Both the position numbers and the translations under genes were made by a program. The notes under the pieces are model-generated. The model made no database searches and was not told the DNA's origin. It saw only the letters and a list, made by a program, of their open reading frames with translations. A DNA stretch of 64,000 bases from Haloarcula halophila (GTDB taxonomy: Archaea; Halobacteriota; Halobacteria; Halobacteriales; Haloarculaceae), in the NCBI RefSeq assembly GCF_029278565.1, contig NZ_CP119560.1, positions 248,001 to 312,000 of the forward strand. Reading direction: 5' to 3'. Shown one piece after another: positions 1-64,000 of the stretch. Positions within the stretch are counted from its first letter, which is position 1. The number at the start of each line of letters is the position of its first letter.

Positions 1-1662
1 CTCGGTGACTCGCTGTGCGTGGGTCCGGGCCGTCGCAACCATCCCCTGAGACAGGGGCGCGCGGCCGCTCGACGCGACGGCCGGAACGACCACGTCGACA
101 CCTAACGCTTCGAGGACTTTCACGGCCGCCTTCCCCCGGCTGACCTGGACGTGGTTCGTATAGAGGTCCGGATAGACCACGGCCCGTCGCTGGGGGTCCT
201 CGACAGTCGAGTCGCGGTTTCGAGCCCAGTCGACGAACGTCTCGCGCTCGAAGCTCGGCAGCTCACGCCGGGGGTCGATATCCAGCGCCCAGGCCATCGC
301 CTTCCGTGACAACCCGGTACTGGCGAGCCAGTTCGACACGGGTGCGGTCGCCGTTCCCAGTTTGGCGACAGTCTCGAAGTTCCCGAAGAACCGCTTCTGG
401 AGGGACGGCGAGTCGGGCTCGGCGTCGGGAGTGAGCCCGTCGACAAGCCAGTCGGCGGGTTCGTCGCCCTCGCGGTTGATCCGATCACGGACGACCGTGT
501 TGATCCACGGGATGTCGATCTCGACCGGACAGGCGTTCACACAGCGGCTACACCCAGTACAGAGGTCGTTGAACTCCGCTGCCACGTCGAGGCCCTCGAT
601 ACCTGCTTCCCAGCCGGTTGCGATCCCACCGGAGTACGTCTCACCGCCGAAGGCGTGTCCGCCCACGCTCTGGAAGTTCGCACAGGAGTTCGCACAGGCC
701 GAACAGCGGATACAGTACAGCGTCTCCCGCAGTTGGTCGTCCTCCCGCATCGCCATCCGGCCGTTGTCGATCAACACGAGGTGGAACTCCCGGTCGGTAT
801 CGAACTCCGAGAGCGGCGTCTCGTCGTCGTCGAAGTCGACGACCGGTGTCTCGACCGGTGGCGTCAACAGCGAGACATACGAGGTGATGTCCTGTCCGGT
901 GCCCGACCGGCCGATGAGTTCGACGAACGGGTGGAGGTCCCCGACCGTCGGGATCACCTTCTCCACGCCCGCAACAGCGACGTGGGTGTCGGTGGCCGCG
1001 ACGGTCTTCCGTGCGTTGCCTTCGCTCGTGACCAGCGCCATGGTCCCCGACTCCGCCGTGACGAAGTTCGCACCGGTCAGTCCGACCTCGGCGTCGACGA
1101 TTTTCTCACCCAACTTCTCGCGAGCAAAGCGGGTCAGCTCCTCGGCAGTCTCCAGCGGCTCGTCGGGGTCGAACACTTCGTTGAACAGTTCGGCGATGCT
1201 CTCGCGGGACTTGTGGATCGCCGGCGCGACGATGTGTGACGGGGCCTCGTCGGCTACCTGCAGGACCCACTCGCCGAGATCCGTCTCGACGACGTCGACA
1301 CCGTCGGCTTCGAGCGTGTCGTTGACCTCGATCTCCTCGCTGGTCATCGATTTACTCTTGACGACGCGGTCGGCGTCTCGGTCCGCGACCACCTCGCGGA
1401 TGTAGTCGTTCGCGTCGGCAGCGTCGTCGGCTAGGTACACTGTCCCGCCGTTCTCCTCGACAGTTTCGGTCAGCTCGTCGAGCAGTTCCGGCAGCCGTTC
1501 GATCGCGTCCTCCTTGATCGCGCGGGCCTCGGACTTCAGTTCCTCGTAGTCGGATAGCTCCGCGACCGAGCGGTACCGCCCTTCGTTGAATCCCTGGGTG
1601 TTCTCGGCGACTGCTGCCCCCTCGGTCCGCATCAGTTCACGGAGCTCGTCTGCGGTAGCCAT
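1..1662 (-). CDS. lutB: LutB-like lactate-oxidation iron-sulfur protein with C-terminal extension (partial)
   Basis: The frame is open from an ATG at 1662 to the left edge, so the C-terminus is missing (554 codons present). The first ~300 residues resemble a LUD domain. Two 4Fe-4S clusters follow at about residues 310-390, visible as CIRCSACANSC and CTGCSRCVNACP. After these, the part reading VVYPDLYTNHVQVSRGKAAV looks like the start of a cysteine-rich CCG (LutA/GlpC-type) domain, so this may be a LutB-LutA fusion. LutABC-type proteins oxidise L-lactate to pyruvate at the cytoplasmic face of the membrane. It lies 2 bases after lutC and is surely cotranscribed. The domain architecture is read by eye. 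Lactate as substrate is inferred from family and context; glycolate is a weaker alternative. Confidence 0.85.
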   Translation of the reverse strand, partial: MATADELRELMRTEGAAVAENTQGFNEGRYRSVAELSDYEELKSEARAIKEDAIERLPELLDELTETVEENGGTVYLADDAADANDYIREVVADRDADRVVKSKSMTSEEIEVNDTLEADGVDVVETDLGEWVLQVADEAPSHIVAPAIHKSRESIAELFNEVFDPDEPLETAEELTRFAREKLGEKIVDAEVGLTGANFVTAESGTMALVTSEGNARKTVAATDTHVAVAGVEKVIPTVGDLHPFVELIGRSGTGQDITSYVSLLTPPVETPVVDFDDDETPLSEFDTDREFHLVLIDNGRMAMREDDQLRETLYCIRCSACANSCANFQSVGGHAFGGETYSGGIATGWEAGIEGLDVAAEFNDLCTGCSRCVNACPVEIDIPWINTVVRDRINREGDEPADWLVDGLTPDAEPDSPSLQKRFFGNFETVAKLGTATAPVSNWLASTGLSRKAMAWALDIDPRRELPSFERETFVDWARNRDSTVEDPQRRAVVYPDLYTNHVQVSRGKAAVKVLEALGVDVVVPAVASSGRAPLSQGMVATARTHAQRVTE

Positions 1663-1664
1663 CG

Positions 1665-2186
1665 TTACTCACCCCCCTCGACGACGATGACGTGGACTGT
1701 CTCCGGGCCGTGTGCCCCCTTGACGAGCGCCCCCATGTCGGCCGTCGCGCTCGGCCCCGTTGCGATGATCGTACTCCCGCGTGTCCGAGCGAGCGTCTTT
1801 TCGAGGGTTTCGACGGCTTCGTCCATGTCCGGAGCGATATCGTCTTCGTGGAGCAACGCGACGTGACGCTCGACGAACAGACTCACCAACTCGCTCCCGT
1901 CACCGGTCGAAGTCAACGCGAGCGAGCCGTAGTCACCGATTCCGAGTTCGGCGACCGAGACACCTGTCGTGGCTGCTTCGAGGGCCGCCGGCGTGGGATC
2001 GAGGTCGATCCCGGCCTCCGCGAGCGGGAAGTCCCCGTGTGCGAACTCTTCGCCTGGGGAGACGCCCACAGCTGGTTCGACGACCGCCTCGTCGATGGCC
2101 GCAGGAACCCCCGCCCGATCTGTGCTCGTAACGGTCACGCCTAGTTCGTCGAGAGATGCCGCGAAGGGTGAGTCGCTTTCGGTCAT
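1665..2186 (-). CDS. lutC: LutC-like LUD-domain protein
   Basis: This 173-residue acidic protein has the LUD (LutC/YkgG) pattern. The central part reads GVSVAELGIGDYGSLALTST, and the end contains IIATGPSATADMG followed by GAHGPETVHVIVVEG, typical of the nucleotide-fold core of LutC. LutC works with LutB in L-lactate oxidation. The length fits a short LutC. It is the first gene of a two-gene minus-strand operon, with lutB starting 2 bases after its stop. It is divergent from the sugar ABC importer. AT-rich elements at 2215-2222 and 2229-2236 (minus-strand sense) can serve as its TATA element, giving a short or absent leader. Family assignment is good; lactate specificity is inferred. Confidence 0.8.
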   Translation of the reverse strand: MTESDSPFAASLDELGVTVTSTDRAGVPAAIDEAVVEPAVGVSPGEEFAHGDFPLAEAGIDLDPTPAALEAATTGVSVAELGIGDYGSLALTSTGDGSELVSLFVERHVALLHEDDIAPDMDEAVETLEKTLARTRGSTIIATGPSATADMGALVKGAHGPETVHVIVVEGGE

Positions 2187-2301
2187 TCGTGTCCGAACTT
2201 CAGGACCGCTCCATCATTTAGTTTTGGTTAGTATACGGGCCTGTTCGTCGCGGTTCCGACCCGTTCGACCCTTGTCTCCGCCCGGTTCAGTGGGGCGGAG
2301 A

Positions 2302-2345
2302 TGTCGGCAATTTCCTGAAACCGACACTGTAAATTCCGGTAAATT
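2302..2345. promoter_or_regulatory. Operator-like repeats in the divergent lutC / sugar-ABC promoter region
   Basis: Inverted half-sites TGTCGG (2302-2307) and CCGACA (2321-2326) enclose TTTCCTGAAA. Just after them GTAAATT occurs twice, at 2329-2335 and 2339-2345, exactly 10 bases apart. All of this sits directly upstream of the TATA box of the ABC importer. The repeats are seen; regulator binding is inferred. Confidence 0.4.
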
Positions 2346-2354
2346 TATTATATA
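2344..2354 (+). promoter_or_regulatory. TATA box of sugar ABC importer operon
   Basis: The element TTTATTATATA is centred about 33 bases before the ATG at 2383. That predicts a transcription start near 2377 and an almost leaderless mRNA, as is common in haloarchaea. Confidence 0.65.
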
Positions 2355-2382
2355 CAACACGCCTTCTACAAGATAGCGTATC

Positions 2383-3837
2383 ATGACAACCGATGGCTCA
2401 CCCACTGGACTCGACAGGCGACAATATCTGACTGGACTCGGCACCGCGATGGCCGCCGGCCTCGCCGGGTGTGGCGGTGACGGCGGGAGCGGTGGCAGCG
2501 GCGGCAGTGGCGGCGACGGTGGAAGCGGTGACGGCGGCTCCGGACCACAGGACCTCGACTTCTGGTTGTTCGGCGGCATCCCGGCCGAACGGGAGTACAT
2601 CAGTGGACACTACGACAACTACGAGACACACAACGTCAGCTACCAGCACCAGGAGTGGGGACAGAAGTACCAGATCATCGCCTCTGCGGCGGCCAACGAC
2701 AACCTGCCTCACGTGATGGCCGGCCAGTGTCAACAGATCCCCGACTACGTCGGCGCAGGAGCGATCCAGCCCCTCGACCAGGACGCGTACCAGGACCAAC
2801 TCGAGGAGGTCAACAGCCACTTTATCCAGGCCAACATCGACACCGTCGTCTACGAGGGCCTCGGCGAAACGAGCGGCGAGCGTCAGTGGGGCCTTCCAGG
2901 GGGCTATGCCGACCTTGGACCGTTCGTGGACATCAGGACGGACTATCTGGAGCAGACGAGCTTCGATCAGCCCCCACGGAACTGGCCCGAACTCCTGCAA
3001 CTGGGCCAGGAGATGCAGGAAATCGACGAGGTATCGGCGGCGATCACCGCGCCGGGAACGGACTTCGGTCTGACGACGGGGTATTTCATCGGCTTCGTGT
3101 ACGCCAACGGCGGCCGGTACTTCGACCCCGAGACGATGGAAGCGACCGTCGATCAGCCCGGTTTCGTCGACGCCGTGAAACTGTATCAGGACATCGCCGA
3201 GGCGGGTCTGTTTCCGGACTCGATGGCGGAGAACAACCACATCGCGGCCGGTCGACTGCTCCGTGAGGGTGAGTCGGGAATCCTCATCACCTACTCGCAC
3301 GCGAACGCGATCTACCAAACGACCGGAGCACCCCAGCCGTGGCTCGACGGCGAAGGACATACCGTTACCCGAGCGCCGTTGCCCGAATCCCCTTCGGGGA
3401 ACTTCGAACCCCGGGACCTCCTGTTGCAGAACGCCCAGGGCTTTATGCTGGGTGCCGGGTCCGGAAGCGGGGCCGAACAGGACGCCGCCTTCGACTACAT
3501 CAACTGGTGGAACCAGCCCGATCAACTCGCCCCCTGGACCTACAGCGCGGACGCCGACGTCGGGATTCGGGGTCGGGTTCCCACGCTACAGAGCGCCTTC
3601 GAGGACCCGAGCGATCTGTTCCAGAGCCAGTTCGGCGACCTCGTGACGCTCTACGAGAACGACGATCTGTTCACCCGAACCTCCCGGTTCCCTTCGTTTT
3701 CGGGCATCGCGCAGATGCAGAGCATCATCAACACCCAGGTCATCCAGCCAGTGGTGCTCGGCAACGCGACGGCAGAAGAGGCCTGTAGCAGTGCCAACTC
3801 CCAGATCCAGGAAGTCGTCGACGAGAACATCGCCTGA
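2383..3837 (+). CDS. Sugar ABC transporter substrate-binding lipoprotein (extracellular binding protein family 1)
   Basis: The 484-residue protein starts with a twin-arginine signal (DRRQYLTGLG, RR at 12-13) and a lipobox LAGC with the lipidated Cys at 30. A low-complexity Gly/Ser/Asp linker follows (about 31-50). The body resembles MalE/UgpB-type binding proteins and would capture a sugar or oligosaccharide outside the cell and deliver it to the two permeases next door. It is first in an operon of binding protein, two permeases and ATPase. The ATG at 2383 fits the TATA box and the signal peptide. The substrate cannot be read from sequence. The downstream sugar-acid enzymes suggest a monosaccharide or deoxysugar. 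Confidence 0.9.
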   Translation: MTTDGSPTGLDRRQYLTGLGTAMAAGLAGCGGDGGSGGSGGSGGDGGSGDGGSGPQDLDFWLFGGIPAEREYISGHYDNYETHNVSYQHQEWGQKYQIIASAAANDNLPHVMAGQCQQIPDYVGAGAIQPLDQDAYQDQLEEVNSHFIQANIDTVVYEGLGETSGERQWGLPGGYADLGPFVDIRTDYLEQTSFDQPPRNWPELLQLGQEMQEIDEVSAAITAPGTDFGLTTGYFIGFVYANGGRYFDPETMEATVDQPGFVDAVKLYQDIAEAGLFPDSMAENNHIAAGRLLREGESGILITYSHANAIYQTTGAPQPWLDGEGHTVTRAPLPESPSGNFEPRDLLLQNAQGFMLGAGSGSGAEQDAAFDYINWWNQPDQLAPWTYSADADVGIRGRVPTLQSAFEDPSDLFQSQFGDLVTLYENDDLFTRTSRFPSFSGIAQMQSIINTQVIQPVVLGNATAEEACSSANSQIQEVVDENIA

Positions 3838-3896
3838 GCGGGCGGGAGATATTCTCATTGGAACCCACTCACAATGGAGGTAGATACGATTCAACC

Positions 3897-4826
3897 ATGA
3901 GTTACGTAGACCACGCACAGTCGTCCTACGAGAACGTGGCTAGACACGTTCCGGAGAGTCTCCGGGTGTACCTGCCGATCCTGCCAGTGATGACGCTGGT
4001 CGGGGTGTTCATCCTCTACCCCATCGCGCAGGCGATCTACTCCAGTTTCTTCACGAAGAGCCTGCTCCAGCCCGACCAGGCTGAGTTCGTCGGGTTGGCG
4101 AACTACGTGGAGATCTGGACGGACCCGGACATTCATCAGGTCCTCTGGAACACGGCTATCTGGGTGACCGTCGGCAGTCTGGTAGCGATTGTCCTCGGGT
4201 TTCTGATGGGGTGGCTTCTCGACGAGAAGCTCCCGTATACGAGTGTCGCGAGCGCGATCGTGTTGATCCCGTGGGTGCTCCCACGGGTCGTCGGCGCGTC
4301 GATCTGGCAGTTCATGTTCGGCGGCTCACAGGGGATTATCAACGAACTGCTGGTCCAGATCGGTATCGTCGACGAGTATATCGTCATGCTGGGGTCGACG
4401 GAGCTGTCGCTGTGGCCGCCCATCATCGGGATGATCTGGCGGCTCGCACCGTTGTTCGCGCTTCTCACGCTGACATCGCTCCAGGGTATCGACGAGCACC
4501 TCTACGAGGCTGCGCGGATGGACGGTGCCACGCCGTGGGAGCAGTTCCGGTACATTACGATCCCGATGATGAAGTACAACCTCGCTATCGGCTTCCTCCT
4601 GATGTTGATCTACAACGTCAGGAACTTCTCGATGGTGTGGGTGATGACCAAGGGCGGTCCCGGGGTCTCCAGTAGTACGCTCCCGGTGATGATCTACCGG
4701 TCGGCGTTCGTCGACTTCGAGGTCGGGTTCGCTTCCGCACTCTCGGTGATGTTGTTCGTCGTGCTGCTGGTGTTCTCGTACTACTACATCCAGTTCTACG
4801 ACAAGGTTCAGGGTGAAATGTCATGA
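3897..4826 (+). CDS. Sugar ABC transporter permease (MalF/UgpA type)
   Basis: Inner-membrane permease of about 309 residues with six predicted hydrophobic spans. The cytoplasmic EAA loop, which docks on the ATPase, is visible as YEAARMDGATPWEQFRYITI at about residues 203-222. I prefer the ATG at 3897 (MSYVDHAQSS). A TTG at 3858 is in frame, but GGAGGT at 3876-3881 lies between the two. It follows the binding protein by about 60 bases, and its stop overlaps the start of the second permease. Together the two permeases form the channel of a carbohydrate uptake ABC-1 importer. Confidence 0.9.
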   Translation: MSYVDHAQSSYENVARHVPESLRVYLPILPVMTLVGVFILYPIAQAIYSSFFTKSLLQPDQAEFVGLANYVEIWTDPDIHQVLWNTAIWVTVGSLVAIVLGFLMGWLLDEKLPYTSVASAIVLIPWVLPRVVGASIWQFMFGGSQGIINELLVQIGIVDEYIVMLGSTELSLWPPIIGMIWRLAPLFALLTLTSLQGIDEHLYEAARMDGATPWEQFRYITIPMMKYNLAIGFLLMLIYNVRNFSMVWVMTKGGPGVSSSTLPVMIYRSAFVDFEVGFASALSVMLFVVLLVFSYYYIQFYDKVQGEMS

Positions 4827-5788
4827 CGACACAAGATACAGATCCGACAGCAGAGTTCCGGAAGAACCAGTCGTGGCTCTACGACTCGAAAGCGGGTGGC
4901 TACGTCCGGAAGACGGCAATCGGCCTCCTGACGCTCCTCATCGGTTCGTTCATCCTGTTCCCGCTGTACTGGATGGTCGTGACCGCGTTCAAGACGACGT
5001 CGGAGATCCAGCAGATTCCACCGACAGTCTTCCCGAACGACTTCTCGTTCGAGGGGTTCCGGCTCGTCATCGAGTCGTCGATCCAGGCGGGCGGGTACGC
5101 CGGGGTGGTCCAGAACCTGTTCGGAGTCACGGTGACCTCGGCGATCGACATCAACCTCCTGGGACTCGTTCTCAGCAGCCTCAAGGTCGCCGTCGGGGCC
5201 GGGGTCATCGCCGTCGTTCTCGGAACGGGGGCCTCGTACGTCCTCTCGCGCCGTGACTTCCGCGGGAAGAACCTCCTGATGAGCCTCCTGTTAGCTTCGT
5301 TGATGTTTCCGGGAACCGCAATCATGGTTCCCGAGTGGGAGCTCATCTCGTATCTCGGACTGTTCAACACGCATCTCGCGCTCGTCCTCATCTACGGCGC
5401 GATGACTGCGCCGTTCGTGGTCTGGCTCATGAAGGGCTTTTTCGACGACTTCCCGGACTCGATCCTCGAAGCCTCTCGGATCGACCAGTGTACGCCCTTC
5501 GAGACGTTCTGGTACGTGCTCGTCCCGATGGCGCGGAACTCGCTCATCGCCTCCTTCATCTTCGCGTTCCTGCTCGCGTGGAACGAACTGGTGTTCGCGC
5601 TGACGCTGCTTGACAACTCGAAGTTCACTGTCCCGCCGGGACTGCTGACCTTCGTGCAGGGGTTCAACACGCAGTGGAACGTCGTCGCGGCGGCCTCGAT
5701 CATCGTCTCGATCCCGGTGCTCGCTGGCCTGGCCTACATCCAGCGATACTTCGTGCAGGGGCTCACTGGCGGCGCAATAAAGGGGTAA
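4823..5788 (+). CDS. Sugar ABC transporter permease (MalG/UgpE type)
   Basis: 321-residue membrane protein whose ATG overlaps the stop of the preceding permease (ATGA), showing translational coupling. The first span reads LLTLLIGSFILFPLYWMVVT. The EAA loop is visible as LEASRIDQCTPFETFWYVLV. An extra stretch of about 45 residues between the first and second spans (roughly 75-120) makes it slightly longer than a typical MalG. It partners the upstream permease; the ATPase begins 63 bases downstream. Family certain, substrate not. Confidence 0.9.
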   Translation: MTTQDTDPTAEFRKNQSWLYDSKAGGYVRKTAIGLLTLLIGSFILFPLYWMVVTAFKTTSEIQQIPPTVFPNDFSFEGFRLVIESSIQAGGYAGVVQNLFGVTVTSAIDINLLGLVLSSLKVAVGAGVIAVVLGTGASYVLSRRDFRGKNLLMSLLLASLMFPGTAIMVPEWELISYLGLFNTHLALVLIYGAMTAPFVVWLMKGFFDDFPDSILEASRIDQCTPFETFWYVLVPMARNSLIASFIFAFLLAWNELVFALTLLDNSKFTVPPGLLTFVQGFNTQWNVVAAASIIVSIPVLAGLAYIQRYFVQGLTGGAIKG

Positions 5789-5851
5789 TCCCCCTCTCAG
5801 CCCACCGACGGGACGCTAGCTTTAAGATGCGTTGGACGGTACCACTTTTCA

Positions 5852-7018
5852 ATGACACACCTCGAACTAGATAGTGTCACGAAAGTGTTCGGCGATCCGT
5901 CCACGGACGGTGTCGTCGCGGTAAAGGACCTGCACATCGACGTCCCGGACGGTGAGTTCCTCGTCTTACTGGGACCCAGTGGCTGTGGGAAGACGACGAC
6001 GCTCCGGATGATCGGCGGGCTCGAAGACCCGACGGAAGGGGAGGTCAGGTTCGACGGGACGGTCGTCAACGACGTGAAGGCCCGGAACCGTGACGTTGCC
6101 ATGGTGTTCCAGGACTTCGCCCTGTACCCACACATGACTGTCCGTGAGAACCTCGGGTTCGGGCTCCGTCGGGAGGACAACGGCATGTCTGCCGACGAGA
6201 TCAAGGGACGCGTCACCGAAGTCGCCGAGATGCTCGAGATCGAGGAGTTACTGAACAACAAGCCGGCACAGCTCTCGGGCGGCCAGAAACAGCGTGTCGC
6301 GCTCGGGCGCGCCATCATCCGCGAACCCCGGCTGTTCCTGTTCGACGAGCCGCTGGCGAATCTGGACGCCAAACTCCGGAAGACGATGCGGACGGAGATC
6401 GACGAACTCCAGTCGAAAGTCGGGATCACGTCGGCGTACGTGACCCACAACCAGGAGGAGGCGATGACGATCGCCGACAAGATCGCTGTTCTGAACGACG
6501 GGCAACTCCAGCAACTCGGATCACCCGATCAGGTCTTCAACGAGCCCACGAACCTCTTTGTCGCGCAGTTCGTCGGAAGCCCGGATATGAACCTCTTCGA
6601 CGGGACCATCACCGACGGGGGTGACGCGTACCGTATCGACATGGACCTGCTCTCGTTCGACGTTCCGAAGGCCCTGGTCGATGCGGAGATCACGACCGAG
6701 GACGTTCTCGTGGGCTTTCGGCCACAGGACCTCTACCAGGCCCGGAACCGGGCAACCGACGGGCCGGAGTTCGACACCGATGTCCGTGTCGTCGAGCCGG
6801 TCGGGACCGAAGCGATCGTCCACAGCACGTCGCTCCTCGGGGACGTGACGGCGAAAGTCGGCAACTTCCACGACATCGAACCGACGGACCAACTGTCGCT
6901 CACCATCGCACCCGAACACGTCTACCTGTTCGACGCCGAGAGCGAGGCGCTACTGAAGGGACGGCTGGTGAGCGAGCGGGGTGACAATGAGGCATCGGTC
7001 GACAGCGTCGAAGCATAA
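5852..7018 (+). CDS. Sugar ABC transporter ATP-binding protein (MalK/UgpC type)
   Basis: 388-residue ATPase. Walker A GPSGCGKTTT is near residue 40, the signature LSGGQKQRVALGRA near 141, Walker B LFLFDEPLANLDAKL near 163 and the switch His in VTHNQEEAM near 197. A C-terminal TOBE/OB domain of about 140 residues, typical of carbohydrate importers, follows and can bind regulators. It powers the two upstream permeases. The leader holds GCTTTAAGATG at about 5819-5829, which may be its own weak TATA element. The C-terminal end is acidic. Assignment certain at family level. Confidence 0.92.
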   Translation: MTHLELDSVTKVFGDPSTDGVVAVKDLHIDVPDGEFLVLLGPSGCGKTTTLRMIGGLEDPTEGEVRFDGTVVNDVKARNRDVAMVFQDFALYPHMTVRENLGFGLRREDNGMSADEIKGRVTEVAEMLEIEELLNNKPAQLSGGQKQRVALGRAIIREPRLFLFDEPLANLDAKLRKTMRTEIDELQSKVGITSAYVTHNQEEAMTIADKIAVLNDGQLQQLGSPDQVFNEPTNLFVAQFVGSPDMNLFDGTITDGGDAYRIDMDLLSFDVPKALVDAEITTEDVLVGFRPQDLYQARNRATDGPEFDTDVRVVEPVGTEAIVHSTSLLGDVTAKVGNFHDIEPTDQLSLTIAPEHVYLFDAESEALLKGRLVSERGDNEASVDSVEA

Positions 7019-7051
7019 CCGCACGACCTCGGCACCTACCTACTACCAATC

Positions 7052-8080
7052 ATGAAAGCAATCGTCCAGACAGGCCCCAAATCCGTGGAGATACAGGAAC
7101 GAGACCAACCGACGATCGCCCCCGACGAGCTACTCGTCAAAGTGCATACCGCGGGGCTCTGTGGCAGCGATGCACACGCATACAAGTACGACGGCGGATA
7201 CGAGTGGATCCCGATTCCGCGGATTATGGGCCACGAGTACTCCGGCGAGGTAACAGCGGTCGGCGACGACGTCGAGGGGTTCGCCCCGGGTGACAGGATC
7301 ATCGAAGAACCGATACACGACTGTGGGCACTGCTTCCAGTGTAAGAACGGACAGCCGAACGTCTGTCAGAACTTCTCGATCACCGGGATGCACCGGGACG
7401 GAGCCTACGCCGAGTACGTCGCAGTCGCACCGGAACACGTCCACGCCGTCCCGGAGAGCGTCCCGCTTCGCCACGCTGCCATCACCGAACCGACGAGTAT
7501 CGCGACACGTGCCGTGCTCGAACAGTCGGTGACGAAGCCGGGCGATACCGTTCTCGTAGAGGGGCCCGGTCCGATCGGCGTGCTCGTCGCCGCCGTCGCG
7601 GATTCGCTGGGAGCCAACGTCGTCGTCTCCGGACTCGATCAGGACGCGAGCTATCGCCTCCCGTTGCTCGAAGATCTCGGCATCCCGACTGTCGACGTCC
7701 AGTCCGCAGATCTCGACGCCGCAGCCGAACGCCACACCGACGGGATCGGTTTCGACGTCGTGTTCGATTCGACCGGCCACCACTCGGGTATCGTCACGGC
7801 GAACGACCACGTCCGGAAAGGTGGACAGATCGTCGTCGTCGGGATTCCGAACGACAGCAGCCAGGTAACGCTCACATCGACGGTCCGTGGCGAGGTCGAC
7901 ATCAACACCTCATATGGCTCGACGTGGACCAACTTCGAGCAGGCGCTCCGGCTGATGGAACGCGGAGAGATCGCCGTCGATGACATCATCGATACGTCCT
8001 ACGACGTAGACGAGCCTCGGGACGCGTTCGAGGCGTTTCTCGCCTCCGAGACCTGCAAACCAGTCTTCCAGTTCAACTGA
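7052..8080 (+). CDS. Zinc-dependent medium-chain alcohol/polyol dehydrogenase
   Basis: 342-residue MDR protein. Catalytic-zinc ligands are visible as CGSD (about residue 37) and GHEYSGEV (about 60). The structural-zinc lobe has four cysteines in CGHCFQCKNGQPNVC (about 90-105). The Rossmann part contains VEGPGPIGVLVAAVA. It would oxidise a secondary alcohol or sugar alcohol with NAD(P), resembling sorbitol and threonine dehydrogenases. It lies 33 bases after the ABC ATPase, so probably in the same operon, and precedes a sugar-acid dehydratase. It may oxidise the imported sugar or a 2-keto-3-deoxy intermediate; sequence alone does not decide. Confidence 0.85.
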   Translation: MKAIVQTGPKSVEIQERDQPTIAPDELLVKVHTAGLCGSDAHAYKYDGGYEWIPIPRIMGHEYSGEVTAVGDDVEGFAPGDRIIEEPIHDCGHCFQCKNGQPNVCQNFSITGMHRDGAYAEYVAVAPEHVHAVPESVPLRHAAITEPTSIATRAVLEQSVTKPGDTVLVEGPGPIGVLVAAVADSLGANVVVSGLDQDASYRLPLLEDLGIPTVDVQSADLDAAAERHTDGIGFDVVFDSTGHHSGIVTANDHVRKGGQIVVVGIPNDSSQVTLTSTVRGEVDINTSYGSTWTNFEQALRLMERGEIAVDDIIDTSYDVDEPRDAFEAFLASETCKPVFQFN

Positions 8081-8193
8081 CCACGACATCGGCGCCAGAC
8101 CGTGACGCGGACGAGTAGTCACGACCGTTTCATCCGACCAGTGATCGGCGACAAAAAGACTTTAGCTACGCCGAACGGTCGTAGTATCGTACG

Positions 8194-9399
8194 ATGGAGA
8201 TTACAGACGTTTCAGCGACCAAAGTGAGCAACGAGTCTTGGGGTGAGTTCATCGAATTTCCCCTCGTCACCATCATGTCGAAGTACGACGAGTACCGTAA
8301 CGTCGACGGCGAGAACCCCCAAGCACGACGGAAGTGGATGGGGCCAGTCGGCGACGTCGTCGTCGAAGTCGAGACCGACGCGGGGGTCACCGGGGTCGGT
8401 GTCGGGAACTGGGGGACAGGCGCCATCGCAACTGTCGTCGAGGAGACGCTCTCGAAGCTCGTGATCGGCGAGGACCCGACGCGGCGCGAGCGCCTCTGGG
8501 AGCAGATGTACCGGGCGACACTTCCCTACGGCCGGAAGGGCGTCGCCGTCATGGCGATCAGTGCCGTCGACCAGGCGCTGTGGGACATCGCCGGGAAAGA
8601 GGTCGGGAAACCCGTCTACGAACTGCTCGGCGGTCCCACGAAAGACGAGATTCCCGCCTACGCGTCTAATCTCCACCCTGTCGACATGGAGAAACTCGAA
8701 CGCGAAGCCATCGAGTACGCCGAGGCGGGCTTCGACGCGGTGAAACTCCGTTTCCTCCACGGCCCGGAGGACGGCCGTTCGGGGATGGAGAAAAACGAAG
8801 AGATCGTCAAGACCGTCCGGGATGCCGTCGGCCACGAGATCGACATCGCGGGCGACGCCTACATGGGCTGGTCCGTGAACTACGCGAAAAAGATGACCCA
8901 GCGCCTCGGGAAGTACGACATGGCGTGGGTCGAGGAGCCGGTCATCGCCGACGACATCGACGGCTACGCGGAGGTTCGAGAGGCTGCACCGATGCCCATC
9001 TCCGGCGGCGAACACGAGTTCACACGCTGGGGCCACGAGGAACTGCTCGAACGCGAGGCCGTCGATATCCTCCAGCCCGACGTGGGCCGCGTCGGGGGGA
9101 TTACGGAACTCCAGAAGGTCGCAGATATGGCGGAAGTCCACGACGTGCCCGTAGTTCCTCACGCCGGCACCAACCCGACACTCCACGCCATCGCAGGGCA
9201 CACAAACATGCCGATGGCGGAGTACTTCCCGACGCCGGAGTGGTTCCAAGAGCAGCAGGAAGAACAGGAGTCGACCTACGCCGACGCCATCTTCGAGAAC
9301 CCGCCCTCACCCGAGGACGGGTCGATCCCGCTGCCCGACGAACCCGGTGTTAGTACGCAGCTGAACCACGACGCACTCGAACACTTCGCGATCGAGTAA
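8194..9399 (+). CDS. Enolase-superfamily sugar-acid dehydratase, L-rhamnonate dehydratase-like
   Basis: 401-residue mandelate-racemase-type enzyme. Near the N-terminus TIMSKYDEY recalls the TPMSKY segment of L-rhamnonate dehydratase (RhmD). Metal ligands fit D in IAGDAYMGW, E in WVEEPV and E in SGGEHEFTRWG (about 269). The acid/base pair fits D in ILQPDVGRVGG and H in VVPHAGTNPT (about 318). The KxK motif of mandelate racemase is replaced by KLR (about 182), as expected away from the racemase proper. It would dehydrate an aldonate to a 2-keto-3-deoxy acid. An AAAAAGACTTTAGC stretch about 30-40 bases upstream may be a promoter. The LLM oxidoreductase starts 2 bases after the stop. L-rhamnonate is the best guess; L-fuconate or a pentonate is possible. 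Confidence 0.8.
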   Translation: MEITDVSATKVSNESWGEFIEFPLVTIMSKYDEYRNVDGENPQARRKWMGPVGDVVVEVETDAGVTGVGVGNWGTGAIATVVEETLSKLVIGEDPTRRERLWEQMYRATLPYGRKGVAVMAISAVDQALWDIAGKEVGKPVYELLGGPTKDEIPAYASNLHPVDMEKLEREAIEYAEAGFDAVKLRFLHGPEDGRSGMEKNEEIVKTVRDAVGHEIDIAGDAYMGWSVNYAKKMTQRLGKYDMAWVEEPVIADDIDGYAEVREAAPMPISGGEHEFTRWGHEELLEREAVDILQPDVGRVGGITELQKVADMAEVHDVPVVPHAGTNPTLHAIAGHTNMPMAEYFPTPEWFQEQQEEQESTYADAIFENPPSPEDGSIPLPDEPGVSTQLNHDALEHFAIE

Positions 9400-9401
9400 C
9401 G

Positions 9402-10433
9402 ATGGCTGATATCAAATTCGAATACAACGTTCCGGTGTTCGCGGGTGCGCCCGATGCCGGCGACGACGAGCCTGTCCACCGTGATACGCCGGAGTACGAG
9501 GTATTGGACTGGGAGACGACTCGCCGCGGTATCGAGAAAGCCGAGGAGTTGGGATTCGACGCCGCCTGGGCACCCGACCACCTGATGCTCGGTCGGGACC
9601 GTGCCGAGTACGAATGCTGGACGCTCCTGTCGGCGATGGCCGGCTTCACCGACGATATCAATATCGGGTCGCTCGTACTCTGTAACGACTACCGCAACCC
9701 GGCACTGGTCGCGAAGATGGCGGCCACGCTGGACGTCGTCTCCGAGGGCCGGCTCGAACTCGGCCTCGGTGCCGGCTGGCACGAACCGGAGTACGACGCC
9801 TACGGCTGGGAGTACCGTGACGGCTTCGAGCGGCTGATGCGGCTAGACGAGTCGATCCGGCTGATGAAACGGATGTGGGACGCCGGCGGCGACGGGGCGA
9901 GTTTCGACGGCGATCACTACCAGATCGAGGATGCGCCCTGCGCACCCACGCCAGTCCAGGAGCCTCACCCCGAGATCCTCGTCGGCGGGCAGGGCGAGGA
10001 GGTGACGCTGAAACTCGTCGCGAAACACGCCGACGTCTGGAACACGGACGTGTTCAACGGCGACGTCGACACGCTGGAACACAAGATCGACGTCATCGAG
10101 GACCACTGCGAGACTGTCGGTCGTGACTCCGACGAGATCGAGTACTCCTGGGACGGCCATGTTATCTGTACGCGCGACGAGGAGAAACTGGACCGGCTGC
10201 TGGACCTGATGCTCCCGATCCAGTTCGAGGAAGAGTACCAGGACCAGGCGCCGATCCGGACCGAGGAAGACGCCCGCGAGTACTTCGTTATGGGAACCCC
10301 CGAGGAGTGTGCCGAGGCGATCGACGCGCGGATCGACGCCGGCGTCACGAAGTTCCAGGGCTGGTTCATCGACTTCCCGGACACCGAGGGGATGGAACTG
10401 TTCGCCGACGAGGTCGTGTCGGAGTTCCGGTAA
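9402..10433 (+). CDS. LLM-class flavin/F420-dependent oxidoreductase (copy 1)
   Basis: 343-residue luciferase-like TIM-barrel protein. Hallmarks are DAAWAPDHLMLG near the N-terminus, the segment EGRLELGLGAGWHEPEYDAY and the late ILVGGQGEEVTLKLVAKHAD. Members bind FMN or coenzyme F420 and carry out hydride transfers or monooxygenations. Haloarchaea make F420, so either cofactor is possible. It begins 2 bases after the rhamnonate-dehydratase-like gene, so it is cotranslated with a sugar-acid enzyme. A clear paralog lies at 14057-15058, sharing the ending FPD..GMELF.DEV. Its role in sugar oxidation is unknown. An F420-dependent sugar or keto-acid dehydrogenase is one idea. Confidence 0.85.
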   Translation: MADIKFEYNVPVFAGAPDAGDDEPVHRDTPEYEVLDWETTRRGIEKAEELGFDAAWAPDHLMLGRDRAEYECWTLLSAMAGFTDDINIGSLVLCNDYRNPALVAKMAATLDVVSEGRLELGLGAGWHEPEYDAYGWEYRDGFERLMRLDESIRLMKRMWDAGGDGASFDGDHYQIEDAPCAPTPVQEPHPEILVGGQGEEVTLKLVAKHADVWNTDVFNGDVDTLEHKIDVIEDHCETVGRDSDEIEYSWDGHVICTRDEEKLDRLLDLMLPIQFEEEYQDQAPIRTEEDAREYFVMGTPEECAEAIDARIDAGVTKFQGWFIDFPDTEGMELFADEVVSEFR

Positions 10434-10517
10434 CAGCGGCTTTTCGGGGCTGATATCCTCGGAGATGTATCCGGTAATAGCGGAACTTCTTTTGTCGAAC
10501 CGTGTCTACTGTCGCAT

Positions 10518-11276
10518 ATGAGCCCGGAGGTCCCAGTCAAGGCGGCGAAGGTCTCACTGGAGATCGTCGAGTTACTCAGAGAGCGAGACGGTGCCGGTGT
10601 CTCGGACGTCGCAAACGCGCTTGACAAGCCGACGAGCACGGTCCACGACCACTTGCGAACGCTCGAAGAGGAACAGTATCTCGTCAAAGAGGACAGTCAG
10701 TACCACGTGAGTACCCGATTCCTGCAGTTGGGTGATCAAGCTCGGTCCCGCAAGAAGGTCTTCAAAATAGCGCGTCCGGAGGTCGAAGAGCTGGCAGAAA
10801 CGACCGGGGAACACGCGAACTTGATGATCGAGGAACACGGTCTCGGCGTGTTTCTCTATCGAGCGCGTGGGCCGGACGCGGTGCAACTGGATACACACGC
10901 AGGGATGCGAGTCCCGCTCCAGACCACTGCCCTCGGAAAGACAATCATGGCCTTCCGGCCCCAATCGGAGGTCGAGGCGATCGTCGAACGGCACGGGCTT
11001 CCTGCGATCACGGACGAGACCATCACCGACCAGTCCGAACTATACGAGACGCTCGAAGACGTTCGTGAGCGGGGCTACGCCTACGACGACGAGGAACGCG
11101 TCAAAGGGATGCGATGTGTCGCTGCCCCGATACTAGACCAGGACGACCGTGCCATCGCGGCCGTGAGCGTCTCCGGCCCGAAGAGTCGGATGCAGGACGA
11201 CCGCTTTACCGACGAAATCCCCTCACAGATCCTGCGCAGTGCGAACGTCGTCGAAGTAAACCTGACGTATTCGTGA
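10518..11276 (+). CDS. IclR-family transcriptional regulator (copy 1)
   Basis: 252-residue regulator. The N-terminal winged helix (about 1-65) includes GAGVSDVANALDKPTSTVHD. The C-terminal effector domain (about 80-250) shows TALGKTIMAF and the late GYAYDDEERVKGMRCVAAPI. IclR proteins sense small acids; in haloarchaea family members control sugar catabolism. It sits between the LLM and FAH genes and is likely the local regulator. The promoter has a weak T-rich box (CTTCTTTTG, about 10487-10495), preceded by AGCGGAAC (10480-10487). This matches half of the operator-like motif seen beside the second iclR gene. Target genes are inferred. Confidence 0.9.
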   Translation: MSPEVPVKAAKVSLEIVELLRERDGAGVSDVANALDKPTSTVHDHLRTLEEEQYLVKEDSQYHVSTRFLQLGDQARSRKKVFKIARPEVEELAETTGEHANLMIEEHGLGVFLYRARGPDAVQLDTHAGMRVPLQTTALGKTIMAFRPQSEVEAIVERHGLPAITDETITDQSELYETLEDVRERGYAYDDEERVKGMRCVAAPILDQDDRAIAAVSVSGPKSRMQDDRFTDEIPSQILRSANVVEVNLTYS

Positions 11277-11322
11277 CCGCGGGCAAACACAACAATTAGG
11301 TTCCAGCGCTCGACAGTATACC

Positions 11323-12174
11323 GTGATGAAATTCGTCAGATACACGACCGGTGGGGCTCCGTCGTGGGGCATCCATCGCGACGAGGAGATCGTCCCGCTC
11401 GCGGGACTCAGAGAGGAGATCACGTACCAACAGTTGACCGACGCTGGCTTCCTCCGAGTCGTCGAAGACGCCGCCGACGCGATGGAAGCAACGGCCATCC
11501 CGGCGTCGGAGACGACCCTGCTTGCACCGGTTCCTCGGCCGGGCAAGATCATCTGTGTCGGACTGAACTACCACGACCACGCTGAGGAGCAAGACGAGGA
11601 CGTACCCGAACGCCCACTCCTGTTCGGGAAGTCAGGAACGTCGGTCACGAACCCCGGTGATCCGATCGTCCACCCCGCCGAACTCGACGAAGTCGACTTC
11701 GAAGTCGAACTCGGTGTGGTCATCGGCCGGACTGCAAAGGACGTTTCCACTGCTGACGCGCGGGACTACATCGCCGGTTACACCGCGATAAACGACGTGA
11801 GTGGGCGGGACGCACAGTTCGACGACGGGCAGTTCTTCCGTGGGAAGAGCTACGACACGTTCGCACCGATAGGGCCGACACTGGTCCCGGACGACCGGCT
11901 CGACCCGTCCAGTCTGGACGTTGCCTGCCGTGTCAACGGCGAGACGATGCAGTCGTCGAACACCGAGGAGTTCATCTTCGGCGTCGAGGAAGTCGTCTCC
12001 TACATCAGTGGGATCACGACGTTGCGGCCCGGTGACGTCATCTCGACGGGAACCCCCGGAGGGGTCGGTATCTTCCGTGACCCGCCGGAGTTACTCGAAC
12101 CGGGTGACACTGTCGACGTCGAGATCGAGGGCATCGGGACGCTGACCAACCCCGTCGTCGCCGACCGGGACTGA
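11323..12174 (+). CDS. Fumarylacetoacetase-family hydrolase (2,4-diketo-3-deoxy-aldonate hydrolase candidate)
   Basis: 283-residue FAH-family protein. The fold hallmark is PGKIICVGLNYHDHAEEQ, followed by metal-site acids in DEVDFEVELGVVIG and by the AINDVSGRDAQF segment. The end has the conserved PGDVISTGTPGGVG. Such enzymes cleave acylpyruvates. In the deoxyhexose diketo-hydrolase pathway the reaction yields pyruvate and L-lactate. That product would feed the lutCB genes at the left edge. It has its own AT-rich promoter element (CAACAATTAGG, about 28 bases upstream), and a hairpin follows its stop. Family certain; the exact substrate is inferred from the neighbouring dehydratase, SDR and mutarotase genes. 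Confidence 0.82.
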   Translation: MMKFVRYTTGGAPSWGIHRDEEIVPLAGLREEITYQQLTDAGFLRVVEDAADAMEATAIPASETTLLAPVPRPGKIICVGLNYHDHAEEQDEDVPERPLLFGKSGTSVTNPGDPIVHPAELDEVDFEVELGVVIGRTAKDVSTADARDYIAGYTAINDVSGRDAQFDDGQFFRGKSYDTFAPIGPTLVPDDRLDPSSLDVACRVNGETMQSSNTEEFIFGVEEVVSYISGITTLRPGDVISTGTPGGVGIFRDPPELLEPGDTVDVEIEGIGTLTNPVVADRD

Positions 12175-12196
12175 CGGCCATCCGGTCGTTTGGCCG
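12175..12196 (+). terminator. Hairpin directly after the FAH-hydrolase gene
   Basis: CGGCCA (12175-12180) and TGGCCG (12191-12196) form a perfect 6-bp stem with a 10-base loop. The stem begins right after the TGA and is followed by CTTTCT. Terminator function is inferred. Confidence 0.45.
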
Positions 12197-12489
12197 CTTT
12201 CTACCTATCGAATCACTTCGTTCACCGTTTCACGAGCTGATATCGCTGAGAACGGCCAATTACTGCAGGACACTGGCGTATTTGGCGATGGGTAAATTGA
12301 ATACATCCCTATCACCTGAATTATCGGGGCTTTGTCTGTGTATTCTCCCGATAGCGTCTATACCTGACTATCTTTGACCATATATACCGAATAATTGCCG
12401 ATGAGTGGGGAGTAAACCCTCTCCATACTTTAACCGGCCGAGCAGGACCCGAACGGAAGAGCAAAGACGCGTGCTACCGTGTGGCGTAT
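12197..12489. other. AT-rich intergenic stretch, no gene seen
   Basis: Together with the hairpin before it, about 315 bases separate the FAH hydrolase from the lipoprotein gene. Base composition is clearly lower in G+C than the flanks. TATA-like strings occur at about 12377-12387 (CCATATATACC) and 12426-12435 (ATACTTTAAC). The second is suitably placed for the lipoprotein gene with a short leader. No convincing coding frame is present. Confidence 0.5.
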
Positions 12490-13104
12490 ATGGACCGAGG
12501 CCGTGCGTGTGTGACGCTCGCTGTCGTGGCCCTCTGTCTGGGTCTCGGCGGGTGTCAGGCCGTGTTCGGCCCCAGTGAGTCAACGCCGGCACAACCCGTC
12601 ACGCCGGCACCGGTGCCCACCACCGAGACACCGGCACCGACGCCCCCGCCGAACGGCCGCGCACTCGGCGGTGTCTGGCTGGGGCAGTGGAGCGAGTTCG
12701 AACCCGAGTCGGCGGCTGCGTATCGAGACGTACAGCGGACTTGTGAGCGTCCACCAGCACGGGTGGTTCACATCCAACTCGGTGCGCTACTCACGGACAA
12801 CGGAACTCGGCGCGGGATCGAAACGATGTGGCGGTTCCTCTCGCCCGACACTCGCCGGAGTTTCGGTTCCGTCGAGAGCTACGTCGAGACGGTCCGAACA
12901 CGGTATCGGCCACTTCTCGAAGCGGAGTCCGTGACCCACAGGCCGGTGGAGCGAAACGGGCGCGTCGCGGTCCAGCCGTTCCGGGTCAACGACGACGGGT
13001 CGACGACGACCTACCACTGGCGTGTCGAACGGCAGCGAACACCGTCCGGCGAGGAGTGTTGGCTGACAACGGCCATCGCCGAAGCGCCAGGTGAAACTAT
13101 GTAG
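12490..13104 (+). CDS. Putative secreted lipoprotein with DUF4864-like domain
   Basis: About 204 residues. The N-terminus is a Sec-type lipoprotein signal: hydrophobic LAVVALCLGLGGC with the lipobox Cys near residue 22. A Pro/Thr-rich linker follows to about 55. The folded part (about 85-165) contains ARVVHIQLGALLTDNGTRRG and the segment SFGSVESYVETVRTRYRPL. This pattern resembles the DUF4864 domain, but I cannot confirm that. A GTG at 12481 is an alternative start. Unlike the binding proteins it has no twin-arginine motif. It has no evident enzymatic residues, and its job among sugar-oxidation genes is unknown. Confidence 0.6.
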   Translation: MDRGRACVTLAVVALCLGLGGCQAVFGPSESTPAQPVTPAPVPTTETPAPTPPPNGRALGGVWLGQWSEFEPESAAAYRDVQRTCERPPARVVHIQLGALLTDNGTRRGIETMWRFLSPDTRRSFGSVESYVETVRTRYRPLLEAESVTHRPVERNGRVAVQPFRVNDDGSTTTYHWRVERQRTPSGEECWLTTAIAEAPGETM

Positions 13105-13181
13105 TGTCGATAGCAACCGACAGCGTCGGCATCGGCCGGCGACGCGGACACCGTTAAGTCACTGGCTGTAAATCTCTAGCT

Positions 13182-13970
13182 ATGCCTGGAGAGCGACACG
13201 CAGACCGGACAGTTATCGTCACCGGTGCGGCGAGTGGGATCGGACGCGGTATCGCACGGCGGTTCGGCGACGAGGGCGCGAACGTCGTCGTGGCCGACGT
13301 TCGGCGAGAACCGAAACAGGGAGCGCGCTACGACAGCGACGTAACCACCCCGACTGACGCCCTCATCGCCGAGGAGACGGCCGGCGATGCCACGTACGTC
13401 GAGACCGACGTCGGCGACCCCGACAGCGTCGCCGCGATGGTCGAGACGGCAGTCGAGACCTACGGCGGGGTCGACGTCCTCGTCAACAACGCCGGCATCC
13501 AGATCGACGGGGACTCCCAATCGACGACGATCGAGGAGTGGCAACGCTCCATCGACATCGACCTGAGCGGGGCGTTCTACTGCGCCAAGTTCGCGGTTCC
13601 CCACCTCGTCGAACGCGAGGGTCAGATCATCAATATCGGTTCTGTCCGGGGGTTCGAAGGCGGCGGTGGCCCACCATACGCGGCGGCGAAAGGTGGCGTC
13701 GTCAACATGACACGGGACCTCGCGATCGAACTCGGGCCGGACGGCGTCCGTGTCAACTGTATCAACCCCGGCTACATCGAGACGCCGCTACAGGACATCA
13801 ACACCGACGAGGACGTCGCCAAAGCGGAGGAACACACGCTCGTGCCCCGCTTCGGGAAACCGGAAGACGTCGGTGACGCTGCCGTCTTCCTCGCCAGCGA
13901 CGAGGCGGAGTTCATCACCGGCGCGAACCTCGCGGTCGACGGCGGCTGGCTCGCACACAGCGGGCTGTGA
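13182..13970 (+). CDS. Short-chain dehydrogenase/reductase (sugar or keto-deoxy-aldonate dehydrogenase candidate)
   Basis: 262-residue classical SDR. The NAD(P) motif is TGAASGIGRGIARRF (about 16-30), NNAG follows near 102, and the catalytic Ser-Tyr-Lys set is in NIGSVRGFEGGGGPPYAAAK (about 150-169). Motifs are intact. An unusual insert of about 20 residues after the second strand (around 45-65, acidic/Thr-rich) makes it slightly longer than the common 250. Candidate reactions are oxidation of L-rhamnose at C1, or of 2-keto-3-deoxy-rhamnonate at C4 just before the FAH hydrolase. A GTTAAG element lies about 28 bases upstream. Family certain, substrate inferred. Confidence 0.85.
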   Translation: MPGERHADRTVIVTGAASGIGRGIARRFGDEGANVVVADVRREPKQGARYDSDVTTPTDALIAEETAGDATYVETDVGDPDSVAAMVETAVETYGGVDVLVNNAGIQIDGDSQSTTIEEWQRSIDIDLSGAFYCAKFAVPHLVEREGQIINIGSVRGFEGGGGPPYAAAKGGVVNMTRDLAIELGPDGVRVNCINPGYIETPLQDINTDEDVAKAEEHTLVPRFGKPEDVGDAAVFLASDEAEFITGANLAVDGGWLAHSGL

Positions 13971-14056
13971 ACCGCCTCGGGGTCACGCCCGAGGGCACTC
14001 GTCTCGCTTACCTGTCGACCCCAAACAGTTATTCGCCGTCCGGTACCAGTCGACGT

Positions 14057-15058
14057 ATGCAGTTCGACTGGATGGTCCAGTGTTATTCGGGCGCTGGCGT
14101 TCACCGAGACACTCCGATGCTCGATACGCTCGACCGGGAGACGGTCCTCCAGGGCGTGGACACGGCCGTCGACACCGGCCTCGAAGGATTGTGGGCACCA
14201 GACCACTTCATGCTCGGCCCGAAAGCCGAGGAGTTCGAGGTCTGGACGCTCCTGAGCGCGCTCGCCGAGCGGACCGAGGATGTCGACCTCGGGCCGCTGG
14301 TGGGGTCGATCACGTACCGCAACCCAGCGCTGCTGGCGAAGATGGCGACGACGGTCGACGTCCTCTCGGAGGGACGGCTCCGGCTGGGGCTGGGGGCCGG
14401 GTGGCACGAGGAAGAACACCGCGCCTACGGCTTCGACTTCCCCGACGTGGGGACCCGGATCGAGATGCTCGAAGAGGGTATCCAGGTCGTCAAGGCGATG
14501 TTCACCGAGGCGGAGCCGACCTTCGAGGGGGACCACTACACGATCGACGGGGCGCTGAACGAGCCGAAACCGGTCAGCCAGCCCCACCCGCCGATCGTCG
14601 TCGGCGGCGCGGGGCCGAAGATGCTCCGCCTCGCCGCCCGCCACGCCGACGAGTGGAACGTCGAGATCAGCGGCCGCGCCCGCGGGCGCTCCATCGAGTT
14701 CAAGGCCCGGAAGTTCGACGAGTACCTCGAAAACGAGGGGCGCGATCCAGACGAGGTCGACCGCTCGTGGCTCGCACACGTCCTCGTCCGGGAGGACGAA
14801 GCCGCCGTCGAGTCGGCCGTCGAGGAGATCTTCCCGCTCCCGTGGGGCGAGGAGTCGGACATGGACGACCAACTCACTGACGCCGCCGAAGCCCGGGAGA
14901 AAGGGGACATGCTCATCGGGACGCCCGCCCAGGTCGCCGAGCAGATCGAGGGTATCCGCGACCTCGGCTTCGAGAAGCTTCAGTTGCTCTTTCTGGACTT
15001 TCCCGACTCCCGTGGGATGGAGCTGTTCGGCGACGAGGTCGCCCCTCAGTTCAGGTAA
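14057..15058 (+). CDS. LLM-class flavin/F420-dependent oxidoreductase (copy 2)
   Basis: 333-residue paralog of the enzyme at 9402-10433. It shares WAPDHFMLG, the segment EGRLRLGLGAGWHEEEHRAY, and a late VVGGAGPKMLRLAARHADEW. I choose the ATG at 14057 (MQFDWMVQCYSG) because AGTTATTCG sits about 27 bases upstream, giving a leaderless mRNA. An in-frame GTG at 13967 would overlap the preceding SDR gene and lacks homology to copy 1. It is followed 65 bases later by an aldo/keto reductase. A flavin- or F420-linked redox step on a sugar or sugar acid is plausible; no specific reaction is known to me. Confidence 0.83.
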   Translation: MQFDWMVQCYSGAGVHRDTPMLDTLDRETVLQGVDTAVDTGLEGLWAPDHFMLGPKAEEFEVWTLLSALAERTEDVDLGPLVGSITYRNPALLAKMATTVDVLSEGRLRLGLGAGWHEEEHRAYGFDFPDVGTRIEMLEEGIQVVKAMFTEAEPTFEGDHYTIDGALNEPKPVSQPHPPIVVGGAGPKMLRLAARHADEWNVEISGRARGRSIEFKARKFDEYLENEGRDPDEVDRSWLAHVLVREDEAAVESAVEEIFPLPWGEESDMDDQLTDAAEAREKGDMLIGTPAQVAEQIEGIRDLGFEKLQLLFLDFPDSRGMELFGDEVAPQFR

Positions 15059-15092
15059 CGGCCCACCGAACCCGTCGTCGGGATGGAAAACC

Positions 15093-15100
15093 GTTTTACA
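15093..15100 (+). promoter_or_regulatory. TATA box of the aldo/keto reductase gene
   Basis: GTTTTACA is centred 27 bases before the ATG at 15124. This supports that start rather than the upstream in-frame ATG at 15112 and implies a leaderless transcript. Confidence 0.5.
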
Positions 15101-15123
15101 GAGCCGTCCGAATGACTGGTACG

Positions 15124-16149
15124 ATGGATTACAGACAGCTCGGCAGCACAGGGACTCGTGTCTCGGAACTCTGTCTCGGGACCTGGCGCTTCGGCAAGGA
15201 GACAAACGGCGTGGTCGAGACGGGACGGGAGGAGGCCCACGAACTGCTGGACGCGGCCTGGGAGCGGGGGATCAACTTCATCGACACGGCGAACGTCTAC
15301 GGCTCTCCACACGGCACCAGCGAGGAGTACATCGGGGAGTGGCTCGAAGAGTACGACCGGTCGGACTTCGTCATCGCCTCGAAGGTGTACTTCCCGTTCG
15401 ACGGCTGGGGCGACCCCGGACCGAACGACTCCGGCTTAGGCCGGAAACACATCCGCGAACAGGTCGAAGGGACCCTGGACCGCCTCGGGACCGATTACCT
15501 CGATCTGTACTACATCCACCGCTGGGACGAGGACAGCGACATCGAGGAGACGCTGCGGACGCTCAACGACCTCGTCCGCGAGGGGAAAGTCAACTACCTG
15601 GGTGCGTCGACGATGGCGTCCTGGCAACTGACAAAGGCCCTCTGGAAGTCCGAGGTCGAGGGCCTCGAACGGTTCGAGGTCACCCAGCCGCTCCACCACG
15701 CCGGCTACTACGAGGACGTGAGCGACTACCTCGACGTGTGTGCCGATCAGGAGATCGCGGTCTGTCCGTACTCGCCGCTCGCTGGCGGCTTCCTCACCGG
15801 GAAGTACGAACGCGCCGACCCCGAGGACCCGGAGGCCGTCGAGGCACCCGATGGCGCTCGGGGGAGCTTCGACGACTTCTTCGACGACTACTACCTCTCG
15901 GAACGGGGCTGGCACGTTCTCGACGAGATCCGGACGATCGCCGACGAGGTCGACGCCACGCCCGCGCAGGTGTCGCTGCGCTGGCTGATGGAGTGGGACG
16001 AGTTCACCTGCGTCCCCATCGTCGGCGCGCGCACGACCGAGCAACTCGACGAGAACGTCGCCGCGACCGAAGTCTCCCTCTCGGACGCGCAGTGGGACCG
16101 CATCATGGACGCCCGCTACGACCCCGACGGGAACCTCTGGGGCCACTGA
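15124..16149 (+). CDS. Aldo/keto reductase
   Basis: 341-residue TIM-barrel AKR. The catalytic tetrad is readable: D and Y in NFIDTANVYGSP, K in VIASKVYFPF and H in DLYYIHRWDED. The NADPH-site segment near the end reads CVPIVGARTTEQLDENVAAT. The start MDYRQLGSTGTRVSELCLGT matches the usual family N-terminus. In this setting it may oxidise or reduce the C1 of an aldose (L-fucose or L-rhamnose dehydrogenase activity) or remove lactaldehyde. It runs convergently into the mutarotase gene with 21 bases between stops. Family certain, substrate open. Confidence 0.87.
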   Translation: MDYRQLGSTGTRVSELCLGTWRFGKETNGVVETGREEAHELLDAAWERGINFIDTANVYGSPHGTSEEYIGEWLEEYDRSDFVIASKVYFPFDGWGDPGPNDSGLGRKHIREQVEGTLDRLGTDYLDLYYIHRWDEDSDIEETLRTLNDLVREGKVNYLGASTMASWQLTKALWKSEVEGLERFEVTQPLHHAGYYEDVSDYLDVCADQEIAVCPYSPLAGGFLTGKYERADPEDPEAVEAPDGARGSFDDFFDDYYLSERGWHVLDEIRTIADEVDATPAQVSLRWLMEWDEFTCVPIVGARTTEQLDENVAATEVSLSDAQWDRIMDARYDPDGNLWGH

Positions 16150-16170
16150 CGGCGGCGTCGGAACCCGGTC

Positions 16171-16515
16171 TCACTCGTCGTCGGGTTCGAACTGCCAGAC
16201 CCGTTCCATGAACGGGATGCCCGATTCCGGATCGGCGTCGGCGTCGACGCCCGACCGTTTGAACTGGCCGGTGTACCGTTCCCAGTCGGCGACGGCCTCG
16301 TCGCCGTCGACGGCGTCGAGGTAGGCGTCCAAGTCCGCACACTCCAGGATACAGACCGCGATGTCGTCCCGGACGTATAGTTCGAACTCCTCGACGCCGC
16401 CCCGTTCCATCGCGTCGGTCACGCCCTCGGGGACCTGGTCGTGGGCCTCGACGTAGGCCTCGCGCTGGTCGGGGTCGAGTCGCTGGACGTAGACGGCGCG
16501 TTCGGTATCTGCCAT
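16171..16515 (-). CDS. rhaM: L-rhamnose mutarotase-like protein
   Basis: 114-residue ferredoxin-fold protein of the RhaM family. The opening ERAVYVQRLDPDQREAYVEA, the following H in AHDQVPEG and the segment EEFELYVRDDIAVCILEC match the rhamnose-mutarotase layout, in which Tyr and His residues near the N-terminus interconvert anomers. The C-terminal FMERVWQFE is also typical. The ATG at 16515 is preferred over an in-frame ATG 12 bases upstream. The family speeds alpha/beta interconversion of L-rhamnose, sometimes L-fucose. Its presence is the most direct pointer to a 6-deoxyhexose as the pathway substrate. Assignment by motif reading only. Confidence 0.75.
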   Translation of the reverse strand: MADTERAVYVQRLDPDQREAYVEAHDQVPEGVTDAMERGGVEEFELYVRDDIAVCILECADLDAYLDAVDGDEAVADWERYTGQFKRSGVDADADPESGIPFMERVWQFEPDDE

Positions 16516-16829
16516 ACCCGGTTCCACTCGGGGCTGGCAAATCAGCGTTTCGGAGGCAGCAGTGGGTGTTAGTGAGCCCCCGGCGACAGCCGCACCGAGT
16601 CATACGACGGCTCCCCGGGTTCTCGAACTGGCTGTCCGAGATCGGACTGAACGTCGCCGTCCTGGGGTGGGGTCCCCAACTCGGACCGCGTCCGCCTCGG
16701 TTGCGAGGACCGGGACGAGGACAGCGAGTGTTCAAACAGTTGCTCCGAACTGCGGGGAGGTCGACATCCCGGTCGTCCGCTGGGACTGGATGGCCGGCGT
16801 CCGCTGGGCGCGGGGCGACGGCTGCCGGC
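16516..16829. other. Intergenic stretch of 314 bases, no convincing gene
   Basis: This lies between the mutarotase gene and the end of the SMP-30 gene, both on the minus strand. Its G+C stays high, unlike the AT-rich gaps elsewhere. Several frames are open, but none gives an acidic haloarchaeal-like protein. It may hold the mutarotase promoter or a decayed gene; I see no clear TATA box. Confidence 0.35.
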
Positions 16830-17723
16830 TCAGGGGACGACGGCGGAGCGAAACTCCGGCCGACCGGTCACGCCGAGATCCACGCGGTAGAGACTTCCCG
16901 CGCCCGCACCCTCCGTCTCGCGGCTCTCGACGCAGGCCGTCGTCACGTAGGCCGTGTCGTCCTCGCCGGCGAACGTCAGCGACGACACCTTCCGAGGGTC
17001 GAACGTGACGGTCCGCTCGTGAGTCCCGTCGGGCGTGAACCGGTGGAGCGCGTTCCCGTCCCAGAACGCCGACCAGACGTGTCCCTCGTCGTCGACGGTC
17101 ATCCCGTCGGGGTAGCCGTCGATATCGCTCGCGTCGACGAACACCTCGGGGTCGGAGATCCCTCCAGTCGCACGGTCGTAGTCGTACCGGTAGATGTAGC
17201 CGGGCTCGGCCGGGTCGACTTCGCAGGTGTCGGTGAAGTACAGCTGTGACAGGTCGGGTGTGAACCCCATCCCGTTCGGGAGCACACAGGACTCCCGGAC
17301 GAGCGTGAACGTCCCGTCGGTGTCCAGCCGATAGAGCTGTCCGGGGAGATCCCGCTCGGTATCGGGCATCACACCGGCGAAGACCCGCCCCTCGGGGTCC
17401 GCGATGACGTCGTTGAACCGCTCGTGGAAGCGGCCGGGGTCCGGGGAAACGACCGTCTCGGTCGTCCAGTCGTCACGGGAGAGTCGTCGGACTGCACCAG
17501 CCTCCTGGAACAGCAACAACGAGCCGTCTTGCTGGACGGTGAACCCGCCGATCCGCTCGCTGTCGTCCCGGTAGACCTGTTCGTAGTCGTCCGCTGCCGG
17601 ATCGTACCGATAGAGGCGACCTCTCGGGATGTCACACCAGTAGACGTGCTCGTCGTCGGGATGGTACAGCGGCCCCTCGCCGGTCTCACATTCGATGTCG
17701 ACGACCTGTTCGGGCGTGCTCAT
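16830..17723 (-). CDS. SMP-30/gluconolactonase-family sugar lactonase
   Basis: 297-residue six-bladed beta-propeller. Metal-binding positions fit the family: E in ETGEGPLYHPDD, N in RFNDVIADPEGRVF, N in CVLPNGMGFTPD and D in GYPDGMTVDDEGHVW. It would open an aldono-lactone made by a sugar 1-dehydrogenase, giving the aldonate for the dehydratase. The ATG at 17723 starts directly before the first blade; an in-frame ATG at 17765 is less likely. It lies downstream of the ribose-type ABC genes on the same strand, with a 9-bp hairpin between. Metal sites intact; sugar specificity unknown. Confidence 0.87.
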   Translation of the reverse strand: MSTPEQVVDIECETGEGPLYHPDDEHVYWCDIPRGRLYRYDPAADDYEQVYRDDSERIGGFTVQQDGSLLLFQEAGAVRRLSRDDWTTETVVSPDPGRFHERFNDVIADPEGRVFAGVMPDTERDLPGQLYRLDTDGTFTLVRESCVLPNGMGFTPDLSQLYFTDTCEVDPAEPGYIYRYDYDRATGGISDPEVFVDASDIDGYPDGMTVDDEGHVWSAFWDGNALHRFTPDGTHERTVTFDPRKVSSLTFAGEDDTAYVTTACVESRETEGAGAGSLYRVDLGVTGRPEFRSAVVP

Positions 17724-17859
17724 ACCGGACCAACGGCCGTCGGGACCGAAAAACCGAGGGGTCAATGACCCGGGATTTACGGGTTCTACCGAGCGCGTCG
17801 CTTCCCGGTGGTCTTCAGTACCGCACTCACGAGTCGCTACGCTTCCCGTTCGTTAGGCC

Positions 17860-17888
17860 CGAGGAACCTCCCCACGGTCGGTTCCTCG
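17860..17888 (-). terminator. Perfect 9-bp hairpin between ABC ATPase and lactonase genes
   Basis: CGAGGAACC (17860-17868) pairs without mismatch with GGTTCCTCG (17880-17888) around an 11-base loop. The stem touches the TAG stop of the ATPase gene. It lacks a long U tract, so it may be a terminator, attenuator or mRNA 3'-end protector inside the operon. Confidence 0.5.
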
Positions 17889-18716
17889 CTAGTCGTCGAG
17901 ACGCCCGCTCGACAGCGTCCCGGTCGTCATCAGTTCGTTCAGCTCTTCTAAGTTCGTCTCGTCGGGTTGCTTGATGTCGACGAGCGAGCCCCGGAAGAGG
18001 ACGCCGATCCGGTCGGCGTGATTCAGCACCGACTCGATGTTGTGGCTGACGATGATGATCGTGATCCCCTGGTTGGCCAGTTTGTCGATGGTGTCTTGGA
18101 CGAGCCGGGTCGCGTCGACCGACAGCGCGCTCGTGGGCTCGTCGAGGACGATGACGTCCGGATCGAACGCGAGTGCCCGGCCGATGGCGACGAGCTGTCG
18201 CTGCCCGCCCGAGAGGAACTCCACCTCCGTCTTGATGTCCACGTCGCGGCCGAGCTGATCCATCATGATCTGTTCGGCCCGCTCGTAGGTCTCGTCCCAG
18301 TCGATGATCCGGAACGGACCGAACCCGTTCCGCGGGAACTGGCCCATGAAGATGTTCGTCGCGATGTCGAGGTCGTCCATCAGCGCGAGGTCCTGATAGA
18401 CCGTCTCGATACCCTTGTTGCGGGCCTCCGAAGGGTTACTGAAGTTGACCGGCTCGCCGTCTTTGTATATCTGCCCCTTCGTGGGTGCGTGGACGCCGCT
18501 GAGCATGTTCATCAGCGTCGACTTGCCGGCACCGTTGTCGCCGACGAGCGCGAACACCTCCGAAGACTGGATGTCGAGTGAGACGTCCTCGACGGCGACG
18601 ATACGGCCGAACTGCTTGGTGAGGTTCTCCGCGCGCAGCTTCGGAGTTCCGGCCGTCCCGGTGTCGGTGCTCTCCGCGTGGTGCTGTTCCGTCGTCCCCT
18701 CGTCTTCGACGCTCAT
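17889..18716 (-). CDS. Ribose-type sugar ABC transporter ATP-binding protein (single domain)
   Basis: 275-residue ATPase. Walker A is GDNGAGKSTL (59-68), the signature LSGGQRQLVAIGR (168-180), Walker B VIVLDEPTSALS (188-199) and the switch His in IIVSHNIESV. Classical RbsA has two ATPase halves; this protein has one, like the FrcA/short-RbsA group, so it should act as a dimer. The N-terminal ~25 residues are a hydrophilic Thr/Glu-rich tail. Its start overlaps the permease stop (ATGA). With the permease and binding protein upstream it forms a CUT2-type importer, the class that includes rhamnose and fucose importers. Substrate inferred. Confidence 0.9.
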   Translation of the reverse strand: MSVEDEGTTEQHHAESTDTGTAGTPKLRAENLTKQFGRIVAVEDVSLDIQSSEVFALVGDNGAGKSTLMNMLSGVHAPTKGQIYKDGEPVNFSNPSEARNKGIETVYQDLALMDDLDIATNIFMGQFPRNGFGPFRIIDWDETYERAEQIMMDQLGRDVDIKTEVEFLSGGQRQLVAIGRALAFDPDVIVLDEPTSALSVDATRLVQDTIDKLANQGITIIIVSHNIESVLNHADRIGVLFRGSLVDIKQPDETNLEELNELMTTGTLSSGRLDD

Positions 18717-19720
18717 ACCGCACCACTCGCGAGGATGCGAGCGCGGAGCTTGCTCTGCGTGCTGTACAGCAGGATCGCGGCCAACAGGACGATGCCGTTT
18801 ATCATCTGGATCTGTGTCGCGCCGACGACCGGACTGTTGTTCAGCGCCGACTGGATGACCTGGATGAGGATGACGCCACCGAGCGCGCCGGTGATCTTCC
18901 CTCGACCGCCGAAGAGACTGATACCGCCGATGACTGCGCCGGCGAACGCCTGGAACACGAGTCCTTCGCCGATCAACGGCGGGACGACGCCGACGAACCC
19001 GGTCAGCATCAGGCCGGCGATCGCCGACAGCACGCCGCTGATGGTGTAGATGAGGATGATGAGCCGCTCGGTGTCGATCCCCACTTCGCGGGCGGAGTGT
19101 TCGGAACTCCCCAGCGCGTAGACCGCCTGGCCGAAGGAGGTGTACCGCAACACCAGGCCGGCGATCAGGAACGCGACCAGCATCACCGCGATCGCGAACT
19201 CGGGCGTCGCACCGACCTGCGTGTACAGGGCCGGCAGGCCCGTGACTGGCTGGGTCTGCATCGCCGTCTTCGCGCCCTCGAAGATGATGAGGAACGCCAG
19301 CGTCTGCAGGAACGGGTTCAGTCCCACTTTCGCGATCATCACGCCGTTGACCAGGCCGATGAGCGACCCGACCAGCAGGATGACGCCGAAGCCGATCCAC
19401 GGGCTGGTCGTCACCGACCAGCAACTCGGGCAGGTCCCGAGGAGCATCCCGGTGAACATCGCCGAGAAGCCGGCGATCGACCCGATCGAGAGGTCGAAGT
19501 GTCCCGACAGGAGACAGAGGCTCTCGGCCAGGACGAGCAACCCGATCGGGACTGCTCCCCACAGGATCAACTGGGTCGACCTGAACGTCTGGGGCACGAA
19601 CACCAGTACCCCGAGCAGGACGATGGCCAGTATCGGCCAGATCATGTTGTCTAACAGTGTCAGCATCACGTCGTCCCGGTCCCCGAAGGTCCGGCCGATG
19701 AATCCTTGTTCCGTTGCCAT
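18713..19720 (-). CDS. Ribose-type sugar ABC transporter permease
   Basis: 335-residue, very hydrophobic RbsC-like permease. The family hallmark is LSGHFDLSIGSIAGFSAM near residue 70-87. The cytoplasmic segment YALGSSEHSAREVGIDT near 205 also fits the branched-chain/ribose permease family. About 8-10 membrane spans are likely. It sits 8 bases after the binding-protein gene, and its stop overlaps the ATPase start, so the three are translated as a unit. Confidence 0.9.
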   Translation of the reverse strand: MATEQGFIGRTFGDRDDVMLTLLDNMIWPILAIVLLGVLVFVPQTFRSTQLILWGAVPIGLLVLAESLCLLSGHFDLSIGSIAGFSAMFTGMLLGTCPSCWSVTTSPWIGFGVILLVGSLIGLVNGVMIAKVGLNPFLQTLAFLIIFEGAKTAMQTQPVTGLPALYTQVGATPEFAIAVMLVAFLIAGLVLRYTSFGQAVYALGSSEHSAREVGIDTERLIILIYTISGVLSAIAGLMLTGFVGVVPPLIGEGLVFQAFAGAVIGGISLFGGRGKITGALGGVILIQVIQSALNNSPVVGATQIQMINGIVLLAAILLYSTQSKLRARILASGAV

Positions 19721-19728
19721 CTGTAGCG

Positions 19729-20943
19729 TTAGCCCCAGACGTTACCCCAGAGGAACGGCTGGTCGAAGTTCTCCTCCGTGATGACGATGCTGTTGGTCCG
19801 GAACCACGGATGGTCGTTCTGTTCGCGCATGACTCCGGGCTCCCAGATCGGTTCCGACCACATCTCGACGCCCTTGTGCTGGCCGGACTCGATGGTCAAC
19901 TGGTCTGCGGTGACCTCCGATCCCACCTCCGGGATGACGCTTTCGTCCATCCCGCTCTCGACGTACTCCCGCATGTAGTACATCGCGATGGGGTTGTAGA
20001 AGTAGTTGGGCTGGTCGACTGCCGCGTCGATCATCCCCTCACCGACCAGTGGGTTCACCTCGGGACTGCCGTCCATCTGGGTCAGGCAGACGTGGCCGTC
20101 CTCCCCTCGCGGGACCAGCATATCGAGGTTGCGCAACGCCCCCACGACACCGAGGCCCATCGAGAGGTTCCCCGAGTAGATCCCGTCGACACGACCGTTC
20201 GCCTGGATGTACTCCTGGACGGTCGACTGGGCGACGTCGCGGGCGAACTCCCCGTTGAGCGTCTGGGCGACTTCGACGTTGTCCTGCTCTGCGATCACGT
20301 CGAGGAACCCCTGCGAACGCTGATTGGCCGACTGGTTCCCCTGGGGGCCACGGATGTTCAGCACGCGGTAGGAGTCCTTGTCGGGGTACTGCTCGTCCAG
20401 CGCCGTCACCATCTCCTCGCCCGAACTCGCGCCGCCGTCGTAGTTGCTGAAGCCGACGTACAGCGGGATCTCCGAGCTGGAGGTGTCGGCGTTCGTCGCG
20501 AACACCGGCGTGCCACCCTGGATCGCCTGGTTGATGGCCCCTTCTGCAGCGCCGGTCTGCCAGACGCCGACGAGGATCGCGTCGTGGTCGCTGTTGGCGA
20601 ACTCGCGGATGTCCGAGACCTGCTTCTGTGCGCTCTGTTGGTTCGGCCGGACGTCGAGTTCGATACCCTGGTCCTCCGCGTAGAACTCCGCGGCCTCGAT
20701 GTAGGCCGTGATCCAGGAGCCACCACGGACGTACGCGGACATCCCGATCTTGTCGAGGGAGTTGCCGCCACCGCCACTGCCGCCGTCCCCAGTGGACCCG
20801 CCGTCGCCGCTCCCCCCGTCACCGCTTCCACCGTCGCCGCTTCCACCGTCGCCGCCGCCGTTGCCACCACACCCCGCAAGTGAGATGGTTGTTATTGCTG
20901 CGCCGGTCGCTTTCAGGAACTTTCGCCTGTCACTACCTCGCAT
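19729..20943 (-). CDS. Ribose-type sugar ABC transporter substrate-binding lipoprotein
   Basis: 404 residues. The N-terminus has a twin-arginine signal SDRRKFLKATG (RR at 6-7) and lipobox LAGC with Cys 25. A long linker of Gly-Asp-Gly-Gly-Ser repeats follows (about 26-62). The mature domain fits the periplasmic-binding-protein-like type 1 fold: HDAILVGVWQTGAAEGAINQ is the typical segment for sugar contacts. First gene of its operon; the TATA element at 20968-20975 predicts a leaderless start at this ATG. It pairs with the RbsC-like permease. The sugar is unknown, rhamnose or fucose being favoured by the mutarotase downstream. Confidence 0.9.
   Translation of the reverse strand: MRGSDRRKFLKATGAAITTISLAGCGGNGGGDGGSGDGGSGDGGSGDGGSTGDGGSGGGGNSLDKIGMSAYVRGGSWITAYIEAAEFYAEDQGIELDVRPNQQSAQKQVSDIREFANSDHDAILVGVWQTGAAEGAINQAIQGGTPVFATNADTSSSEIPLYVGFSNYDGGASSGEEMVTALDEQYPDKDSYRVLNIRGPQGNQSANQRSQGFLDVIAEQDNVEVAQTLNGEFARDVAQSTVQEYIQANGRVDGIYSGNLSMGLGVVGALRNLDMLVPRGEDGHVCLTQMDGSPEVNPLVGEGMIDAAVDQPNYFYNPIAMYYMREYVESGMDESVIPEVGSEVTADQLTIESGQHKGVEMWSEPIWEPGVMREQNDHPWFRTNSIVITEENFDQPFLWGNVWG
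20760..20870. repeat. Short tandem repeats coding the Gly/Asp/Ser linker
   Basis: A roughly 15-base unit (CCGTCGCCGCTTCCA and variants) is repeated several times inside the binding-protein gene. It encodes the flexible linker after the lipidated Cys. Such tracts vary in length by slippage and are not a mobile repeat. Confidence 0.5.
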
Positions 20944-21271
20944 GTTATACTGATTTATCTCGGTACTACATAAAGATTGTCGATGATAGAGGATGCAAAA
21001 CCGGCCGTTACGCAGGCGATTGCGTCCGTCTGTCCGGCCTCAGTCTGTGCGGGCGTGGATTCTTTGCGAACAGTTGTGTTTGAAAATATAGTACCATACC
21101 GAATCCGACAGTAGCGAGGTCTTCGGGATAGAACCCCAGTACTGCGGGTCTATGGTAACTGAAGGACGATGAGAGATAGCATACCATGTTTGTTCGGTGT
21201 GTGTTTTTGGTAGAGCGATGAACGGATCGACAAGGCGAGCGGACCGATACTCCCAGCCGAGCAATAGGTTC
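20944..21271. other. Divergent intergenic region between the ribose-type ABC operon and the aldolase gene
   Basis: 328 bases, lower in G+C than neighbours. On the minus strand a TATA element (CTTTATGT, 20968-20975 region) serves the binding-protein gene. On the plus strand GAAAATATAG at about 21083-21092 is a second TATA-like string, but no good start codon follows it at the right distance. An in-frame upstream ATG for the aldolase exists at 21227. No additional gene is supported. Confidence 0.45.
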
Positions 21272-21955
21272 ATGCAACCGGCTACCGAACGTGGCGCTGT
21301 GAATCTCTATATCGACACGGCGTCGCCGGAACAGATCCGGGCCGCTGACCGACTCTGTTCGATAGACGGCGTGACGACGAACCCCTCGATCGTCGCCGGG
21401 ACGGACCGCCGATACCGGGAGGTCGTCGAGACCGCAGCCGGGATCACCGACGGACCGGTGTTCGCGCAGGTGCTCGCCGAGGACGCGGACGGGATGGTTC
21501 GCGAGGCGCGTGGCTACCAGGACTGGGCGGACCACGTCGTCGCGAAGATTCCGGCAACACGGCCGGGGTTCGAGGCGCTGGGACGGCTCCGTGCCGATGG
21601 GATCCCGGCGGGGACGACCGTGGTCTTCACCGTCGAGCAGGCGGTGCTGGCCGGAAAAAACGACGCGACCTTCGTCGCTCCGTACGTCGGGCGCATCGAC
21701 GATTCGGGTGCCGACGGACTCGCGACGACCCGCCGCATCCAGTCGATCTTCGACACACAGGGGTTCGAGACGGAGGTGCTCGCGGCGAGTATCCGAAACA
21801 CCACGCAGGCGACCGCTCTCTACGAGGCCGGGGTCGACGCGATCACACTGTCGCCGTCTGTCCTCGACGACCACGTCGGCGCCCCGGAGACCGACGAGAG
21901 CGTCGCTGGCTTCGCAGCCGACTGGGGCGACCGTGACCCCCCGCTGTCGGAGTGA
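21272..21955 (+). CDS. Transaldolase / fructose-6-phosphate-aldolase-like enzyme
   Basis: About 227 residues in the small transaldolase (FSA/TalC-like) family. N-terminal NLYIDTASPEQI matches the first strand with its Asp. GVTTNPSIVAG follows, and the Schiff-base Lys is in DHVVAKIPATRPG (near residue 92). The later VLAASIRNTTQATALYEAG also fits. It would split or form ketose phosphates or free ketoses. I chose the ATG at 21272; GTG 21299 is a shorter option and an in-frame ATG at 21227 a longer one. The pairing with a PfkB kinase 51 bases downstream and an iclR gene suggests a phosphorylative branch separate from the lactonase route. Confidence 0.75.
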   Translation: MQPATERGAVNLYIDTASPEQIRAADRLCSIDGVTTNPSIVAGTDRRYREVVETAAGITDGPVFAQVLAEDADGMVREARGYQDWADHVVAKIPATRPGFEALGRLRADGIPAGTTVVFTVEQAVLAGKNDATFVAPYVGRIDDSGADGLATTRRIQSIFDTQGFETEVLAASIRNTTQATALYEAGVDAITLSPSVLDDHVGAPETDESVAGFAADWGDRDPPLSE

Positions 21956-21976
21956 GCGCCGGAACCCGGACGAATC

Positions 21977-21984
21977 ACTAAATA
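21977..21984 (+). promoter_or_regulatory. TATA box of the PfkB kinase gene
   Basis: ACTAAATA is centred about 26 bases before the ATG at 22007, predicting a leaderless mRNA. Confidence 0.5.
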
Positions 21985-22006
21985 CTGGTGGGTTCAATCG
22001 GACCTC

Positions 22007-22978
22007 ATGACGACGGAACCGACAGTCCTGGTCGCCGGCGACACGCTCGTGGATTTCGTCCCGCGTCACCCTGGTCCACCGGGCGACGCCGGCGGATACG
22101 AACCGTCTTTCGGGGGGTCTGGTGGGAACGCCGCGATGGCGTTGGACCGACTCGGCGTCCCACCGCTGTGCTGGACGGGGCTAGCCGCCGACGGCCTCGG
22201 GGAGTTCCTCCGGGCGCACTTCGAAGCCTCCGACATCCCTTCCGACCTGCTCGTGACAGACGAGACAGCGCGGACGACGGTCGCACTGGTCAATCACGAC
22301 GCGCAACGGGGGCCGTCGTACGTCTTCTACCGGGAGCGGGGAGCCGACACCAGACTGCAACAGGGAACCGTCTCGGACGACACCCTCGACTCGGTGTCGT
22401 GGGTCCACACGACCGGCGTGACGATGAGTGTCGAGCCGAGCCGATCGGCGACGCTCGAACTCCAGTCGCGGGCCAGCGACCGCTGTACCGTGTCGCTGGA
22501 CCCCAACTGGCGGCCCGATATGTGGCACAGCAGCCACGAGTTCCGTGCCGTCGTCCGCGGCGCGCTACCGGATGTCGACGTCGTCACAGCGACGCCGGAG
22601 GAGCTATCGGTGGCGGGGTTCGAGGCCGAGGAGCCCGGGGAACTGGCGCGTGCCGTCGCCGACGAGGGACCACACACTGTGGTCCTGACCCTCGGAGACG
22701 CGGGCGCGTTCTGTTACGGTACCGACGACAGCCCAGTGACCGGGCAGGTACACCACGGAGGATACGACGTCGATCCCGTCGACGCCACCGGGGCCGGTGA
22801 CGCGTTCCTCGCAGCGTTCATCGCCGCACTGACACACGGTGTCCGGGACCCGAACCGTGCGCTGGCGCTCGCGAACGCCGCCGGCGCTGTCACGACGACA
22901 CAGGCCGGTGCCGTAACGGCGCTGACTGGACCCGACGCGCTCCGAGAGTTCCACGACGACATCCCCTGGCTGTCGTAG
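22007..22978 (+). CDS. PfkB-family carbohydrate kinase
   Basis: 323-residue ribokinase-fold enzyme. The N-terminal substrate site reads FGGSGGNAAMALDRLG (about 32-47). The segment SYVFYRERGADTRL (about 104-117) resembles 2-keto-3-deoxygluconate kinases and fructokinases. The C-terminal anion hole and catalytic Asp lie in VDATGAGDAFLAAF (about 259-272). ATP-dependent phosphorylation of a ketose or keto-deoxy acid is expected. It lies between the aldolase and iclR genes and has its own TATA element. The kinase plus aldolase pair could phosphorylate then cleave a ketose. Which sugar is unknown. Confidence 0.87.
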   Translation: MTTEPTVLVAGDTLVDFVPRHPGPPGDAGGYEPSFGGSGGNAAMALDRLGVPPLCWTGLAADGLGEFLRAHFEASDIPSDLLVTDETARTTVALVNHDAQRGPSYVFYRERGADTRLQQGTVSDDTLDSVSWVHTTGVTMSVEPSRSATLELQSRASDRCTVSLDPNWRPDMWHSSHEFRAVVRGALPDVDVVTATPEELSVAGFEAEEPGELARAVADEGPHTVVLTLGDAGAFCYGTDDSPVTGQVHHGGYDVDPVDATGAGDAFLAAFIAALTHGVRDPNRALALANAAGAVTTTQAGAVTALTGPDALREFHDDIPWLS

Positions 22979-22993
22979 TGCCTACCCGGACGG

Positions 22994-23014
22994 CTGTTCC
23001 GCTCTAGTGAACAG
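22994..23014. promoter_or_regulatory. Palindromic operator-like site upstream of iclR copy 2
   Basis: CTGTTC (22994-22999) and GAACAG (23009-23014) form a perfect 6-bp inverted repeat around CGCTCTAGT. It lies 31-52 bases upstream of the iclR ATG at 23046, next to the presumed TATA/BRE. The first 19 bases recur with one mismatch at 23838-23856. Autoregulation by the IclR protein is inferred. Confidence 0.55.
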
Positions 23015-23045
23015 AGCTTTGTGGGTGGCGGTTCCCCATCACTGT

Positions 23046-23804
23046 ATGGGAGAGGAAAACACGATCACCGCAACCAAAACGTCGCTGCGGATCATCGAGT
23101 CGCTGAAACGGTTGGACGGAGCCGGTGTGACGGCGGTTGCCGACGACCTCGACATCGCGAAGAGTACGATCCACAACCATCTCCAAACGCTGGAGGGCGA
23201 AGGGTACGTCACGAACGAAGGCAGTGTCTACCGCGTCGGACTGCGGTTTCTCGAACTGGGAGAGTACAAGCGCAACCGAATGGACATTTACGAGAAGGCC
23301 CGCCCGGAGGTCGCGGCCCTAGCCGAAAAGACGGGCGAGATGGCCAACGCCGCGGTCGAGGAACACGGCGAGGGCGTCTACATCACCCGTGCCGAGGGTA
23401 CCCAGGCTGTCGCAGTCGATACGTACGCGGGCAAACGGGTGAAGCTTCACTGTACGGCACTCGGGAAGACGATCCTCGCGGAGTTACCCGAGGAACGCGT
23501 CGACGAGATCGTCGACATCCACGGTCTCCCGGCCCGCACGGAACACACCATCACGGACCGGGCGGAGCTGAAATCGGAGCTCGCCGAGATCCGGGAGCGG
23601 GGGTACGCATACGATCGCGAGGAGCGGCTCTCGGGGCTGCGCTGTGTCGCCGCCCCGATCGTGCCGGAGGGCGGGGAGTTCGTGGGGGCACTCAGCGTCT
23701 CCGGGCCGACGACACGTATCGAGGGTGACCGCTTCCACGAGGAGATCCCCGAACTGCTCCGGTCGGCCGCAAACGTCATCGAAATCAACCTCGTGTACTC
23801 GTGA
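23046..23804 (+). CDS. IclR-family transcriptional regulator (copy 2)
   Basis: 252-residue regulator from the ATG at 23046. The winged helix (about 1-70) contains GAGVTAVADDLDIAKSTIHN. The effector domain has TALGKTILAELPEERVDEI and the late GYAYDREERLSGLRCVAAPI. It is clearly paralogous to copy 1, with the same length and motif order. An in-frame ATG at 23007 would extend it with a non-conserved tail and overlap the palindrome's end region, so I reject it. Two near-identical operator-like sites flank the gene. Likely targets are the kinase, aldolase and ribose-type ABC genes. Confidence 0.9.
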   Translation: MGEENTITATKTSLRIIESLKRLDGAGVTAVADDLDIAKSTIHNHLQTLEGEGYVTNEGSVYRVGLRFLELGEYKRNRMDIYEKARPEVAALAEKTGEMANAAVEEHGEGVYITRAEGTQAVAVDTYAGKRVKLHCTALGKTILAELPEERVDEIVDIHGLPARTEHTITDRAELKSELAEIRERGYAYDREERLSGLRCVAAPIVPEGGEFVGALSVSGPTTRIEGDRFHEEIPELLRSAANVIEINLVYS

Positions 23805-23837
23805 TCGCTCGGACGAATGTTCGGTCGAAGTGCTATG

Positions 23838-23856
23838 CTGTTCCGCTCTACTGAAC
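23838..23856. promoter_or_regulatory. Second copy of the CTGTTCCGCTCTA motif, downstream of iclR copy 2
   Basis: CTGTTCCGCTCTACTGAAC matches the site at 22994-23012 in 18 of 19 positions. It lies 34 bases after the iclR stop, between convergent genes, where no promoter is obvious. Confidence 0.5.
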
Positions 23857-23929
23857 GCCGGCGTTGATACAGCGTACCGACCGTCTCACCGACCCGTATA
23901 ACAAAGGTACGCATGTTACGTTAGCGTCC

Positions 23930-23954
23930 GCTACCGTTCTTTTCTGGCGGTAGC
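23930..23954. terminator. Hairpin between convergent iclR and usp genes
   Basis: GCTACCG (23930-23936) pairs perfectly with CGGTAGC (23948-23954) around an 11-base pyrimidine-rich loop. The position between two convergent genes suggests a shared terminator. Confidence 0.45.
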
Positions 23955-23995
23955 ACGTTCACTTCTGCGGAACAAGTGGGGTTCGATCCTCCCAC

Positions 23996-24451
23996 CTACT
24001 CCCGCTTGACGTATAGCACCGGTACGGGAGCGTTCAGGAGGGTCTGCTGGGCGTGGTCACCGAACACCGCCTTCCCAGTCGGCGACCGCTTGGTCCCCCC
24101 GACGACGGCCACGTCCGCGTCGGTCTGTTCGATCTTTCGCACGATCTGGTCCGCTGGGTTCCCGCCGGAGACGCCCCCGATATTGTAGTCGATACCCAGC
24201 GACTCCAGCCGGTCGGCCGGCTCCCGGACGCTCTCGTGGCGCTGTGCGACCTCGTCGGCCGTGAGCCCGCTGGTCGTCGTGTCGATGTCCATCTGTTCCA
24301 TCATCGTCTCGTAGTCGTCCCGCGGAAAGACATACAGAAGGGAGACGGTCGCGTCCGAGGGTTCCGCGAGGTCGATGGTAGCGTCCACGAGGGTGTCCAG
24401 GCTGTCACGGTCGTCCGGCCCGATTGCCAGCAGTATCCGGTCGTGTGCCAT
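23996..24451 (-). CDS. Universal stress protein (UspA family)
   Basis: 151-residue Usp domain. N-terminal MAHDRILLAIGPDDRDSLDT gives the first strand. The ATP-binding loop near the end is present as VVGGTKRSPTGKAVFGDHAQ, which fits the G-2x-G-9x-G(S/T) motif loosely. The C-terminal strand is APVPVLYVKR. Usp proteins bind ATP or AMP and help under stress; specific roles are poorly known. It is isolated and convergent with iclR copy 2, with a hairpin between them. The stretch 24452-24583 beyond its start holds no gene. Confidence 0.87.
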   Translation of the reverse strand: MAHDRILLAIGPDDRDSLDTLVDATIDLAEPSDATVSLLYVFPRDDYETMMEQMDIDTTTSGLTADEVAQRHESVREPADRLESLGIDYNIGGVSGGNPADQIVRKIEQTDADVAVVGGTKRSPTGKAVFGDHAQQTLLNAPVPVLYVKRE

Positions 24452-24583
24452 ACGAGAGGTTTCGTGTGACGGCCAATTAGGTGTTTGGGGTCTTCACCGG
24501 CGGCAGCCGGTACCGATAGCAGTCTCACGGCCGGGAGCGGGAAGCCAACTCTCCCGTCTCGACACGTTCGATAGTGGCCCCGG

Positions 24584-25453
24584 TCACACTCCGTGGACCC
24601 GTTCGAACGTCCGGTGAGCCAGATACGAATAGTCCCGTGCCGAGAGGAACGGCGCTTCCTCGACCCACGACAGACAGGCCTCGTACTCGGCCCAGTCGTC
24701 CATCCACGGGTAGTCAGACCCGAGCAGCAGACGGTCGGGGCCGAACCAGTCCGCGAGCTTGCGAACGTAGCCCCACAGATCTTCGTAGGGCCAGTTCTCC
24801 TCGCTTGAGCGGGGGAGCGAGCTTACTTTGACCGCGACGTTGTCGTGGTCGGCCACCGCCTCGAAACCCGTCCAGGGCGCGGCATCCGGGGCCGTCGTCT
24901 CGTCGGGAAACGCCATGTGATCGACGACCAGTTGCACCTCCGGGTGCCGTTCCGCGAGGGTTGCGACCATCGAGAGCTGTTCGGCCTTCGGGAAGACGAA
25001 CACGGTCGTCCCCAGCCGGGCGGCCTCGTCCCAGACCGGTGCCAGTTCGTCGTCGAGAATCCAGTCGGCGGTCCGGTTCAGTTCCGTCGAGTGCTCCTCG
25101 TAGTCGAGACACGCGTGCATCCGGACGCCCAGCATCCGGTCGTGGCCGACGACACGGCGCAGCGCCGCCCGCACCTCGTCGGGGTCGCCGTAGAAGTCCA
25201 TCAGGCCGACCCCCCACAGACGGTCCGGGTACGCCTCGATTGACCGCATCGTGTACTCGTTGGCCCGGACGCCGCGGCCGTACATCGGCGTCGTCACCGT
25301 CACTGCCTCCTCGACGCCGGCAGCGTCCATGTCCTCGATCAGATCGTGGGCGGTGTAAGGCCCCTCCCAGCCCGGCGGGAGGACCCTCTCGGACCAGGGC
25401 AGTTCCGCGGTGTCCGGTCCCCAGGTGTGGGTGTGGGTGTCGACGAGACGCAT
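24584..25453 (-). CDS. Amidohydrolase-2 family sugar lactonase candidate
   Basis: 289-residue TIM-barrel metal hydrolase. The HxH metal site is in RLVDTHTHTWGPD at the N-terminus. Later metal and catalytic residues fit H in GVRMHACLDYEEHSTE, H in LVVDHMAFPDET and D in RLLLGSDYPWMDD. The family includes L-rhamnono- and L-fucono-lactonases. The ATG at 25453 is 2 bases after the stop of the SDR gene, so the two form one operon: sugar 1-dehydrogenase then lactonase. This gives the window a second lactonase of a different fold from the SMP-30 protein. Lactonase function is inferred from context; a decarboxylase is an alternative for this superfamily. Confidence 0.8.
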   Translation of the reverse strand: MRLVDTHTHTWGPDTAELPWSERVLPPGWEGPYTAHDLIEDMDAAGVEEAVTVTTPMYGRGVRANEYTMRSIEAYPDRLWGVGLMDFYGDPDEVRAALRRVVGHDRMLGVRMHACLDYEEHSTELNRTADWILDDELAPVWDEAARLGTTVFVFPKAEQLSMVATLAERHPEVQLVVDHMAFPDETTAPDAAPWTGFEAVADHDNVAVKVSSLPRSSEENWPYEDLWGYVRKLADWFGPDRLLLGSDYPWMDDWAEYEACLSWVEEAPFLSARDYSYLAHRTFERVHGV

Positions 25454-25455
25454 GG

Positions 25456-26262
25456 TCACTCCAGGTTGCCGCCCCCGCTGACACGGACGATGTCGCCGAC
25501 GACGTAGTCAGCGCGGTCGCTCGCGAGCCACAGCACCGCGTCGGCGAGGTCCTCGGGCTGTCCGAGCCGGCCCAGCGGCCGTTGCTCGCCCCGGGCTCGC
25601 AGTATCTCGTCGGCCGTCCGGTCGGGGTGGTCCGTCGCCTCCTGTTCGGCCTCGTGGCGGAGCTGTGCCGTCTCGGTCACGTCGGTCGAGACGGCGTTCA
25701 TCCGGATACCGTGTTCGGCCAGTTCCTGAGCCATCCGCCACGTGAGGCCGTTGATACTGGTCTTCGAGATGCCGTACAGCCCGAACGGACCCGTCCGGCG
25801 GTCGCCGGCCTGGCTCGTGTGGTTGACGATACAGCCCTCGATGTCCTCGTCGATCATGTGCCGGGCGACCCGCTTTGCGGCGTAGTACTGTGCGCGGACG
25901 TTGACGGCCATCGTGTGGTTCCACTGTTCGAGGTCCGAATCGACCAGCGACTCCTCCTCCGGCCAGACGGCCGCGTTGTTGACGAGCAGGTCGACCTGGC
26001 CGAACTCGTCGATGGTCCGGTCGACGAGCGTATCGATGTCGTCGGTCGACCCGACATCCGCTGAGATACCGACGACGCGACCCGAGCCCCGGTCGCCGAG
26101 TTCCTCGGCGGTCGACTCCACAGCCGACTCCGTCCGGGAGTTGACGACGACGTTGGCGTCGGCGTCGGCCAGTCCAGCGGCGATTCCCCGACCGATTCCC
26201 TTCGTGGAACCGGTAACAATTGCGGTCTCACCGCTGAAGTCGTAGCTGGTGTGTCCGACCAT
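25456..26262 (-). CDS. Short-chain dehydrogenase/reductase (sugar 1-dehydrogenase candidate)
   Basis: 268-residue classical SDR. It shows TGSTKGIGRGIAAGL (about 16-30), NNAAVWPEE (about 96), and the catalytic S/Y/K in NHTSQAGDRRTGPFGLYGIS and its following Lys. The terminal part ASDRADYVVGDIVRVSGGG is the usual family ending. I prefer the ATG at 26262 (MVGHTSYDFSGET); an in-frame start 36 bases upstream adds a basic tail foreign to this organism. It precedes the amidohydrolase lactonase with 2 bases between. It is divergent from the enolase-superfamily gene, so the two transcripts can be co-regulated. Substrate probably an aldose. Confidence 0.87.
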   Translation of the reverse strand: MVGHTSYDFSGETAIVTGSTKGIGRGIAAGLADADANVVVNSRTESAVESTAEELGDRGSGRVVGISADVGSTDDIDTLVDRTIDEFGQVDLLVNNAAVWPEEESLVDSDLEQWNHTMAVNVRAQYYAAKRVARHMIDEDIEGCIVNHTSQAGDRRTGPFGLYGISKTSINGLTWRMAQELAEHGIRMNAVSTDVTETAQLRHEAEQEATDHPDRTADEILRARGEQRPLGRLGQPEDLADAVLWLASDRADYVVGDIVRVSGGGNLE

Positions 26263-26313
26263 GCAGGGTGGATACTCGCCACGGCGAAATGAAACCACCG
26301 GTGGAAGGCCCCA

Positions 26314-26321
26314 TGTTTATC
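26314..26321 (+). promoter_or_regulatory. TATA box of the enolase-superfamily/Gfo-Idh operon
   Basis: TGTTTATC lies about 29 bases before the ATG at 26347. On the opposite strand, TTTCATTT near 26287-26294 could serve the divergent SDR gene. Confidence 0.45.
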
Positions 26322-26346
26322 TCCCCCGGTGTCACAAGGATAGAGT

Positions 26347-27522
26347 ATGGCGCCAGAGATAACTAGCATCGAGTCCGTCGAGTTCGCCTATCCGATCGAG
26401 GACGTCGGGACAGACCAACACGGGTTCAACCTGGTGTACGAACCGGGTTCGGTCACCGAGCGGAAACTGTTCGGCCTGAAGATCCACACTGACGAGGGGA
26501 TCACCGGGGAGTACGTCGGCGGCAACTCTCCCGGTGCAGCCCAGATCAACACCTTCGCCGACTACCTCGTCGGGAAGAACCCGCTGGACCGGGAGCGACA
26601 CTGGAGCGAGGTGAAACGGGCGCTCCGGAAGTACGACCGGATGGGGATCGGCCCCATCGACATCGCCCTGTGGGACTACGCCGGCAAGAAGTACGACGCC
26701 CCCATCCACGAACTGCTCGGGACCTACCGGACGCGGTTCCCCGCCTACGCCTCGACCTATCACGGGGACGAGAACGGCGGGCTGGACACGCCGGAGGCCT
26801 TCGCCGACTTCGCCGAGGAGTGTCACTCGATGGGGTACGGCGGTTTCAAGATCCACGGCTGGGGCGGCAGCGAGGGGTCCCGCGACCTCGACCGCGAGGT
26901 CGACGCGGTCCACGCCGTCGGCGAGCGCGTCGGCGACGAGATGGACCTGATGCACGATCCCGCCTGCGAACTAGAGACCTACGCCGACGCCCTGAAACTC
27001 GGTCGCGCGCTCGACGAGGAGGGCTTTTTCTGGTACGAGGACCCCTACCGCGACGGCGGGGTCTCCCAGCATGCCCACCGGAAACTCCGACAGACCCTCG
27101 ACACTCCCATCCTCCAGACCGAGCACGTCCGGGGCCTGGAGCCGGCAACCGACTTCGCCGCCAACGAGTCGACCGACTTCCTGCGGGCAGATCCCGAGTA
27201 CGACGGCGGGATCACCGGCGCGATGAAGCGGGCGAAGGTGGCCGAAGGGTTCGGGATGGACGTGGAGTTCCACGCGCCGGGACCGGCCCAGCGACACTGT
27301 ATCGCGGCGATCCGCAACACGAACTACTACGAACTCGCCCTGGTCCACCCCGACTGTCCGAACACCCAGCCGCCGGTGTACGAGGGCGGCTACTCGGACA
27401 TGCTCGATACGGTCGACGACGACGGCATGGTCGAGGTCCCCGAGGGGCCGGGCCTGGGCGTCGACTACGACTGGGACTACATCGAGGCAAACGCCACCGG
27501 CAGCGTCCACACCTACGAGTGA
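26347..27522 (+). CDS. Enolase-superfamily sugar-acid dehydratase, divergent type
   Basis: 391-residue mandelate-racemase-like enzyme with an intact barrel layout. Second-strand residues read GGFKIHGWGG (about 166) instead of the usual KxK. Metal ligands fit D in MHDPACEL (about 202), E in WYEDPYRDGG (about 231) and E in ILQTEHVRG (about 258). D in DPEYDGGITG (about 282) and H in EFHAPGPAQ (about 308) give the likely acid/base pair. It should dehydrate an aldonate to a 2-keto-3-deoxy acid. It differs from the copy at 8194 and does not look like the XacD xylonate dehydratase I know from Haloferax. One base separates it from the Gfo/Idh gene. Pentonate or L-fuconate are candidate substrates. 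Confidence 0.8.
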   Translation: MAPEITSIESVEFAYPIEDVGTDQHGFNLVYEPGSVTERKLFGLKIHTDEGITGEYVGGNSPGAAQINTFADYLVGKNPLDRERHWSEVKRALRKYDRMGIGPIDIALWDYAGKKYDAPIHELLGTYRTRFPAYASTYHGDENGGLDTPEAFADFAEECHSMGYGGFKIHGWGGSEGSRDLDREVDAVHAVGERVGDEMDLMHDPACELETYADALKLGRALDEEGFFWYEDPYRDGGVSQHAHRKLRQTLDTPILQTEHVRGLEPATDFAANESTDFLRADPEYDGGITGAMKRAKVAEGFGMDVEFHAPGPAQRHCIAAIRNTNYYELALVHPDCPNTQPPVYEGGYSDMLDTVDDDGMVEVPEGPGLGVDYDWDYIEANATGSVHTYE

Positions 27523-27523
27523 T

Positions 27524-28621
27524 ATGACCTACAGAGCTGGCATCATCGGGACTGGCGGGATCGCCGGGATGGGTATCCTCGGGATGCACGACGAGGAAGA
27601 CATCGGCCAGAAGAAGGTCAAGGCCAGCCACGCCGGAGGGTACGACGCGACCGAGGGCGTCGAACTGGTTGCCGTCGCCGACGTCGACGAGGAGAAACTC
27701 GACCGGTTCGGTGAGGCCTGGGAGATTCCATCCGACAGGCGGTACGTCGGCCACGAGTCGATGCTCGCGGCGGAGGACCTCGATATGGTCTCGGTCTGTA
27801 CGCCGTCGTATCTCCACGCGGACCACGTCATCGACGCCGCCGAATCGGCGGCCGATCCCGGGCTGATCTGGTGTGAGAAGCCCATCGCTTCCTCGGTCAG
27901 CGACGCCGAGGAGATGGTCGCCGTCTGCGAGGAGACGGAGACGGAACTGCTGATCAACCACTCGTTCCGGTTCACGACGAAACTCCAGCAGCTCAGGGAG
28001 CTCATTCAGAACGAGAATCTCCTGGGCGAGGTCCACTCCGTCGCTACACAGTTCCGGATGGAACTGTTGCGCAACTCCACACACCTGCTTGACACGCTGG
28101 TGTATCTGCTAGACGCCCGTGCGGAGCGCGTCTCCGGCTACATCACCGGCGAGAACGAGGCAGTCGATTCGCTGAAAGCGGGGGAGCGTGTCGACGACGC
28201 CGGCGGCGGCGGGTTCGTCGTGATGGACGACGGGAGCTTCGTCACGATCGACTGCACGATCCCTCGGGAGGCGTCCTCGATGACGCTCCAGTTCGTCGGC
28301 AGCGAGGGCAAACTCTACCTCAACAACGACGACGGGGAGTGGCGGTACTGGCGGCTCGACGACGGCACCCACGTCGAGGCCGACCTGCCGGGAATCGAGA
28401 GTGCCTGGACGTGGGACGAGGACTACCGCGACGCCTTCGCCAACGCCGCTGGCGACGCCGTGGCTGTCCTGGACGGGGCCATCGAGAACCCCTCGACGGG
28501 TGAGGAGGCGACCCGATCGCTGGAGATCATCGCCGGCTTCTACATCTCTCACTACACCGGCGGACAGGTGTCGGTCCCGCTGGACCGCCCGCTTCGGGAC
28601 GTGAATATCACCTCCTGGTAA
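27524..28621 (+). CDS. Gfo/Idh/MocA-family oxidoreductase (sugar dehydrogenase candidate)
   Basis: 365-residue enzyme with an N-terminal Rossmann fold (AGIIGTGGIAGMGI, about 4-17) and the conserved EKP in WCEKPIASS (about 120). A C-terminal beta-sheet domain carries the His of RNSTHLLDTLVYLL (about 187). About 20 residues between the first strand and helix (around 18-45) are extra. These enzymes oxidise or reduce sugars at C1, C2 or other carbons with NAD(P). It directly follows the dehydratase gene with a single base between. It may be the aldose 1-dehydrogenase of a pentose pathway, but it is not obviously the XacA xylose dehydrogenase type. Confidence in family is high. Confidence 0.87.
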   Translation: MTYRAGIIGTGGIAGMGILGMHDEEDIGQKKVKASHAGGYDATEGVELVAVADVDEEKLDRFGEAWEIPSDRRYVGHESMLAAEDLDMVSVCTPSYLHADHVIDAAESAADPGLIWCEKPIASSVSDAEEMVAVCEETETELLINHSFRFTTKLQQLRELIQNENLLGEVHSVATQFRMELLRNSTHLLDTLVYLLDARAERVSGYITGENEAVDSLKAGERVDDAGGGGFVVMDDGSFVTIDCTIPREASSMTLQFVGSEGKLYLNNDDGEWRYWRLDDGTHVEADLPGIESAWTWDEDYRDAFANAAGDAVAVLDGAIENPSTGEEATRSLEIIAGFYISHYTGGQVSVPLDRPLRDVNITSW

Positions 28622-28677
28622 CTCAGGCCCACGAGAGCGGGCGGAAGTGTTTTTTCGGCTCGGCGCTCAACGTCGGT

Positions 28678-28935
28678 ATGCCTCCCGACGCCGACCGCGT
28701 CGTGCTCGCCTACACCGGAGACGACGCCGTCGCCGAGGAACTACGCGAGACTGTCTACGTGCAGTACCTCCGCCGATCGAAGGCCGGTCCGGTGGCGGTC
28801 GGCGACGAGTGGACCGAGGTCGTGCCGGACGGCTGTGGCGAGACGACGGCAGTCACGCTCCGGGTGCGCGCAGTCGAGGGCGGCCACCGGATCGGCCCGG
28901 AGACGGCGTTCGACTACGAGCGGAGCGACGGCTGA
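28678..28935 (+). CDS. Small acidic protein of unknown function
   Basis: 85 residues, acidic, beginning MPPDADRVVLAYTGDDAVAE. Codon choice and charge fit a real haloarchaeal gene. A T-rich stretch (GTGTTTTTT, about 28647-28655) lies about 27 bases upstream as a possible promoter. It has no signal peptide, membrane span or cysteine pair beyond one Cys. It ends 6 bases before the stop of the convergent FAH-family gene. I do not recognise the family. Confidence 0.6.
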   Translation: MPPDADRVVLAYTGDDAVAEELRETVYVQYLRRSKAGPVAVGDEWTEVVPDGCGETTAVTLRVRAVEGGHRIGPETAFDYERSDG

Positions 28936-28941
28936 CCGGGA

Positions 28942-29808
28942 TCAGACAGTCGTCACGTCGTTCGTGAGGCCACCGATGTTTTCGATGTCGATGTGGATCT
29001 CGTCGGCCGGTGTCAGCGTGAACCCTTCCTCCGGAACGAGCGAGGTCCCCGTCAGGAGGACTGCCGACTCGGGGACGGTGTTGTGCCGACGGAGGTACGA
29101 GACCAACTCCTCGCAGGTCCGGACCATCTCCCCGGTCGAGGTCTCCCCCTCGTAGACCGTCTCGCCGTCGCGTTCGACGGTCATCGTCATCGTGAGATCG
29201 TGAGGGTCCCCGACGGCATCGGGTGTCGCGACACACGGGCCGAGCGAACAGCAGCGGTCGTACACTTTCGCCTGCGGGAGATAGAGCGGGTTCTGGCCCT
29301 CGATAGAGCGGCTGCTCACGTCGTTGCCGACGGTGTAGCCGACGATATCGCCCTCGTAGAGGACGATCCCCAGTTCGGGTTCGGGGACGTTCCATTCGGA
29401 GTCCCCACGGACACCGACGGCGTCGCCCGGACCGACCACTCGGTCCCAGGTCGCCTTGAAGAACACCTCCGGACGCTCGGCGCCGTAGACATCGAGATAC
29501 ATCTCCGGCATCCCGCTCTCCGCTTCGCGGGCCTGCTCGCTGATCTCGTAAGTGACCCCCGCCGCCCACACCTCGTCGACGAGAGTCGGGACACCGACGG
29601 CCGTCTCCTCCGGAACAGCGATCGTCTCGGTCGCGTCGATGAGGTCGCTGGCCACCTCGTCGACGGTCCGATCGCTCACGTTCGCGACGTACGCGAGGTC
29701 TTCGAACGCTGTCACGTTCGGCCGGACGGCAGTCAGGTCGTAGGCGTCGGCGCCCGCCCTGGCAACGAGGCGGGGACCGCCGGCTCCGACTGTCCGATAA
29801 TATCGCAT
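28942..29808 (-). CDS. KdaD/XacE-type 2-keto-3-deoxy-pentonate dehydratase (FAH family)
   Basis: 288-residue FAH-family enzyme. The diagnostic block reads RPEVFFKATWDRVVGPGDAV, then SEWNVPEPELGIVLYEGDIV and GNDVSSRSIEGQNPLYLPQA. This closely recalls 2-keto-3-deoxy-D-arabinonate dehydratase of Sulfolobus and XacE of Haloferax, with the metal acids in EPELG. The reaction gives 2,5-dioxopentanoate (alpha-ketoglutarate semialdehyde), the substrate of the aldehyde dehydrogenase encoded divergently. The ATG at 29808 fits the family start (MRYYRTVGAGG). The inverted repeat GCATCG/CGATGC in the shared upstream region may be an operator. Function assigned with good confidence from motif memory. Confidence 0.85.
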   Translation of the reverse strand: MRYYRTVGAGGPRLVARAGADAYDLTAVRPNVTAFEDLAYVANVSDRTVDEVASDLIDATETIAVPEETAVGVPTLVDEVWAAGVTYEISEQAREAESGMPEMYLDVYGAERPEVFFKATWDRVVGPGDAVGVRGDSEWNVPEPELGIVLYEGDIVGYTVGNDVSSRSIEGQNPLYLPQAKVYDRCCSLGPCVATPDAVGDPHDLTMTMTVERDGETVYEGETSTGEMVRTCEELVSYLRRHNTVPESAVLLTGTSLVPEEGFTLTPADEIHIDIENIGGLTNDVTTV

Positions 29809-29892
29809 ACGTTTGACTGTGGTGGGCATCGACTTGTCGGTTCCGATGCTCGTCCCAAAGCTTCTCGTAAGTCGACCGCGTCAGTGCGGTTG

Positions 29893-31335
29893 ATGACGGA
29901 AACTTACCACAACTACGTGGACGGCGAATGGGTCGCCGCTGACACCGGGGAGACCTTCACGGTCCACAACCCTGCAGACCGATCGGACATCGTCGGCGAG
30001 TTCCAGCAGTCGGGGACAGCGGACGCCGAGGCGGCCGTCGAAGCCGCTGCCGGGGCGAGCACAGCGTGGGCCGACACGCCTGGCCCGGAGCGGGGGCGCG
30101 TTCTGCGCGCGACCGGGCAGAACCTCGCGGACCGCAAGGACGAACTCACCGAGACACTCGTCCGCGAGGAGGGGAAGGCCCGGCCCGAGGCGGCCGGCGA
30201 GGTCCAGCGCGCCATCGACATCTTCGCGTACTACGGCGCGAAAGCCAGCGACCTCGGGGGCACGGTGAAAGCCTCCAGCAGCGAGAACACGCGGCTGTAC
30301 ACGGTGAACGAACCACTGGGTGTCGCGGGTCTCATCACCCCGTGGAACTACCCGGTTGCCATCCCGGCTTGGAAGATCGCGCCGGCCCTGGCGACGGGGA
30401 ACACGATCGTGTTCAAGCCGGCCTCGCAAGCCCCCAACGTCTCGCGGAAGCTCGTCGAGTGTCTGGACGAAGCCGGGCTCCCCGACGGTGTTCTCAACTA
30501 CGTCACCGGCCCCGGCAGCGAGGTCGGCAAAACCTTCTCGACACACGAGGCCGTCGACGCTGTCTCGTTCACGGGGAGTTCGGCGGTCGGCGACACCGTC
30601 GGCGACCAGGCACAGGAGACCGGCAAGCGGATCCAACTGGAGATGGGCGGCAAGAACCCCGCCGTCGTGATGCCCAGCGCCGACGTGGACGAGGCCGTCG
30701 ACATCGCCGCCAGCGGGGCCTTCGGCGTCACCGGACAGGCCTGTACGGCCACCTCGCGGGCGATTGTCCACGAGGATATCTACGACGAGTTCGTCGAGGG
30801 CGTCGTCGCCGCGGCCGAGGCCATCGAAGTCGGTCCGGGACTGGACGGGGCCGAGATGGGGCCGCAGGTCAGCGAGAGCGAACTCGACAGCACGCTGGAG
30901 TACGTCGACATCGGCGTCGACGAGGGAGCGACCCTGGAAACCGGCGGCGGTGAGGTCGACGCCGGCGACGGCTTCTTCGTCGAACCGGCCGTGTTCTCCG
31001 ATGTCGAGCCAGACATGCGGATCGCACAGGAGGAAATCTTCGGGCCGGTGCTTGCCGTCATCCCGGTCGGAAGCTACGAGGAGGCCGTCGAGGTCGCTAA
31101 CGGCGTTCGCTACGGCCTTTCGGCCAGTATCGTCACGCAGGACCTCTCTGAAGCCAACCAGTTCGTCGGGGATTCCGAATCCGGCGTCGTGAAAGTCAAC
31201 GAGAAGACGACCGGACTGGAGTTACACGTCCCCTTCGGCGGGATGAAAGACTCCTCCAGCGAGACCTACCGCGAACAGGGCGACGCCGGACTCGACTTCT
31301 ACACCATCTCGAAGACGGTGTACATGAACTACTGA
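29893..31335 (+). CDS. NAD(P)-dependent aldehyde dehydrogenase, likely 2,5-dioxopentanoate dehydrogenase
   Basis: 480-residue ALDH. Landmarks are TPWNYPVAIPAWKIAPALAT (about 150-169), VSFTGSSAVGDTV, catalytic Glu in LEMGGKNPAVV (about 250), catalytic Cys in GQACTATSRAIV (about 282) and EIFGPVLAVIPV (about 382). The start MTETYHNYVDGEWVA is typical of the family. Together with the divergent KdaD-type gene it would convert 2-keto-3-deoxy-pentonate to 2-oxoglutarate, feeding the TCA cycle (the XacF role in Haloferax). A perfect 8-bp hairpin follows its stop. Alternatives such as succinate-semialdehyde or lactaldehyde dehydrogenase cannot be excluded. Confidence 0.85.
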   Translation: MTETYHNYVDGEWVAADTGETFTVHNPADRSDIVGEFQQSGTADAEAAVEAAAGASTAWADTPGPERGRVLRATGQNLADRKDELTETLVREEGKARPEAAGEVQRAIDIFAYYGAKASDLGGTVKASSSENTRLYTVNEPLGVAGLITPWNYPVAIPAWKIAPALATGNTIVFKPASQAPNVSRKLVECLDEAGLPDGVLNYVTGPGSEVGKTFSTHEAVDAVSFTGSSAVGDTVGDQAQETGKRIQLEMGGKNPAVVMPSADVDEAVDIAASGAFGVTGQACTATSRAIVHEDIYDEFVEGVVAAAEAIEVGPGLDGAEMGPQVSESELDSTLEYVDIGVDEGATLETGGGEVDAGDGFFVEPAVFSDVEPDMRIAQEEIFGPVLAVIPVGSYEEAVEVANGVRYGLSASIVTQDLSEANQFVGDSESGVVKVNEKTTGLELHVPFGGMKDSSSETYREQGDAGLDFYTISKTVYMNY

Positions 31336-31376
31336 CGGGGCGCCTCCGAGGAGCGGTCCCGTCGAGGGAATCGGGA

Positions 31377-31400
31377 CAGGTCGATTTCCGACTCGACCTG
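31377..31400 (+). terminator. Hairpin downstream of the aldehyde dehydrogenase gene
   Basis: CAGGTCGA (31377-31384) pairs perfectly with TCGACCTG (31393-31400) around an 8-base loop, 42 bases after the stop. A terminator role is inferred. Confidence 0.5.
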
Positions 31401-31694
31401 GAACATCAAGACGGAGATCCCGATGACACCACGATAGAGCGGAACCCCTTCGAACGAGTGGGTCGAACGAACCAGTATTCGAGGACGCCTTCGGATAAAT
31501 AGAGGTGGATGTGAAGATATCGTCCGAAATATCCAGATGACATCTCGTAAATGGGTGGATAGATTCATTCACTCCGTGTTTGTGTCGGACTATGGCACTA
31601 CTGGAACTATATTAGGATGATTGTACCTAGAATCACGGATACTACTTCTAATATGCCCATCTATCTGTCTAAAACCTCAGCGGTAGGGAATGGG
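31401..31694. other. AT-rich convergent intergenic region with motif fragments
   Basis: With the hairpin before it, about 359 bases separate the convergent ALDH and amidohydrolase genes, unusually long for a 3'-3' gap. It holds TAGAGCGGAAC (31435-31445), the reverse complement of the core of the iclR-flanking motif. It also holds a direct repeat TCGAACGA separated by 5 bases (about 31451-31471) and a TATA-like GGATAAATAG (about 31493-31502). No coding frame with haloarchaeal character is present. A small RNA or gene remnant is possible. Confidence 0.4.
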
Positions 31695-33041
31695 TTACCG
31701 GTCCGAGGTGGGTCCGTCGCCCTCCGAGCGCATCCGTGGGTGGCTGAGATCGAGCGATTCCGCGACCTCGTTTGCCGACCGTCTGATCCCGTCCGCGTCT
31801 GCGCTCTTTACCTCACCGTCCTCCATGAGTACCTCGCCGTCGACCATCGTGAACTCGACATCGTCGCCCCGGGCAGCGAAGACGATGTACGACAGCACGT
31901 CGTAAAGCGGGGTCGCACGGGTTCCGTCGGCCGACAGACCGACGATATCGGCCCGCCAGCCGGGTTTCAGTTCGCCGAGGCGATCGAACCCGGCGGCTTT
32001 CGCCCCGTTTACCGTCGCCATCTCGAAGATGGTTTGGACCGGCGTCACCGTCGGATCGAGTCGATCGACCTTCTGGAGGGTGCTCGCCTGTTTCATCTCG
32101 GTGAACGGATCGAGCGTGTTGTTACAGGGCGGGCCGTCGTTGCCAAGCGCGACGTTGATCCCGCGGTCGAGATAGTCGACGATCGGGGCGATGCCACTCG
32201 CGAGCTTCATGTTCGAGGTCGGGCAGTGCGTGACGTTGGTCCCGGTCTCGGCCAGCAGTTCCCGTTCGGACTCGTCGGTCCAGACACAGTGTGCGAGGAC
32301 GACATCCTCGCCGGTGAGTCCGACCTCGTCGAGCCAGTGGATGTTCCGCTTCCCGGTGTCATCTTCGATGGTCTCGATCTCGTCGCGGGTCTCGCTGGCG
32401 TGGGTGTGGATGCGGACGCCGTCGTGTTCGTCCGCGAGTTCGCGTGCTCCCCTGAGACACGCTTCTGAACAGGACACGGCGAACCGTGGCGTCACGGCGT
32501 AGCGGATACGGTCGTCGAAACTTCGGTGGTAGTCCTCGATCAGCGTCTCCGTCCGGTCGAGACCGACCTGCGTCTCTTCGAGGAGCCCATCGGGCGCGTG
32601 CTGGTCCATCAGTACCTTCCCCAGCAGTCCCCGAATTCCCATGTCGCCGGCTGCCTGGAACGCACGGTGGGCGTGGTTGACCGAGAGGTGATCGACGACC
32701 GTCGTCGTCCCCGTCTCGATGAGTTCGAGATAGCCCAACCTGGCCGCGACTTCCATCTCGTCGGCCGTCAGCGACGCTTCCATCGGCAGGACGGCGTCGA
32801 ACAACCAATCGAGTAGCTCCTGGTCGTCCGAGAGACCCCGTCCGAGGCTCTGGACGGAGTGGATATGGCTCCCCACCAACCCCGGCATGACGACGCCGTA
32901 TCGCTTCGTCCTGTGGTCGGGATACTGATCGGCGAGCGAGGCCCGATCACCGACAGCAACGATCTCGGCCCCCTCGACGACGACAGCCCCGTCCTCGATG
33001 ACCGTCGTCGAATCCTGCAGGACGGTTCCTGATAGCAACAT
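31695..33041 (-). CDS. ATZ/TRZ-family amidohydrolase (purine or adenosine-type deaminase)
   Basis: 448-residue metal-dependent hydrolase. The HxH metal motif is in PGLVGSHIHSVQSLGRG (59-61). Further residues are H in RIHTHASET (about 212), H in VVLAHCVWTDE (about 250), the family block HCPTSNMKLASGIAP (about 270-284) and the metal Asp in ALGNDGPPCNNT (about 299). These match MTA/SAH deaminases, chlorohydrolases and related 8-oxoguanine or cytosine deaminases. Deamination of a purine or adenosyl compound is likely and fits the nucleobase permeases later in the window. The ATG at 33041 begins the usual MLLSGTVLQDS strand. The C-terminal ~30 residues are acidic. Exact substrate not decided. Confidence 0.82.
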   Translation of the reverse strand: MLLSGTVLQDSTTVIEDGAVVVEGAEIVAVGDRASLADQYPDHRTKRYGVVMPGLVGSHIHSVQSLGRGLSDDQELLDWLFDAVLPMEASLTADEMEVAARLGYLELIETGTTTVVDHLSVNHAHRAFQAAGDMGIRGLLGKVLMDQHAPDGLLEETQVGLDRTETLIEDYHRSFDDRIRYAVTPRFAVSCSEACLRGARELADEHDGVRIHTHASETRDEIETIEDDTGKRNIHWLDEVGLTGEDVVLAHCVWTDESERELLAETGTNVTHCPTSNMKLASGIAPIVDYLDRGINVALGNDGPPCNNTLDPFTEMKQASTLQKVDRLDPTVTPVQTIFEMATVNGAKAAGFDRLGELKPGWRADIVGLSADGTRATPLYDVLSYIVFAARGDDVEFTMVDGEVLMEDGEVKSADADGIRRSANEVAESLDLSHPRMRSEGDGPTSDR

Positions 33042-33250
33042 CCACTCGGAGTAGTATCGACACCGGAAAAAAGGCAGGGGGAGGACCGTTGCCCGAACCG
33101 TCCGTCGGGAGCGCTCCGGGCCGCCGACCTTCGTAACACCCGTTGTCCGTTTTAGATATGGCTGGGACTCTCGACTATCGTCGGCTCTCCGGACGCCGGC
33201 ACGAGACAGCCCCGTACCTATTCCCGGCCCGGAGATGAAACGCCACACAC

Positions 33251-34675
33251 ATGAGCAGCGAACCGACCGGAACCAACATCGAGGGGACGGCACCGGACGC
33301 AGAGCACGTCGTCGAGACCGACGAGGCGACGATCACGGACGACGCCGAACTCGAACGGACGATCGGGCTCTCAGGTGGGCTGGCTATCGGGATCGGGACG
33401 ATGATCGGCGCCGGGATCTTCGTCTTTCCCGGGCTGGCCGGCGCGGAGGTCGGGGCGGCCGCCGCGGCGTCGTTCGGGGTCGGCGGCGTCATCGCACTCC
33501 TGGTCGCACTGCCGACCTCCGAGTTGGCGACGGCGATGCCGAAAAGCGGTGGGGGGTACTACTTCATCTCCCGCGGGCTGGGGACGCTTGCCGGAACTGT
33601 CATCGGACTCTCGCTGTGGCTCGGGTTGGTGTTCGCGACGGCGTTCTACTTAGTCGGCCTGGGCTTTTACGCGCTGGACGGCCTCGCCCTGGTCGGGATT
33701 ACCGTCGGTTCGAGTCCGGAAACCATCGTCTCCGGGATCGCAGTCGTCGCCGGGATCGGGTTTACGGTGTTGAACGTCACTGGGACGGAGAACGCGGCGA
33801 AACTCCAGAACGGGATCGTGGCGTTGCTGTTGTCGATGCTCCTCGCGTTTCTCGCTTTCGGGATGGCCGACGCACTCGGGTTCGTCGACGCCGGTACCCC
33901 GCCCGGGGAAGCCAGAGACGTCTGGGCCATCGGACCGATCATGTCCGTGGCCGCGCTGGTCTTCACGTCGTATCTGGGCTTTGCCCAGGTCGCGACCGTC
34001 GCGGGCGAGATGAAGTCGCCGGGACGGAACCTCCCGCTGGCGATGATCGGCTCGGTGGTGATCGTCACGGCGATGTACGTGTTGACGATCTTCGTGGCGA
34101 CGAGCGTCTTCACCCAGGACGCGCTGGCAGCGGCTGGGGAGACCGCGATGGTCGAAATCGGCCGCGCGTTACTCGGTACTCCCGGTGCGCTCGTGATCAT
34201 CGTCGGCGGCCTGTTAGCGACGATGTCGTCGGCCAACGCCTCGATTCTCAGCACCTCACGGGCCATCTATGGGGTCTCGAAGGACGCACTCCTCCCGCGG
34301 TGGGCCAGTCGGATCAACCTCAAATACGGAACGCCACACGTCGCGCTCGGGATGGCCGGCGGCCCCGTCATCGTCTTGGCGGCGACCCGACAGGTGCAGT
34401 TACTGGCCGAAGTCGCCTCGTTCCTCCACCTGATCATGTACGGGTTGATGTGTGTCGCGCTGGTGGCGATCCGTCGGGACGAACCGGACTGGTACGATCC
34501 GGACTTCACGGTCCCGGGTGGTCCGGTGATCCCAGTGATCGGCGCAGTGGCGAGTTTCGGTCTCATCGCGTTCATGGACCCGTTCTCGATCGTCGTCGGC
34601 ATCGGCGTCATCGGTGCCACAGCCGGGTGGTACTTCTATTATGCCCGCGATATACGTCTCAAAGGAGCCCTATAA
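33251..34675 (+). CDS. APC-family amino acid/polyamine transporter
   Basis: 474-residue membrane protein with an acidic N-terminal tail of about 35 residues and about 12 spans. The first span carries the APC substrate loop IGIGTMIGAGIFVFPGLAG. The consensus segment TLAGTVIGLSLWLGLVFATA follows. The mid part GEMKSPGRNLPLAMIGS is the usual cytoplasmic helix. It takes up an amino acid or amine by proton or sodium symport or exchange. Its TAA shares one base with the start codon of the next gene (TAATG), so the Usp protein is coupled to it. Confidence 0.9.
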   Translation: MSSEPTGTNIEGTAPDAEHVVETDEATITDDAELERTIGLSGGLAIGIGTMIGAGIFVFPGLAGAEVGAAAAASFGVGGVIALLVALPTSELATAMPKSGGGYYFISRGLGTLAGTVIGLSLWLGLVFATAFYLVGLGFYALDGLALVGITVGSSPETIVSGIAVVAGIGFTVLNVTGTENAAKLQNGIVALLLSMLLAFLAFGMADALGFVDAGTPPGEARDVWAIGPIMSVAALVFTSYLGFAQVATVAGEMKSPGRNLPLAMIGSVVIVTAMYVLTIFVATSVFTQDALAAAGETAMVEIGRALLGTPGALVIIVGGLLATMSSANASILSTSRAIYGVSKDALLPRWASRINLKYGTPHVALGMAGGPVIVLAATRQVQLLAEVASFLHLIMYGLMCVALVAIRRDEPDWYDPDFTVPGGPVIPVIGAVASFGLIAFMDPFSIVVGIGVIGATAGWYFYYARDIRLKGAL

Positions 34676-35379
34676 TGACTCGCGTACTCGTCCCCGTCGA
34701 AGTCCTGGCCGGGAAGACGGTCTCACCGGGACTGATGCAGCTGCTGGGAACGGTTGACGTAACCGTCCTCGGCTACCACGTCCTGCCGGAACAGACGCCG
34801 CCGGATCAGGCTCGACTCCAGTACGAGGAGCGTGCGACCGCCGCCCTGGAAGATCTGGGCCAGGAGTTCCGGACTGCCGGCGGGGCAGCCGATCACCGGC
34901 TCGTGTTCACCCACGATCGAGAACAGACCGTCGACCGCATCGCCGACGAAGTCGGTGCGCGAGCGCTCGCCATCTCCGGAGTAACCGGCGACATCGACAG
35001 TTTGCTCGTCTCGTTGTCCGGTGACGTTGCGGTCGATCGGATCCTCGATTTCGTGATCGAGGTAATCGGTGACCGCGAGATCGGTGTCACGCTGTTGCTC
35101 GCCGGCCAACCCGAAGCCGGGTCGGACGGCCGGTTAGATACTGCCGCGTCCCAGCTCCGAGAAGCCGGAATCGACGTCGAAACGTCGGTGTCGACTGGCT
35201 CCCCGTTCGAGTCGCTGATGGATTCGGTCCCGAACCACGACGCTATCGTCATGGGCGAATCCGCGCCCTCGCTGCGGTCGCTCGTCTTCGGCGACGAATC
35301 CGAGCGCGTGGCTGCGGCGTCGGTCGGGCCGGTCCTGGTCGTCCGGAGCGACGAACCGTCCGACGACGAAGCGGTGTAG
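34675..35379 (+). CDS. Tandem-domain universal stress-type protein coupled to an APC transporter
   Basis: 234 residues forming two Usp-like halves (about 1-135 and 140-225). The first starts MTRVLVPVEVLAGKTVSPGL. The second ends AAASVGPVLVVRSDEP, the usual last strand. The start overlaps the transporter stop, and AAAGGAG at 34661-34667 gives a good ribosome-binding site 7 bases upstream, unusual in this otherwise leaderless region. Haloarchaea often pair an APC transporter with such a Usp protein, probably to regulate transport through nucleotide sensing. The ATP-binding loops are degenerate, so binding is uncertain. Confidence 0.82.
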   Translation: MTRVLVPVEVLAGKTVSPGLMQLLGTVDVTVLGYHVLPEQTPPDQARLQYEERATAALEDLGQEFRTAGGAADHRLVFTHDREQTVDRIADEVGARALAISGVTGDIDSLLVSLSGDVAVDRILDFVIEVIGDREIGVTLLLAGQPEAGSDGRLDTAASQLREAGIDVETSVSTGSPFESLMDSVPNHDAIVMGESAPSLRSLVFGDESERVAAASVGPVLVVRSDEPSDDEAV

Positions 35380-35561
35380 CGTCCCCCAGAGCGGAACTGA
35401 CAACGAATCACTGTCTCACAGCCAAGCGTGTCAGGAACTCGGTTCCGGCTCACCAGAACCAGAACTGTCACGGTCGCGGATCGGGATCGGTCACGGGGAG
35501 CGTGGCACATCGAGGACAACCACACAGAACCCATATACGCCTGAGAGACGTTTGTTCGGTA

Positions 35562-36326
35562 ATGGACGATTCGTCTTCGACACGGACACAGCCCCGTCTC
35601 CACACGGCACCACGAACCGACGTTTCGCAGAACCAAGGCAAGTTCCGGACCCACTTCAACTTCCCCGGCAGAGCGGTCCCCGACCACGACGACCACGGCT
35701 ACGGGCCGCTGGCGACCGTCGTCGAGTCGTTCATGGACCCGGGGACGCTGATCCGGATGCACCAGCACCGCAACGAGGAGATCATCTCGTGGGTGCCCGA
35801 CGGCGTGATGCGCCACGACGACCGCCAGGGCAACGAACTCGTGACCGATTCCGAGCACGTGATGGTGATGAACGCCGGCAGCGGTTTCTGGCACGCGGAA
35901 GAGACGCTCGCGGACGACCCACCGTTGCGGATGCTCCAGATCTTCGTCCGACCACACAGTCTCGATCTCGATCCGCATATCCAACACGAGCCGATCCCCG
36001 ACTCGGTCGCCGGGGAATGGCGACACCTGTTCGGCCCCGAAGGGAGTGACGCGCCGCTTTTCGTCCGCAACGACGTCCACTTCTCCGACTGTCGCCTGGA
36101 GGCCGGTGCCACGACCACGCTCCCGTCCCGGTCGGGCTGGCACACCTATCTATACGTCTTCGAGGGGGCCGTCGAGATCGGCGAGGAGTCCGTCGGATAC
36201 ACCGAGAGTGCACTCGTGACCGACGACGGCGACGTAGCCGTCACCGCAACCGAGGACTCGATTATCGTCGCGTTTTCCATCGACCCCGACGCCCCGATCA
36301 CGCGCCAGGGGACGATCGGCCGGTGA
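35562..36326 (+). CDS. Pirin-family bicupin protein
   Basis: 254-residue bicupin. The first cupin has the metal motif of the pirins: IRMHQHRNEEIISWVPDGVM, an HxH then a Glu, followed by RHDDRQGNE. The block MNAGSGFWHAEETL holds the fourth ligand. These proteins bind iron and include quercetinase-like enzymes and regulators; cellular roles are often unknown. The start MDDSSSTRTQP at 35562 is preferred. An in-frame upstream ATG at 35502 would need a basic N-terminus. It is monocistronic and codirectional with the Usp gene, with 182 bases between holding no gene. Confidence 0.85.
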   Translation: MDDSSSTRTQPRLHTAPRTDVSQNQGKFRTHFNFPGRAVPDHDDHGYGPLATVVESFMDPGTLIRMHQHRNEEIISWVPDGVMRHDDRQGNELVTDSEHVMVMNAGSGFWHAEETLADDPPLRMLQIFVRPHSLDLDPHIQHEPIPDSVAGEWRHLFGPEGSDAPLFVRNDVHFSDCRLEAGATTTLPSRSGWHTYLYVFEGAVEIGEESVGYTESALVTDDGDVAVTATEDSIIVAFSIDPDAPITRQGTIGR

Positions 36327-36660
36327 GGCAGGGCCGACGCTCGGTACCCCGCCTCTCGGCGGTCAGGACGAGTCACCGAGGACAGCCGGAACAGCTATCG
36401 AGCGACGGATACGTCCCGATGTGAACGGGAAAACCATGTAAAACTTCTACCAATATCTCTATTGATCATATCTGTATTTGTATCTGTACTGTTCTGAAGC
36501 ATTCTGGCCTTTCGGACTCTCTATTCTCATAGGACGCGTTTATATACGGAATATCTGATGATAGATATCCCACTCATCTACGTACTATCGGGTATGCTGG
36601 TATGAATAGCTTGCTCACCGACAGGCAAAAATATAGGCCCTCGCCGGGAGAGTGGACAGT
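36327..36660. other. AT-rich upstream region of the DUF1028 gene
   Basis: 334 bases without a gene; most of it is AT-rich. Two TATA-like elements occur: TTTATATAC (about 36539-36547) and AAAAATATA (36627-36635). The second is correctly placed for a leaderless start at 36661. Between them ATATC and GATAT form a short inverted repeat around TGATGATA (about 36551-36568). A second promoter or an operator is possible. Confidence 0.45.
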
Positions 36661-37350
36661 ATGCGACATACACCAGGAACCTTCTCGATAGCCGCACGCG
36701 ATCCCGAGACGGATACCTTCGGCGCCGCAGTCACGACCGGCACGGTCGCAGTCGGCGCGACCTGTCCGTACGTCAGCGCCAACGGGGCAGCAGTGACACA
36801 GGCGTTCACGAAGACGGAACACGGCCGGAACGCGATCGAACGGGCCGACGACGGCGAACGGATCGACGACGCGTGCGAGGCGCTACTGACGGCCGACGAG
36901 CACGCTGCTTTCCGGCAGGTCCACGGCGTCGGGTCCGACAGCGAGTTCGGTTTCACCGGCGAGCGCTGCAGCGGGTGGGCCGGACACCGCGTCGGGGAGC
37001 AGCACACGGTCGCGGGGAACCTCCTTGCCGGCCCCGGCGTCGTCGAGGCCGTCGAGGATGCGTACCTCGACGTGGACGGCGACATGGCCGAGCGTCTCGT
37101 CTCGGCACTCGAAGCCGGTGTGGCGGCCGGTGGCGACGACCGAGGGGAGATGAGCGCGGCGATCCTCGTCCACGCGCCCGAACCGGAGTTCTACCACAAC
37201 CTCCGTGTCGACCTCTCGGAGACCCCTGTCGCGGATCTCCGGGCACTGCTCGGGGAGGCGAGAGAAGCGAAAGCCCGCATCAGAGCCGAGACGGACGAGT
37301 TGTTCGAGGAGTACCCGCCGGAACTGCTGGAGTTCGGCATCAAGTACTGA
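36661..37350 (+). CDS. DUF1028-family protein
   Basis: 229 residues. The start MRHTPGTFSIAARDPETDTF followed by GAAVTTGTVAVGATCPYVSA is the hallmark of DUF1028, an Ntn-hydrolase-like family. NLLAGPGVVEAVEDAYLDVD near the middle and SAAILVHAPEPEFYHNLRVD later also fit. Enzymatic action is unproven; neighbours in many genomes are peptide transporters and M20 or gamma-glutamyl hydrolases, as here. The ATG at 36661 fits the TATA at 36627-36635; a GTG at 36652 is less likely. It converges with the Dpp ATPase gene, 42 bases apart. Confidence 0.85.
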   Translation: MRHTPGTFSIAARDPETDTFGAAVTTGTVAVGATCPYVSANGAAVTQAFTKTEHGRNAIERADDGERIDDACEALLTADEHAAFRQVHGVGSDSEFGFTGERCSGWAGHRVGEQHTVAGNLLAGPGVVEAVEDAYLDVDGDMAERLVSALEAGVAAGGDDRGEMSAAILVHAPEPEFYHNLRVDLSETPVADLRALLGEAREAKARIRAETDELFEEYPPELLEFGIKY

Positions 37351-37392
37351 GAAGGAGAGACGCGAGCGATACGCGATCGGGAACCGCTCCGA

Positions 37393-39528
37393 TCAGTCCA
37401 GTTCCGTCGGATCCGTTCGGTGTTTCGGAGCGATGAACGACTCGCGCTCGCTCATCTCTTCGGTCGAGAGGTGACAGGCGATGTGGTGGTCCGAACCGTT
37501 GACGGACTCCAACGGCGGCAGTTCGTCCTCGCAGATGTCGCCGATCTTCTTCGGACAACGGGTCTGGAACGGACAGCCCGAGGGTGGATCGATCGGGCTC
37601 GGGACGCTCCCGTCGAGAAGGATACGGTCGGTCTCACGGTCCGGGTTCGCGTGTGGGACCGCCGAGAGGAGACTCTCGGTGTAGGGGTGGAACGGCGGCG
37701 AGAAGACGTCCTCGATGCTGCCGAACTCCGCGATCTTCCCGAGATACATCACGGCCACGCGGTCACAGATGTGCCGGACGACACCGATGTTGTGGGAGAT
37801 GAACAGATACGAGATGTTCTCTTCGGCCTGGATCTCGTTGAGGAGGTTGAGGATCTGTGCCTGGACGCTCACGTCCAGCGCGGACACCGGCTCGTCACAG
37901 ACGATGAGCTTCGGCTGGACGGCGAGCGCGTGTGCGATCGCGACCCGCTGTTGCTGGCCGCCCGAGAACTCGTGTGGGTATTTGCCCGCGGCGTCGCCGG
38001 AGAGCCCGACTCGTTCGAGTAGCTCCCGAACGCGTTGGCGTTTCTCCTCGCCGGTCGCGATGTCGTGGCGCTCCATCGCGCGACCGATGATCCGCCCGAC
38101 GGTCTTTCGCGGGTTCAACGAGCTGTGTGGGTCCTGGAAGATGATCTGCATCTCGCGGCGCAGGCTCCGGATCTCGCCGGAGCCGAGTTCGTGGACCGGC
38201 TGCCCCTCGAAGTAGACCTCGCCCGCGGTCGGTTCGAGCAACCGCAGGACCGTCCGCGCGACGGTAGACTTCCCACAGCCGGACTCGCCGACCAGACCGA
38301 CGGTCTCCCCGGGATAGATGTCGAAGCTGATGTCGTCGACGGCCTTGACGTATCGTCGCTCGATCGTCGGGAGCCCGCCGCCGTCCCTCGACAGGCGAAC
38401 GTTCCCGAGAATCCCTTCGCCGGCACTGAAGTGCTTTTTCAGGTTCCGCACGTCGAAGAGCGGTTCGCCGCTGCGGTCGATCTCGCTCCGGCCGCCGCCC
38501 GTCACCGAGGCCGTGCTCTCGGAGAGATCGAGGTCTTCGGCGTGGATACACGCCGCGCTCGAAGCGCCCTCGCCGACCGGGTCCAGCGACGGATCGTCGC
38601 CGCTCCGGCACGCCTCGGTCGCGTGAGGACACCGGGGAGCGAAGTTACAGCCGTTCGGGAGGTCCGCGAGGTCCGGCATCGAGCCGTCCAGCGTCGGGAG
38701 CTCGTCGTACTCGGTCTCGACTTCCGGGATGGAGTCGATCAGTGCACGAGTGTAGGGGTGTCGCGGCCGCTCGAAGAGGTCCCCGAGCTCCGCCGTCTCG
38801 ACGAGGTTTCCGGCGTACATCACGCCGACGTCGTCGCAGGTCTGGGCGACGACACCGAGGTTGTGGGTGATCATCAGTACGGCCGTCCCCTCGCGCTCCT
38901 GCATCTCGTTGAGCAGGTCGAGGATCTTCGCCTGCGTCGTCACGTCGAGTGCGGTGGTGGGTTCGTCCGCGATGATGAGGTCCGGCTCACAGGAGAAACC
39001 GATGGCCACGAGGACGCGCTGGCGCATCCCCCCGGAGAACTCGTGTGGGTAGTCGTCGATGCGCTCGCTCGCGTCCGGGATGCCGACGTCGTCCATCGAC
39101 TCGACGGCGAGTCGACGGGCTTCTGACTTCGAAACGTCCTGGTGGCGGCGGATCGTCTCGGTGATCTGCTCGCCGACAGTCATCACTGGATTCAGTGAAG
39201 ACATCGGGTCCTGGGGGATCATCGCGATCCGGTTCCCACGGACATCACGCATCTCCCGGTCGGTCTTCTCCAGTAGGTCCTCGCCGTCGAAGACGACCTG
39301 TCCGCCGGTGATCTCCCCGGGTGAGTCGATGAGGCGCATGATCGAACGGGCCGTGACGGACTTCCCCGCACCGGACTCGCCGACGATACCCAGCGTCTCG
39401 CCGCGGTCGAGCGAGAACGAGACGTCGTTGGTCGCGACGACCGAGCCCGATTCCGTCCGGAACTCGGTGCGGAGATCCCGCACGTCCAGCAACGGCCCGT
39501 CGCCGTCCACCGGTCGCTCGTCGCTCAT
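37393..39528 (-). CDS. Dpp/Opp-type ABC transporter ATP-binding protein, fused two-ATPase form
   Basis: 711 residues carrying two complete peptide-type ATPases. The N-terminal half (about 1-340) has Walker [10 protein letters not shown] and signature [14 protein letters not shown]. The C-terminal half (about 350-700) has [10 protein letters not shown] and [14 protein letters not shown]. Each half ends with a cysteine-containing oligopeptide-transporter C-terminal domain ([14 protein letters not shown] and [15 protein letters not shown]). Normally DppD and DppF are separate genes, so this is a fusion giving a built-in heterodimer. Its start overlaps the permease gene by 4 bases. It powers import of peptides or similar amide compounds by the neighbouring permeases. 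Confidence 0.92.
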
Positions 39529-40433
39529 TCGATCGCCTCCACTTTGGGGTCGAGGACGTCGCGCAGGCCGTCACCGAGCATGTTGAACCCGACGACGGCG
39601 ATGCCGATCGCCAGCGCGGGGAAGAGCAACATCCACGGCGCGGACTGCATGAAGCCCCGTCCGGTATCGATCATCAGCCCCCAGGACGGACGGGGGGGTT
39701 GTGCGCCCAGTCCGAGGAACGAGAGGCTCGCCTCCGCGAGGATCGCGAAGGAGACGTTCAGCGACCCCTGGACGAGTATCGGTGCCGTGCAGTTCGGGAG
39801 CACCTCGCTGAAGACGATCCGGGTGTTGTTCTCCCCGCGGGCGACCGCCGCCTCGACGTAGGCCTCGTTGCGCTCGGAGAGCGCCGCGCTGCGAGAGACC
39901 CGAGCGATGTAGGGCGTGTAGACGAACGCGAGCGCGATGATCACGTTCCGGAGTTCCGGCCCCAACACCACGAGCAGCGTCAAGGCCAGCAACACCGGCG
40001 GGAACGCCATCGCGGCGTCCATCACCCGCATCAGCACCTCGTCGAGCAGTCCCCCGGCGTAACCTGCGATGACCCCGAGGATGGCTCCGATCGCGAGCGC
40101 CGCCGAGATCGACCCGAAGCCGACGTACAGCGAGATGCGGCTCCCCAGCACCACGCGGCTGAAGATGTCACGGCCCAGGTCGTCGGTTCCGAATGGATGT
40201 TCGAGCGAGGGACCCTGGGTCCGGTCCTGGATGTCCGTCTCGTTCATCCCGTACGGCGCGATAAACGGCGCGAAGGCTGCGACCAGGAACAGCAGTAACA
40301 CGATCGTCAGCCCGATCATCGCCTTCGTGTTGCGCCGGAACTTCCGGGCGAACGCGACGACGCGCTCGATCTGTGAGTCGGAGAGCCCGAACCGCCCGCC
40401 ATCGGACGCCTCGGTCTGACGTTCGGCCGCCAT
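39525..40433 (-). CDS. Dpp/Opp-type ABC transporter permease (DppC)
   Basis: 302-residue permease. It has the DppC N-terminal region before the first span (RRNTKAMIGLTIVLLLFLVA). The extracellular segment HPFGTDDLGRDIFSRVVLGS is nearly diagnostic. The EAA loop is EAYVEAAVARGENNTRIVFS (about 185-204). It sits between the DppB and ATPase genes, overlapping both by 1-4 bases, so the operon is tightly coupled. Confidence 0.92.
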   Translation of the reverse strand: MAAERQTEASDGGRFGLSDSQIERVVAFARKFRRNTKAMIGLTIVLLLFLVAAFAPFIAPYGMNETDIQDRTQGPSLEHPFGTDDLGRDIFSRVVLGSRISLYVGFGSISAALAIGAILGVIAGYAGGLLDEVLMRVMDAAMAFPPVLLALTLLVVLGPELRNVIIALAFVYTPYIARVSRSAALSERNEAYVEAAVARGENNTRIVFSEVLPNCTAPILVQGSLNVSFAILAEASLSFLGLGAQPPRPSWGLMIDTGRGFMQSAPWMLLFPALAIGIAVVGFNMLGDGLRDVLDPKVEAIE

Positions 40434-41392
40434 CAGTTCTCACCCCCGTAGCGGATGCGTGGATCGAAGTAGGCGTACAGGAGGTCGGCAGCGAAGTTCG
40501 ACAGCATGTAGATCAACGCGACGACGATGATACAACCCTGGATGAGCGGGATGTCGCGGCTCTGGATCGCAGTCAGGGTCAACCGGCCGATCCCCGGCCA
40601 GAGGAACACCTCTTCGAGCACGACGACGCCGCCGAAGGCGTAACTGAACTGGAACGCGATGACCGTGATCACCGGGATAATCGCGTTCCTGAGCGCGTGT
40701 CGGAGCACGACGACCCGCTGGCTCATCCCTTTCGCTCGCGCGAGGTTGATGTACTCCTCGCTGAGGACCTCTAGCATCGACGACCGGGTCATCCGCATGA
40801 TGTAGGCCGTCAGCGCAAAGCCCATGGCTCCGGCGGGGAGGACCAGCCGGTGTAACGACGCCAGGAGGTCCTCACCGGGTGAGACGTAGCCGTTCGTCGG
40901 GAACAGGTTCAACCATACCGCGAAGATCAGGATGAACACGAGTCCCCACAGGAAGATCGGCAGCGAGATGCCGACGAACGCGAACATCGAGGCGGACACG
41001 TCGGGAGCCTCGTTCTGATTGATCGCGGCGTAGACGCCCAGCGGGATCGACAGCGTGACCGCGACGAGCGTCGCGGTGACCGCGAGCAACAGCGAGCGTG
41101 GGAGTCGCTCGGCGATCAGCCCCACGACGGGGTCACCGAACCGGAGCGACTCGCCCATATCTCCCTGCAGGAGACCGACCAGCCAGTCGATATACTGGAT
41201 GTACAGCGGGCGGTCCAGACCCAACTGGGCTTGGAGTGCCGCGATCGACTCCGCGTTCGCGTTCGGACCGAGGATGAGCAACGCGACGTCGCCCGGGAGG
41301 ATGTTGGTGATCCCGAAGGCGATAAGCGTCACTAGGAACAGCGTCACCGTCATGAACCCGATACGGCGGGCCACGTAGTTGTACATCGACAT
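40433..41392 (-). CDS. Dpp/Opp-type ABC transporter permease (DppB)
   Basis: 319-residue permease. The N-terminus YVARRIGFMTVTLFLVTLIA is typical of DppB. The segment LGLDRPLYIQYIDWLVGLLQ followed by GDMGESLRFGDPV matches the usual extracytoplasmic loop. The EAA-type loop EEYINLARAKGMSQRVVVLR lies near residue 220. Its stop shares a base with the start of dppC. It begins 12 bases after the binding-protein stop. A second ATG two codons in (41386) is an alternative start. Confidence 0.92.
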   Translation of the reverse strand: MSMYNYVARRIGFMTVTLFLVTLIAFGITNILPGDVALLILGPNANAESIAALQAQLGLDRPLYIQYIDWLVGLLQGDMGESLRFGDPVVGLIAERLPRSLLLAVTATLVAVTLSIPLGVYAAINQNEAPDVSASMFAFVGISLPIFLWGLVFILIFAVWLNLFPTNGYVSPGEDLLASLHRLVLPAGAMGFALTAYIMRMTRSSMLEVLSEEYINLARAKGMSQRVVVLRHALRNAIIPVITVIAFQFSYAFGGVVVLEEVFLWPGIGRLTLTAIQSRDIPLIQGCIIVVALIYMLSNFAADLLYAYFDPRIRYGGEN

Positions 41393-41404
41393 CGTGTCTG
41401 GGGA

Positions 41405-43057
41405 TCAGCGGTCGAGCCAGTTGTCGGCGAACTGGAGCGTCGAGCCGTCCGGCGCGCCGATGTCGCCCTTGTACTGGTCGGCGGCCCCGTAGAGGCTGGG
41501 CTGCCACCACAGGAAGAGGTGGCCGGCCCGCTCCTCGTGGAGGATCTCGGTCGCCTGGTGGTAGAGGTCGGCGCGTTCGTCGTCGTCGTAGATCGTCCGG
41601 GCCTCCTCGACCAGCGAGTTGTACTCGTCGTTGGTCCAGTTGGTGAAGAAGAACGCCCCGTCGGGGTGGAGGAACTTGTAGAACGACACGTCGGGGTACC
41701 ACAGCGCGAGGTAGGAACTGGTCGTCGCCTGGAAGTTCCGGTCGTTGTAGACGTCCGAGAGCCAGGTGTTCCACGTGATCCGCTGGATGTCGAGGTCGAT
41801 CCCGGCCTCGGAGGCGTTGTTCGCGATGACCTCCGCCGCCTGCACCTGGGCCGGATACGACTGCGGGATCTTGAAGGTCGCCGAGAAACCGTCCGAGAGG
41901 CCCGCCGCGTCGAGGTGCTCCTGGACGCGGTCGAGGTCCCGCTCTCGGGGGCCGATGTCAGGGTGGACCCACGGGCTGCCGGGTGCGGCCGGCGACGCGG
42001 TCGTCTGTCCCGTGCCGTACAGCGCGGCCTCCGCGACCATCTCCTTGTCGATCGCGTAGTCCAGTGCGAGGCGGGCGTCCTTGTTGTCGAACGGTTCCTG
42101 GTCGCAGTTCATCCCGAGGTAGACCAGCGACTTGGGGAACTGCTGCTCCAGGCGGACGCCCGAGGCGTTCTCGACCCGCGAGACGTCCTTCGGTGCGACG
42201 CCGTTGATGAAGTCGAACTCGTCGGAGAGGAACGACTGCAGGCGGACGCTCGCGTCGGGGACTTCCTGTTTGACGATCCGGTCCATGAACGGGCCGTCCT
42301 CCTCGGAAGCACCCCAGTAGTCCTCGTTGCGGACCATCGTGAACGAGGTCTCGATCTCCCGACTCTCGAACTTGTAGGGGCCGGTCCCGATCGGCTCCTC
42401 GACCATGTCCTGCTCGGCTTTCTCGGCAGGCATCACCGACAGTTCCGCCGTCGCCATCTTCGCCAGGAAGGGGGCGAACGGCTGCGTGAGTTGGATCTCG
42501 AAGGTGTAGTCGTCGGGGGCACGCAGTTCCTCGACGAAGTCGAAAAAGCCCGTCGCGAGGTAGTCACCGTTCTGGACGCGCTCGTAGCTGGCCAGAACGT
42601 CCGCGGAGGTCATCTCCTTCCCGTTGTGGAACGTGACACCCTCGCGAAGCTCGAACGTCAGGAGCGTGTTGTCTTCGGACTGCTCGAAGGAGGTCGCGAG
42701 GTGGGGCTCGATGGAGTAGTCGTCCTGCAGCGCAACGACTTCCTCGTAGATGTTTTCGAGGACTCGTTTCGACGCCGCCGAGGTGTCGATGTGGGGGTCG
42801 AGTCCCTGGACCGGGACTGCGCCGCCCCACTGGAGCGTTCCGCCCTGTTTCGGAGCGCCGCTCGTTTCGGTCGCGGTATCGCCACCGTCACCGCCCGAGC
42901 TGGAGCCGTCCCCGGAGCCGCCACCGGAACAGCCGGCGAGGGCAGCGGTCCCCGTCGACGCCGCCGCACCGAGGAACGTCCGTCGGCCGATCCGACCGCG
43001 AAGCGACCGTGAGCTGTTGCTGGAAGTCGACTCTTCTCCCTTGCTATTCTTTCGCAT
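41405..43057 (-). CDS. ABC transporter substrate-binding lipoprotein, family 5 (peptide/nickel type)
   Basis: 550 residues. The signal has GRRTFLGAAAS with RR at 25-26 and lipobox LAGC with Cys 43, so Tat export and lipidation. The Gly/Ser/Asp linker runs about 44-65. The mature part has the family-5 patterns LLTFELREGVTFHNGKEMTS and ARLALDYAIDKEMVAEA. Such proteins bind di/oligopeptides, but some bind sugars, glutathione or ureides. It heads the dpp operon and is divergent from the M20 hydrolase. A TATA element at 43086-43094 on the minus strand supports the ATG at 43057. The M20 and DUF1028 neighbours suggest a peptide- or carbamoyl-like ligand. Confidence 0.92.
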   Translation of the reverse strand: MRKNSKGEESTSSNSSRSLRGRIGRRTFLGAAASTGTAALAGCSGGGSGDGSSSGGDGGDTATETSGAPKQGGTLQWGGAVPVQGLDPHIDTSAASKRVLENIYEEVVALQDDYSIEPHLATSFEQSEDNTLLTFELREGVTFHNGKEMTSADVLASYERVQNGDYLATGFFDFVEELRAPDDYTFEIQLTQPFAPFLAKMATAELSVMPAEKAEQDMVEEPIGTGPYKFESREIETSFTMVRNEDYWGASEEDGPFMDRIVKQEVPDASVRLQSFLSDEFDFINGVAPKDVSRVENASGVRLEQQFPKSLVYLGMNCDQEPFDNKDARLALDYAIDKEMVAEAALYGTGQTTASPAAPGSPWVHPDIGPRERDLDRVQEHLDAAGLSDGFSATFKIPQSYPAQVQAAEVIANNASEAGIDLDIQRITWNTWLSDVYNDRNFQATTSSYLALWYPDVSFYKFLHPDGAFFFTNWTNDEYNSLVEEARTIYDDDERADLYHQATEILHEERAGHLFLWWQPSLYGAADQYKGDIGAPDGSTLQFADNWLDR

Positions 43058-43085
43058 GTACTCTACCAATGCGAACAACCATTGA

Positions 43086-43094
43086 TAAATATTC
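43086..43094 (-). promoter_or_regulatory. TATA box of the dpp-like operon
   Basis: On the minus strand GAATATTTA is centred about 33 bases before the ATG at 43057. This predicts a very short leader. Confidence 0.55.
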
Positions 43095-43145
43095 TGGTGG
43101 TGGCAGTACCGATACGAACCGATATGTCGGTTTTTCCGCGAAATG

Positions 43146-43153
43146 TTAATATA
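43146..43153 (+). promoter_or_regulatory. TATA box of the M20 hydrolase gene
   Basis: TTAATATA is centred about 34 bases before the ATG at 43184. Its distance from the divergent TATA at 43086-43094 is about 60 bases, leaving room for a shared regulator site. Confidence 0.5.
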
Positions 43154-43183
43154 TGGGAAGCGACGAAGCCCAACGCAAGCGCT

Positions 43184-44431
43184 ATGGAAATCAATCAGCA
43201 ACGGCTCCGCAGTGATATCGAGTCGAACGCGGAGTTCGGTGCCGTCCCCACCGAGGAGGGCCGCGGACGGACGGTTCTCACGGGGAGCGAGGCGGACCGA
43301 CGAGCGCGGGAGTTCCTCTGTGAGCGGCTCCGTGACGCCGGCCTCACGATATCGATCGACGGGGTCGGGAACATCGTCGGCCGGTGGACAGCCGAGAGCG
43401 CCGACCCGGGCGCCGCTCCCGTCGCGACCGGGAGCCATCTGGACTCCGTTCCGGAAGGCGGTATCTTCGACGGCCCGCTGGGGGTCTACGCCGGCCTGGA
43501 GAGCGTCCGCACGATGCAGGACGCCGGGATCGAACCCGCCCGCCCGATCGAGGTCGTCTGCTTCACCGAGGAGGAGGGCCAACGCTTCGACGGCGGGCTC
43601 ATCGGGTCGGCGGTCGCGGCGGGGGACATGAGCCTTGATGAAGCGCTGGCTATCGAGGACGCGGACGGCGTCCCGCTCGGGGATGCGCTGGCGGATATCG
43701 GCTACCGCGGCGAGGGACGGGTCGACGCCGGTGCGTGGGACGCGTGGATCGAACTCCACATCGAACAGTCCGAACGGCTCGTGACCGAGAACGCGGCTGC
43801 GGGTGTCGTCACGAGTATCGTCGGGCTCTCGCGGTGTCAGGTCGAGATCACCGGCGAGGCCGACCACGCAGGCTCGACGCTCATGCGTGACCGCGCCGAC
43901 GCATTGACAGCCGCCAGCGAGTTCGTTCTCGACGTCGAAACGGTGACGACCGAGCGCTGTGATGCCTCCGAGACTGCCGTCGCGACCGTCGGAAAACTCG
44001 ACGTCTCTCCGAACGCCCCGAACGTCATTCCCGGAACCGTCTCGCTGACCCTCGACGTCCGTGACGTCGAGTACGACTCCATCGATCACATCATCGACGA
44101 AGCGAGGGAGCGTCTCGGTGCCATCGAGGACGAGCGACCCGTCCGTACGTCGATCGAACGACCGTGGGACCGCAGCCCGATCGAGATGAGTGCCCGCTGT
44201 CGGGACGCGCTTCACGCCGCCGGTGAACGTGCGAACCTTCGGACGCTCGATCTGCATTCCGGCGCGGCACACGACACGATGCACGTCGCGAACGTGACCG
44301 ACGCGGCACTGCTGTTCGCACCCTCCCACGACGGGATCTCACACAACCCTCTGGAGTGGACCGACTGGGACGACTGTGCGGACGCGACGCGGGTTCTGGC
44401 GGGTGCGCTCGCCGAGCTAGCCGAGGCGTAG
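43184..44431 (+). CDS. M20-family Zn-dependent hydrolase (N-carbamoylase / allantoate amidohydrolase type)
   Basis: 415 residues. Metal ligands show in ATGSHLDSVPEGGIFDGPLG (His and Asp, about 80-100), EEEGQRF (about 129) and, near the C-terminus, HSGAAHDTMHVANVTDAALL (about 360). This arrangement is that of N-carbamoyl-L-amino acid hydrolases, beta-ureidopropionases and allantoate amidohydrolases. It would release ammonia from ureides or cut an amide brought in by the adjacent Dpp-type importer. The ATG at 43184 fits the TATA element; upstream in-frame starts add no conserved sequence. Which ureide is cleaved cannot be told from sequence. Confidence 0.85.
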   Translation: MEINQQRLRSDIESNAEFGAVPTEEGRGRTVLTGSEADRRAREFLCERLRDAGLTISIDGVGNIVGRWTAESADPGAAPVATGSHLDSVPEGGIFDGPLGVYAGLESVRTMQDAGIEPARPIEVVCFTEEEGQRFDGGLIGSAVAAGDMSLDEALAIEDADGVPLGDALADIGYRGEGRVDAGAWDAWIELHIEQSERLVTENAAAGVVTSIVGLSRCQVEITGEADHAGSTLMRDRADALTAASEFVLDVETVTTERCDASETAVATVGKLDVSPNAPNVIPGTVSLTLDVRDVEYDSIDHIIDEARERLGAIEDERPVRTSIERPWDRSPIEMSARCRDALHAAGERANLRTLDLHSGAAHDTMHVANVTDAALLFAPSHDGISHNPLEWTDWDDCADATRVLAGALAELAEA

Positions 44432-44706
44432 CTTTCCTGGCACTGTCGACTGTCCAGTAGTAGCTCCCTGTTCCGCGTTCTAACCCGACCCGGCGAACCT
44501 GATCCCGTTCGTATTTTCCGGAGTATGAGAACGCAATCCAGGATGCTGTACTCAGCCCTGCTGTTGCCTGATATCTGGAGAAGACAACTGAGAGTGCTGT
44601 GGGAGCTCGATCCGAGTGCCGGTCCTATCGCTCTCTCGGCGAAGCTGTCGACGAATAGCGTTTGCGAAATACAAACAACTATATCGATACGGGTCCGAAC
44701 ACTGGT

Positions 44707-45522
44707 ATGACGAACGACCGGACAAACGGTTCGCCGCGGACCCTCAAAACAGTGTCCCGTGCGTTCGACATCGTCCGAGCGCTCGAAGAGTTAGACGGCG
44801 CCGGCGTCACCGAACTAACCGAACATCTCGACCTCTCGAAGAGCGTCGTGTACAACTACCTCAGTACGCTCCGCGAGGAGAAGTTCGTGGTCAAGGAGGG
44901 CGACACGTACGAACTCTCCCTGCAGTTCCTGCTCGTCGGGGAGTACGTTCGATATCAGAACGTGCTCTACCAGATCGGCAAGCCCGAACTGGAGGAACTC
45001 GCGGAGAAGACCGGCGAGTTCGCTCACCTGGCGACCGAGGAGCACGGACTCGGTGTCAACCTCTACAAGGTCAGCGGCGAGAAGGCGGTCGGAAGCGAGT
45101 ATCAGGTGAACAAACTCCAGCGTGCGGATTATCTGCACTTCTCGGCGACCGGAAAGGCCATACTCGCACACCTGCCCCGCGAGCGGGTCGAGTGGATCAT
45201 CGACCAATACGGGCTCCCGGAGAAGACGGAGTCGACGATCACCGAGCGCGAGGCGCTGTTCGACGACCTGGAAACGATACGTGAACGGGGGTACTCGCTC
45301 AACGAGGAAGAGGAGATCACGGGCCTCCAAGCCATCGGCGCACCCGTGCGCAACCGCCACGGCAGAGTTCTCGGGTCGATAAGCGTCTCAGGGCCGGTCA
45401 GACGGATGAAACAGTCCGGGTATCACGAGCAACTCATCGAGGACGTAGTGAACACTGCGAACGTCATCGAAGTGAACATCAACATGGAGGAGACCGACGA
45501 CGAGTTCCCGACGTTCAGTTGA
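44707..45522 (+). CDS. IclR-family transcriptional regulator (copy 3)
   Basis: 271 residues from the ATG at 44707. The winged helix (about 10-75) contains GAGVTELTEHLDLSKSVVYN. The effector domain has FSATGKAILAHLPRERVEWI and GYSLNEEEEITGLQAIGAPV. It is more distant from copies 1 and 2 and ends with an acidic tail of about 15 residues. A TATA element (AACTATATCG, about 44678-44687) lies about 24 bases upstream. It presumably controls the M20/dpp genes. The 275 bases before it hold no gene but include CTGTTCCGC (about 44468-44476), a fragment of the motif near iclR copy 2. Confidence 0.9.
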   Translation: MTNDRTNGSPRTLKTVSRAFDIVRALEELDGAGVTELTEHLDLSKSVVYNYLSTLREEKFVVKEGDTYELSLQFLLVGEYVRYQNVLYQIGKPELEELAEKTGEFAHLATEEHGLGVNLYKVSGEKAVGSEYQVNKLQRADYLHFSATGKAILAHLPRERVEWIIDQYGLPEKTESTITEREALFDDLETIRERGYSLNEEEEITGLQAIGAPVRNRHGRVLGSISVSGPVRRMKQSGYHEQLIEDVVNTANVIEVNINMEETDDEFPTFS

Positions 45523-46398
45523 GGACCGAAGACGGTCGCACGAACGATTGGAATAACGATCGTACATATGTTATCCGTCCTGCTGCACTGTAGAGTAGCA
45601 CCACTCCCCGTCGAAACCATCCTCCCCTCTCGGGACTGCTGAAGCCAAAACTGGGTATCGACAACAGCGCACAAATCGGGGCCGATTCACTACGTGTTGG
45701 GTTCGGGATCCTCAGTTTTCGGCGATTCCGACGACGTCGGGTCCCGGAGTTCGTCGCAGACGACGACATGGGTGACCTATTGGGAAGAAATACCAGTAGA
45801 AACCGGGTTTACGACGAGTTATCTCATCGAGACAACCACTTTCGTCCAGTGTTTGAGAATATATTGCTAAATACCGGAAGTTCGTTCTATTATCCGCTAA
45901 GATGTGTTCGAGGACGTCAAGAGTAGAGTTGTATTCGTATTTTTGTTTTCTTTCCCGTATATTGGTCCCTGTTCGTGGGTAAACTATCATGATATATCTG
46001 TTTCTTGGACTAGAATCGTGACCTGTGGTATCAACTGATCTGGTTTTGGCAGTCACGGGCCGGTGGATGCGTGGTAATCGCGTCCGTCGTGTTACCGCCC
46101 GGCGGTTCAGCTGTCTCCCACGGCGACACTTACCGCTTAGTGACAACTGCAGCGATTTAGGTGCCGATCGGACTGCTGTCGGACGGTCGGGTGTCTGTAG
46201 CTTTTCACTGGCTCCGATAGGGATACCGGACGCCAACGTGAATCCCCCGCGTCGTTTCATAAGTGCCGAACAGTCCACGTGATCGAATCGCTGCGGTGCC
46301 CGGGATCGAAGACGGGGATTCGGAGATCGAAGACTGTATTCGCGACCAGTGAGTCGACGCGGACTTTTTATCCGTAGCTGTACAAGATCTATCATCGA
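45523..46398. other. Long intergenic region of 876 bases, AT-rich, no clear gene
   Basis: This is the largest gap in the window. Base composition falls well below the flanks, notably at 45840-46020. A minus-strand frame stays open across much of it. The frame could code a 92-residue protein (45990 to 45712, starting MIVYPRTGTNIRERK), but it is basic and lacks a well-placed TATA box, so I do not call it a gene. An inverted-repeat-like patch (ATAAC/GTTAT) occurs near 45550-45573. It may be a decayed mobile element or a regulatory region. Confidence 0.4.
46365..46372 (+). promoter_or_regulatory. TATA box of the moeA-mocA operon
   Basis: TTTTTATC lies about 30 bases before the ATG at 46399, predicting a leaderless transcript. 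Confidence 0.5.
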
Positions 46399-47607
46399 AT
46401 GGGAGACGAAACCCGGGAATTGATCCACCGAACCGACGCCGTCGATCGTGTGGTGGCTGTCCGTGACCGCACGTTCACCACCCGTCCGACTGAGACGGTC
46501 GCACTCGACAGGATCGGCGGTCGGGTCCTCGCGACAGCACTCACGGCGACGACGGACCTCCCGCCGTTCGACTACGCGACCATGGACGGATACGCGTTCG
46601 ATGCGACCGACGCCTACCCGCTGGATATCGTTGAGGCGGACGTGTATCCCGAGGACGACCCGCCTGCACTCGACGACGGATCGGCGATCGAAATCGCCAC
46701 GGGCGCGCCCCTGCCAGCGGAGGCAAACGCCGTGCTCAAATACGAGGCGGCGACCGTCGACGGCGACCGGCTTCGAGGACCGCCGCTCGAACCCGGCACT
46801 GCCACGTACAGGCGGGGGAGCAACGTCGAGGCCGGCACGCGAGTGTTCGAGCGCGGCGAACGGCTCGGGCCGAAAGACGCCGTCTTCCTTCGGGACCTCG
46901 GTCACGAGACGGTCGAGGTGTTCGAGCCACTGTCGGTGGGCGTCCTCGCAACTGGTTCCGAGATCCACGAGGGCACGCAATCGGATCTCGACTCCCCGAT
47001 GTTACAGGGACTCGTTCGATCCTGGGGCCACGAGGCGACGTTCGAGGGGACTGTCCCCGACGAGTTCGAACGGGTGAAAGCGGCGATACGCCGGCTGGCG
47101 GAGGAGCACGACGTCGTCCTAACGACGGGCGGGACGAGCGTCGGACCGAAAGATTACGTCGTGCGAGCGCTGGACGACCTCGGGACGGTCCAGTTTCACG
47201 GTGTCCGTCTCAGACCCGGCAAACCACTCGCACTCGCCTCACTCCCCGACGCCGTCGCCTTCGCGATCCCCGGGAAACCGATCGGTGCCCACACTGTCGC
47301 GTCACTCGTCGTGCGGCCGTTCTTCACCGGGAGACAGGACTTGCCGACAGTACGGCGCCCCATCGCTCGGGAGATCGAACTCGGCCCCGACGGGTTCGAG
47401 TACGCGATCCCGGTGGTGCTCTCGGACGGTGAGGCGATGCCGCTTGGCCACGTAGACTCCCCGCTGAAGGTGTACGAGCGGGAGTTCGACCCGAGCGTGC
47501 TGTCTTCGAGCACGCGTGCGACACGCGCAGACGGGTTCGTCCTGACCGATTCCGCACTGGCAGCCGGACAAGATGTCGCCGTGGTTCCCTACGCTGCCAT
47601 CCAGTGA
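46399..47607 (+). CDS. moeA: Molybdopterin molybdotransferase (MoeA)
   Basis: 402 residues with the complete MoeA pattern: TTDLPPFDYATMDGYAFDAT (about 52-71) in domain I and TGSEIHEGTQSDLDSPMLQG (about 190) later. The MPT-binding TTGGTSVGPKDY (about 240) is intact, as is RPGKPLALASLP. It inserts molybdate into adenylylated molybdopterin, the last common step of cofactor assembly. It lacks the extra PBP-like domain found in some archaeal MoeA fusions. mocA follows after one base, and the molybdoenzyme genes converge just beyond, so the pair probably serves that enzyme. Confidence 0.93.
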   Translation: MGDETRELIHRTDAVDRVVAVRDRTFTTRPTETVALDRIGGRVLATALTATTDLPPFDYATMDGYAFDATDAYPLDIVEADVYPEDDPPALDDGSAIEIATGAPLPAEANAVLKYEAATVDGDRLRGPPLEPGTATYRRGSNVEAGTRVFERGERLGPKDAVFLRDLGHETVEVFEPLSVGVLATGSEIHEGTQSDLDSPMLQGLVRSWGHEATFEGTVPDEFERVKAAIRRLAEEHDVVLTTGGTSVGPKDYVVRALDDLGTVQFHGVRLRPGKPLALASLPDAVAFAIPGKPIGAHTVASLVVRPFFTGRQDLPTVRRPIAREIELGPDGFEYAIPVVLSDGEAMPLGHVDSPLKVYEREFDPSVLSSSTRATRADGFVLTDSALAAGQDVAVVPYAAIQ

Positions 47608-47608
47608 G

Positions 47609-48241
47609 ATGACGGGGACGCCCACAGGAGCGACCGACCAGGGGACTCACTCAACCGTTCACGGTGTCGTCCTCGCGGCAGGGACGAGCAGCCGCTACGG
47701 TGACTCGAACAAACTCCTCGAAGAAGTCGACGGCGAGCCGCTCGTAAGACACGCCGTCAGGACGCTCTCTGCATCCTCCGTCGACGGCGTGACCGTCGTC
47801 GTCGGCTACGAGGCAGCGCGCGTTCGCGAGGCCGTCCCGGATCTCGGGGCCGATATCCGGGTGAACCGGGCGTTCGAGGCGGGCCAAAGCACGTCGGTGG
47901 CCGCAGGGGTAGCAGCCACGCGGGAACGCGGCGACGATGCAGTCGTCTTCGCGCTCGGAGATATGCCCGACGTTGCCGTCCAATCCGTCGAGACGCTGCT
48001 TCGGGCCTATCGCCGTGGTGACGGTGACGCGCTCGCGGCCGCGTACGACGGGACACGTGGTAATCCGGTCCTCTTCGATCGCCGGTTCTTCGACGCGCTG
48101 ACGACCATCGACGGGGACGTCGGCGGTCGGGAGATCCTCCTGAACGATCCGGACGCAGCGATGATCGAAACCGGTGATCCGGGTGTCCTGCGGGACATCG
48201 ATCGCCCGACGGACCTAGACGGTCGGAATACGGACCGGTGA
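47609..48241 (+). CDS. mocA: Molybdenum cofactor cytidylyltransferase (MocA-like)
   Basis: 210 residues with the nucleotidyltransferase signature VVLAAGTSSRYGDSNKLLEE (about 20-39). EAGQSTSVAAGVAATRERGD and FALGDMPDV carry the metal Asp. MocA turns Mo-molybdopterin into the CMP-linked dinucleotide cofactor used by xanthine dehydrogenase-family enzymes. That is exactly the enzyme type encoded next door. It follows moeA by one base and stops 3 bases before the convergent large-subunit stop. The ATG at 47609 is preferred over an in-frame GTG inside moeA. Confidence 0.88.
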   Translation: MTGTPTGATDQGTHSTVHGVVLAAGTSSRYGDSNKLLEEVDGEPLVRHAVRTLSASSVDGVTVVVGYEAARVREAVPDLGADIRVNRAFEAGQSTSVAAGVAATRERGDDAVVFALGDMPDVAVQSVETLLRAYRRGDGDALAAAYDGTRGNPVLFDRRFFDALTTIDGDVGGREILLNDPDAAMIETGDPGVLRDIDRPTDLDGRNTDR

Positions 48242-48244
48242 GGC

Positions 48245-50698
48245 TCACTCCTCGCGGAGCTTCTTCCGGATTCGGTCGGGTGTCACGGGGATGCGGTCAG
48301 CGGTTATGTCGAACGGCTCCAGTGCGCGGTTGATCGCCGTGGCGATACTCGCGGGGCCGTCGATCATTCCCCCTTCACCCGTCCCTTTCGCGCCGGTCGT
48401 CGTGAACGGCGACGGCGTCTCCGTGTGTTCGAGGTGCATCTCGGGGATGTTCTTCGTCGACGGCAACAGGTAGTCGAAGAGCGTGACGGCCTGTGGTTGC
48501 CCGGACTGGTCGTAGGAAAACTCTTCGAGCAACGCCGCGCCGATCCCCTGGGCCAACCCGCCGTGGGCCTGGCCCTCGACGATCGTCGGGTTGAGCTGTG
48601 TGCCACAGTCCCGCAGCGAGTAGAACTTGAGCACTTCTATCTCGCCGGTTTCGATGTCGACTTCCACGATGGGGGCGTTGGCAGCGAAGGCCGCCGTCGG
48701 GTAGACCGGATACTTCTGCGTGAGCGCTTCCCCGAACTCCTCGACGTCCAACACCGGGAACTCGTAGTCGTACTCGGCGTAGGTCAGCCGGTCGCCGTCG
48801 GTTTCCCCATCGATCTCGACGAGGTCGGCACGGCTGAGCCGCTCGGTTCCGTCCGCACGTTCGACGCCGCCGTCACGGTAGAGGACCGCCTCCTGGTCGA
48901 CGTCCCAGTGCCGGGCGGCGAGCCGTTCGAGGTTGTCGACGACCGTCTCACCGAGCCCTTCCGTCGCGCCGGAGAGCATGACAGCCATCCGGGACGCGGC
49001 ACTGCCGTACTCCGTCGGTGCCTCGACGCTGTCGAGGTAGTCGACCTCGATGTCGCTCGGCAGGATCTCGAGCTGGTCGGCTAGGAGCTGTTTGACGATG
49101 GTCTGGTGGCCCTGACCCGACGAGTCGGTCGCCAGGTAGGTGCGGACGGTCCCGTCGGCCTCGATCTCACAGCGGAGGTGTTCGGGCAGTTCGTCGACGT
49201 CGTCCATCTCACGGTCGGCGAGTGCGTCCCGGTCGGACCGTTGTCGGTCCGTCCAGTCGGCCCCGCTGACTCCGGGTTCGATGTGGACGGTGTAGCTGAC
49301 GCCGCGGTACTTCCCGTCCTCGCGTTGCAGTTCGACGGTCTCCGGGTCAAGGAGCCCGCCCTCTGTCCGTTCCTCCTCTTCGATGAGTTCCTTGATCCGT
49401 GCGAGCGCCTCGGGGAAATCACCAGAGTCGTAGATGTTCTTCGAGGGGAGCTTGTACGGCATCTGCTCGGGCTGGATGAGGTTCTGCTGTCGGAACTCGT
49501 AAGGGTCCATCCCGAGATCGTAGGCGGCGTCGTCGACGACGGACTCCAGCGCGTAGAGGTGCGGGTCGACGCCGAACCCGCGGTAGGCAGTCTGGGCGGT
49601 CTTGTTCGTGAGGACGAGTTCGTAGTTGTACCGGACGGGTTCGATGTTGTAGGCGTTGGTGACGACCGAGAGCGGTTTGAGCGCCTGATTGACCGGGTAG
49701 TGGGGGTACGCTCCGAAGTCGTCGACGAAGTTCACGTCGAGACCCTGGATGGTCCCGTCGTCGTCGTACGCAAGCCGCATCATGTACTCCCGGTCGGAGC
49801 AGTGCATATCTCCGCCCTGGAGGTTTTCGATCCGGTCCTCGACGTATTTGACCGGGCGTCCGTCGAGTTGCTGGCTGGCCATCGCCGCGAGCGTACAGTA
49901 GCGGTGGATCGCGATCTTCGTCCCGTAGCTCCCCCCGACGTCCGGCGGGACGTTGAGCCTGACGTCGTCGGGGTCGTAGCCGAGCGGTTCGTAGATGGTG
50001 TCGTCGACCAGCGTGTGGAGCTGGATGTTACAGTCGATATCGAAACTGTCGGCCTCCTCGTCGTACTCGGCCACGACGCCCGCGGTCTCCAGTGGGACCC
50101 CCGAGATACGACCCCACGAGTACTGGTCCTCGATGACGTTGTCCGCGTCCTCGAAGGCTTCGTCCACGTCACCGAAGGTCAGCCGCTCCTTATCGGGGAC
50201 GTTCGTCCCCAGCTCTTCGTGGACGAGTGTCTCGTCCTGTCTGGCCGTGACGGGGTCCGTGATCGCCTCCTTGGTGTCGTATTCGACGTCGATGCGGTCG
50301 ATGAGGTCCTCGACCACGTAGCGGTCGTCGGCCACGACCAGTGCGACCGGCTCGCCGACGAACCGGACCGTATCGCGGGCAAGCGCCCACTCGGACATGC
50401 TATCGAGGCCACACGGCATCGGGTTGTACTCAGCGGCGATGTCCTCGCCGGTCAGGACGAGGTCACAGTCGGGGTGGTCTTCGGCGGCGCTGGTATCGAT
50501 GTCGACGATATCGGCGTGGGCGTGTGTCGTCCGGAGCAGGCCCATGCTCAGGCAGGCCTCCGGAGTGATGTCGTGGACGTACTCCGCGCGACCGGTCAGG
50601 ATCCGGTGGTCCTCGACCCGGTTGAGTCCCGTCCCGACGAACGTCTCCTCGTCCGGTTCGTCCTGCATCTCGTCCGGGGCGGCTTCGGACCGCGACAT
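48245..50698 (-). CDS. Xanthine dehydrogenase/aldehyde oxidase-family molybdenum subunit (CoxL-like)
   Basis: 817 residues. The N-terminal a/b hammerhead part includes GTGLNRVEDHRILTGRAEYV. Cofactor-site blocks are TAYRGFGVDPHLYALE (about 365-380) and VEAPTEYGSAASRM. The catalytic-Glu motif is TGAKGTGEGGMIDGPASIAT (about 770-789). The active-site loop reads AYRGFG, not the AYRCSFR of true CO dehydrogenase, so CO is unlikely. Hydroxylation of a purine, aldehyde or N-heterocycle is expected. Its ATG overlaps the small-subunit stop. NCS2 permeases nearby hint at xanthine or another nucleobase. Confidence 0.9.
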   Translation of the reverse strand: MSRSEAAPDEMQDEPDEETFVGTGLNRVEDHRILTGRAEYVHDITPEACLSMGLLRTTHAHADIVDIDTSAAEDHPDCDLVLTGEDIAAEYNPMPCGLDSMSEWALARDTVRFVGEPVALVVADDRYVVEDLIDRIDVEYDTKEAITDPVTARQDETLVHEELGTNVPDKERLTFGDVDEAFEDADNVIEDQYSWGRISGVPLETAGVVAEYDEEADSFDIDCNIQLHTLVDDTIYEPLGYDPDDVRLNVPPDVGGSYGTKIAIHRYCTLAAMASQQLDGRPVKYVEDRIENLQGGDMHCSDREYMMRLAYDDDGTIQGLDVNFVDDFGAYPHYPVNQALKPLSVVTNAYNIEPVRYNYELVLTNKTAQTAYRGFGVDPHLYALESVVDDAAYDLGMDPYEFRQQNLIQPEQMPYKLPSKNIYDSGDFPEALARIKELIEEEERTEGGLLDPETVELQREDGKYRGVSYTVHIEPGVSGADWTDRQRSDRDALADREMDDVDELPEHLRCEIEADGTVRTYLATDSSGQGHQTIVKQLLADQLEILPSDIEVDYLDSVEAPTEYGSAASRMAVMLSGATEGLGETVVDNLERLAARHWDVDQEAVLYRDGGVERADGTERLSRADLVEIDGETDGDRLTYAEYDYEFPVLDVEEFGEALTQKYPVYPTAAFAANAPIVEVDIETGEIEVLKFYSLRDCGTQLNPTIVEGQAHGGLAQGIGAALLEEFSYDQSGQPQAVTLFDYLLPSTKNIPEMHLEHTETPSPFTTTGAKGTGEGGMIDGPASIATAINRALEPFDITADRIPVTPDRIRKKLREE

Positions 50699-51210
50699 CA
50701 GTCTTCGTCCTCCATCTTGTCGGCCGCAGTTTTGACGGCGTCGTAGATGTTCTGGTAGCCGGTGCATCGACAGATATTCGAGGAGAGATGGGACTCCATC
50801 TTCTCCTGTGAGGGGTCGGGGTCCTCTTCGAGGAGGTCACGGGTCGACATCACGAACCCGCTCGTACAGAACCCACACTGGAGGGCGTGTTCCTCGTGGA
50901 ACGCTTCCTGGATCGGGTGGAGCGAGCCGTCCTCGCCGAGCCCCTCGACCGTCACGATCTCGCCGCCGTCGGTCTGTACCGCGTACATCATGCAGCTTTT
51001 GACCAGATCGCCGTCGAAGCTGACCGTACACGCGCCACAGACCCCGTGTTCGCAGCCGACACGGACGCCGTTCAGATCCACGTAGTTCCGGAGGAAATCG
51101 GAGAGCTTCAGGCGCGGCTCGATCTCCGCAGTCACCTCTTCCCCGTTGACCGTCAGAGAGACTTCCTGTGTTGGGCGGTCGGGAGTCGCCGCTGCGTCAT
51201 CCGTACTCAT
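50698..51210 (-). CDS. Molybdoenzyme 2Fe-2S subunit (CoxS-like)
   Basis: 170 residues with two cluster sites: plant-type VGCEHGVCGACTVSFDGDLV and its later Cys (about 51-73), then HALQCGFCTSGFVM and SNICRCTGYQNIYDAV (about 110-155). It passes electrons from the molybdenum centre to FAD. The operon order medium, small, large is readable on the minus strand: it starts 75 bases after the coxM stop, and its stop overlaps the large-subunit start. Confidence 0.94.
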   Translation of the reverse strand: MSTDDAAATPDRPTQEVSLTVNGEEVTAEIEPRLKLSDFLRNYVDLNGVRVGCEHGVCGACTVSFDGDLVKSCMMYAVQTDGGEIVTVEGLGEDGSLHPIQEAFHEEHALQCGFCTSGFVMSTRDLLEEDPDPSQEKMESHLSSNICRCTGYQNIYDAVKTAADKMEDED

Positions 51211-51285
51211 GATTGTTAGACACCTTCAAGCAAAGGCTGTCAGCGCCTTAAACCTGTTCCAACGTATCGCATTGCCCGGCCGTCC

Positions 51286-52173
51286 TCAGGCGATCGCTCG
51301 GTCGTAGGCGGTCCGGAGCGCACGCTTGGTGTACTCGCGGGCCAGTTCCCGCTTGTACGTCTCGTCCGCGTGCATCTCGGCCGCCGGACTGACCCGCTCG
51401 TAGGCGATCTCGCCGGCGTTTTCGACCGTCGCGTCGACGAGCGGTTCGCCCTCGACCGCTGCCTCGACGGCTTCGATCCGCAGCGGAACGTCCGCGGCGT
51501 TTGCCAGCCCGATGCGGGCCTCCTCGACGGCTGGTTCGGCAGCGTCGGGGTCGTCGACGCGAACCGCGCCCGCGACGCTGAGCGTCGGCCACGTCTGTGC
51601 CGCCCGTTTCTGCCCGAGGAAGGTCATCCCGGTTCGGGCGGCCGGGAACGGATCGGAGGGGAACCGGGCGGCGGTGATGAGTTCGTCCTCCTCGATGTCG
51701 GTCATCATGTAGGCGATGAAGTAGTCGTCCGCGTCGACCGTGCGCCGGCCGTCCGTCGACGCCAGTTCCAGTTCACCACCCATCGCGACGAGGACACAGG
51801 GGTAGTTGCCGGCGGGATCGGCCTCGCCGATACTCCCACCGATGGTACCGCGGTTCCGGACAGTCGGCCCGGCGATCTGTCCCGCCGACTCGGACAACAC
51901 CGCGTACTCTTCGGTCAACACGTCCGAGTGCTCGATATCGCGGTGGCGGGTGAGTGCGCCGACGTCCACGGCGTCACCGGTCGCGTCGATGTGAGAGAGT
52001 TCGTCGATAGCGTTGATGTCGATGATGTGGTCCGGGTTGGCGAGGCGATTGGCCATCACGATACTCAGCGACTGGTTTCCCGCCATCAGTTCCGCCTCGG
52101 AGAGGTCGGCCAGCAACGTCACCGCCTCCTCGACGGTTTCAGGGCGGTGGTACTCGAACGCTGAGGGTTTCAT
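51286..52173 (-). CDS. Molybdoenzyme FAD-binding subunit (CoxM-like)
   Basis: 295 residues. FAD-site segments are LMAGNQSLSIVMANRLANPD (about 31-50), which replaces the usual AGGxS/T loop by AGNQS, and TVRNRGTIGGSIGEADPAGN (about 104-123), which is standard. The C-terminal domain ends RALRTAYDRAIA. It takes electrons from the 2Fe-2S subunit. Its ATG overlaps the stop of a 27-codon upstream ORF in the ATGA manner, so translation may be coupled. A promoter with TTATTAT lies about 115 bases upstream. Confidence 0.92.
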   Translation of the reverse strand: MKPSAFEYHRPETVEEAVTLLADLSEAELMAGNQSLSIVMANRLANPDHIIDINAIDELSHIDATGDAVDVGALTRHRDIEHSDVLTEEYAVLSESAGQIAGPTVRNRGTIGGSIGEADPAGNYPCVLVAMGGELELASTDGRRTVDADDYFIAYMMTDIEEDELITAARFPSDPFPAARTGMTFLGQKRAAQTWPTLSVAGAVRVDDPDAAEPAVEEARIGLANAADVPLRIEAVEAAVEGEPLVDATVENAGEIAYERVSPAAEMHADETYKRELAREYTKRALRTAYDRAIA

Positions 52174-52253
52174 TCTGTGCCACGCACCTCCGGGTGGCCG
52201 TGACAGTCGATCAGGTCGCGTGCAGTCGCTCGTGGTGCGCTATCTGGCCACAT
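52170..52253 (-). CDS. Short upstream ORF (27 codons) overlapping the coxM start
   Basis: The ORF starts with an ATG at 52253 and reads MWPDSAPRATARDLIDCHGH, then ends PEVRGTE. Its TGA overlaps the coxM ATG. The TATA element at 52284-52291 is about 27-38 bases before it, so this ATG, not that of coxM, is the first start codon of the predicted mRNA. It may be a leader peptide for translational coupling or attenuation, or a real small protein. No function known. Confidence 0.45.
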   Translation of the reverse strand: MWPDSAPRATARDLIDCHGHPEVRGTE

Positions 52254-52283
52254 ATTGTCGATGAAGATACTCCGTCCAGTGCG

Positions 52284-52291
52284 ATAATAAG
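52284..52291 (-). promoter_or_regulatory. TATA box of the molybdoenzyme operon
   Basis: On the minus strand CTTATTAT is centred about 34 bases before the short ORF at 52253. It predicts a transcript starting near 52260 that covers coxM, coxS and coxL. Confidence 0.5.
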
Positions 52292-52302
52292 TGTTGTTGT
52301 CG

Positions 52303-53445
52303 TTATTCCGGTATCCTCGGGTGAATCGGGCCGTCGCGGTCCCGAAGTCGTCCCCCCTCACAGCCGTTACTGACCGCCAGTGCCTCCGCGACGATGCTGA
52401 GCGCGATCTCCAGCGGTTCGCCCCCGCCGAGATCGAGGCCAACGGGCGTCGAGAGCCGTTCAAGCGCCGACTTCGGGAGTTTGACGCCGTCCTCCGCCAT
52501 CGACTCCCGAAGCTCCTTGAACCGCTCGCGAGGACCCATGAGACCGACGTAGGGTACCTCGGTCTCCGTGAGGAGTGTCTCGACGGCGAGGCGGTCGTCG
52601 ACGAGGTTGTGCGACATGACCACCGCGTACGTGTGCTGGTCGGTCCCGACGCTGTCGGTTATGGTGGTCGGGTGTCCAGTCGTCACCGTGTCCGCGTGGG
52701 GGAACGTCGACTCGTCGACGCCCCCACGGGGGGAGTGGACGGTGACGCGGAAGCCGACATCGGAAGCGAGACGTGCCAGCGGCGGCAGGTCGTTCTGGCT
52801 CCCGAAGAGGAGCAGGTCCGAGACCGGCTGGAGGCTGTCGACCAGCACGGTCGCCGACCCGATATCGACCGTTTGGGTGCTCCCCGTCCCGTGTACTCGG
52901 TCGATCGTGTCACCGATGGCGTCGAGGAGTGTCGTCGGGACCGGTTCACGGTCGGGGACGGCCTCGCGTGTCCCGTCGGCTCCGACGACGGTTCGACTCC
53001 CGATCGGGGTGTCGCCCGACCCGTCGACGACCGTGAGCACGGTCGCCGGGTCGCCGTTGTCCAGCATCGCCAGCGGCCGGTCAACACTCGCGTCCAGCGG
53101 TTCGACGAAGAGGTCGATGACGCCGTTACAGCCCAGCCCCAACCCCCAACTGTCGTCGTCGGAGTCCAGCAGATCGAACACCTCGATCCGTGGCTGGCCG
53201 GTGGCGAGTATCTCCTGGGCGAGATCGACGACCGGTTCCTCCAGACAGCCCGCGGTGACCGCACCGGCGGCCTCCCCGTCAGCCGGGACGAGCATCTTCG
53301 CACCGGGTCGGCGATACGCGGACCCGTCGACGGCCGCGACGGTAACGACCGCGGCGTCCGCGTCGTTCCGGCGGAGCGAACGCATCTGTTCCCGGAGATC
53401 CGTTTCGGTAACACTCCAGGGATCTTCGGACGTAGCCTGTGTCAT
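52303..53445 (-). CDS. XdhC/CoxI-family molybdoenzyme maturation factor
   Basis: 380 residues. The N-terminal XdhC/CoxI part has VAAVDGSAYRRPGAKMLVPA and the Cys-containing GAVTAGCLEEPVVDLAQEIL (about 70-90). The C-terminal Rossmann domain starts SDLLLFGSQNDLPPLARLAS. XdhC proteins bind the molybdenum cofactor, deliver it to the apo-enzyme and help sulfuration. The position upstream of coxM fits. The possible TATA AACTTAACT (about 53468-53478, minus-strand sense reversed) would give a leaderless start at 53445. Confidence 0.9.
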   Translation of the reverse strand: MTQATSEDPWSVTETDLREQMRSLRRNDADAAVVTVAAVDGSAYRRPGAKMLVPADGEAAGAVTAGCLEEPVVDLAQEILATGQPRIEVFDLLDSDDDSWGLGLGCNGVIDLFVEPLDASVDRPLAMLDNGDPATVLTVVDGSGDTPIGSRTVVGADGTREAVPDREPVPTTLLDAIGDTIDRVHGTGSTQTVDIGSATVLVDSLQPVSDLLLFGSQNDLPPLARLASDVGFRVTVHSPRGGVDESTFPHADTVTTGHPTTITDSVGTDQHTYAVVMSHNLVDDRLAVETLLTETEVPYVGLMGPRERFKELRESMAEDGVKLPKSALERLSTPVGLDLGGGEPLEIALSIVAEALAVSNGCEGGRLRDRDGPIHPRIPE

Positions 53446-53502
53446 ACTGTCACGTTAGTCCTCCGATCAGTTAAGTTGCCGATCTCTCCGGGGCCGGTGA
53501 GC

Positions 53503-54702
53503 TTATTCGTCACCGAAGACGCCGTCGTCCCGAAGTCGCTCTAACTGTTCCTGGTCGTAGCCCAGCTCCCGGAACACTTCGTCGGTATGCTCGCCCAGGT
53601 CCGGCGGGGCGGCGTCGAATCCGGAGACGGCGCTGCCGAAATTCAGCGGATGTTCGATGACGGGGATCTCCCGGTCGCCGTCGTCGATGTGGCTGACCAT
53701 CTCCCGGGCCTCGACCTGTTCGCTCGACAGCGCTTCGTCGACGGTCTGGACCGGGCCGGCCGGGATCCCGGCCTCGACGAGGATCTCCATCCACTCCTCG
53801 GTCGTGCGGGCGGTGAGCGTCTCGGCGATCTCGGCTTCGAGCGCGTCCATCTGCTCGACGCGGTCGGCGTTGGTCGCGAAACGGTCGTCCTCGGCGAGGT
53901 CGGGCCGGTCGATCGCCTCACAGAAGCCCCGCCAGAGTTTCTGGTTGAGACAGGCGACGTTCAGGTAGCCGTCGGCGGTCTCGAACGTCTGGTAGGGGGC
54001 AAGCACCGGGTCTTTCGTCCCCATCCGTGTCGGCTCCTCGCCGGCGAAGACCTTGCCGGCCTGCTTGGTCAACCACGGCAACGTCGCGTCGAGCATCCCG
54101 AGTTCGACGTACTCCCCCTCGCCGGTTCGCTCGCGGCGGTACAGCGCGTTCATGATACCGAACGCCGCCCACATACCCGTGATGAGATCGGTCTGTGGCA
54201 GCCCGACTTTCACCGGGTCGCCGTCCTCCTCACCGGTCACGGACATGATCCCGCTCATCCCCTGGACGAGCAGATCGTAGCCGGGGCGTTCGCTCCAGGG
54301 GCCGGTGTTGCCAAACGCCGAGATGTCACAGTAGACGAGTTCCTCGTTGTGCTCGGAGAGGTCGTCGTAGCCGATACCGAGCCGTTCGGCGGTACCCGGC
54401 CGGAAGTTCTGGAGGACGACGTCGGCGCTCTCGACGAGATCGTAGCAGGCCGCCAGTCCTTCCGCTTTCTTGAGGTCGAGTTCGACGCTTCGCTTGTCGT
54501 AGTTGACAGTCCAGTAGTACGGCGACGCGCCGTCGATAAACGGCGGGCCGGAGTGACGGATGTCGTCACCGACGTTCGGACGTTCGATCTTGATGACGTC
54601 CGCACCCTGGTTCGCGAGCATCAGCGAACAGAAGCCGCCGGTGACGAACGTCGAGAGATCCACAACCGTGATGTCTTCGAGGATCGGGCTTTCCGCTGCC
54701 AT
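53503..54702 (-). CDS. CaiB/BaiF-family (class III) CoA-transferase
   Basis: 399 residues. The N-terminus ITVVDLSTFVTGGFCSLMLA and GADVIKIERPNVGDDIRHSG give the CoA-binding region. The catalytic Asp is in RPGYDLLVQGMSGIMSVTG (about 167-185). Family III enzymes move CoA between carboxylic acids without a free acyl-CoA intermediate pool. The ATG at 54702 is preferred; the upstream extension is basic. It lies between the XdhC factor and the MFS gene, all codirectional, suggesting that the molybdoenzyme's product or substrate is a carboxylic acid that is activated to CoA. That differs from simple purine degradation. Confidence 0.9.
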   Translation of the reverse strand: MAAESPILEDITVVDLSTFVTGGFCSLMLANQGADVIKIERPNVGDDIRHSGPPFIDGASPYYWTVNYDKRSVELDLKKAEGLAACYDLVESADVVLQNFRPGTAERLGIGYDDLSEHNEELVYCDISAFGNTGPWSERPGYDLLVQGMSGIMSVTGEEDGDPVKVGLPQTDLITGMWAAFGIMNALYRRERTGEGEYVELGMLDATLPWLTKQAGKVFAGEEPTRMGTKDPVLAPYQTFETADGYLNVACLNQKLWRGFCEAIDRPDLAEDDRFATNADRVEQMDALEAEIAETLTARTTEEWMEILVEAGIPAGPVQTVDEALSSEQVEAREMVSHIDDGDREIPVIEHPLNFGSAVSGFDAAPPDLGEHTDEVFRELGYDQEQLERLRDDGVFGDE

Positions 54703-54809
54703 ACGTACGTACACACTCACCGGTTTCAAATATGTACCGCCTGCGGCCCGGGGTGGAACCGGCACCCCATCCGATCACAGGACTGCACAGCAGTCGGACT
54801 CCCGACCGT

Positions 54810-55964
54810 TCACCCCTCGCTCTCGCCCATGGTCTGTCGCCAGACGCCGACGACGACGATAGTCGACAGTGACAGCACCACGAACCCGACCGTATAGCCC
54901 GCCGTCAGTTCCAGGAGTTGCCCGACGAGCCACGGATACGCCAGGGCGACGACGTTGCCGATCGCGGTCATCCCGACCAGCAGGACGCCGGCGTCGGCGT
55001 CGATGTCGGTGAACGCGAGACTGAACAGCGGGCCGAACGGCAGTCCGAACCCGGCCCCGGTAAGGACGAGCGCGACGGCCAACAGGAGCGGTGCCCCGAG
55101 CCACAGGGCGGCGGCAACCAGCCCCAGCGTCCCCGCGAGAAAGACCAGTCCGCCCTCGACGGCGCGTGTCGCGGTCGTCACCGTCGTGAGCCACCCGCTG
55201 TACGTTCGGCCGAGGAACGTCGCCGTCGCAAAGCCCGCGAGAACGAGCGTCGTCGGCAACGCCGGAACGCCGGAGAGCACGTCCGTGTACCACGTCGTAG
55301 CCACGATGAGGAGTCCGTACGATGCCGCGTTGGCCAGTCCGAGCCCCATCCCGGAGGGACTCCAGAACGCGTCGACGTAGTCACGAAACCGCCGCGGTTC
55401 ACCGGAGGCGACGGGCTGAAGCGATGGCGCGAACAGCGCCGAGGCCGCGACCGGGACCGCTGCGGCGAGGGCCGGTACCACCGGCCCGACCGCCGCGACA
55501 GCCCGCGGTGTGACCGCGATACCGACCGCGAGACCGAGCGTGAACGTCGCGCCGAGGAGGCCCTGTGTTCGGGCGACATCACCGTCGTCGGCGCGCATCC
55601 CGGCGTAGGTCATCGACGCCAGAAACGTCGCCCCCATCCCGAACCCGAGCAGCAAACGCCCGGCGTGAGCAAGCGGTAGGGAGAGGCTTCCACCGAGGGC
55701 CGTCCCGACTGTTCCGGCCCCCAGGCCGACGGTGGCGGCGAGACGAACCGAACGGCGTCGGGAGAGAACGTCCGTCGGCCAGACGATCACGAACTGCCCG
55801 AAGAGGAACAGCGTCGACCCGAAGCCGGCGACGCTGGGCGCGAAGTCCCGAGCGACGAGTTCCGCGACGTAGGTCCCGAACCCGCCGACGGCAAGCCCCA
55901 TCCCGAAGAGCCCACAGCCGAGGACAGTCAGCGCTCGTCGCGGGAGTGCCATCAGCGACGACAC
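54810..55964 (-). CDS. MFS transporter
   Basis: 384 residues with about 12 hydrophobic spans. The A-like motif between spans 2 and 3 is PTDVLSRRRSVRLAA, a weak version of the MFS loop. The pattern GLGLANAASYGLLIVATTWY and the later GLPFGPLFSLAFTDIDADAG fit the nitrate/oxalate-like or YNFM-type groups. It probably imports or exports an organic anion related to the CoA-transferase and molybdoenzyme. It lies 107 bases before the CoA-transferase gene on the same strand. Substrate unknown. Confidence 0.85.
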   Translation of the reverse strand: MSSLMALPRRALTVLGCGLFGMGLAVGGFGTYVAELVARDFAPSVAGFGSTLFLFGQFVIVWPTDVLSRRRSVRLAATVGLGAGTVGTALGGSLSLPLAHAGRLLLGFGMGATFLASMTYAGMRADDGDVARTQGLLGATFTLGLAVGIAVTPRAVAAVGPVVPALAAAVPVAASALFAPSLQPVASGEPRRFRDYVDAFWSPSGMGLGLANAASYGLLIVATTWYTDVLSGVPALPTTLVLAGFATATFLGRTYSGWLTTVTTATRAVEGGLVFLAGTLGLVAAALWLGAPLLLAVALVLTGAGFGLPFGPLFSLAFTDIDADAGVLLVGMTAIGNVVALAYPWLVGQLLELTAGYTVGFVVLSLSTIVVVGVWRQTMGESEG

Positions 55965-56004
55965 TCCCCCGCTGGCGTGTTCTCGCCGTGGAGACGGACA
56001 GGCG

Positions 56005-57048
56005 TCATCGGGCGGGGTCCAGAATCGTCATCCCGAACGTGTCCCCGTCTCGGATGTCCGCGTGCACCGCGGGCACCGCCGACAGTCCAACCTCGTCCGT
56101 GATCACGGGGTCGATACGGCCGTCAGCCAGCAGGCGCGCAGCACGAACCACCTGCTGTCTGGTCGCGTACCGTGATCCCACGAGCGAGGCTTCCTTCACG
56201 ACGAACTCCTTCAGCGGCGGCGCGAACGACCGGTCGTGGTGGGTCGTCAGTGAGACGACCTGCCCGCCCATCGCGAGCGCGTCCCACGCGGCTTTGAGCG
56301 TCGGAACGTCGCCGACGGTGTCGACGACGACGGTCGGGCCGTCGCCGTAGCGGGTCGCCGATCGAAGCCGCGCCGCGAACTCGGGTTGGCTCGCGTCGAT
56401 CGTCGATACCGCCGGCCCGGTGACCCGATCGACGTGTGCCAGCCGTTCGTCCCGCACGTCGGCGGCGAGGACGGTCGCGCCACGCGTGGCAGCGAGTTGG
56501 CTCAGATGAACGCCGATACGGCCGGCCGCACCGATGACCAGCACGGTATCCTCGTCACCGATGTCGGTCCGCTCACAGATGTGCAGCGGGGTCGCCACTC
56601 CGTCGGCGGCGATCGCCGCGGCCCCGAAGGAGAGGTCGTCGGGGATCGGCAGGGCGTTTGCGGCCGGGAGCGTCGTGTACTCGGCGTACGCGCCCTGGGT
56701 ATTCACGCCGAGCCACCCGCCGAAGTCGGTACACTGGTTGGCGTCCCCGCGCCGGCAGGCGTCACACCGGCCACAGGTGAGATAGAAGTACGCCGCGACG
56801 CGGTCGCCGACAGTGTGGTCGGTGACGTCTTCGCCGACGGCGTCGACGACACCGGCGAACTCGTGTCCTGGCACCCTCGGGACGAGCCCCGGGTCGTCGT
56901 CGAGTCCGCCCTGTATCGCGTTCTCGACGGTGCGTGTGACGCCACAGGCACGGACCTCGACGCGGACCTCGTCGGGTGCCGGGTCCGGTCGTTCGCGTGA
57001 CTCGACTGCCAGTTCTCCGCCCCAGTCAGGGAGTACAACAGCCTTCAT
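56005..57048 (-). CDS. Zinc-dependent alcohol dehydrogenase family protein
   Basis: 347 residues, MDR family. The catalytic-zinc Cys is in ACGVTRTVENAIQGG and the His/Glu in PGHEFAGVVDAVGED. Four structural-zinc cysteines lie in CGRCDACRRGDANQC (about 95-109). The nucleotide site reads VLVIGAAGRIGVHLSQLA. The second-sphere residues after the first Cys (VTRT rather than SD or HT) are unusual. An alternative ATG 18 bases upstream (57066) is possible. It precedes the MFS gene and may belong to the same carboxylic-acid pathway. Substrate unknown. Confidence 0.87.
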   Translation of the reverse strand: MKAVVLPDWGGELAVESRERPDPAPDEVRVEVRACGVTRTVENAIQGGLDDDPGLVPRVPGHEFAGVVDAVGEDVTDHTVGDRVAAYFYLTCGRCDACRRGDANQCTDFGGWLGVNTQGAYAEYTTLPAANALPIPDDLSFGAAAIAADGVATPLHICERTDIGDEDTVLVIGAAGRIGVHLSQLAATRGATVLAADVRDERLAHVDRVTGPAVSTIDASQPEFAARLRSATRYGDGPTVVVDTVGDVPTLKAAWDALAMGGQVVSLTTHHDRSFAPPLKEFVVKEASLVGSRYATRQQVVRAARLLADGRIDPVITDEVGLSAVPAVHADIRDGDTFGMTILDPAR

Positions 57049-57168
57049 ACGTGATCGGTCGGGCATGGCCTGTTGGCCGTATGTCGTTGCACAGTAAATG
57101 CGGTTTGGTTCCCACGGTCGCTGTCAGCGATCGGCTGGCAGGACTCGATCGGTGTGGGTGGTCGGGGC

Positions 57169-58188
57169 TTACGGACGGCTCTCCAGCCTGTCGAGCGGGT
57201 TCTCGCTCGTGGCGTCGCTGGCGGTGATCGGTTCGGGTTCGGTACTCGCCGGAGCCGTCTGACTGTCGTCGCCCTCGACGGTGTCGGCTGATTCGTCCGT
57301 CACAGCCGGGGTCGGATCGGTCGTCTCCGACGCTGACGCGTCCGCCGACTGGGACTGTTGCCAGATGATCGCACCGGCAGCGCCCAGTGCGGCCGTCAGT
57401 CCAAGCACTAGCAGTGAAGAGCTGTCCTCGGTCGAGGCTGGCTGTTGGGTCGGTTGCTCCGTCGCTCGTGGGGTTCCGGTCGACGGGGTCCGCGTGGGGA
57501 CCGGCTGTCGGTTGCTCCCCCGGAGTCGTCGCCAGAGTCCCGATCCGAGGATGCCAAGAACCACACCGGCAGCGAACGACTGGCCGTTGCTCGGTCCGTC
57601 GCCACTGGTCAGCGAGACGGCCTTGCCGACCACTGCCCCGACAGCGTCGCCACCTGCCGATTCGGTCGCCGGTTCCGCCGCCTTCTCCGAGAGCGCCTCG
57701 GTCTCCTCGCTACTCGCCGCCTGGAGCCTCGACTCCGCGGGTGTCCCCGCGTTGACGTGTGCCTCCATGTCCTGGAAGAACTCGTTGACTAGTTTGTCGG
57801 CGACGCTCCCGATGGCGCGTTCGCCCATGCTCGCGATGATCCCGGAGATCTCCGCGTTGGCCTGCCAAGACACCGTCGTCGTCCCGTCGCCGTTGTCGTG
57901 AAGCTCCTGCCAGGCGGTCACGTCGAAGGAGTTCCGACTGGCTTCACCTGTCGCCTGTATCTCTAGTCGTTTCGGCCGGTCACACTCCGTCACGATGGCC
58001 TCGACGTCGAAGGACGGTTTGACGCTCCCGACACCGACAGAGAGCCCAGCGACGATGTGTGACGGACTCTCCAGTACCATCTTGTTACAGCCGGGGGCAC
58101 AGTCCAAGAGGATGTCCGGGTCAGTGAAGTACTTCCAGAGCTCCTCGGGCGATCCGTCGACCGTGAATTCGCCGCTGAACTCCATCAT
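57169..58188 (-). CDS. CoxG-like SRPBCC protein with long C-terminal membrane extension
   Basis: 339 residues. The first ~150 form a CoxG/SRPBCC domain (FTVDGSPEELWKYFTDPDIL, then the later MGERAIGSVADKLVNEFFQD). After a linker there is a first hydrophobic span (FAAGVVLGILGSGLW, about 205-219), a Pro/Thr/Ser-rich region, and a second span (LLVLGLTAALGAAGAIIW, about 258-275) followed by an acidic tail. CoxG helps molybdenum hydroxylases associate with the membrane. Here the operon context, a few genes from coxLMS, agrees. Known CoxG proteins are about 150-230 residues, so this one is long. Confidence 0.85.
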   Translation of the reverse strand: MMEFSGEFTVDGSPEELWKYFTDPDILLDCAPGCNKMVLESPSHIVAGLSVGVGSVKPSFDVEAIVTECDRPKRLEIQATGEASRNSFDVTAWQELHDNGDGTTTVSWQANAEISGIIASMGERAIGSVADKLVNEFFQDMEAHVNAGTPAESRLQAASSEETEALSEKAAEPATESAGGDAVGAVVGKAVSLTSGDGPSNGQSFAAGVVLGILGSGLWRRLRGSNRQPVPTRTPSTGTPRATEQPTQQPASTEDSSSLLVLGLTAALGAAGAIIWQQSQSADASASETTDPTPAVTDESADTVEGDDSQTAPASTEPEPITASDATSENPLDRLESRP

Positions 58189-58379
58189 CGGCCCGTGTCA
58201 CCTCCGACTGCACCTGGTCGTCGGCCGGCCGTCTCTGGGTCTGTCGCCGCTCCGTCGTGAAACGATTGCTGTATCATAGTTGTCGTATCCGGTGGGTCGT
58301 AACCGTCGCGACTGCCACTGTTCGCAGTGTGATACCGTAACGTGGTCGCCGTTCACACAAATATCTATCGTCGGGCCAG

Positions 58380-60275
58380 CTAGTCGTCGGCCGGCTGGAG
58401 CGGGAGTTCGATGTGGGTCGGATACTCCTCGCTGTGGTGGACGGTGTTCGTGGCGACGTTGTACTCGCGGTCGCCGTACAGCGGCCCGCCGGTGTTGTGG
58501 TTCACGTCGTACCGCGGGAAGTTCGACGAGGAGATGTCCAGTCGGATGCGGTGGCCCGCCTTGAACACGTTCGCCGTCGGGTACGGCTCCATGGTGTACT
58601 CGTGGACGGCACCGGGCTCGACGAAATCCGGGGTCTCCCGGTAGCCGCGGTAGCGGCCGCGGCAGATGGAGTCCGCCAGGTTGAGCGCGAATCCGTCCTC
58701 GAACTCCTGGCTCGGCGGATACTCGTCGATCAGTTTGGCGGTGAAGTCCGTATCGGGCGCGTCGGTCTCGCCGTATACCGTGACGGAGATCGGGCCGGCG
58801 ATGCGCATCGGTTCCTCCAGTGGCGGTGTCCGGAAGACGAGCACGTCGTCGCGGGTCTCCAGCGGTCTATCGGCTCGCTCGGCCCCGAGCGTGTCCGCTC
58901 TCGTCCGCTGATCGTATCCGCCACGGCCGGTCATATCTACCAGATTCCGCTCGGAGAGCGGATACTCCAGGATACTCTCCTCCCGTGGCTCGTAGGTGAT
59001 ATACGACGAGCAGTTCCCGCCCAGCGTCGGCACGGGGTTCTTGGGGTCGAACTCGTAACTCGTGTGTGACTCGGCCTCATTCGGGGCCTCCTGCCGGAGG
59101 ACACCGTCTTCGTGTGCGTAGAGCGCAGTGAACTCCGTCTCCGGAAGGGGCCAGTCCGACGCGCTCCGCCAGGAGCCACCATGGAAGAGGCGACCGTCGC
59201 GGGACTGGTGACCGTCGCCTTCCCCCATCTGGAAGAACTCGACGGTCGACTGGTCGCTCCAGGTGTCCGCGCCTTTCAGGTAGTGATCGAAGAAGTCCAG
59301 ACGGGTCTGCTGGTAGTCCATCAGCGCTTGCTCGCCGAACTCCAGCTCGCCGGAGTAGGACTTGTTCCAGGACGGCAGCGGGTAGCTGTTCCACCCGTGT
59401 GTCCAGGGACCCATGAGGAGGAAGTGGTCGCTGTCCTTGCGCCCGGCCAGCGCCTCGAAGTTGTCACAGGTCGCCTTGGTGTACGAGTCGTACCAGGCGC
59501 CCGCGTAGACGGTGGGCACGTCCGCGCTCTCGTCGTAGTAGGCCTCGAAGTTGATCCCGGGGGACTGCCAGAGCTCGTCGTTGGCGTTCCCCGAGGTCAT
59601 GATGTCGAACGTCCACTCCTCGTAGTCCGGGATGTGTTTGAGCGGTGATTGGCCGGGCTGGATCGGTCCGTCTTCGAGCACCTCCCGAACGTCGACGTTG
59701 GCGAGTGCCTGCTGGATGTCGTCGTCTTCGAGCGCGCGCTTGGCGAACCCGCCGCCCAGGGTCAGCGCCCAGCAGAGCCAGCGCAACTCGAAGGCGCCGT
59801 TGTGCCGGAACGTCGCTTTCCGCCCGTTCGCGGCACCCTGGTTGACGAACATCGCTTCGAGATGTGGCGGGTCCTGGGTCGCCAACGCCGACTGTACCCA
59901 CGCCCCGTAGGAGGTGCCGAAGGTGCCGACCTGGCCGTCACAGTACGGTCGGTCGGCGAGCCATTCGACGGTGTCGTGGCCGTCCTCGGCCTCGTTCTTG
60001 AAGATGTAGAAGTCCCCCTCGCTCTCGAATCGGCCCCGACAGTCCTGGACGGCGACGACGTACCCTCGCTTCGCGTACCACTCGCCGTGGCGCTCCATGC
60101 GGCCGCGCTTGCCGTACGGCGTGCGGTCGAGCAGTGCCGGTTTCGGCTCCGAGATCGGATCGCCCGTCTCGGGGTCTGTCGGCCGGTAGATATCGGCCGC
60201 CAACACCGTGCCGTCACGCATCTCTACCGAAACGTTCAGCTCTGCTTGCACTCCGTACGCTGGTTCGCTACGCAT
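58380..60275 (-). CDS. CocE/NonD-family (X-Pro dipeptidyl-peptidase-type) hydrolase
   Basis: 631 residues. The alpha/beta-hydrolase part has the nucleophile Ser in TFGTSYGAWVQSALA (about 123) and the preceding YVVAVQDCRGRFESEG typical of the family. The C-terminal jelly-roll half includes ISVTVYGETDAPDTDFTAKL and RIRLDISSSNFPRYDVN, also diagnostic. It cleaves esters or peptides. The ATG at 60275 matches a minus-strand TATA at 60300-60307 (leaderless). No signal peptide, so it is cytoplasmic. It is separated by 191 bases from the CoxG-like gene; joint function not evident. Confidence 0.9.
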   Translation of the reverse strand: MRSEPAYGVQAELNVSVEMRDGTVLAADIYRPTDPETGDPISEPKPALLDRTPYGKRGRMERHGEWYAKRGYVVAVQDCRGRFESEGDFYIFKNEAEDGHDTVEWLADRPYCDGQVGTFGTSYGAWVQSALATQDPPHLEAMFVNQGAANGRKATFRHNGAFELRWLCWALTLGGGFAKRALEDDDIQQALANVDVREVLEDGPIQPGQSPLKHIPDYEEWTFDIMTSGNANDELWQSPGINFEAYYDESADVPTVYAGAWYDSYTKATCDNFEALAGRKDSDHFLLMGPWTHGWNSYPLPSWNKSYSGELEFGEQALMDYQQTRLDFFDHYLKGADTWSDQSTVEFFQMGEGDGHQSRDGRLFHGGSWRSASDWPLPETEFTALYAHEDGVLRQEAPNEAESHTSYEFDPKNPVPTLGGNCSSYITYEPREESILEYPLSERNLVDMTGRGGYDQRTRADTLGAERADRPLETRDDVLVFRTPPLEEPMRIAGPISVTVYGETDAPDTDFTAKLIDEYPPSQEFEDGFALNLADSICRGRYRGYRETPDFVEPGAVHEYTMEPYPTANVFKAGHRIRLDISSSNFPRYDVNHNTGGPLYGDREYNVATNTVHHSEEYPTHIELPLQPADD

Positions 60276-60299
60276 GCTACGACCGAGCACCAAGAGCGT

Positions 60300-60307
60300 A
60301 AAATAAC
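60300..60307 (-). promoter_or_regulatory. TATA box of the CocE-type hydrolase gene
   Basis: On the minus strand GTTATTTT is centred about 28 bases before the ATG at 60275. Confidence 0.5.
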
Positions 60308-60420
60308 TTACGTACGGAGCGATCCTCGGTTACACGTGGCGGGGACACGCCGTGATCTCACTCTGTCAGGGATGTCGTGACCGATTTTCTCCCACGGCCA
60401 TTCCTGACACGAGAGTATGA

Positions 60421-60427
60421 TTTATTA
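60421..60427 (+). promoter_or_regulatory. TATA box of the first NCS2 permease gene
   Basis: TTTATTA is centred 28 bases before the ATG at 60452. This supports that start over an earlier in-frame GTG (60377). Confidence 0.5.
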
Positions 60428-60451
60428 CGAACAGTTTGCGTACGGGGTACC

Positions 60452-61810
60452 ATGGAGACTGATACCACAGATAGTGAGAGCAGTATTGTACAGTACGCTA
60501 TCGAGGACAAGCCGCCCCTCGGCGAAGCGATTCCGCTGGGGTTGCAACACCTCGGAGCGATGTTCCTCTCGACGGTCGCGTTGCCGTTAGTCATCGCCGG
60601 CGCGATCGGCCTCGACGGTGCACAGACGACCTACGTCGTCCAGATGGCACTGCTGGTCGCCGGTCTCGCGACGCTGGTACAGGTATACTCCGTCGGCCCT
60701 GTCGGTGCTCGGCTGCCGGTCGTGATGGGAACCAGCGCCATCTTCGTCGCGCCGCTCATCAGCATCGGGACGTCTTTCGGTGTCGCGGCGGTCTTCGGGG
60801 CGGTCATCGTCGCCGCTCCGGTCGAGATGGTCATCGGCTATTTCTACGACGATTTGCGACAACTGTTCCCGCCGCTCGTGACGAGCATCGTCGTGATGCT
60901 GGTCGGACTGACGCTGATTCCGGTCGCCATGGACTACGCGGCGGGCGGACCGGGCGCGGAATCGTACGGCGCGTTCGTCAACATCGGATTAGCACTGCTC
61001 GTGTTCGTGGTGGCCATCGGACTCAACCAGTTCTTCGAGGGGTTCCTGTCGGTCGCGAGTGTCCTCGTCGCCGTCGTCGTCGGCTACATCGCGTCGATCC
61101 CCTTGGGACTTCTCGACCTCTCCGGCGTCGGGAGTGCTGGCCTGATCTCGCTGCCCAGCCCGCTCGAATTCGGCGTCAGCTTCGAACCGACCGCGATTCT
61201 CATCGTCGCCTTCGCGTATCTCATCACGTCTATCGAGACGATCGGTGATATCGAGGGGACGACCGGTGTCGTCGACAGGCAACCGTCCAACGAGGAGATG
61301 GAGGGCGGGCTGCTTGCCGACGGCGTGATGAGCATGGTCGCGGGCGCGTTCGGTGCGTTCCCCAACACGTCTTTCTCACAGAACGTCGGCCTGATCGGGT
61401 TTACCGGCGTCGCCAGCCGGTTCGTCGTCGCTATCTGTGGGGTGTTTCTCGTTCTGCTGGGGTTTTTCCCGAAAGTCGCTGCAGTCATCAGCGCGATGCC
61501 GGACCCGGTTCTCGGCGGCGCGGCGATCGTCCTCTTCGGGATGATCTTCTCGATCGGTCTCCGCATCTTCGCCGACCGCGTGGCGTCGTCACAGCGCAAC
61601 CTGACCATCGTCGCGGTCTCCATCGTCCTCGGTGTCGGCGTGGAGGTACGTCCGGACGCGGTCTCGGCCTTCCCGGAGGAGATTCAGGTACTGCTTGGCT
61701 CCGGGCTCCTCGTCGGTGGTCTCACCGCGGTCGTGTTGAACGCGGTCCTCCCCGGTGGGAGAGCACCGACCGAGCCGACGGCTGCTTCCGAGAGCGCTAC
61801 GACTGAGTAG
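60452..61810 (+). CDS. NCS2 nucleobase permease (uracil/xanthine family), copy 1
   Basis: 452 residues with about 14 spans. The N-terminal IEDKPPLGEAIPLGLQHLGA and VVMGTSAIFVAPLISIG fit NCS2 carriers. The NCS2 signature region appears as ITSIETIGDIEGTTGVVDRQ (about 270-289) with its conserved Glu. NTSFSQNVGLIGFTGVASRF (about 325-344) is the second hallmark. These carriers take up uracil, xanthine or uric acid with protons or sodium. An NCS2 paralog lies at 62545, and a Usp gene sits between. In the setting of a xanthine dehydrogenase-family enzyme, xanthine, hypoxanthine or urate are likely substrates. Confidence 0.9.
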   Translation: METDTTDSESSIVQYAIEDKPPLGEAIPLGLQHLGAMFLSTVALPLVIAGAIGLDGAQTTYVVQMALLVAGLATLVQVYSVGPVGARLPVVMGTSAIFVAPLISIGTSFGVAAVFGAVIVAAPVEMVIGYFYDDLRQLFPPLVTSIVVMLVGLTLIPVAMDYAAGGPGAESYGAFVNIGLALLVFVVAIGLNQFFEGFLSVASVLVAVVVGYIASIPLGLLDLSGVGSAGLISLPSPLEFGVSFEPTAILIVAFAYLITSIETIGDIEGTTGVVDRQPSNEEMEGGLLADGVMSMVAGAFGAFPNTSFSQNVGLIGFTGVASRFVVAICGVFLVLLGFFPKVAAVISAMPDPVLGGAAIVLFGMIFSIGLRIFADRVASSQRNLTIVAVSIVLGVGVEVRPDAVSAFPEEIQVLLGSGLLVGGLTAVVLNAVLPGGRAPTEPTAASESATTE

Positions 61811-61821
61811 TTCCGGTCGGA

Positions 61822-62337
61822 CTACCGGACGACCAGTACCGGAATCGGTGACCGGCGGACGACCTTCTCGGCGACGCTCCCGAGCAGTACTCGCGCGACG
61901 CCGTCGCGCCCGTGGCTCCCGAGCACGACGAGGTCGTACTCGTTCTCTTCGAGGTACTTGACGATAGCCCGATCGGGGCGACCACGCATCCGGTCGGTCT
62001 GGATCTCGACTCCGTGCTCCGATGCGATCTCCCGTGCCATGCCGAGAGCGGGGTCGCCGGTGTCGTCCTCCTCCGTCTGGTCCGGTGACTTCCCGCCGGG
62101 TCCCGGGAACGCGCCGAGGTCACCGGGCGCCGAAGCGGAACCGGAATCGGTGTCTCCCTCGTCCGCCTGCTCCTGGTCCCCCCCGGACGGTCTCGAGAAC
62201 GCCCCGAGGTCACCAGTGTCCGAGGAGACGACGTGTAAGGCCGTAAACTCCGCGTCGGGGAAATTTTCGAGCGCGTACCGGAGCCCCTCTTTCGCGCGTT
62301 CCGAGTCGTCCACGGGGACGAGAATACGTTGTCCCAT
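61822..62337 (-). CDS. Universal stress protein with an internal duplicated acidic insert
   Basis: 171 residues, longer than the usual 140-150. It starts GQRILVPVDDSERAKEGLRY. The ATP loop is VLGSHGRDGVARVLLGSVAE and the last strand SPIPVLVVR, all intact, so ATP binding is likely. Between about residues 42 and 95 there is an acidic insert in which GDLGAFSRPSGG and GDLGAFPGPGGK repeat about 30 residues apart. It is convergent with the first NCS2 gene (11 bases apart). Whether it senses nucleotides for the permeases is unknown. Confidence 0.87.
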   Translation of the reverse strand: MGQRILVPVDDSERAKEGLRYALENFPDAEFTALHVVSSDTGDLGAFSRPSGGDQEQADEGDTDSGSASAPGDLGAFPGPGGKSPDQTEEDDTGDPALGMAREIASEHGVEIQTDRMRGRPDRAIVKYLEENEYDLVVLGSHGRDGVARVLLGSVAEKVVRRSPIPVLVVR

Positions 62338-62476
62338 ACCGGATCTTGACGGGCGTTCATAATATAAGTTGGCCCGACAATTCCCTGTCTGTCGTTCGCG
62401 AGAGTGGGACTGACCGCTAGAACAGGTTTGAGGTGCCCGTGAATAACCCCACCCATCAATAGTTTTATCACCCTGT

Positions 62477-62486
62477 TAGTATATAC
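62477..62486 (+). promoter_or_regulatory. TATA-like elements upstream of the second NCS2 gene
   Basis: TAGTATATAC lies 20-30 bases before an ATG at 62504. An AGTTTTATCA element lies at 62461-62470. Both place the transcription start well before the NCS2 ATG at 62545, so the mRNA has a leader with a short ORF in it. Confidence 0.45.
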
Positions 62487-62503
62487 CAATCCTATCGCAA
62501 GCT

Positions 62504-62539
62504 ATGGATTGCCATGACGAGCATTCCAGCAACCGGTGA
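62504..62539 (+). CDS. Eleven-codon upstream ORF before the second NCS2 gene
   Basis: ATG at 62504 to TGA at 62539 codes MDCHDEHSSNR. The stop is 5 bases before the permease ATG at 62545. The TATA element sits near the distance expected for this start. It could couple or modulate permease translation. Only sequence position supports it. Confidence 0.3.
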   Translation: MDCHDEHSSNR

Positions 62540-62544
62540 TACTA

Positions 62545-64000
62545 ATGACAGAACCAGACGACGCAACTGAAGCACGCACCGACGGCGGAAACATGGTAAC
62601 GTACGGTATCGAAGACAAGCCACCGCTGGGGAAGTCGGTCCTGCTCGGGACACAGCACTGGCTGACGATGATCGGGTCGACGATCGCGATTCCACTTGTA
62701 CTCGCGGGAGTCCTGGGGTTCAACGGGGGACAGACGGCCCAGCTGATCGCGACGTTCTTCCTGGTCTCGGGGATCGCGACCCTCGCACAGACGACCATCG
62801 GGAACAAGTATCCGATCGTCCAGGGGGGGACGTTCTCGATGCTCGGGCCGGCTATCGCGATCGTCGCCGCCCTCGGAGGCGCTGACGGCGGCGCGAGCTC
62901 GACGGTCATGATGCGGGAACTCCAGGGGGCGATCATCGTCGCCGGGGCTGTCGAGGTCCTCATCGGCTATCTCGGCATCTTCGGTCGCCTGAAGAGGTAT
63001 ATGGGGCCGATCGTCATCGCTGTGGTCATCACGCTCATCGGGTTGGCGCTCATCAGCGTCCCGCAGATCATCTCGGCTAACCAGAACTGGTACCTCGCGG
63101 GTCTGACGCTCGTGCTGATCACGCTGTTCTCGCAGTACCTCGACGATTACTCCCAGGTGTTCAAGTTATTCCCCGTCTTGCTCGGTTTGGGTGGGGCGTA
63201 CCTACTCGCGCTGGTGTTGTCGGTCGCGGGAGTCGTCAATATCGTCGATCTCAGTCCGATTGCAGAGGCGCCGTTGGTGCGTGTCATCACGCCGTTCCAG
63301 TGGGGGATGCCGCTGTTTACCACCTCCTTCATCGTCGGGATGTTCGCGGGAATGCTCGCGTCGGCCATCGAGAGCTTCGGCGATTACCACTCTGTCGCCC
63401 GTATGGCCGGTGAAGGTGCACCGAACAAGAAGCGCGTCAACCACGGGCTCGGCATGGAGGGGATCGGCAACGTCTTCGCCGGCATCATGGGTACCGGGAA
63501 CGGCTCCACGTCCTACACCGAGAACATCGGTGCCATCGGTATCACGGGCGTCGCCTCCCGGTACGTCGTCCAGGTCGGTGCGATCGTGATGATTCTCGTC
63601 GCCTTTATCGGCCCCTTCGGTGCGTTCGTGACCACGATCCCCAACGCCATCGTCGGTGGGCTGTTCCTCGCGATGTTCGCACAGATCGTGGGTGTCGGGC
63701 TCTCGCAGCTCCAGCACGTCGACATGAACCAGAACAGGAACGTGTTCGTGCTCGGCTTCGGGCTGTTCGCCGGCCTATCGATTCCACAGTACATCTCCGG
63801 ACTCGAAAGCGGCGCACTTGAGACCGGGCTCAGCAACGTCCCCGTATTCGGTGCGGTGCTGGGCATCCCGGAGGTCGCACAGACGATCAGTATCGTCATG
63901 GGGACGGAGATCGCCGTCGGCGGACTCGCCGCCTTCATCCTCGACAACACTATCCCGGGTACCGACGAGGAGCGTGGACTGACCCAGTGGGAGGAGATCA
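62545..64000 (+). CDS. NCS2 nucleobase permease (uracil/xanthine family), copy 2 (partial)
   Basis: The frame is open to the right edge (485 codons present). The N-terminal VTYGIEDKPPLGKSVLLGTQ recalls copy 1. NCS2 features are IVQGGTFSMLGPAIAIVAAL (about 92-111), ASAIESFGDYHSVARMAGEG (about 272-291) and GTGNGSTSYTENIGAIGITG (about 316-335). The ESFGD/SYTEN layout is closer to the UraA/UapA-type xanthine-uracil group than copy 1. Copy 1 and copy 2 thus may carry different nucleobases. An 11-codon ORF precedes it. Confidence 0.9.
   Translation, partial: MTEPDDATEARTDGGNMVTYGIEDKPPLGKSVLLGTQHWLTMIGSTIAIPLVLAGVLGFNGGQTAQLIATFFLVSGIATLAQTTIGNKYPIVQGGTFSMLGPAIAIVAALGGADGGASSTVMMRELQGAIIVAGAVEVLIGYLGIFGRLKRYMGPIVIAVVITLIGLALISVPQIISANQNWYLAGLTLVLITLFSQYLDDYSQVFKLFPVLLGLGGAYLLALVLSVAGVVNIVDLSPIAEAPLVRVITPFQWGMPLFTTSFIVGMFAGMLASAIESFGDYHSVARMAGEGAPNKKRVNHGLGMEGIGNVFAGIMGTGNGSTSYTENIGAIGITGVASRYVVQVGAIVMILVAFIGPFGAFVTTIPNAIVGGLFLAMFAQIVGVGLSQLQHVDMNQNRNVFVLGFGLFAGLSIPQYISGLESGALETGLSNVPVFGAVLGIPEVAQTISIVMGTEIAVGGLAAFILDNTIPGTDEERGLTQWEEI

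Follow-up and report, generated by a model that had tools for sequence, protein, structure and literature searches.

A 27-codon upstream ORF (uORF), which ends on the start codon of coxM in the 64-kb stretch of haloarchaeal DNA analysed here (the window), probably serves as a near-leaderless entry cistron: ribosomes would load on it at the 5' end of the message and would be handed over to coxM by termination and reinitiation. We give this reading a probability of about 0.7. The conserved frame and the pattern of Shine-Dalgarno (SD) sequences among relatives together lead us to infer entry at the uORF and hand-over to coxM. As judged from the comparison of loci, the conservation of the frame across the coxM family is not a matter of chance, and the peptide is nearly unconstrained while the frame is kept. 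Since the frame is preserved and the peptide hardly so, the uORF probably hands ribosomes on and does not encode a useful small protein.

The upstream ORF, its promoter and its operon

Translation of the minus strand from 52253 to 52170 gives 27 codons followed by TGA, with the peptide MWPDSAPRATARDLIDCHGHPEVRGTE. The plus strand at 52170-52253 does not encode the uORF; the earlier sequence-only reading, which had reported the ORF and its overlap with coxM, had given no strand. The uORF is placed between an XdhC-family gene (end 52303) and coxM (start 52173), and the overlap is confirmed, with the TGA (52172-52170) sharing bases with the coxM ATG (52173-52171) and the frame being kept in relatives. 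Taken alone, this overlap is weak evidence because the TGA is forced by the Met-Lys start of coxM (ATGAA), and for the same reason the question of chance is decided only by the relatives. Haloarcula sp. GH36 has an identical uORF (80/80 nt, compared with 865/888 in coxM), which carries no weight because GH36 is a near-clone in which too few differences are expected; no CDS is annotated at the uORF position in the GH36 record, whose gene table is possibly incomplete. The peptide has no Pfam match at E up to 10 and no NCBIfam match at E up to 1e-5. Its CHGHPEV stretch resembles what we take to be a DUF371 N-terminus. A DUF371 fragment was considered and rejected: the one DUF371 match of the same genome lies elsewhere and has no internal stops, and BLASTP of the uORF against that protein gave an unrelated 6/17 match (E 0.032 in a single comparison).

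Features of the coxM leader and its surroundings in the window
Feature	Position	Strand	Basis or score
BRE/TATA-like element ACAACA-CTTATT	52286..52297	-	TATA score 6.9, total 8.5
Probable transcription start zone	52255..52263	-	28-36 nt past first TATA base, from GH36 distances
27-codon upstream ORF (putative entry cistron)	52170..52253	-	translation; ATG at T+38
Shine-Dalgarno GGAGGTG within the uORF, 11 nt ahead of the coxM ATG	52185..52191	-	predicted pairing -13.2 kcal/mol
ATGA stop/start overlap of uORF and coxM	52170..52173	-	sequence
'coxM', FAD-binding subunit, xanthine-dehydrogenase-family molybdenum hydroxylase	51286..52173	-	PF00941 8e-50, PF03450 5.3e-15
XdhC-family gene, just upstream of coxM	52303..53445	-	PF13478, PF02625
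Enzyme subunits	48245-50767, 50698-51210, 51286-52173	-	all miss cut-offs of every NCBIfam model matched

The TATA box CTTATT (52291-52286), with ACAACA directly before it, begins 12 nt past the end of the XdhC gene, and the uORF ATG follows 38 nt on. Its score of 8.5 is the highest among the nine gene starts scanned, as the best sites in the 200 nt before the other eight reach 3.1-7.3, and only two sites on the minus strand of the window attain this score of 8.5. The sequence-only reading had called it the only well-placed TATA box of the operon. It is indeed the best-scoring one, but the wording is slightly too strong, as weaker TATA-like sites are found 30 nt before XdhC (5.8), 32 nt before the alcohol dehydrogenase gene (6.2) and 42 nt before coxS (7.3). 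In the annotated DNA of GH36, the distance from a strong TATA box to the start codon peaks at 28-36 nt, a range that holds for 20 of 30 genes; with its ATG at T+38, the uORF would therefore be preceded by no leader or by a few nucleotides.

The minus-strand genes, named after the GH36 annotation, encode a CocE-type hydrolase, CoxG, an alcohol dehydrogenase, an MFS transporter, a CaiB transferase, XdhC, coxM, a [2Fe-2S] subunit and a molybdopterin subunit. The coxM product is a 295-aa FAD_binding_5/CO_deh_flav_C protein, which scores below the cut-off of all seven NCBIfam models matched. The label coxM is not to be taken as a sign of CO dehydrogenase: the large subunit falls below both curated CO dehydrogenase cut-offs, scoring 453.6 bits on NF040766, the NCBIfam model that it matches best (cut-off 950), and 366.8 bits on TIGR02416 (cut-off 991). 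The two smaller subunits are nearest to glyceraldehyde dehydrogenase subunits, also below the cut-off (211.5 of 350 and 208.5 of 290), and the closest solved chain for the large subunit is that of quinoline 2-oxidoreductase 1t3q (370 bits), with the CoxL chain 8uem second (337.6 bits). Genes for nucleobase transporters, a cytosine permease, a cytosine deaminase and amidohydrolases lie close to relatives of the enzyme genes, and this neighbourhood suggests a nucleobase or another N-heterocycle as the substrate to be oxidized.

Conservation of frame and Shine-Dalgarno pairing among coxM loci

The coxM orthologues came from named contigs (49 loci), from 19 of 146 genomes (E<=1e-40), from 45 of 391 genomes (E<=1e-75) and from 18 more stretches. 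L010 and L057, lacking upstream DNA, and L001 (a DUF371 locus) and L080, with no match, were dropped before the set of 95 unique loci was reached. Sixty-three of the 95 were kept, with at least 49% identity to the window coxM and upstream DNA present; 30 lay below 49% identity, and in L071 and L021 the matches begin inside the protein. Plasmid loci L126, L127 and L131 were examined but are not counted, and L128-L130 repeat counted genomes. The nearest orthologues, from Haloarcula sp. GH36 (97.6%) and Halosimplex carlsbadense (78%), mark the window as haloarchaeal. A TATA box was picked by score alone and taken as usable if it scored at least 4.5 and lay at least 60 nt before coxM; the shuffle test omitted the nine of 63 loci in which the TATA score was <4.5 or coxM lay within 60 nt of the TATA box. 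Leader ATGs were counted from T+30, and expectations were drawn from dinucleotide shuffles of the same leaders. Genus labels are the analyst's own, with code g3 divided into two labels and separate labels for paralogues and unplaced MAGs.

A TATA box that is usable by this definition is present in 54 of the 63 loci, and 43 of these 54 leaders contain an ATG. In 42 of the 43, the first leader ATG opens a frame that ends on the coxM start (hereafter coupled), compared with 9.7 expected from the shuffles. Loss of the reading frame in relatives, which the sequence-only reading had named as evidence against its own proposal, was thus checked and did not occur; as an architecture, the leader ORF coupled to coxM that it described is well supported by these 43 ATG-bearing leaders. 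Counted by genus or paralogue label, 20 of 21 are coupled, for a nominal P of about 1e-12 if the labels were independent, a value not to be taken literally because the genera are not independent. The junction is ATGA in 40 of the 42 coupled loci, GTGA in L062, where coxM starts with GTG, and TGATG in L063. The sole exception, L004 (on the same contig as L033), still leads to coxM through two chained mini-ORFs, a 7-codon ORF overlapping (ATGA) a 20-codon ORF that ends on coxM as TAATG. When ATGs are counted from T+18, 37 of 43 leaders are coupled, as five Natrialbaceae loci then have an ORF of 2-4 codons first.

The coupled frame stands out in other ways as well. The coupled loci show 13 different distances from the uORF ATG to coxM (32-149 nt, or 11-50 codons), all of them in frame, and all leader ATGs taken together distribute over the three frames as 46:4:1, with the coupled frame first. 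Stops are present in the other two frames in 38/43 and 37/43 leaders and in the coupled frame in 5/43; of these five, three lie before the uORF ATG (L040, L082 and L104), one is the TGATG junction of L063 and one belongs to the chain of L004. A coxM tree, built with a quick method and SH-aLRT support only, requires at least six changes in the presence or absence of the uORF. In this tree the coupled loci L040 (ATG at T+108) and L124 (T+69) fall within a clade of Halorussus relatives in which the six remaining members have no leader ATG.

A chance ORF, that is, an incidental ATG before a gene that starts with Met-Lys, would have its TGA supplied by ATGAA in any case, and for the window as a single locus the shuffles give a coupled frame with a probability of 0.20. 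Such an origin could hold only for the window on its own; across the family it is refuted by the excess of coupled frames over the shuffled expectation, so that we regard chance as having practically no weight. Genes screened in GH36 point the same way, with only 2 of 16 leader ATGs coupled. This control comprises 91 annotated genes from three plasmid stretches, each preceded by 70 nt or more of free DNA, and among the 16 with a leader ATG, six ORFs end upstream, three run into the gene in another frame and five are in frame with it; annotated starts were used, some perhaps wrong, and the five in-frame cases are possibly mis-called. GH36 has leader ORFs that end on the start codon before an aldehyde dehydrogenase gene (L132 11299-12741, minus; 15 codons) and a hypothetical gene (L134 34014-34322, minus; 24 codons).

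The distance from the TATA box to the uORF ATG, 38 nt in the window against the GH36 peak of 28-36 nt, ranges from T+30 to T+108 in relatives. Coupled uORFs begin at T+30 or T+31 in 2 of 42 loci, at T+36 to T+39 in 14, at T+43 to T+48 in 19 (Natrialbaceae, by genus names or family code) and at T+61 or more in 7. From these distances, most messages should begin at the uORF or at most about 20 nt before it; however, the T+43 to T+48 group and the seven loci at T+61 or more are longer than truly leaderless messages would be. In 5 of the 63 loci coxM itself lies at T+31 to T+38 and the uORF is missing, as if an entry cistron and a leaderless coxM start could replace each other. In Natrialbaceae (for example L037, L046, L058 and L060) we also noticed by eye a recurring stretch like GGTATCCGTGTGACCGACACATGA, ~25-50 nt past the TATA box, which spans the expected transcript start, shows a partial TGTGT..ACACA symmetry and is perhaps an operator.

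The GGAGGTG inside the window uORF matches the anti-SD GGATCACCTCC, which occurs twice in its own genome and is presumably the 16S rRNA 3' end. According to the parts of PMC6728339 that bear on this, haloarchaea use SD sequences in reinitiation at overlaps and not in 5'-UTR initiation, and SDs would therefore be expected before coxM chiefly where it is coupled. The median predicted pairing before coxM is -9.3 kcal/mol in the 43 uORF loci (L004 included) versus -3.3 kcal/mol in the 11 ATG-free ones (p=1.6e-5; at genus level p=0.018, with 21 versus only 3 labels). When coxM overlaps a preceding coxL, as in L056 and L117, pairing reaches -19.0 and -17.6, respectively. Several coupled loci have a weak SD (L040 -2.3, L065 -3.2, L039 -3.4 and L097 -3.6). 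GGAGGTG also precedes the CoxG gene of the window (58205-58188, minus), and the annotated coxM and coxG genes overlap by 4 nt in Haloarcula sp. JP-L23 (L127 4891-4894) and Halorussus caseinilyticus (L131 4885-4888); coupling may extend past coxM into coxG.

Eleven of the 54 usable leaders contain no ATG, and coupling is therefore not indispensable in every lineage. Leaders without ATG from T+30 are those of Halorussus (L041, L042, L048, L095, L096 and L110) and Haloarchaeobius (L049, L052, L108 and L113), which have weak SD pairing and almost no stop in any frame. A uORF with a non-ATG start was considered for the ATG-free leaders and rejected: stops occur in 0 (coupled frame), 2 and 0 (other frames) of 12 loci, and the open coupled frame is uninformative because nearly all other frames are open too.

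What the upstream ORF may do

According to the entry-cistron reading, transcription would begin a few nucleotides before the uORF ATG, as the TATA distance indicates. Ribosomes would enter the message at its 5' end, which is the main route in haloarchaea as reported for Haloferax volcanii, would translate the 27 codons, terminate at the TGA overlapping the coxM ATG and reinitiate there, aided by the internal SD. As the comparison of loci shows, selection preserves the uORF start codon, its open frame and its overlap with coxM, and hardly the peptide. The mini-ORF would thus let the leader serve coxM expression, much as a leaderless bicistronic cassette would, but of natural origin. Points that support this reading are the coupling in 42/43 leaders, the 13 in-frame lengths, the behaviour of L004, L040 and L124, the SD pattern, the weak constraint on the peptide and the coxM loci at T+31 to T+38, while the 11/54 ATG-free leaders, the long TATA distances, the count of 37/43 from T+18, the weak SDs, the non-independence of the genera, for which the tree requires no more than six changes of uORF state, and the pN/pS values of Halobacterium and g28 oppose it.

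Constraint on the peptide was assessed in nine groups of related loci, comprising the 30 of 42 coupled loci that have near relatives. Pooled pN/pS is 0.74 in the uORF frame and 0.95 and 1.14 when the same nucleotides are read in the two remaining frames, whereas coxM as a control gives 0.13-0.30 in eight of the nine groups; the 1.27 of coxM in the Halogranum group probably reflects indel misalignment, the control having been compared ungapped. Purifying selection of the kind expected for a functional small protein was thus not found in these 30 loci. GC content by codon position is flat in the uORFs (64/65/66%, versus 73/46/83% in coxM), their peptides are basic (K+R 18% and D+E 9%, versus 7% and 20% in coxM), and a composition similar to that of the uORF frame is seen when this DNA is read in its other frames. 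The sequence-only reading had considered a small protein made with the enzyme and had proposed synonymous-site bias in relatives as a check; in view of the pN/pS, the codon-position GC and the basic peptides, this proposal is poorly supported. The pooled ratio does lie slightly under those of the other frames, and it drops to 0.53 in the Halobacterium group and 0.39 in the g28 pair, where weak peptide constraint is possible, but five of the nine groups reach at least 0.88, uORF lengths vary several-fold, and the window peptide matches no Pfam or NCBIfam model. A functional small protein co-made with the enzyme therefore strikes us as very improbable. More generally, conservation of a frame does not necessarily imply conservation of its peptide, which calls for caution in small-protein annotation.

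Two other explanations leave the peptide out of account or make use of its translation only. Under a purely negative constraint, ribosomes that load at the 5' end would start on whatever early AUG they meet, so that an uncoupled one would be harmful and removed, while a coupled one would be tolerated and unneeded. This would fit the rarity of uncoupled leader ATGs and the 11 leaders of Halorussus, Haloarchaeobius and L043, which do without an ATG and pair weakly with the anti-SD; mere tolerance, however, predicts neither a set distance for the ATG, as seen in the T+36 to T+39 and T+43 to T+48 groups, nor SD enrichment that tracks the uORF, and we consider it unlikely, albeit the strongest competitor. 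Less likely still is a regulatory leader, in which translation of the uORF would sense codon supply, a ligand or termination on untranslated RNA and so control the operon. Conserved leader translation would suit such sensing, closely related clades have N-terminal patterns in common (MxxHTTHxYR and MSHTNNR, for example), uORF translation together with a riboswitch is described for Mycobacterium tuberculosis (PMC11260477), and a review mentions FttA-linked polarity in archaea (PMC12548453). Yet no single-residue run is common to the 42 peptides by eye, no Rfam match appears at E up to 1 in 51100-53500, and the window leader folds no better than its shuffles (z +1.19). The signs of amino-acid attenuation are accordingly absent, with no common codon run among the 42 peptides and no unusual fold in the window leader, and a strong RNA element was likewise rejected on the Rfam result and, for the window only, on a fold weaker than the shuffle mean. 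A role of the uORF as a shield against termination is possible.

The entry-cistron reading could be extended to a general haloarchaeal rule: ribosomes loading at the 5' end would take the first AUG, and SDs would serve only for reinitiation; a leader would be either AUG-free or occupied by a mini-ORF that ends on the gene start; and peptide-free entry cistrons would form a standing class, invisible to annotation and swapping with leaderless starts. We regard this extension as tentative and rather doubtful. The GH36 genes, with 2/16 leader ATGs coupled, speak against a general first-AUG rule, although they make a weak control.

Relation to known systems

Coupled leaderless small ORFs in mycobacteria were the subject of a 2015 study in PLoS Genet, of which Shell is reportedly the first author. 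In its passages on this subject, such 'coupled' ORFs, joined by RTGA, are over-represented (PMC4633059, PLoS Genet 2015). The coxM uORF is similar in that an unannotated small ORF opens the message and ends in a TGA sharing bases with the RTG start codon of the annotated gene. Unlike the mycobacterial case as those passages present it, which is bacterial and backed by transcriptome and ribosome-profiling data, the coxM uORF is known from sequence alone; it also differs in forming one orthologous family across many archaeal genera with almost free turnover of the peptide.

Within the haloarchaea, 72% of H. volcanii coding transcripts are leaderless according to the relevant part of PMC4983044. 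Of 14 overlapping gene pairs studied (9 from H. volcanii, 5 from E. coli), 13 showed strict coupling, and removal of the SD weakened most, not all, of the H. volcanii pairs and abolished none, as stated in sections of PMC6728339. These haloarchaeal pairs (Huber et al. 2019, PMC6728339; 2023, PMC10666635) resemble the coxM junction in their ATGA or TGATG overlaps and in the SD within the upstream frame. They differ in that, in the portions of both papers that describe them, their upstream partners are annotated genes, and the terms uORF and small ORF are absent from the main text of PMC6728339 and PMC10666635. The H. volcanii uORFs located in long 5'-UTRs (PMC4983044, BMC Genomics 2016) are also haloarchaeal, 15-31 codons long and accompanied by TSS data; unlike the coxM uORF, they are taken as valid small-protein genes by their low isoelectric points, and stop/start coupling does not appear in the passages of PMC4983044 that deal with them. 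A leaderless bicistronic design in Corynebacterium glutamicum (PMC10367133) uses a fore-cistron on a leaderless promoter to drive a gene, and according to a section heading of that paper, its strength requires both the SD motif and translation of the fore-cistron. That design is engineered and bacterial, unlike the coxM uORF. A passage of a 2025 review (PMC12548453) notes that short ORFs could deliver ribosomes to a coupled gene.

Full-text searches, judged by title and abstract start and with subscription journals mostly outside their reach, returned no report of a conserved entry cistron of this kind in archaea. To our knowledge, it is still an open question how leadered haloarchaeal messages are translated without SD initiation. 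The coxM family offers a natural series for it, with genes that would be leaderless, coupled to a uORF, behind an AUG-free leader or coupled to a real gene; in this series coupling is accompanied by strong SD pairing, and the question is therefore testable by reporters. Altogether, leaderless coupled small ORFs and haloarchaeal reinitiation are both known, and what is unusual here is the depth of conservation.
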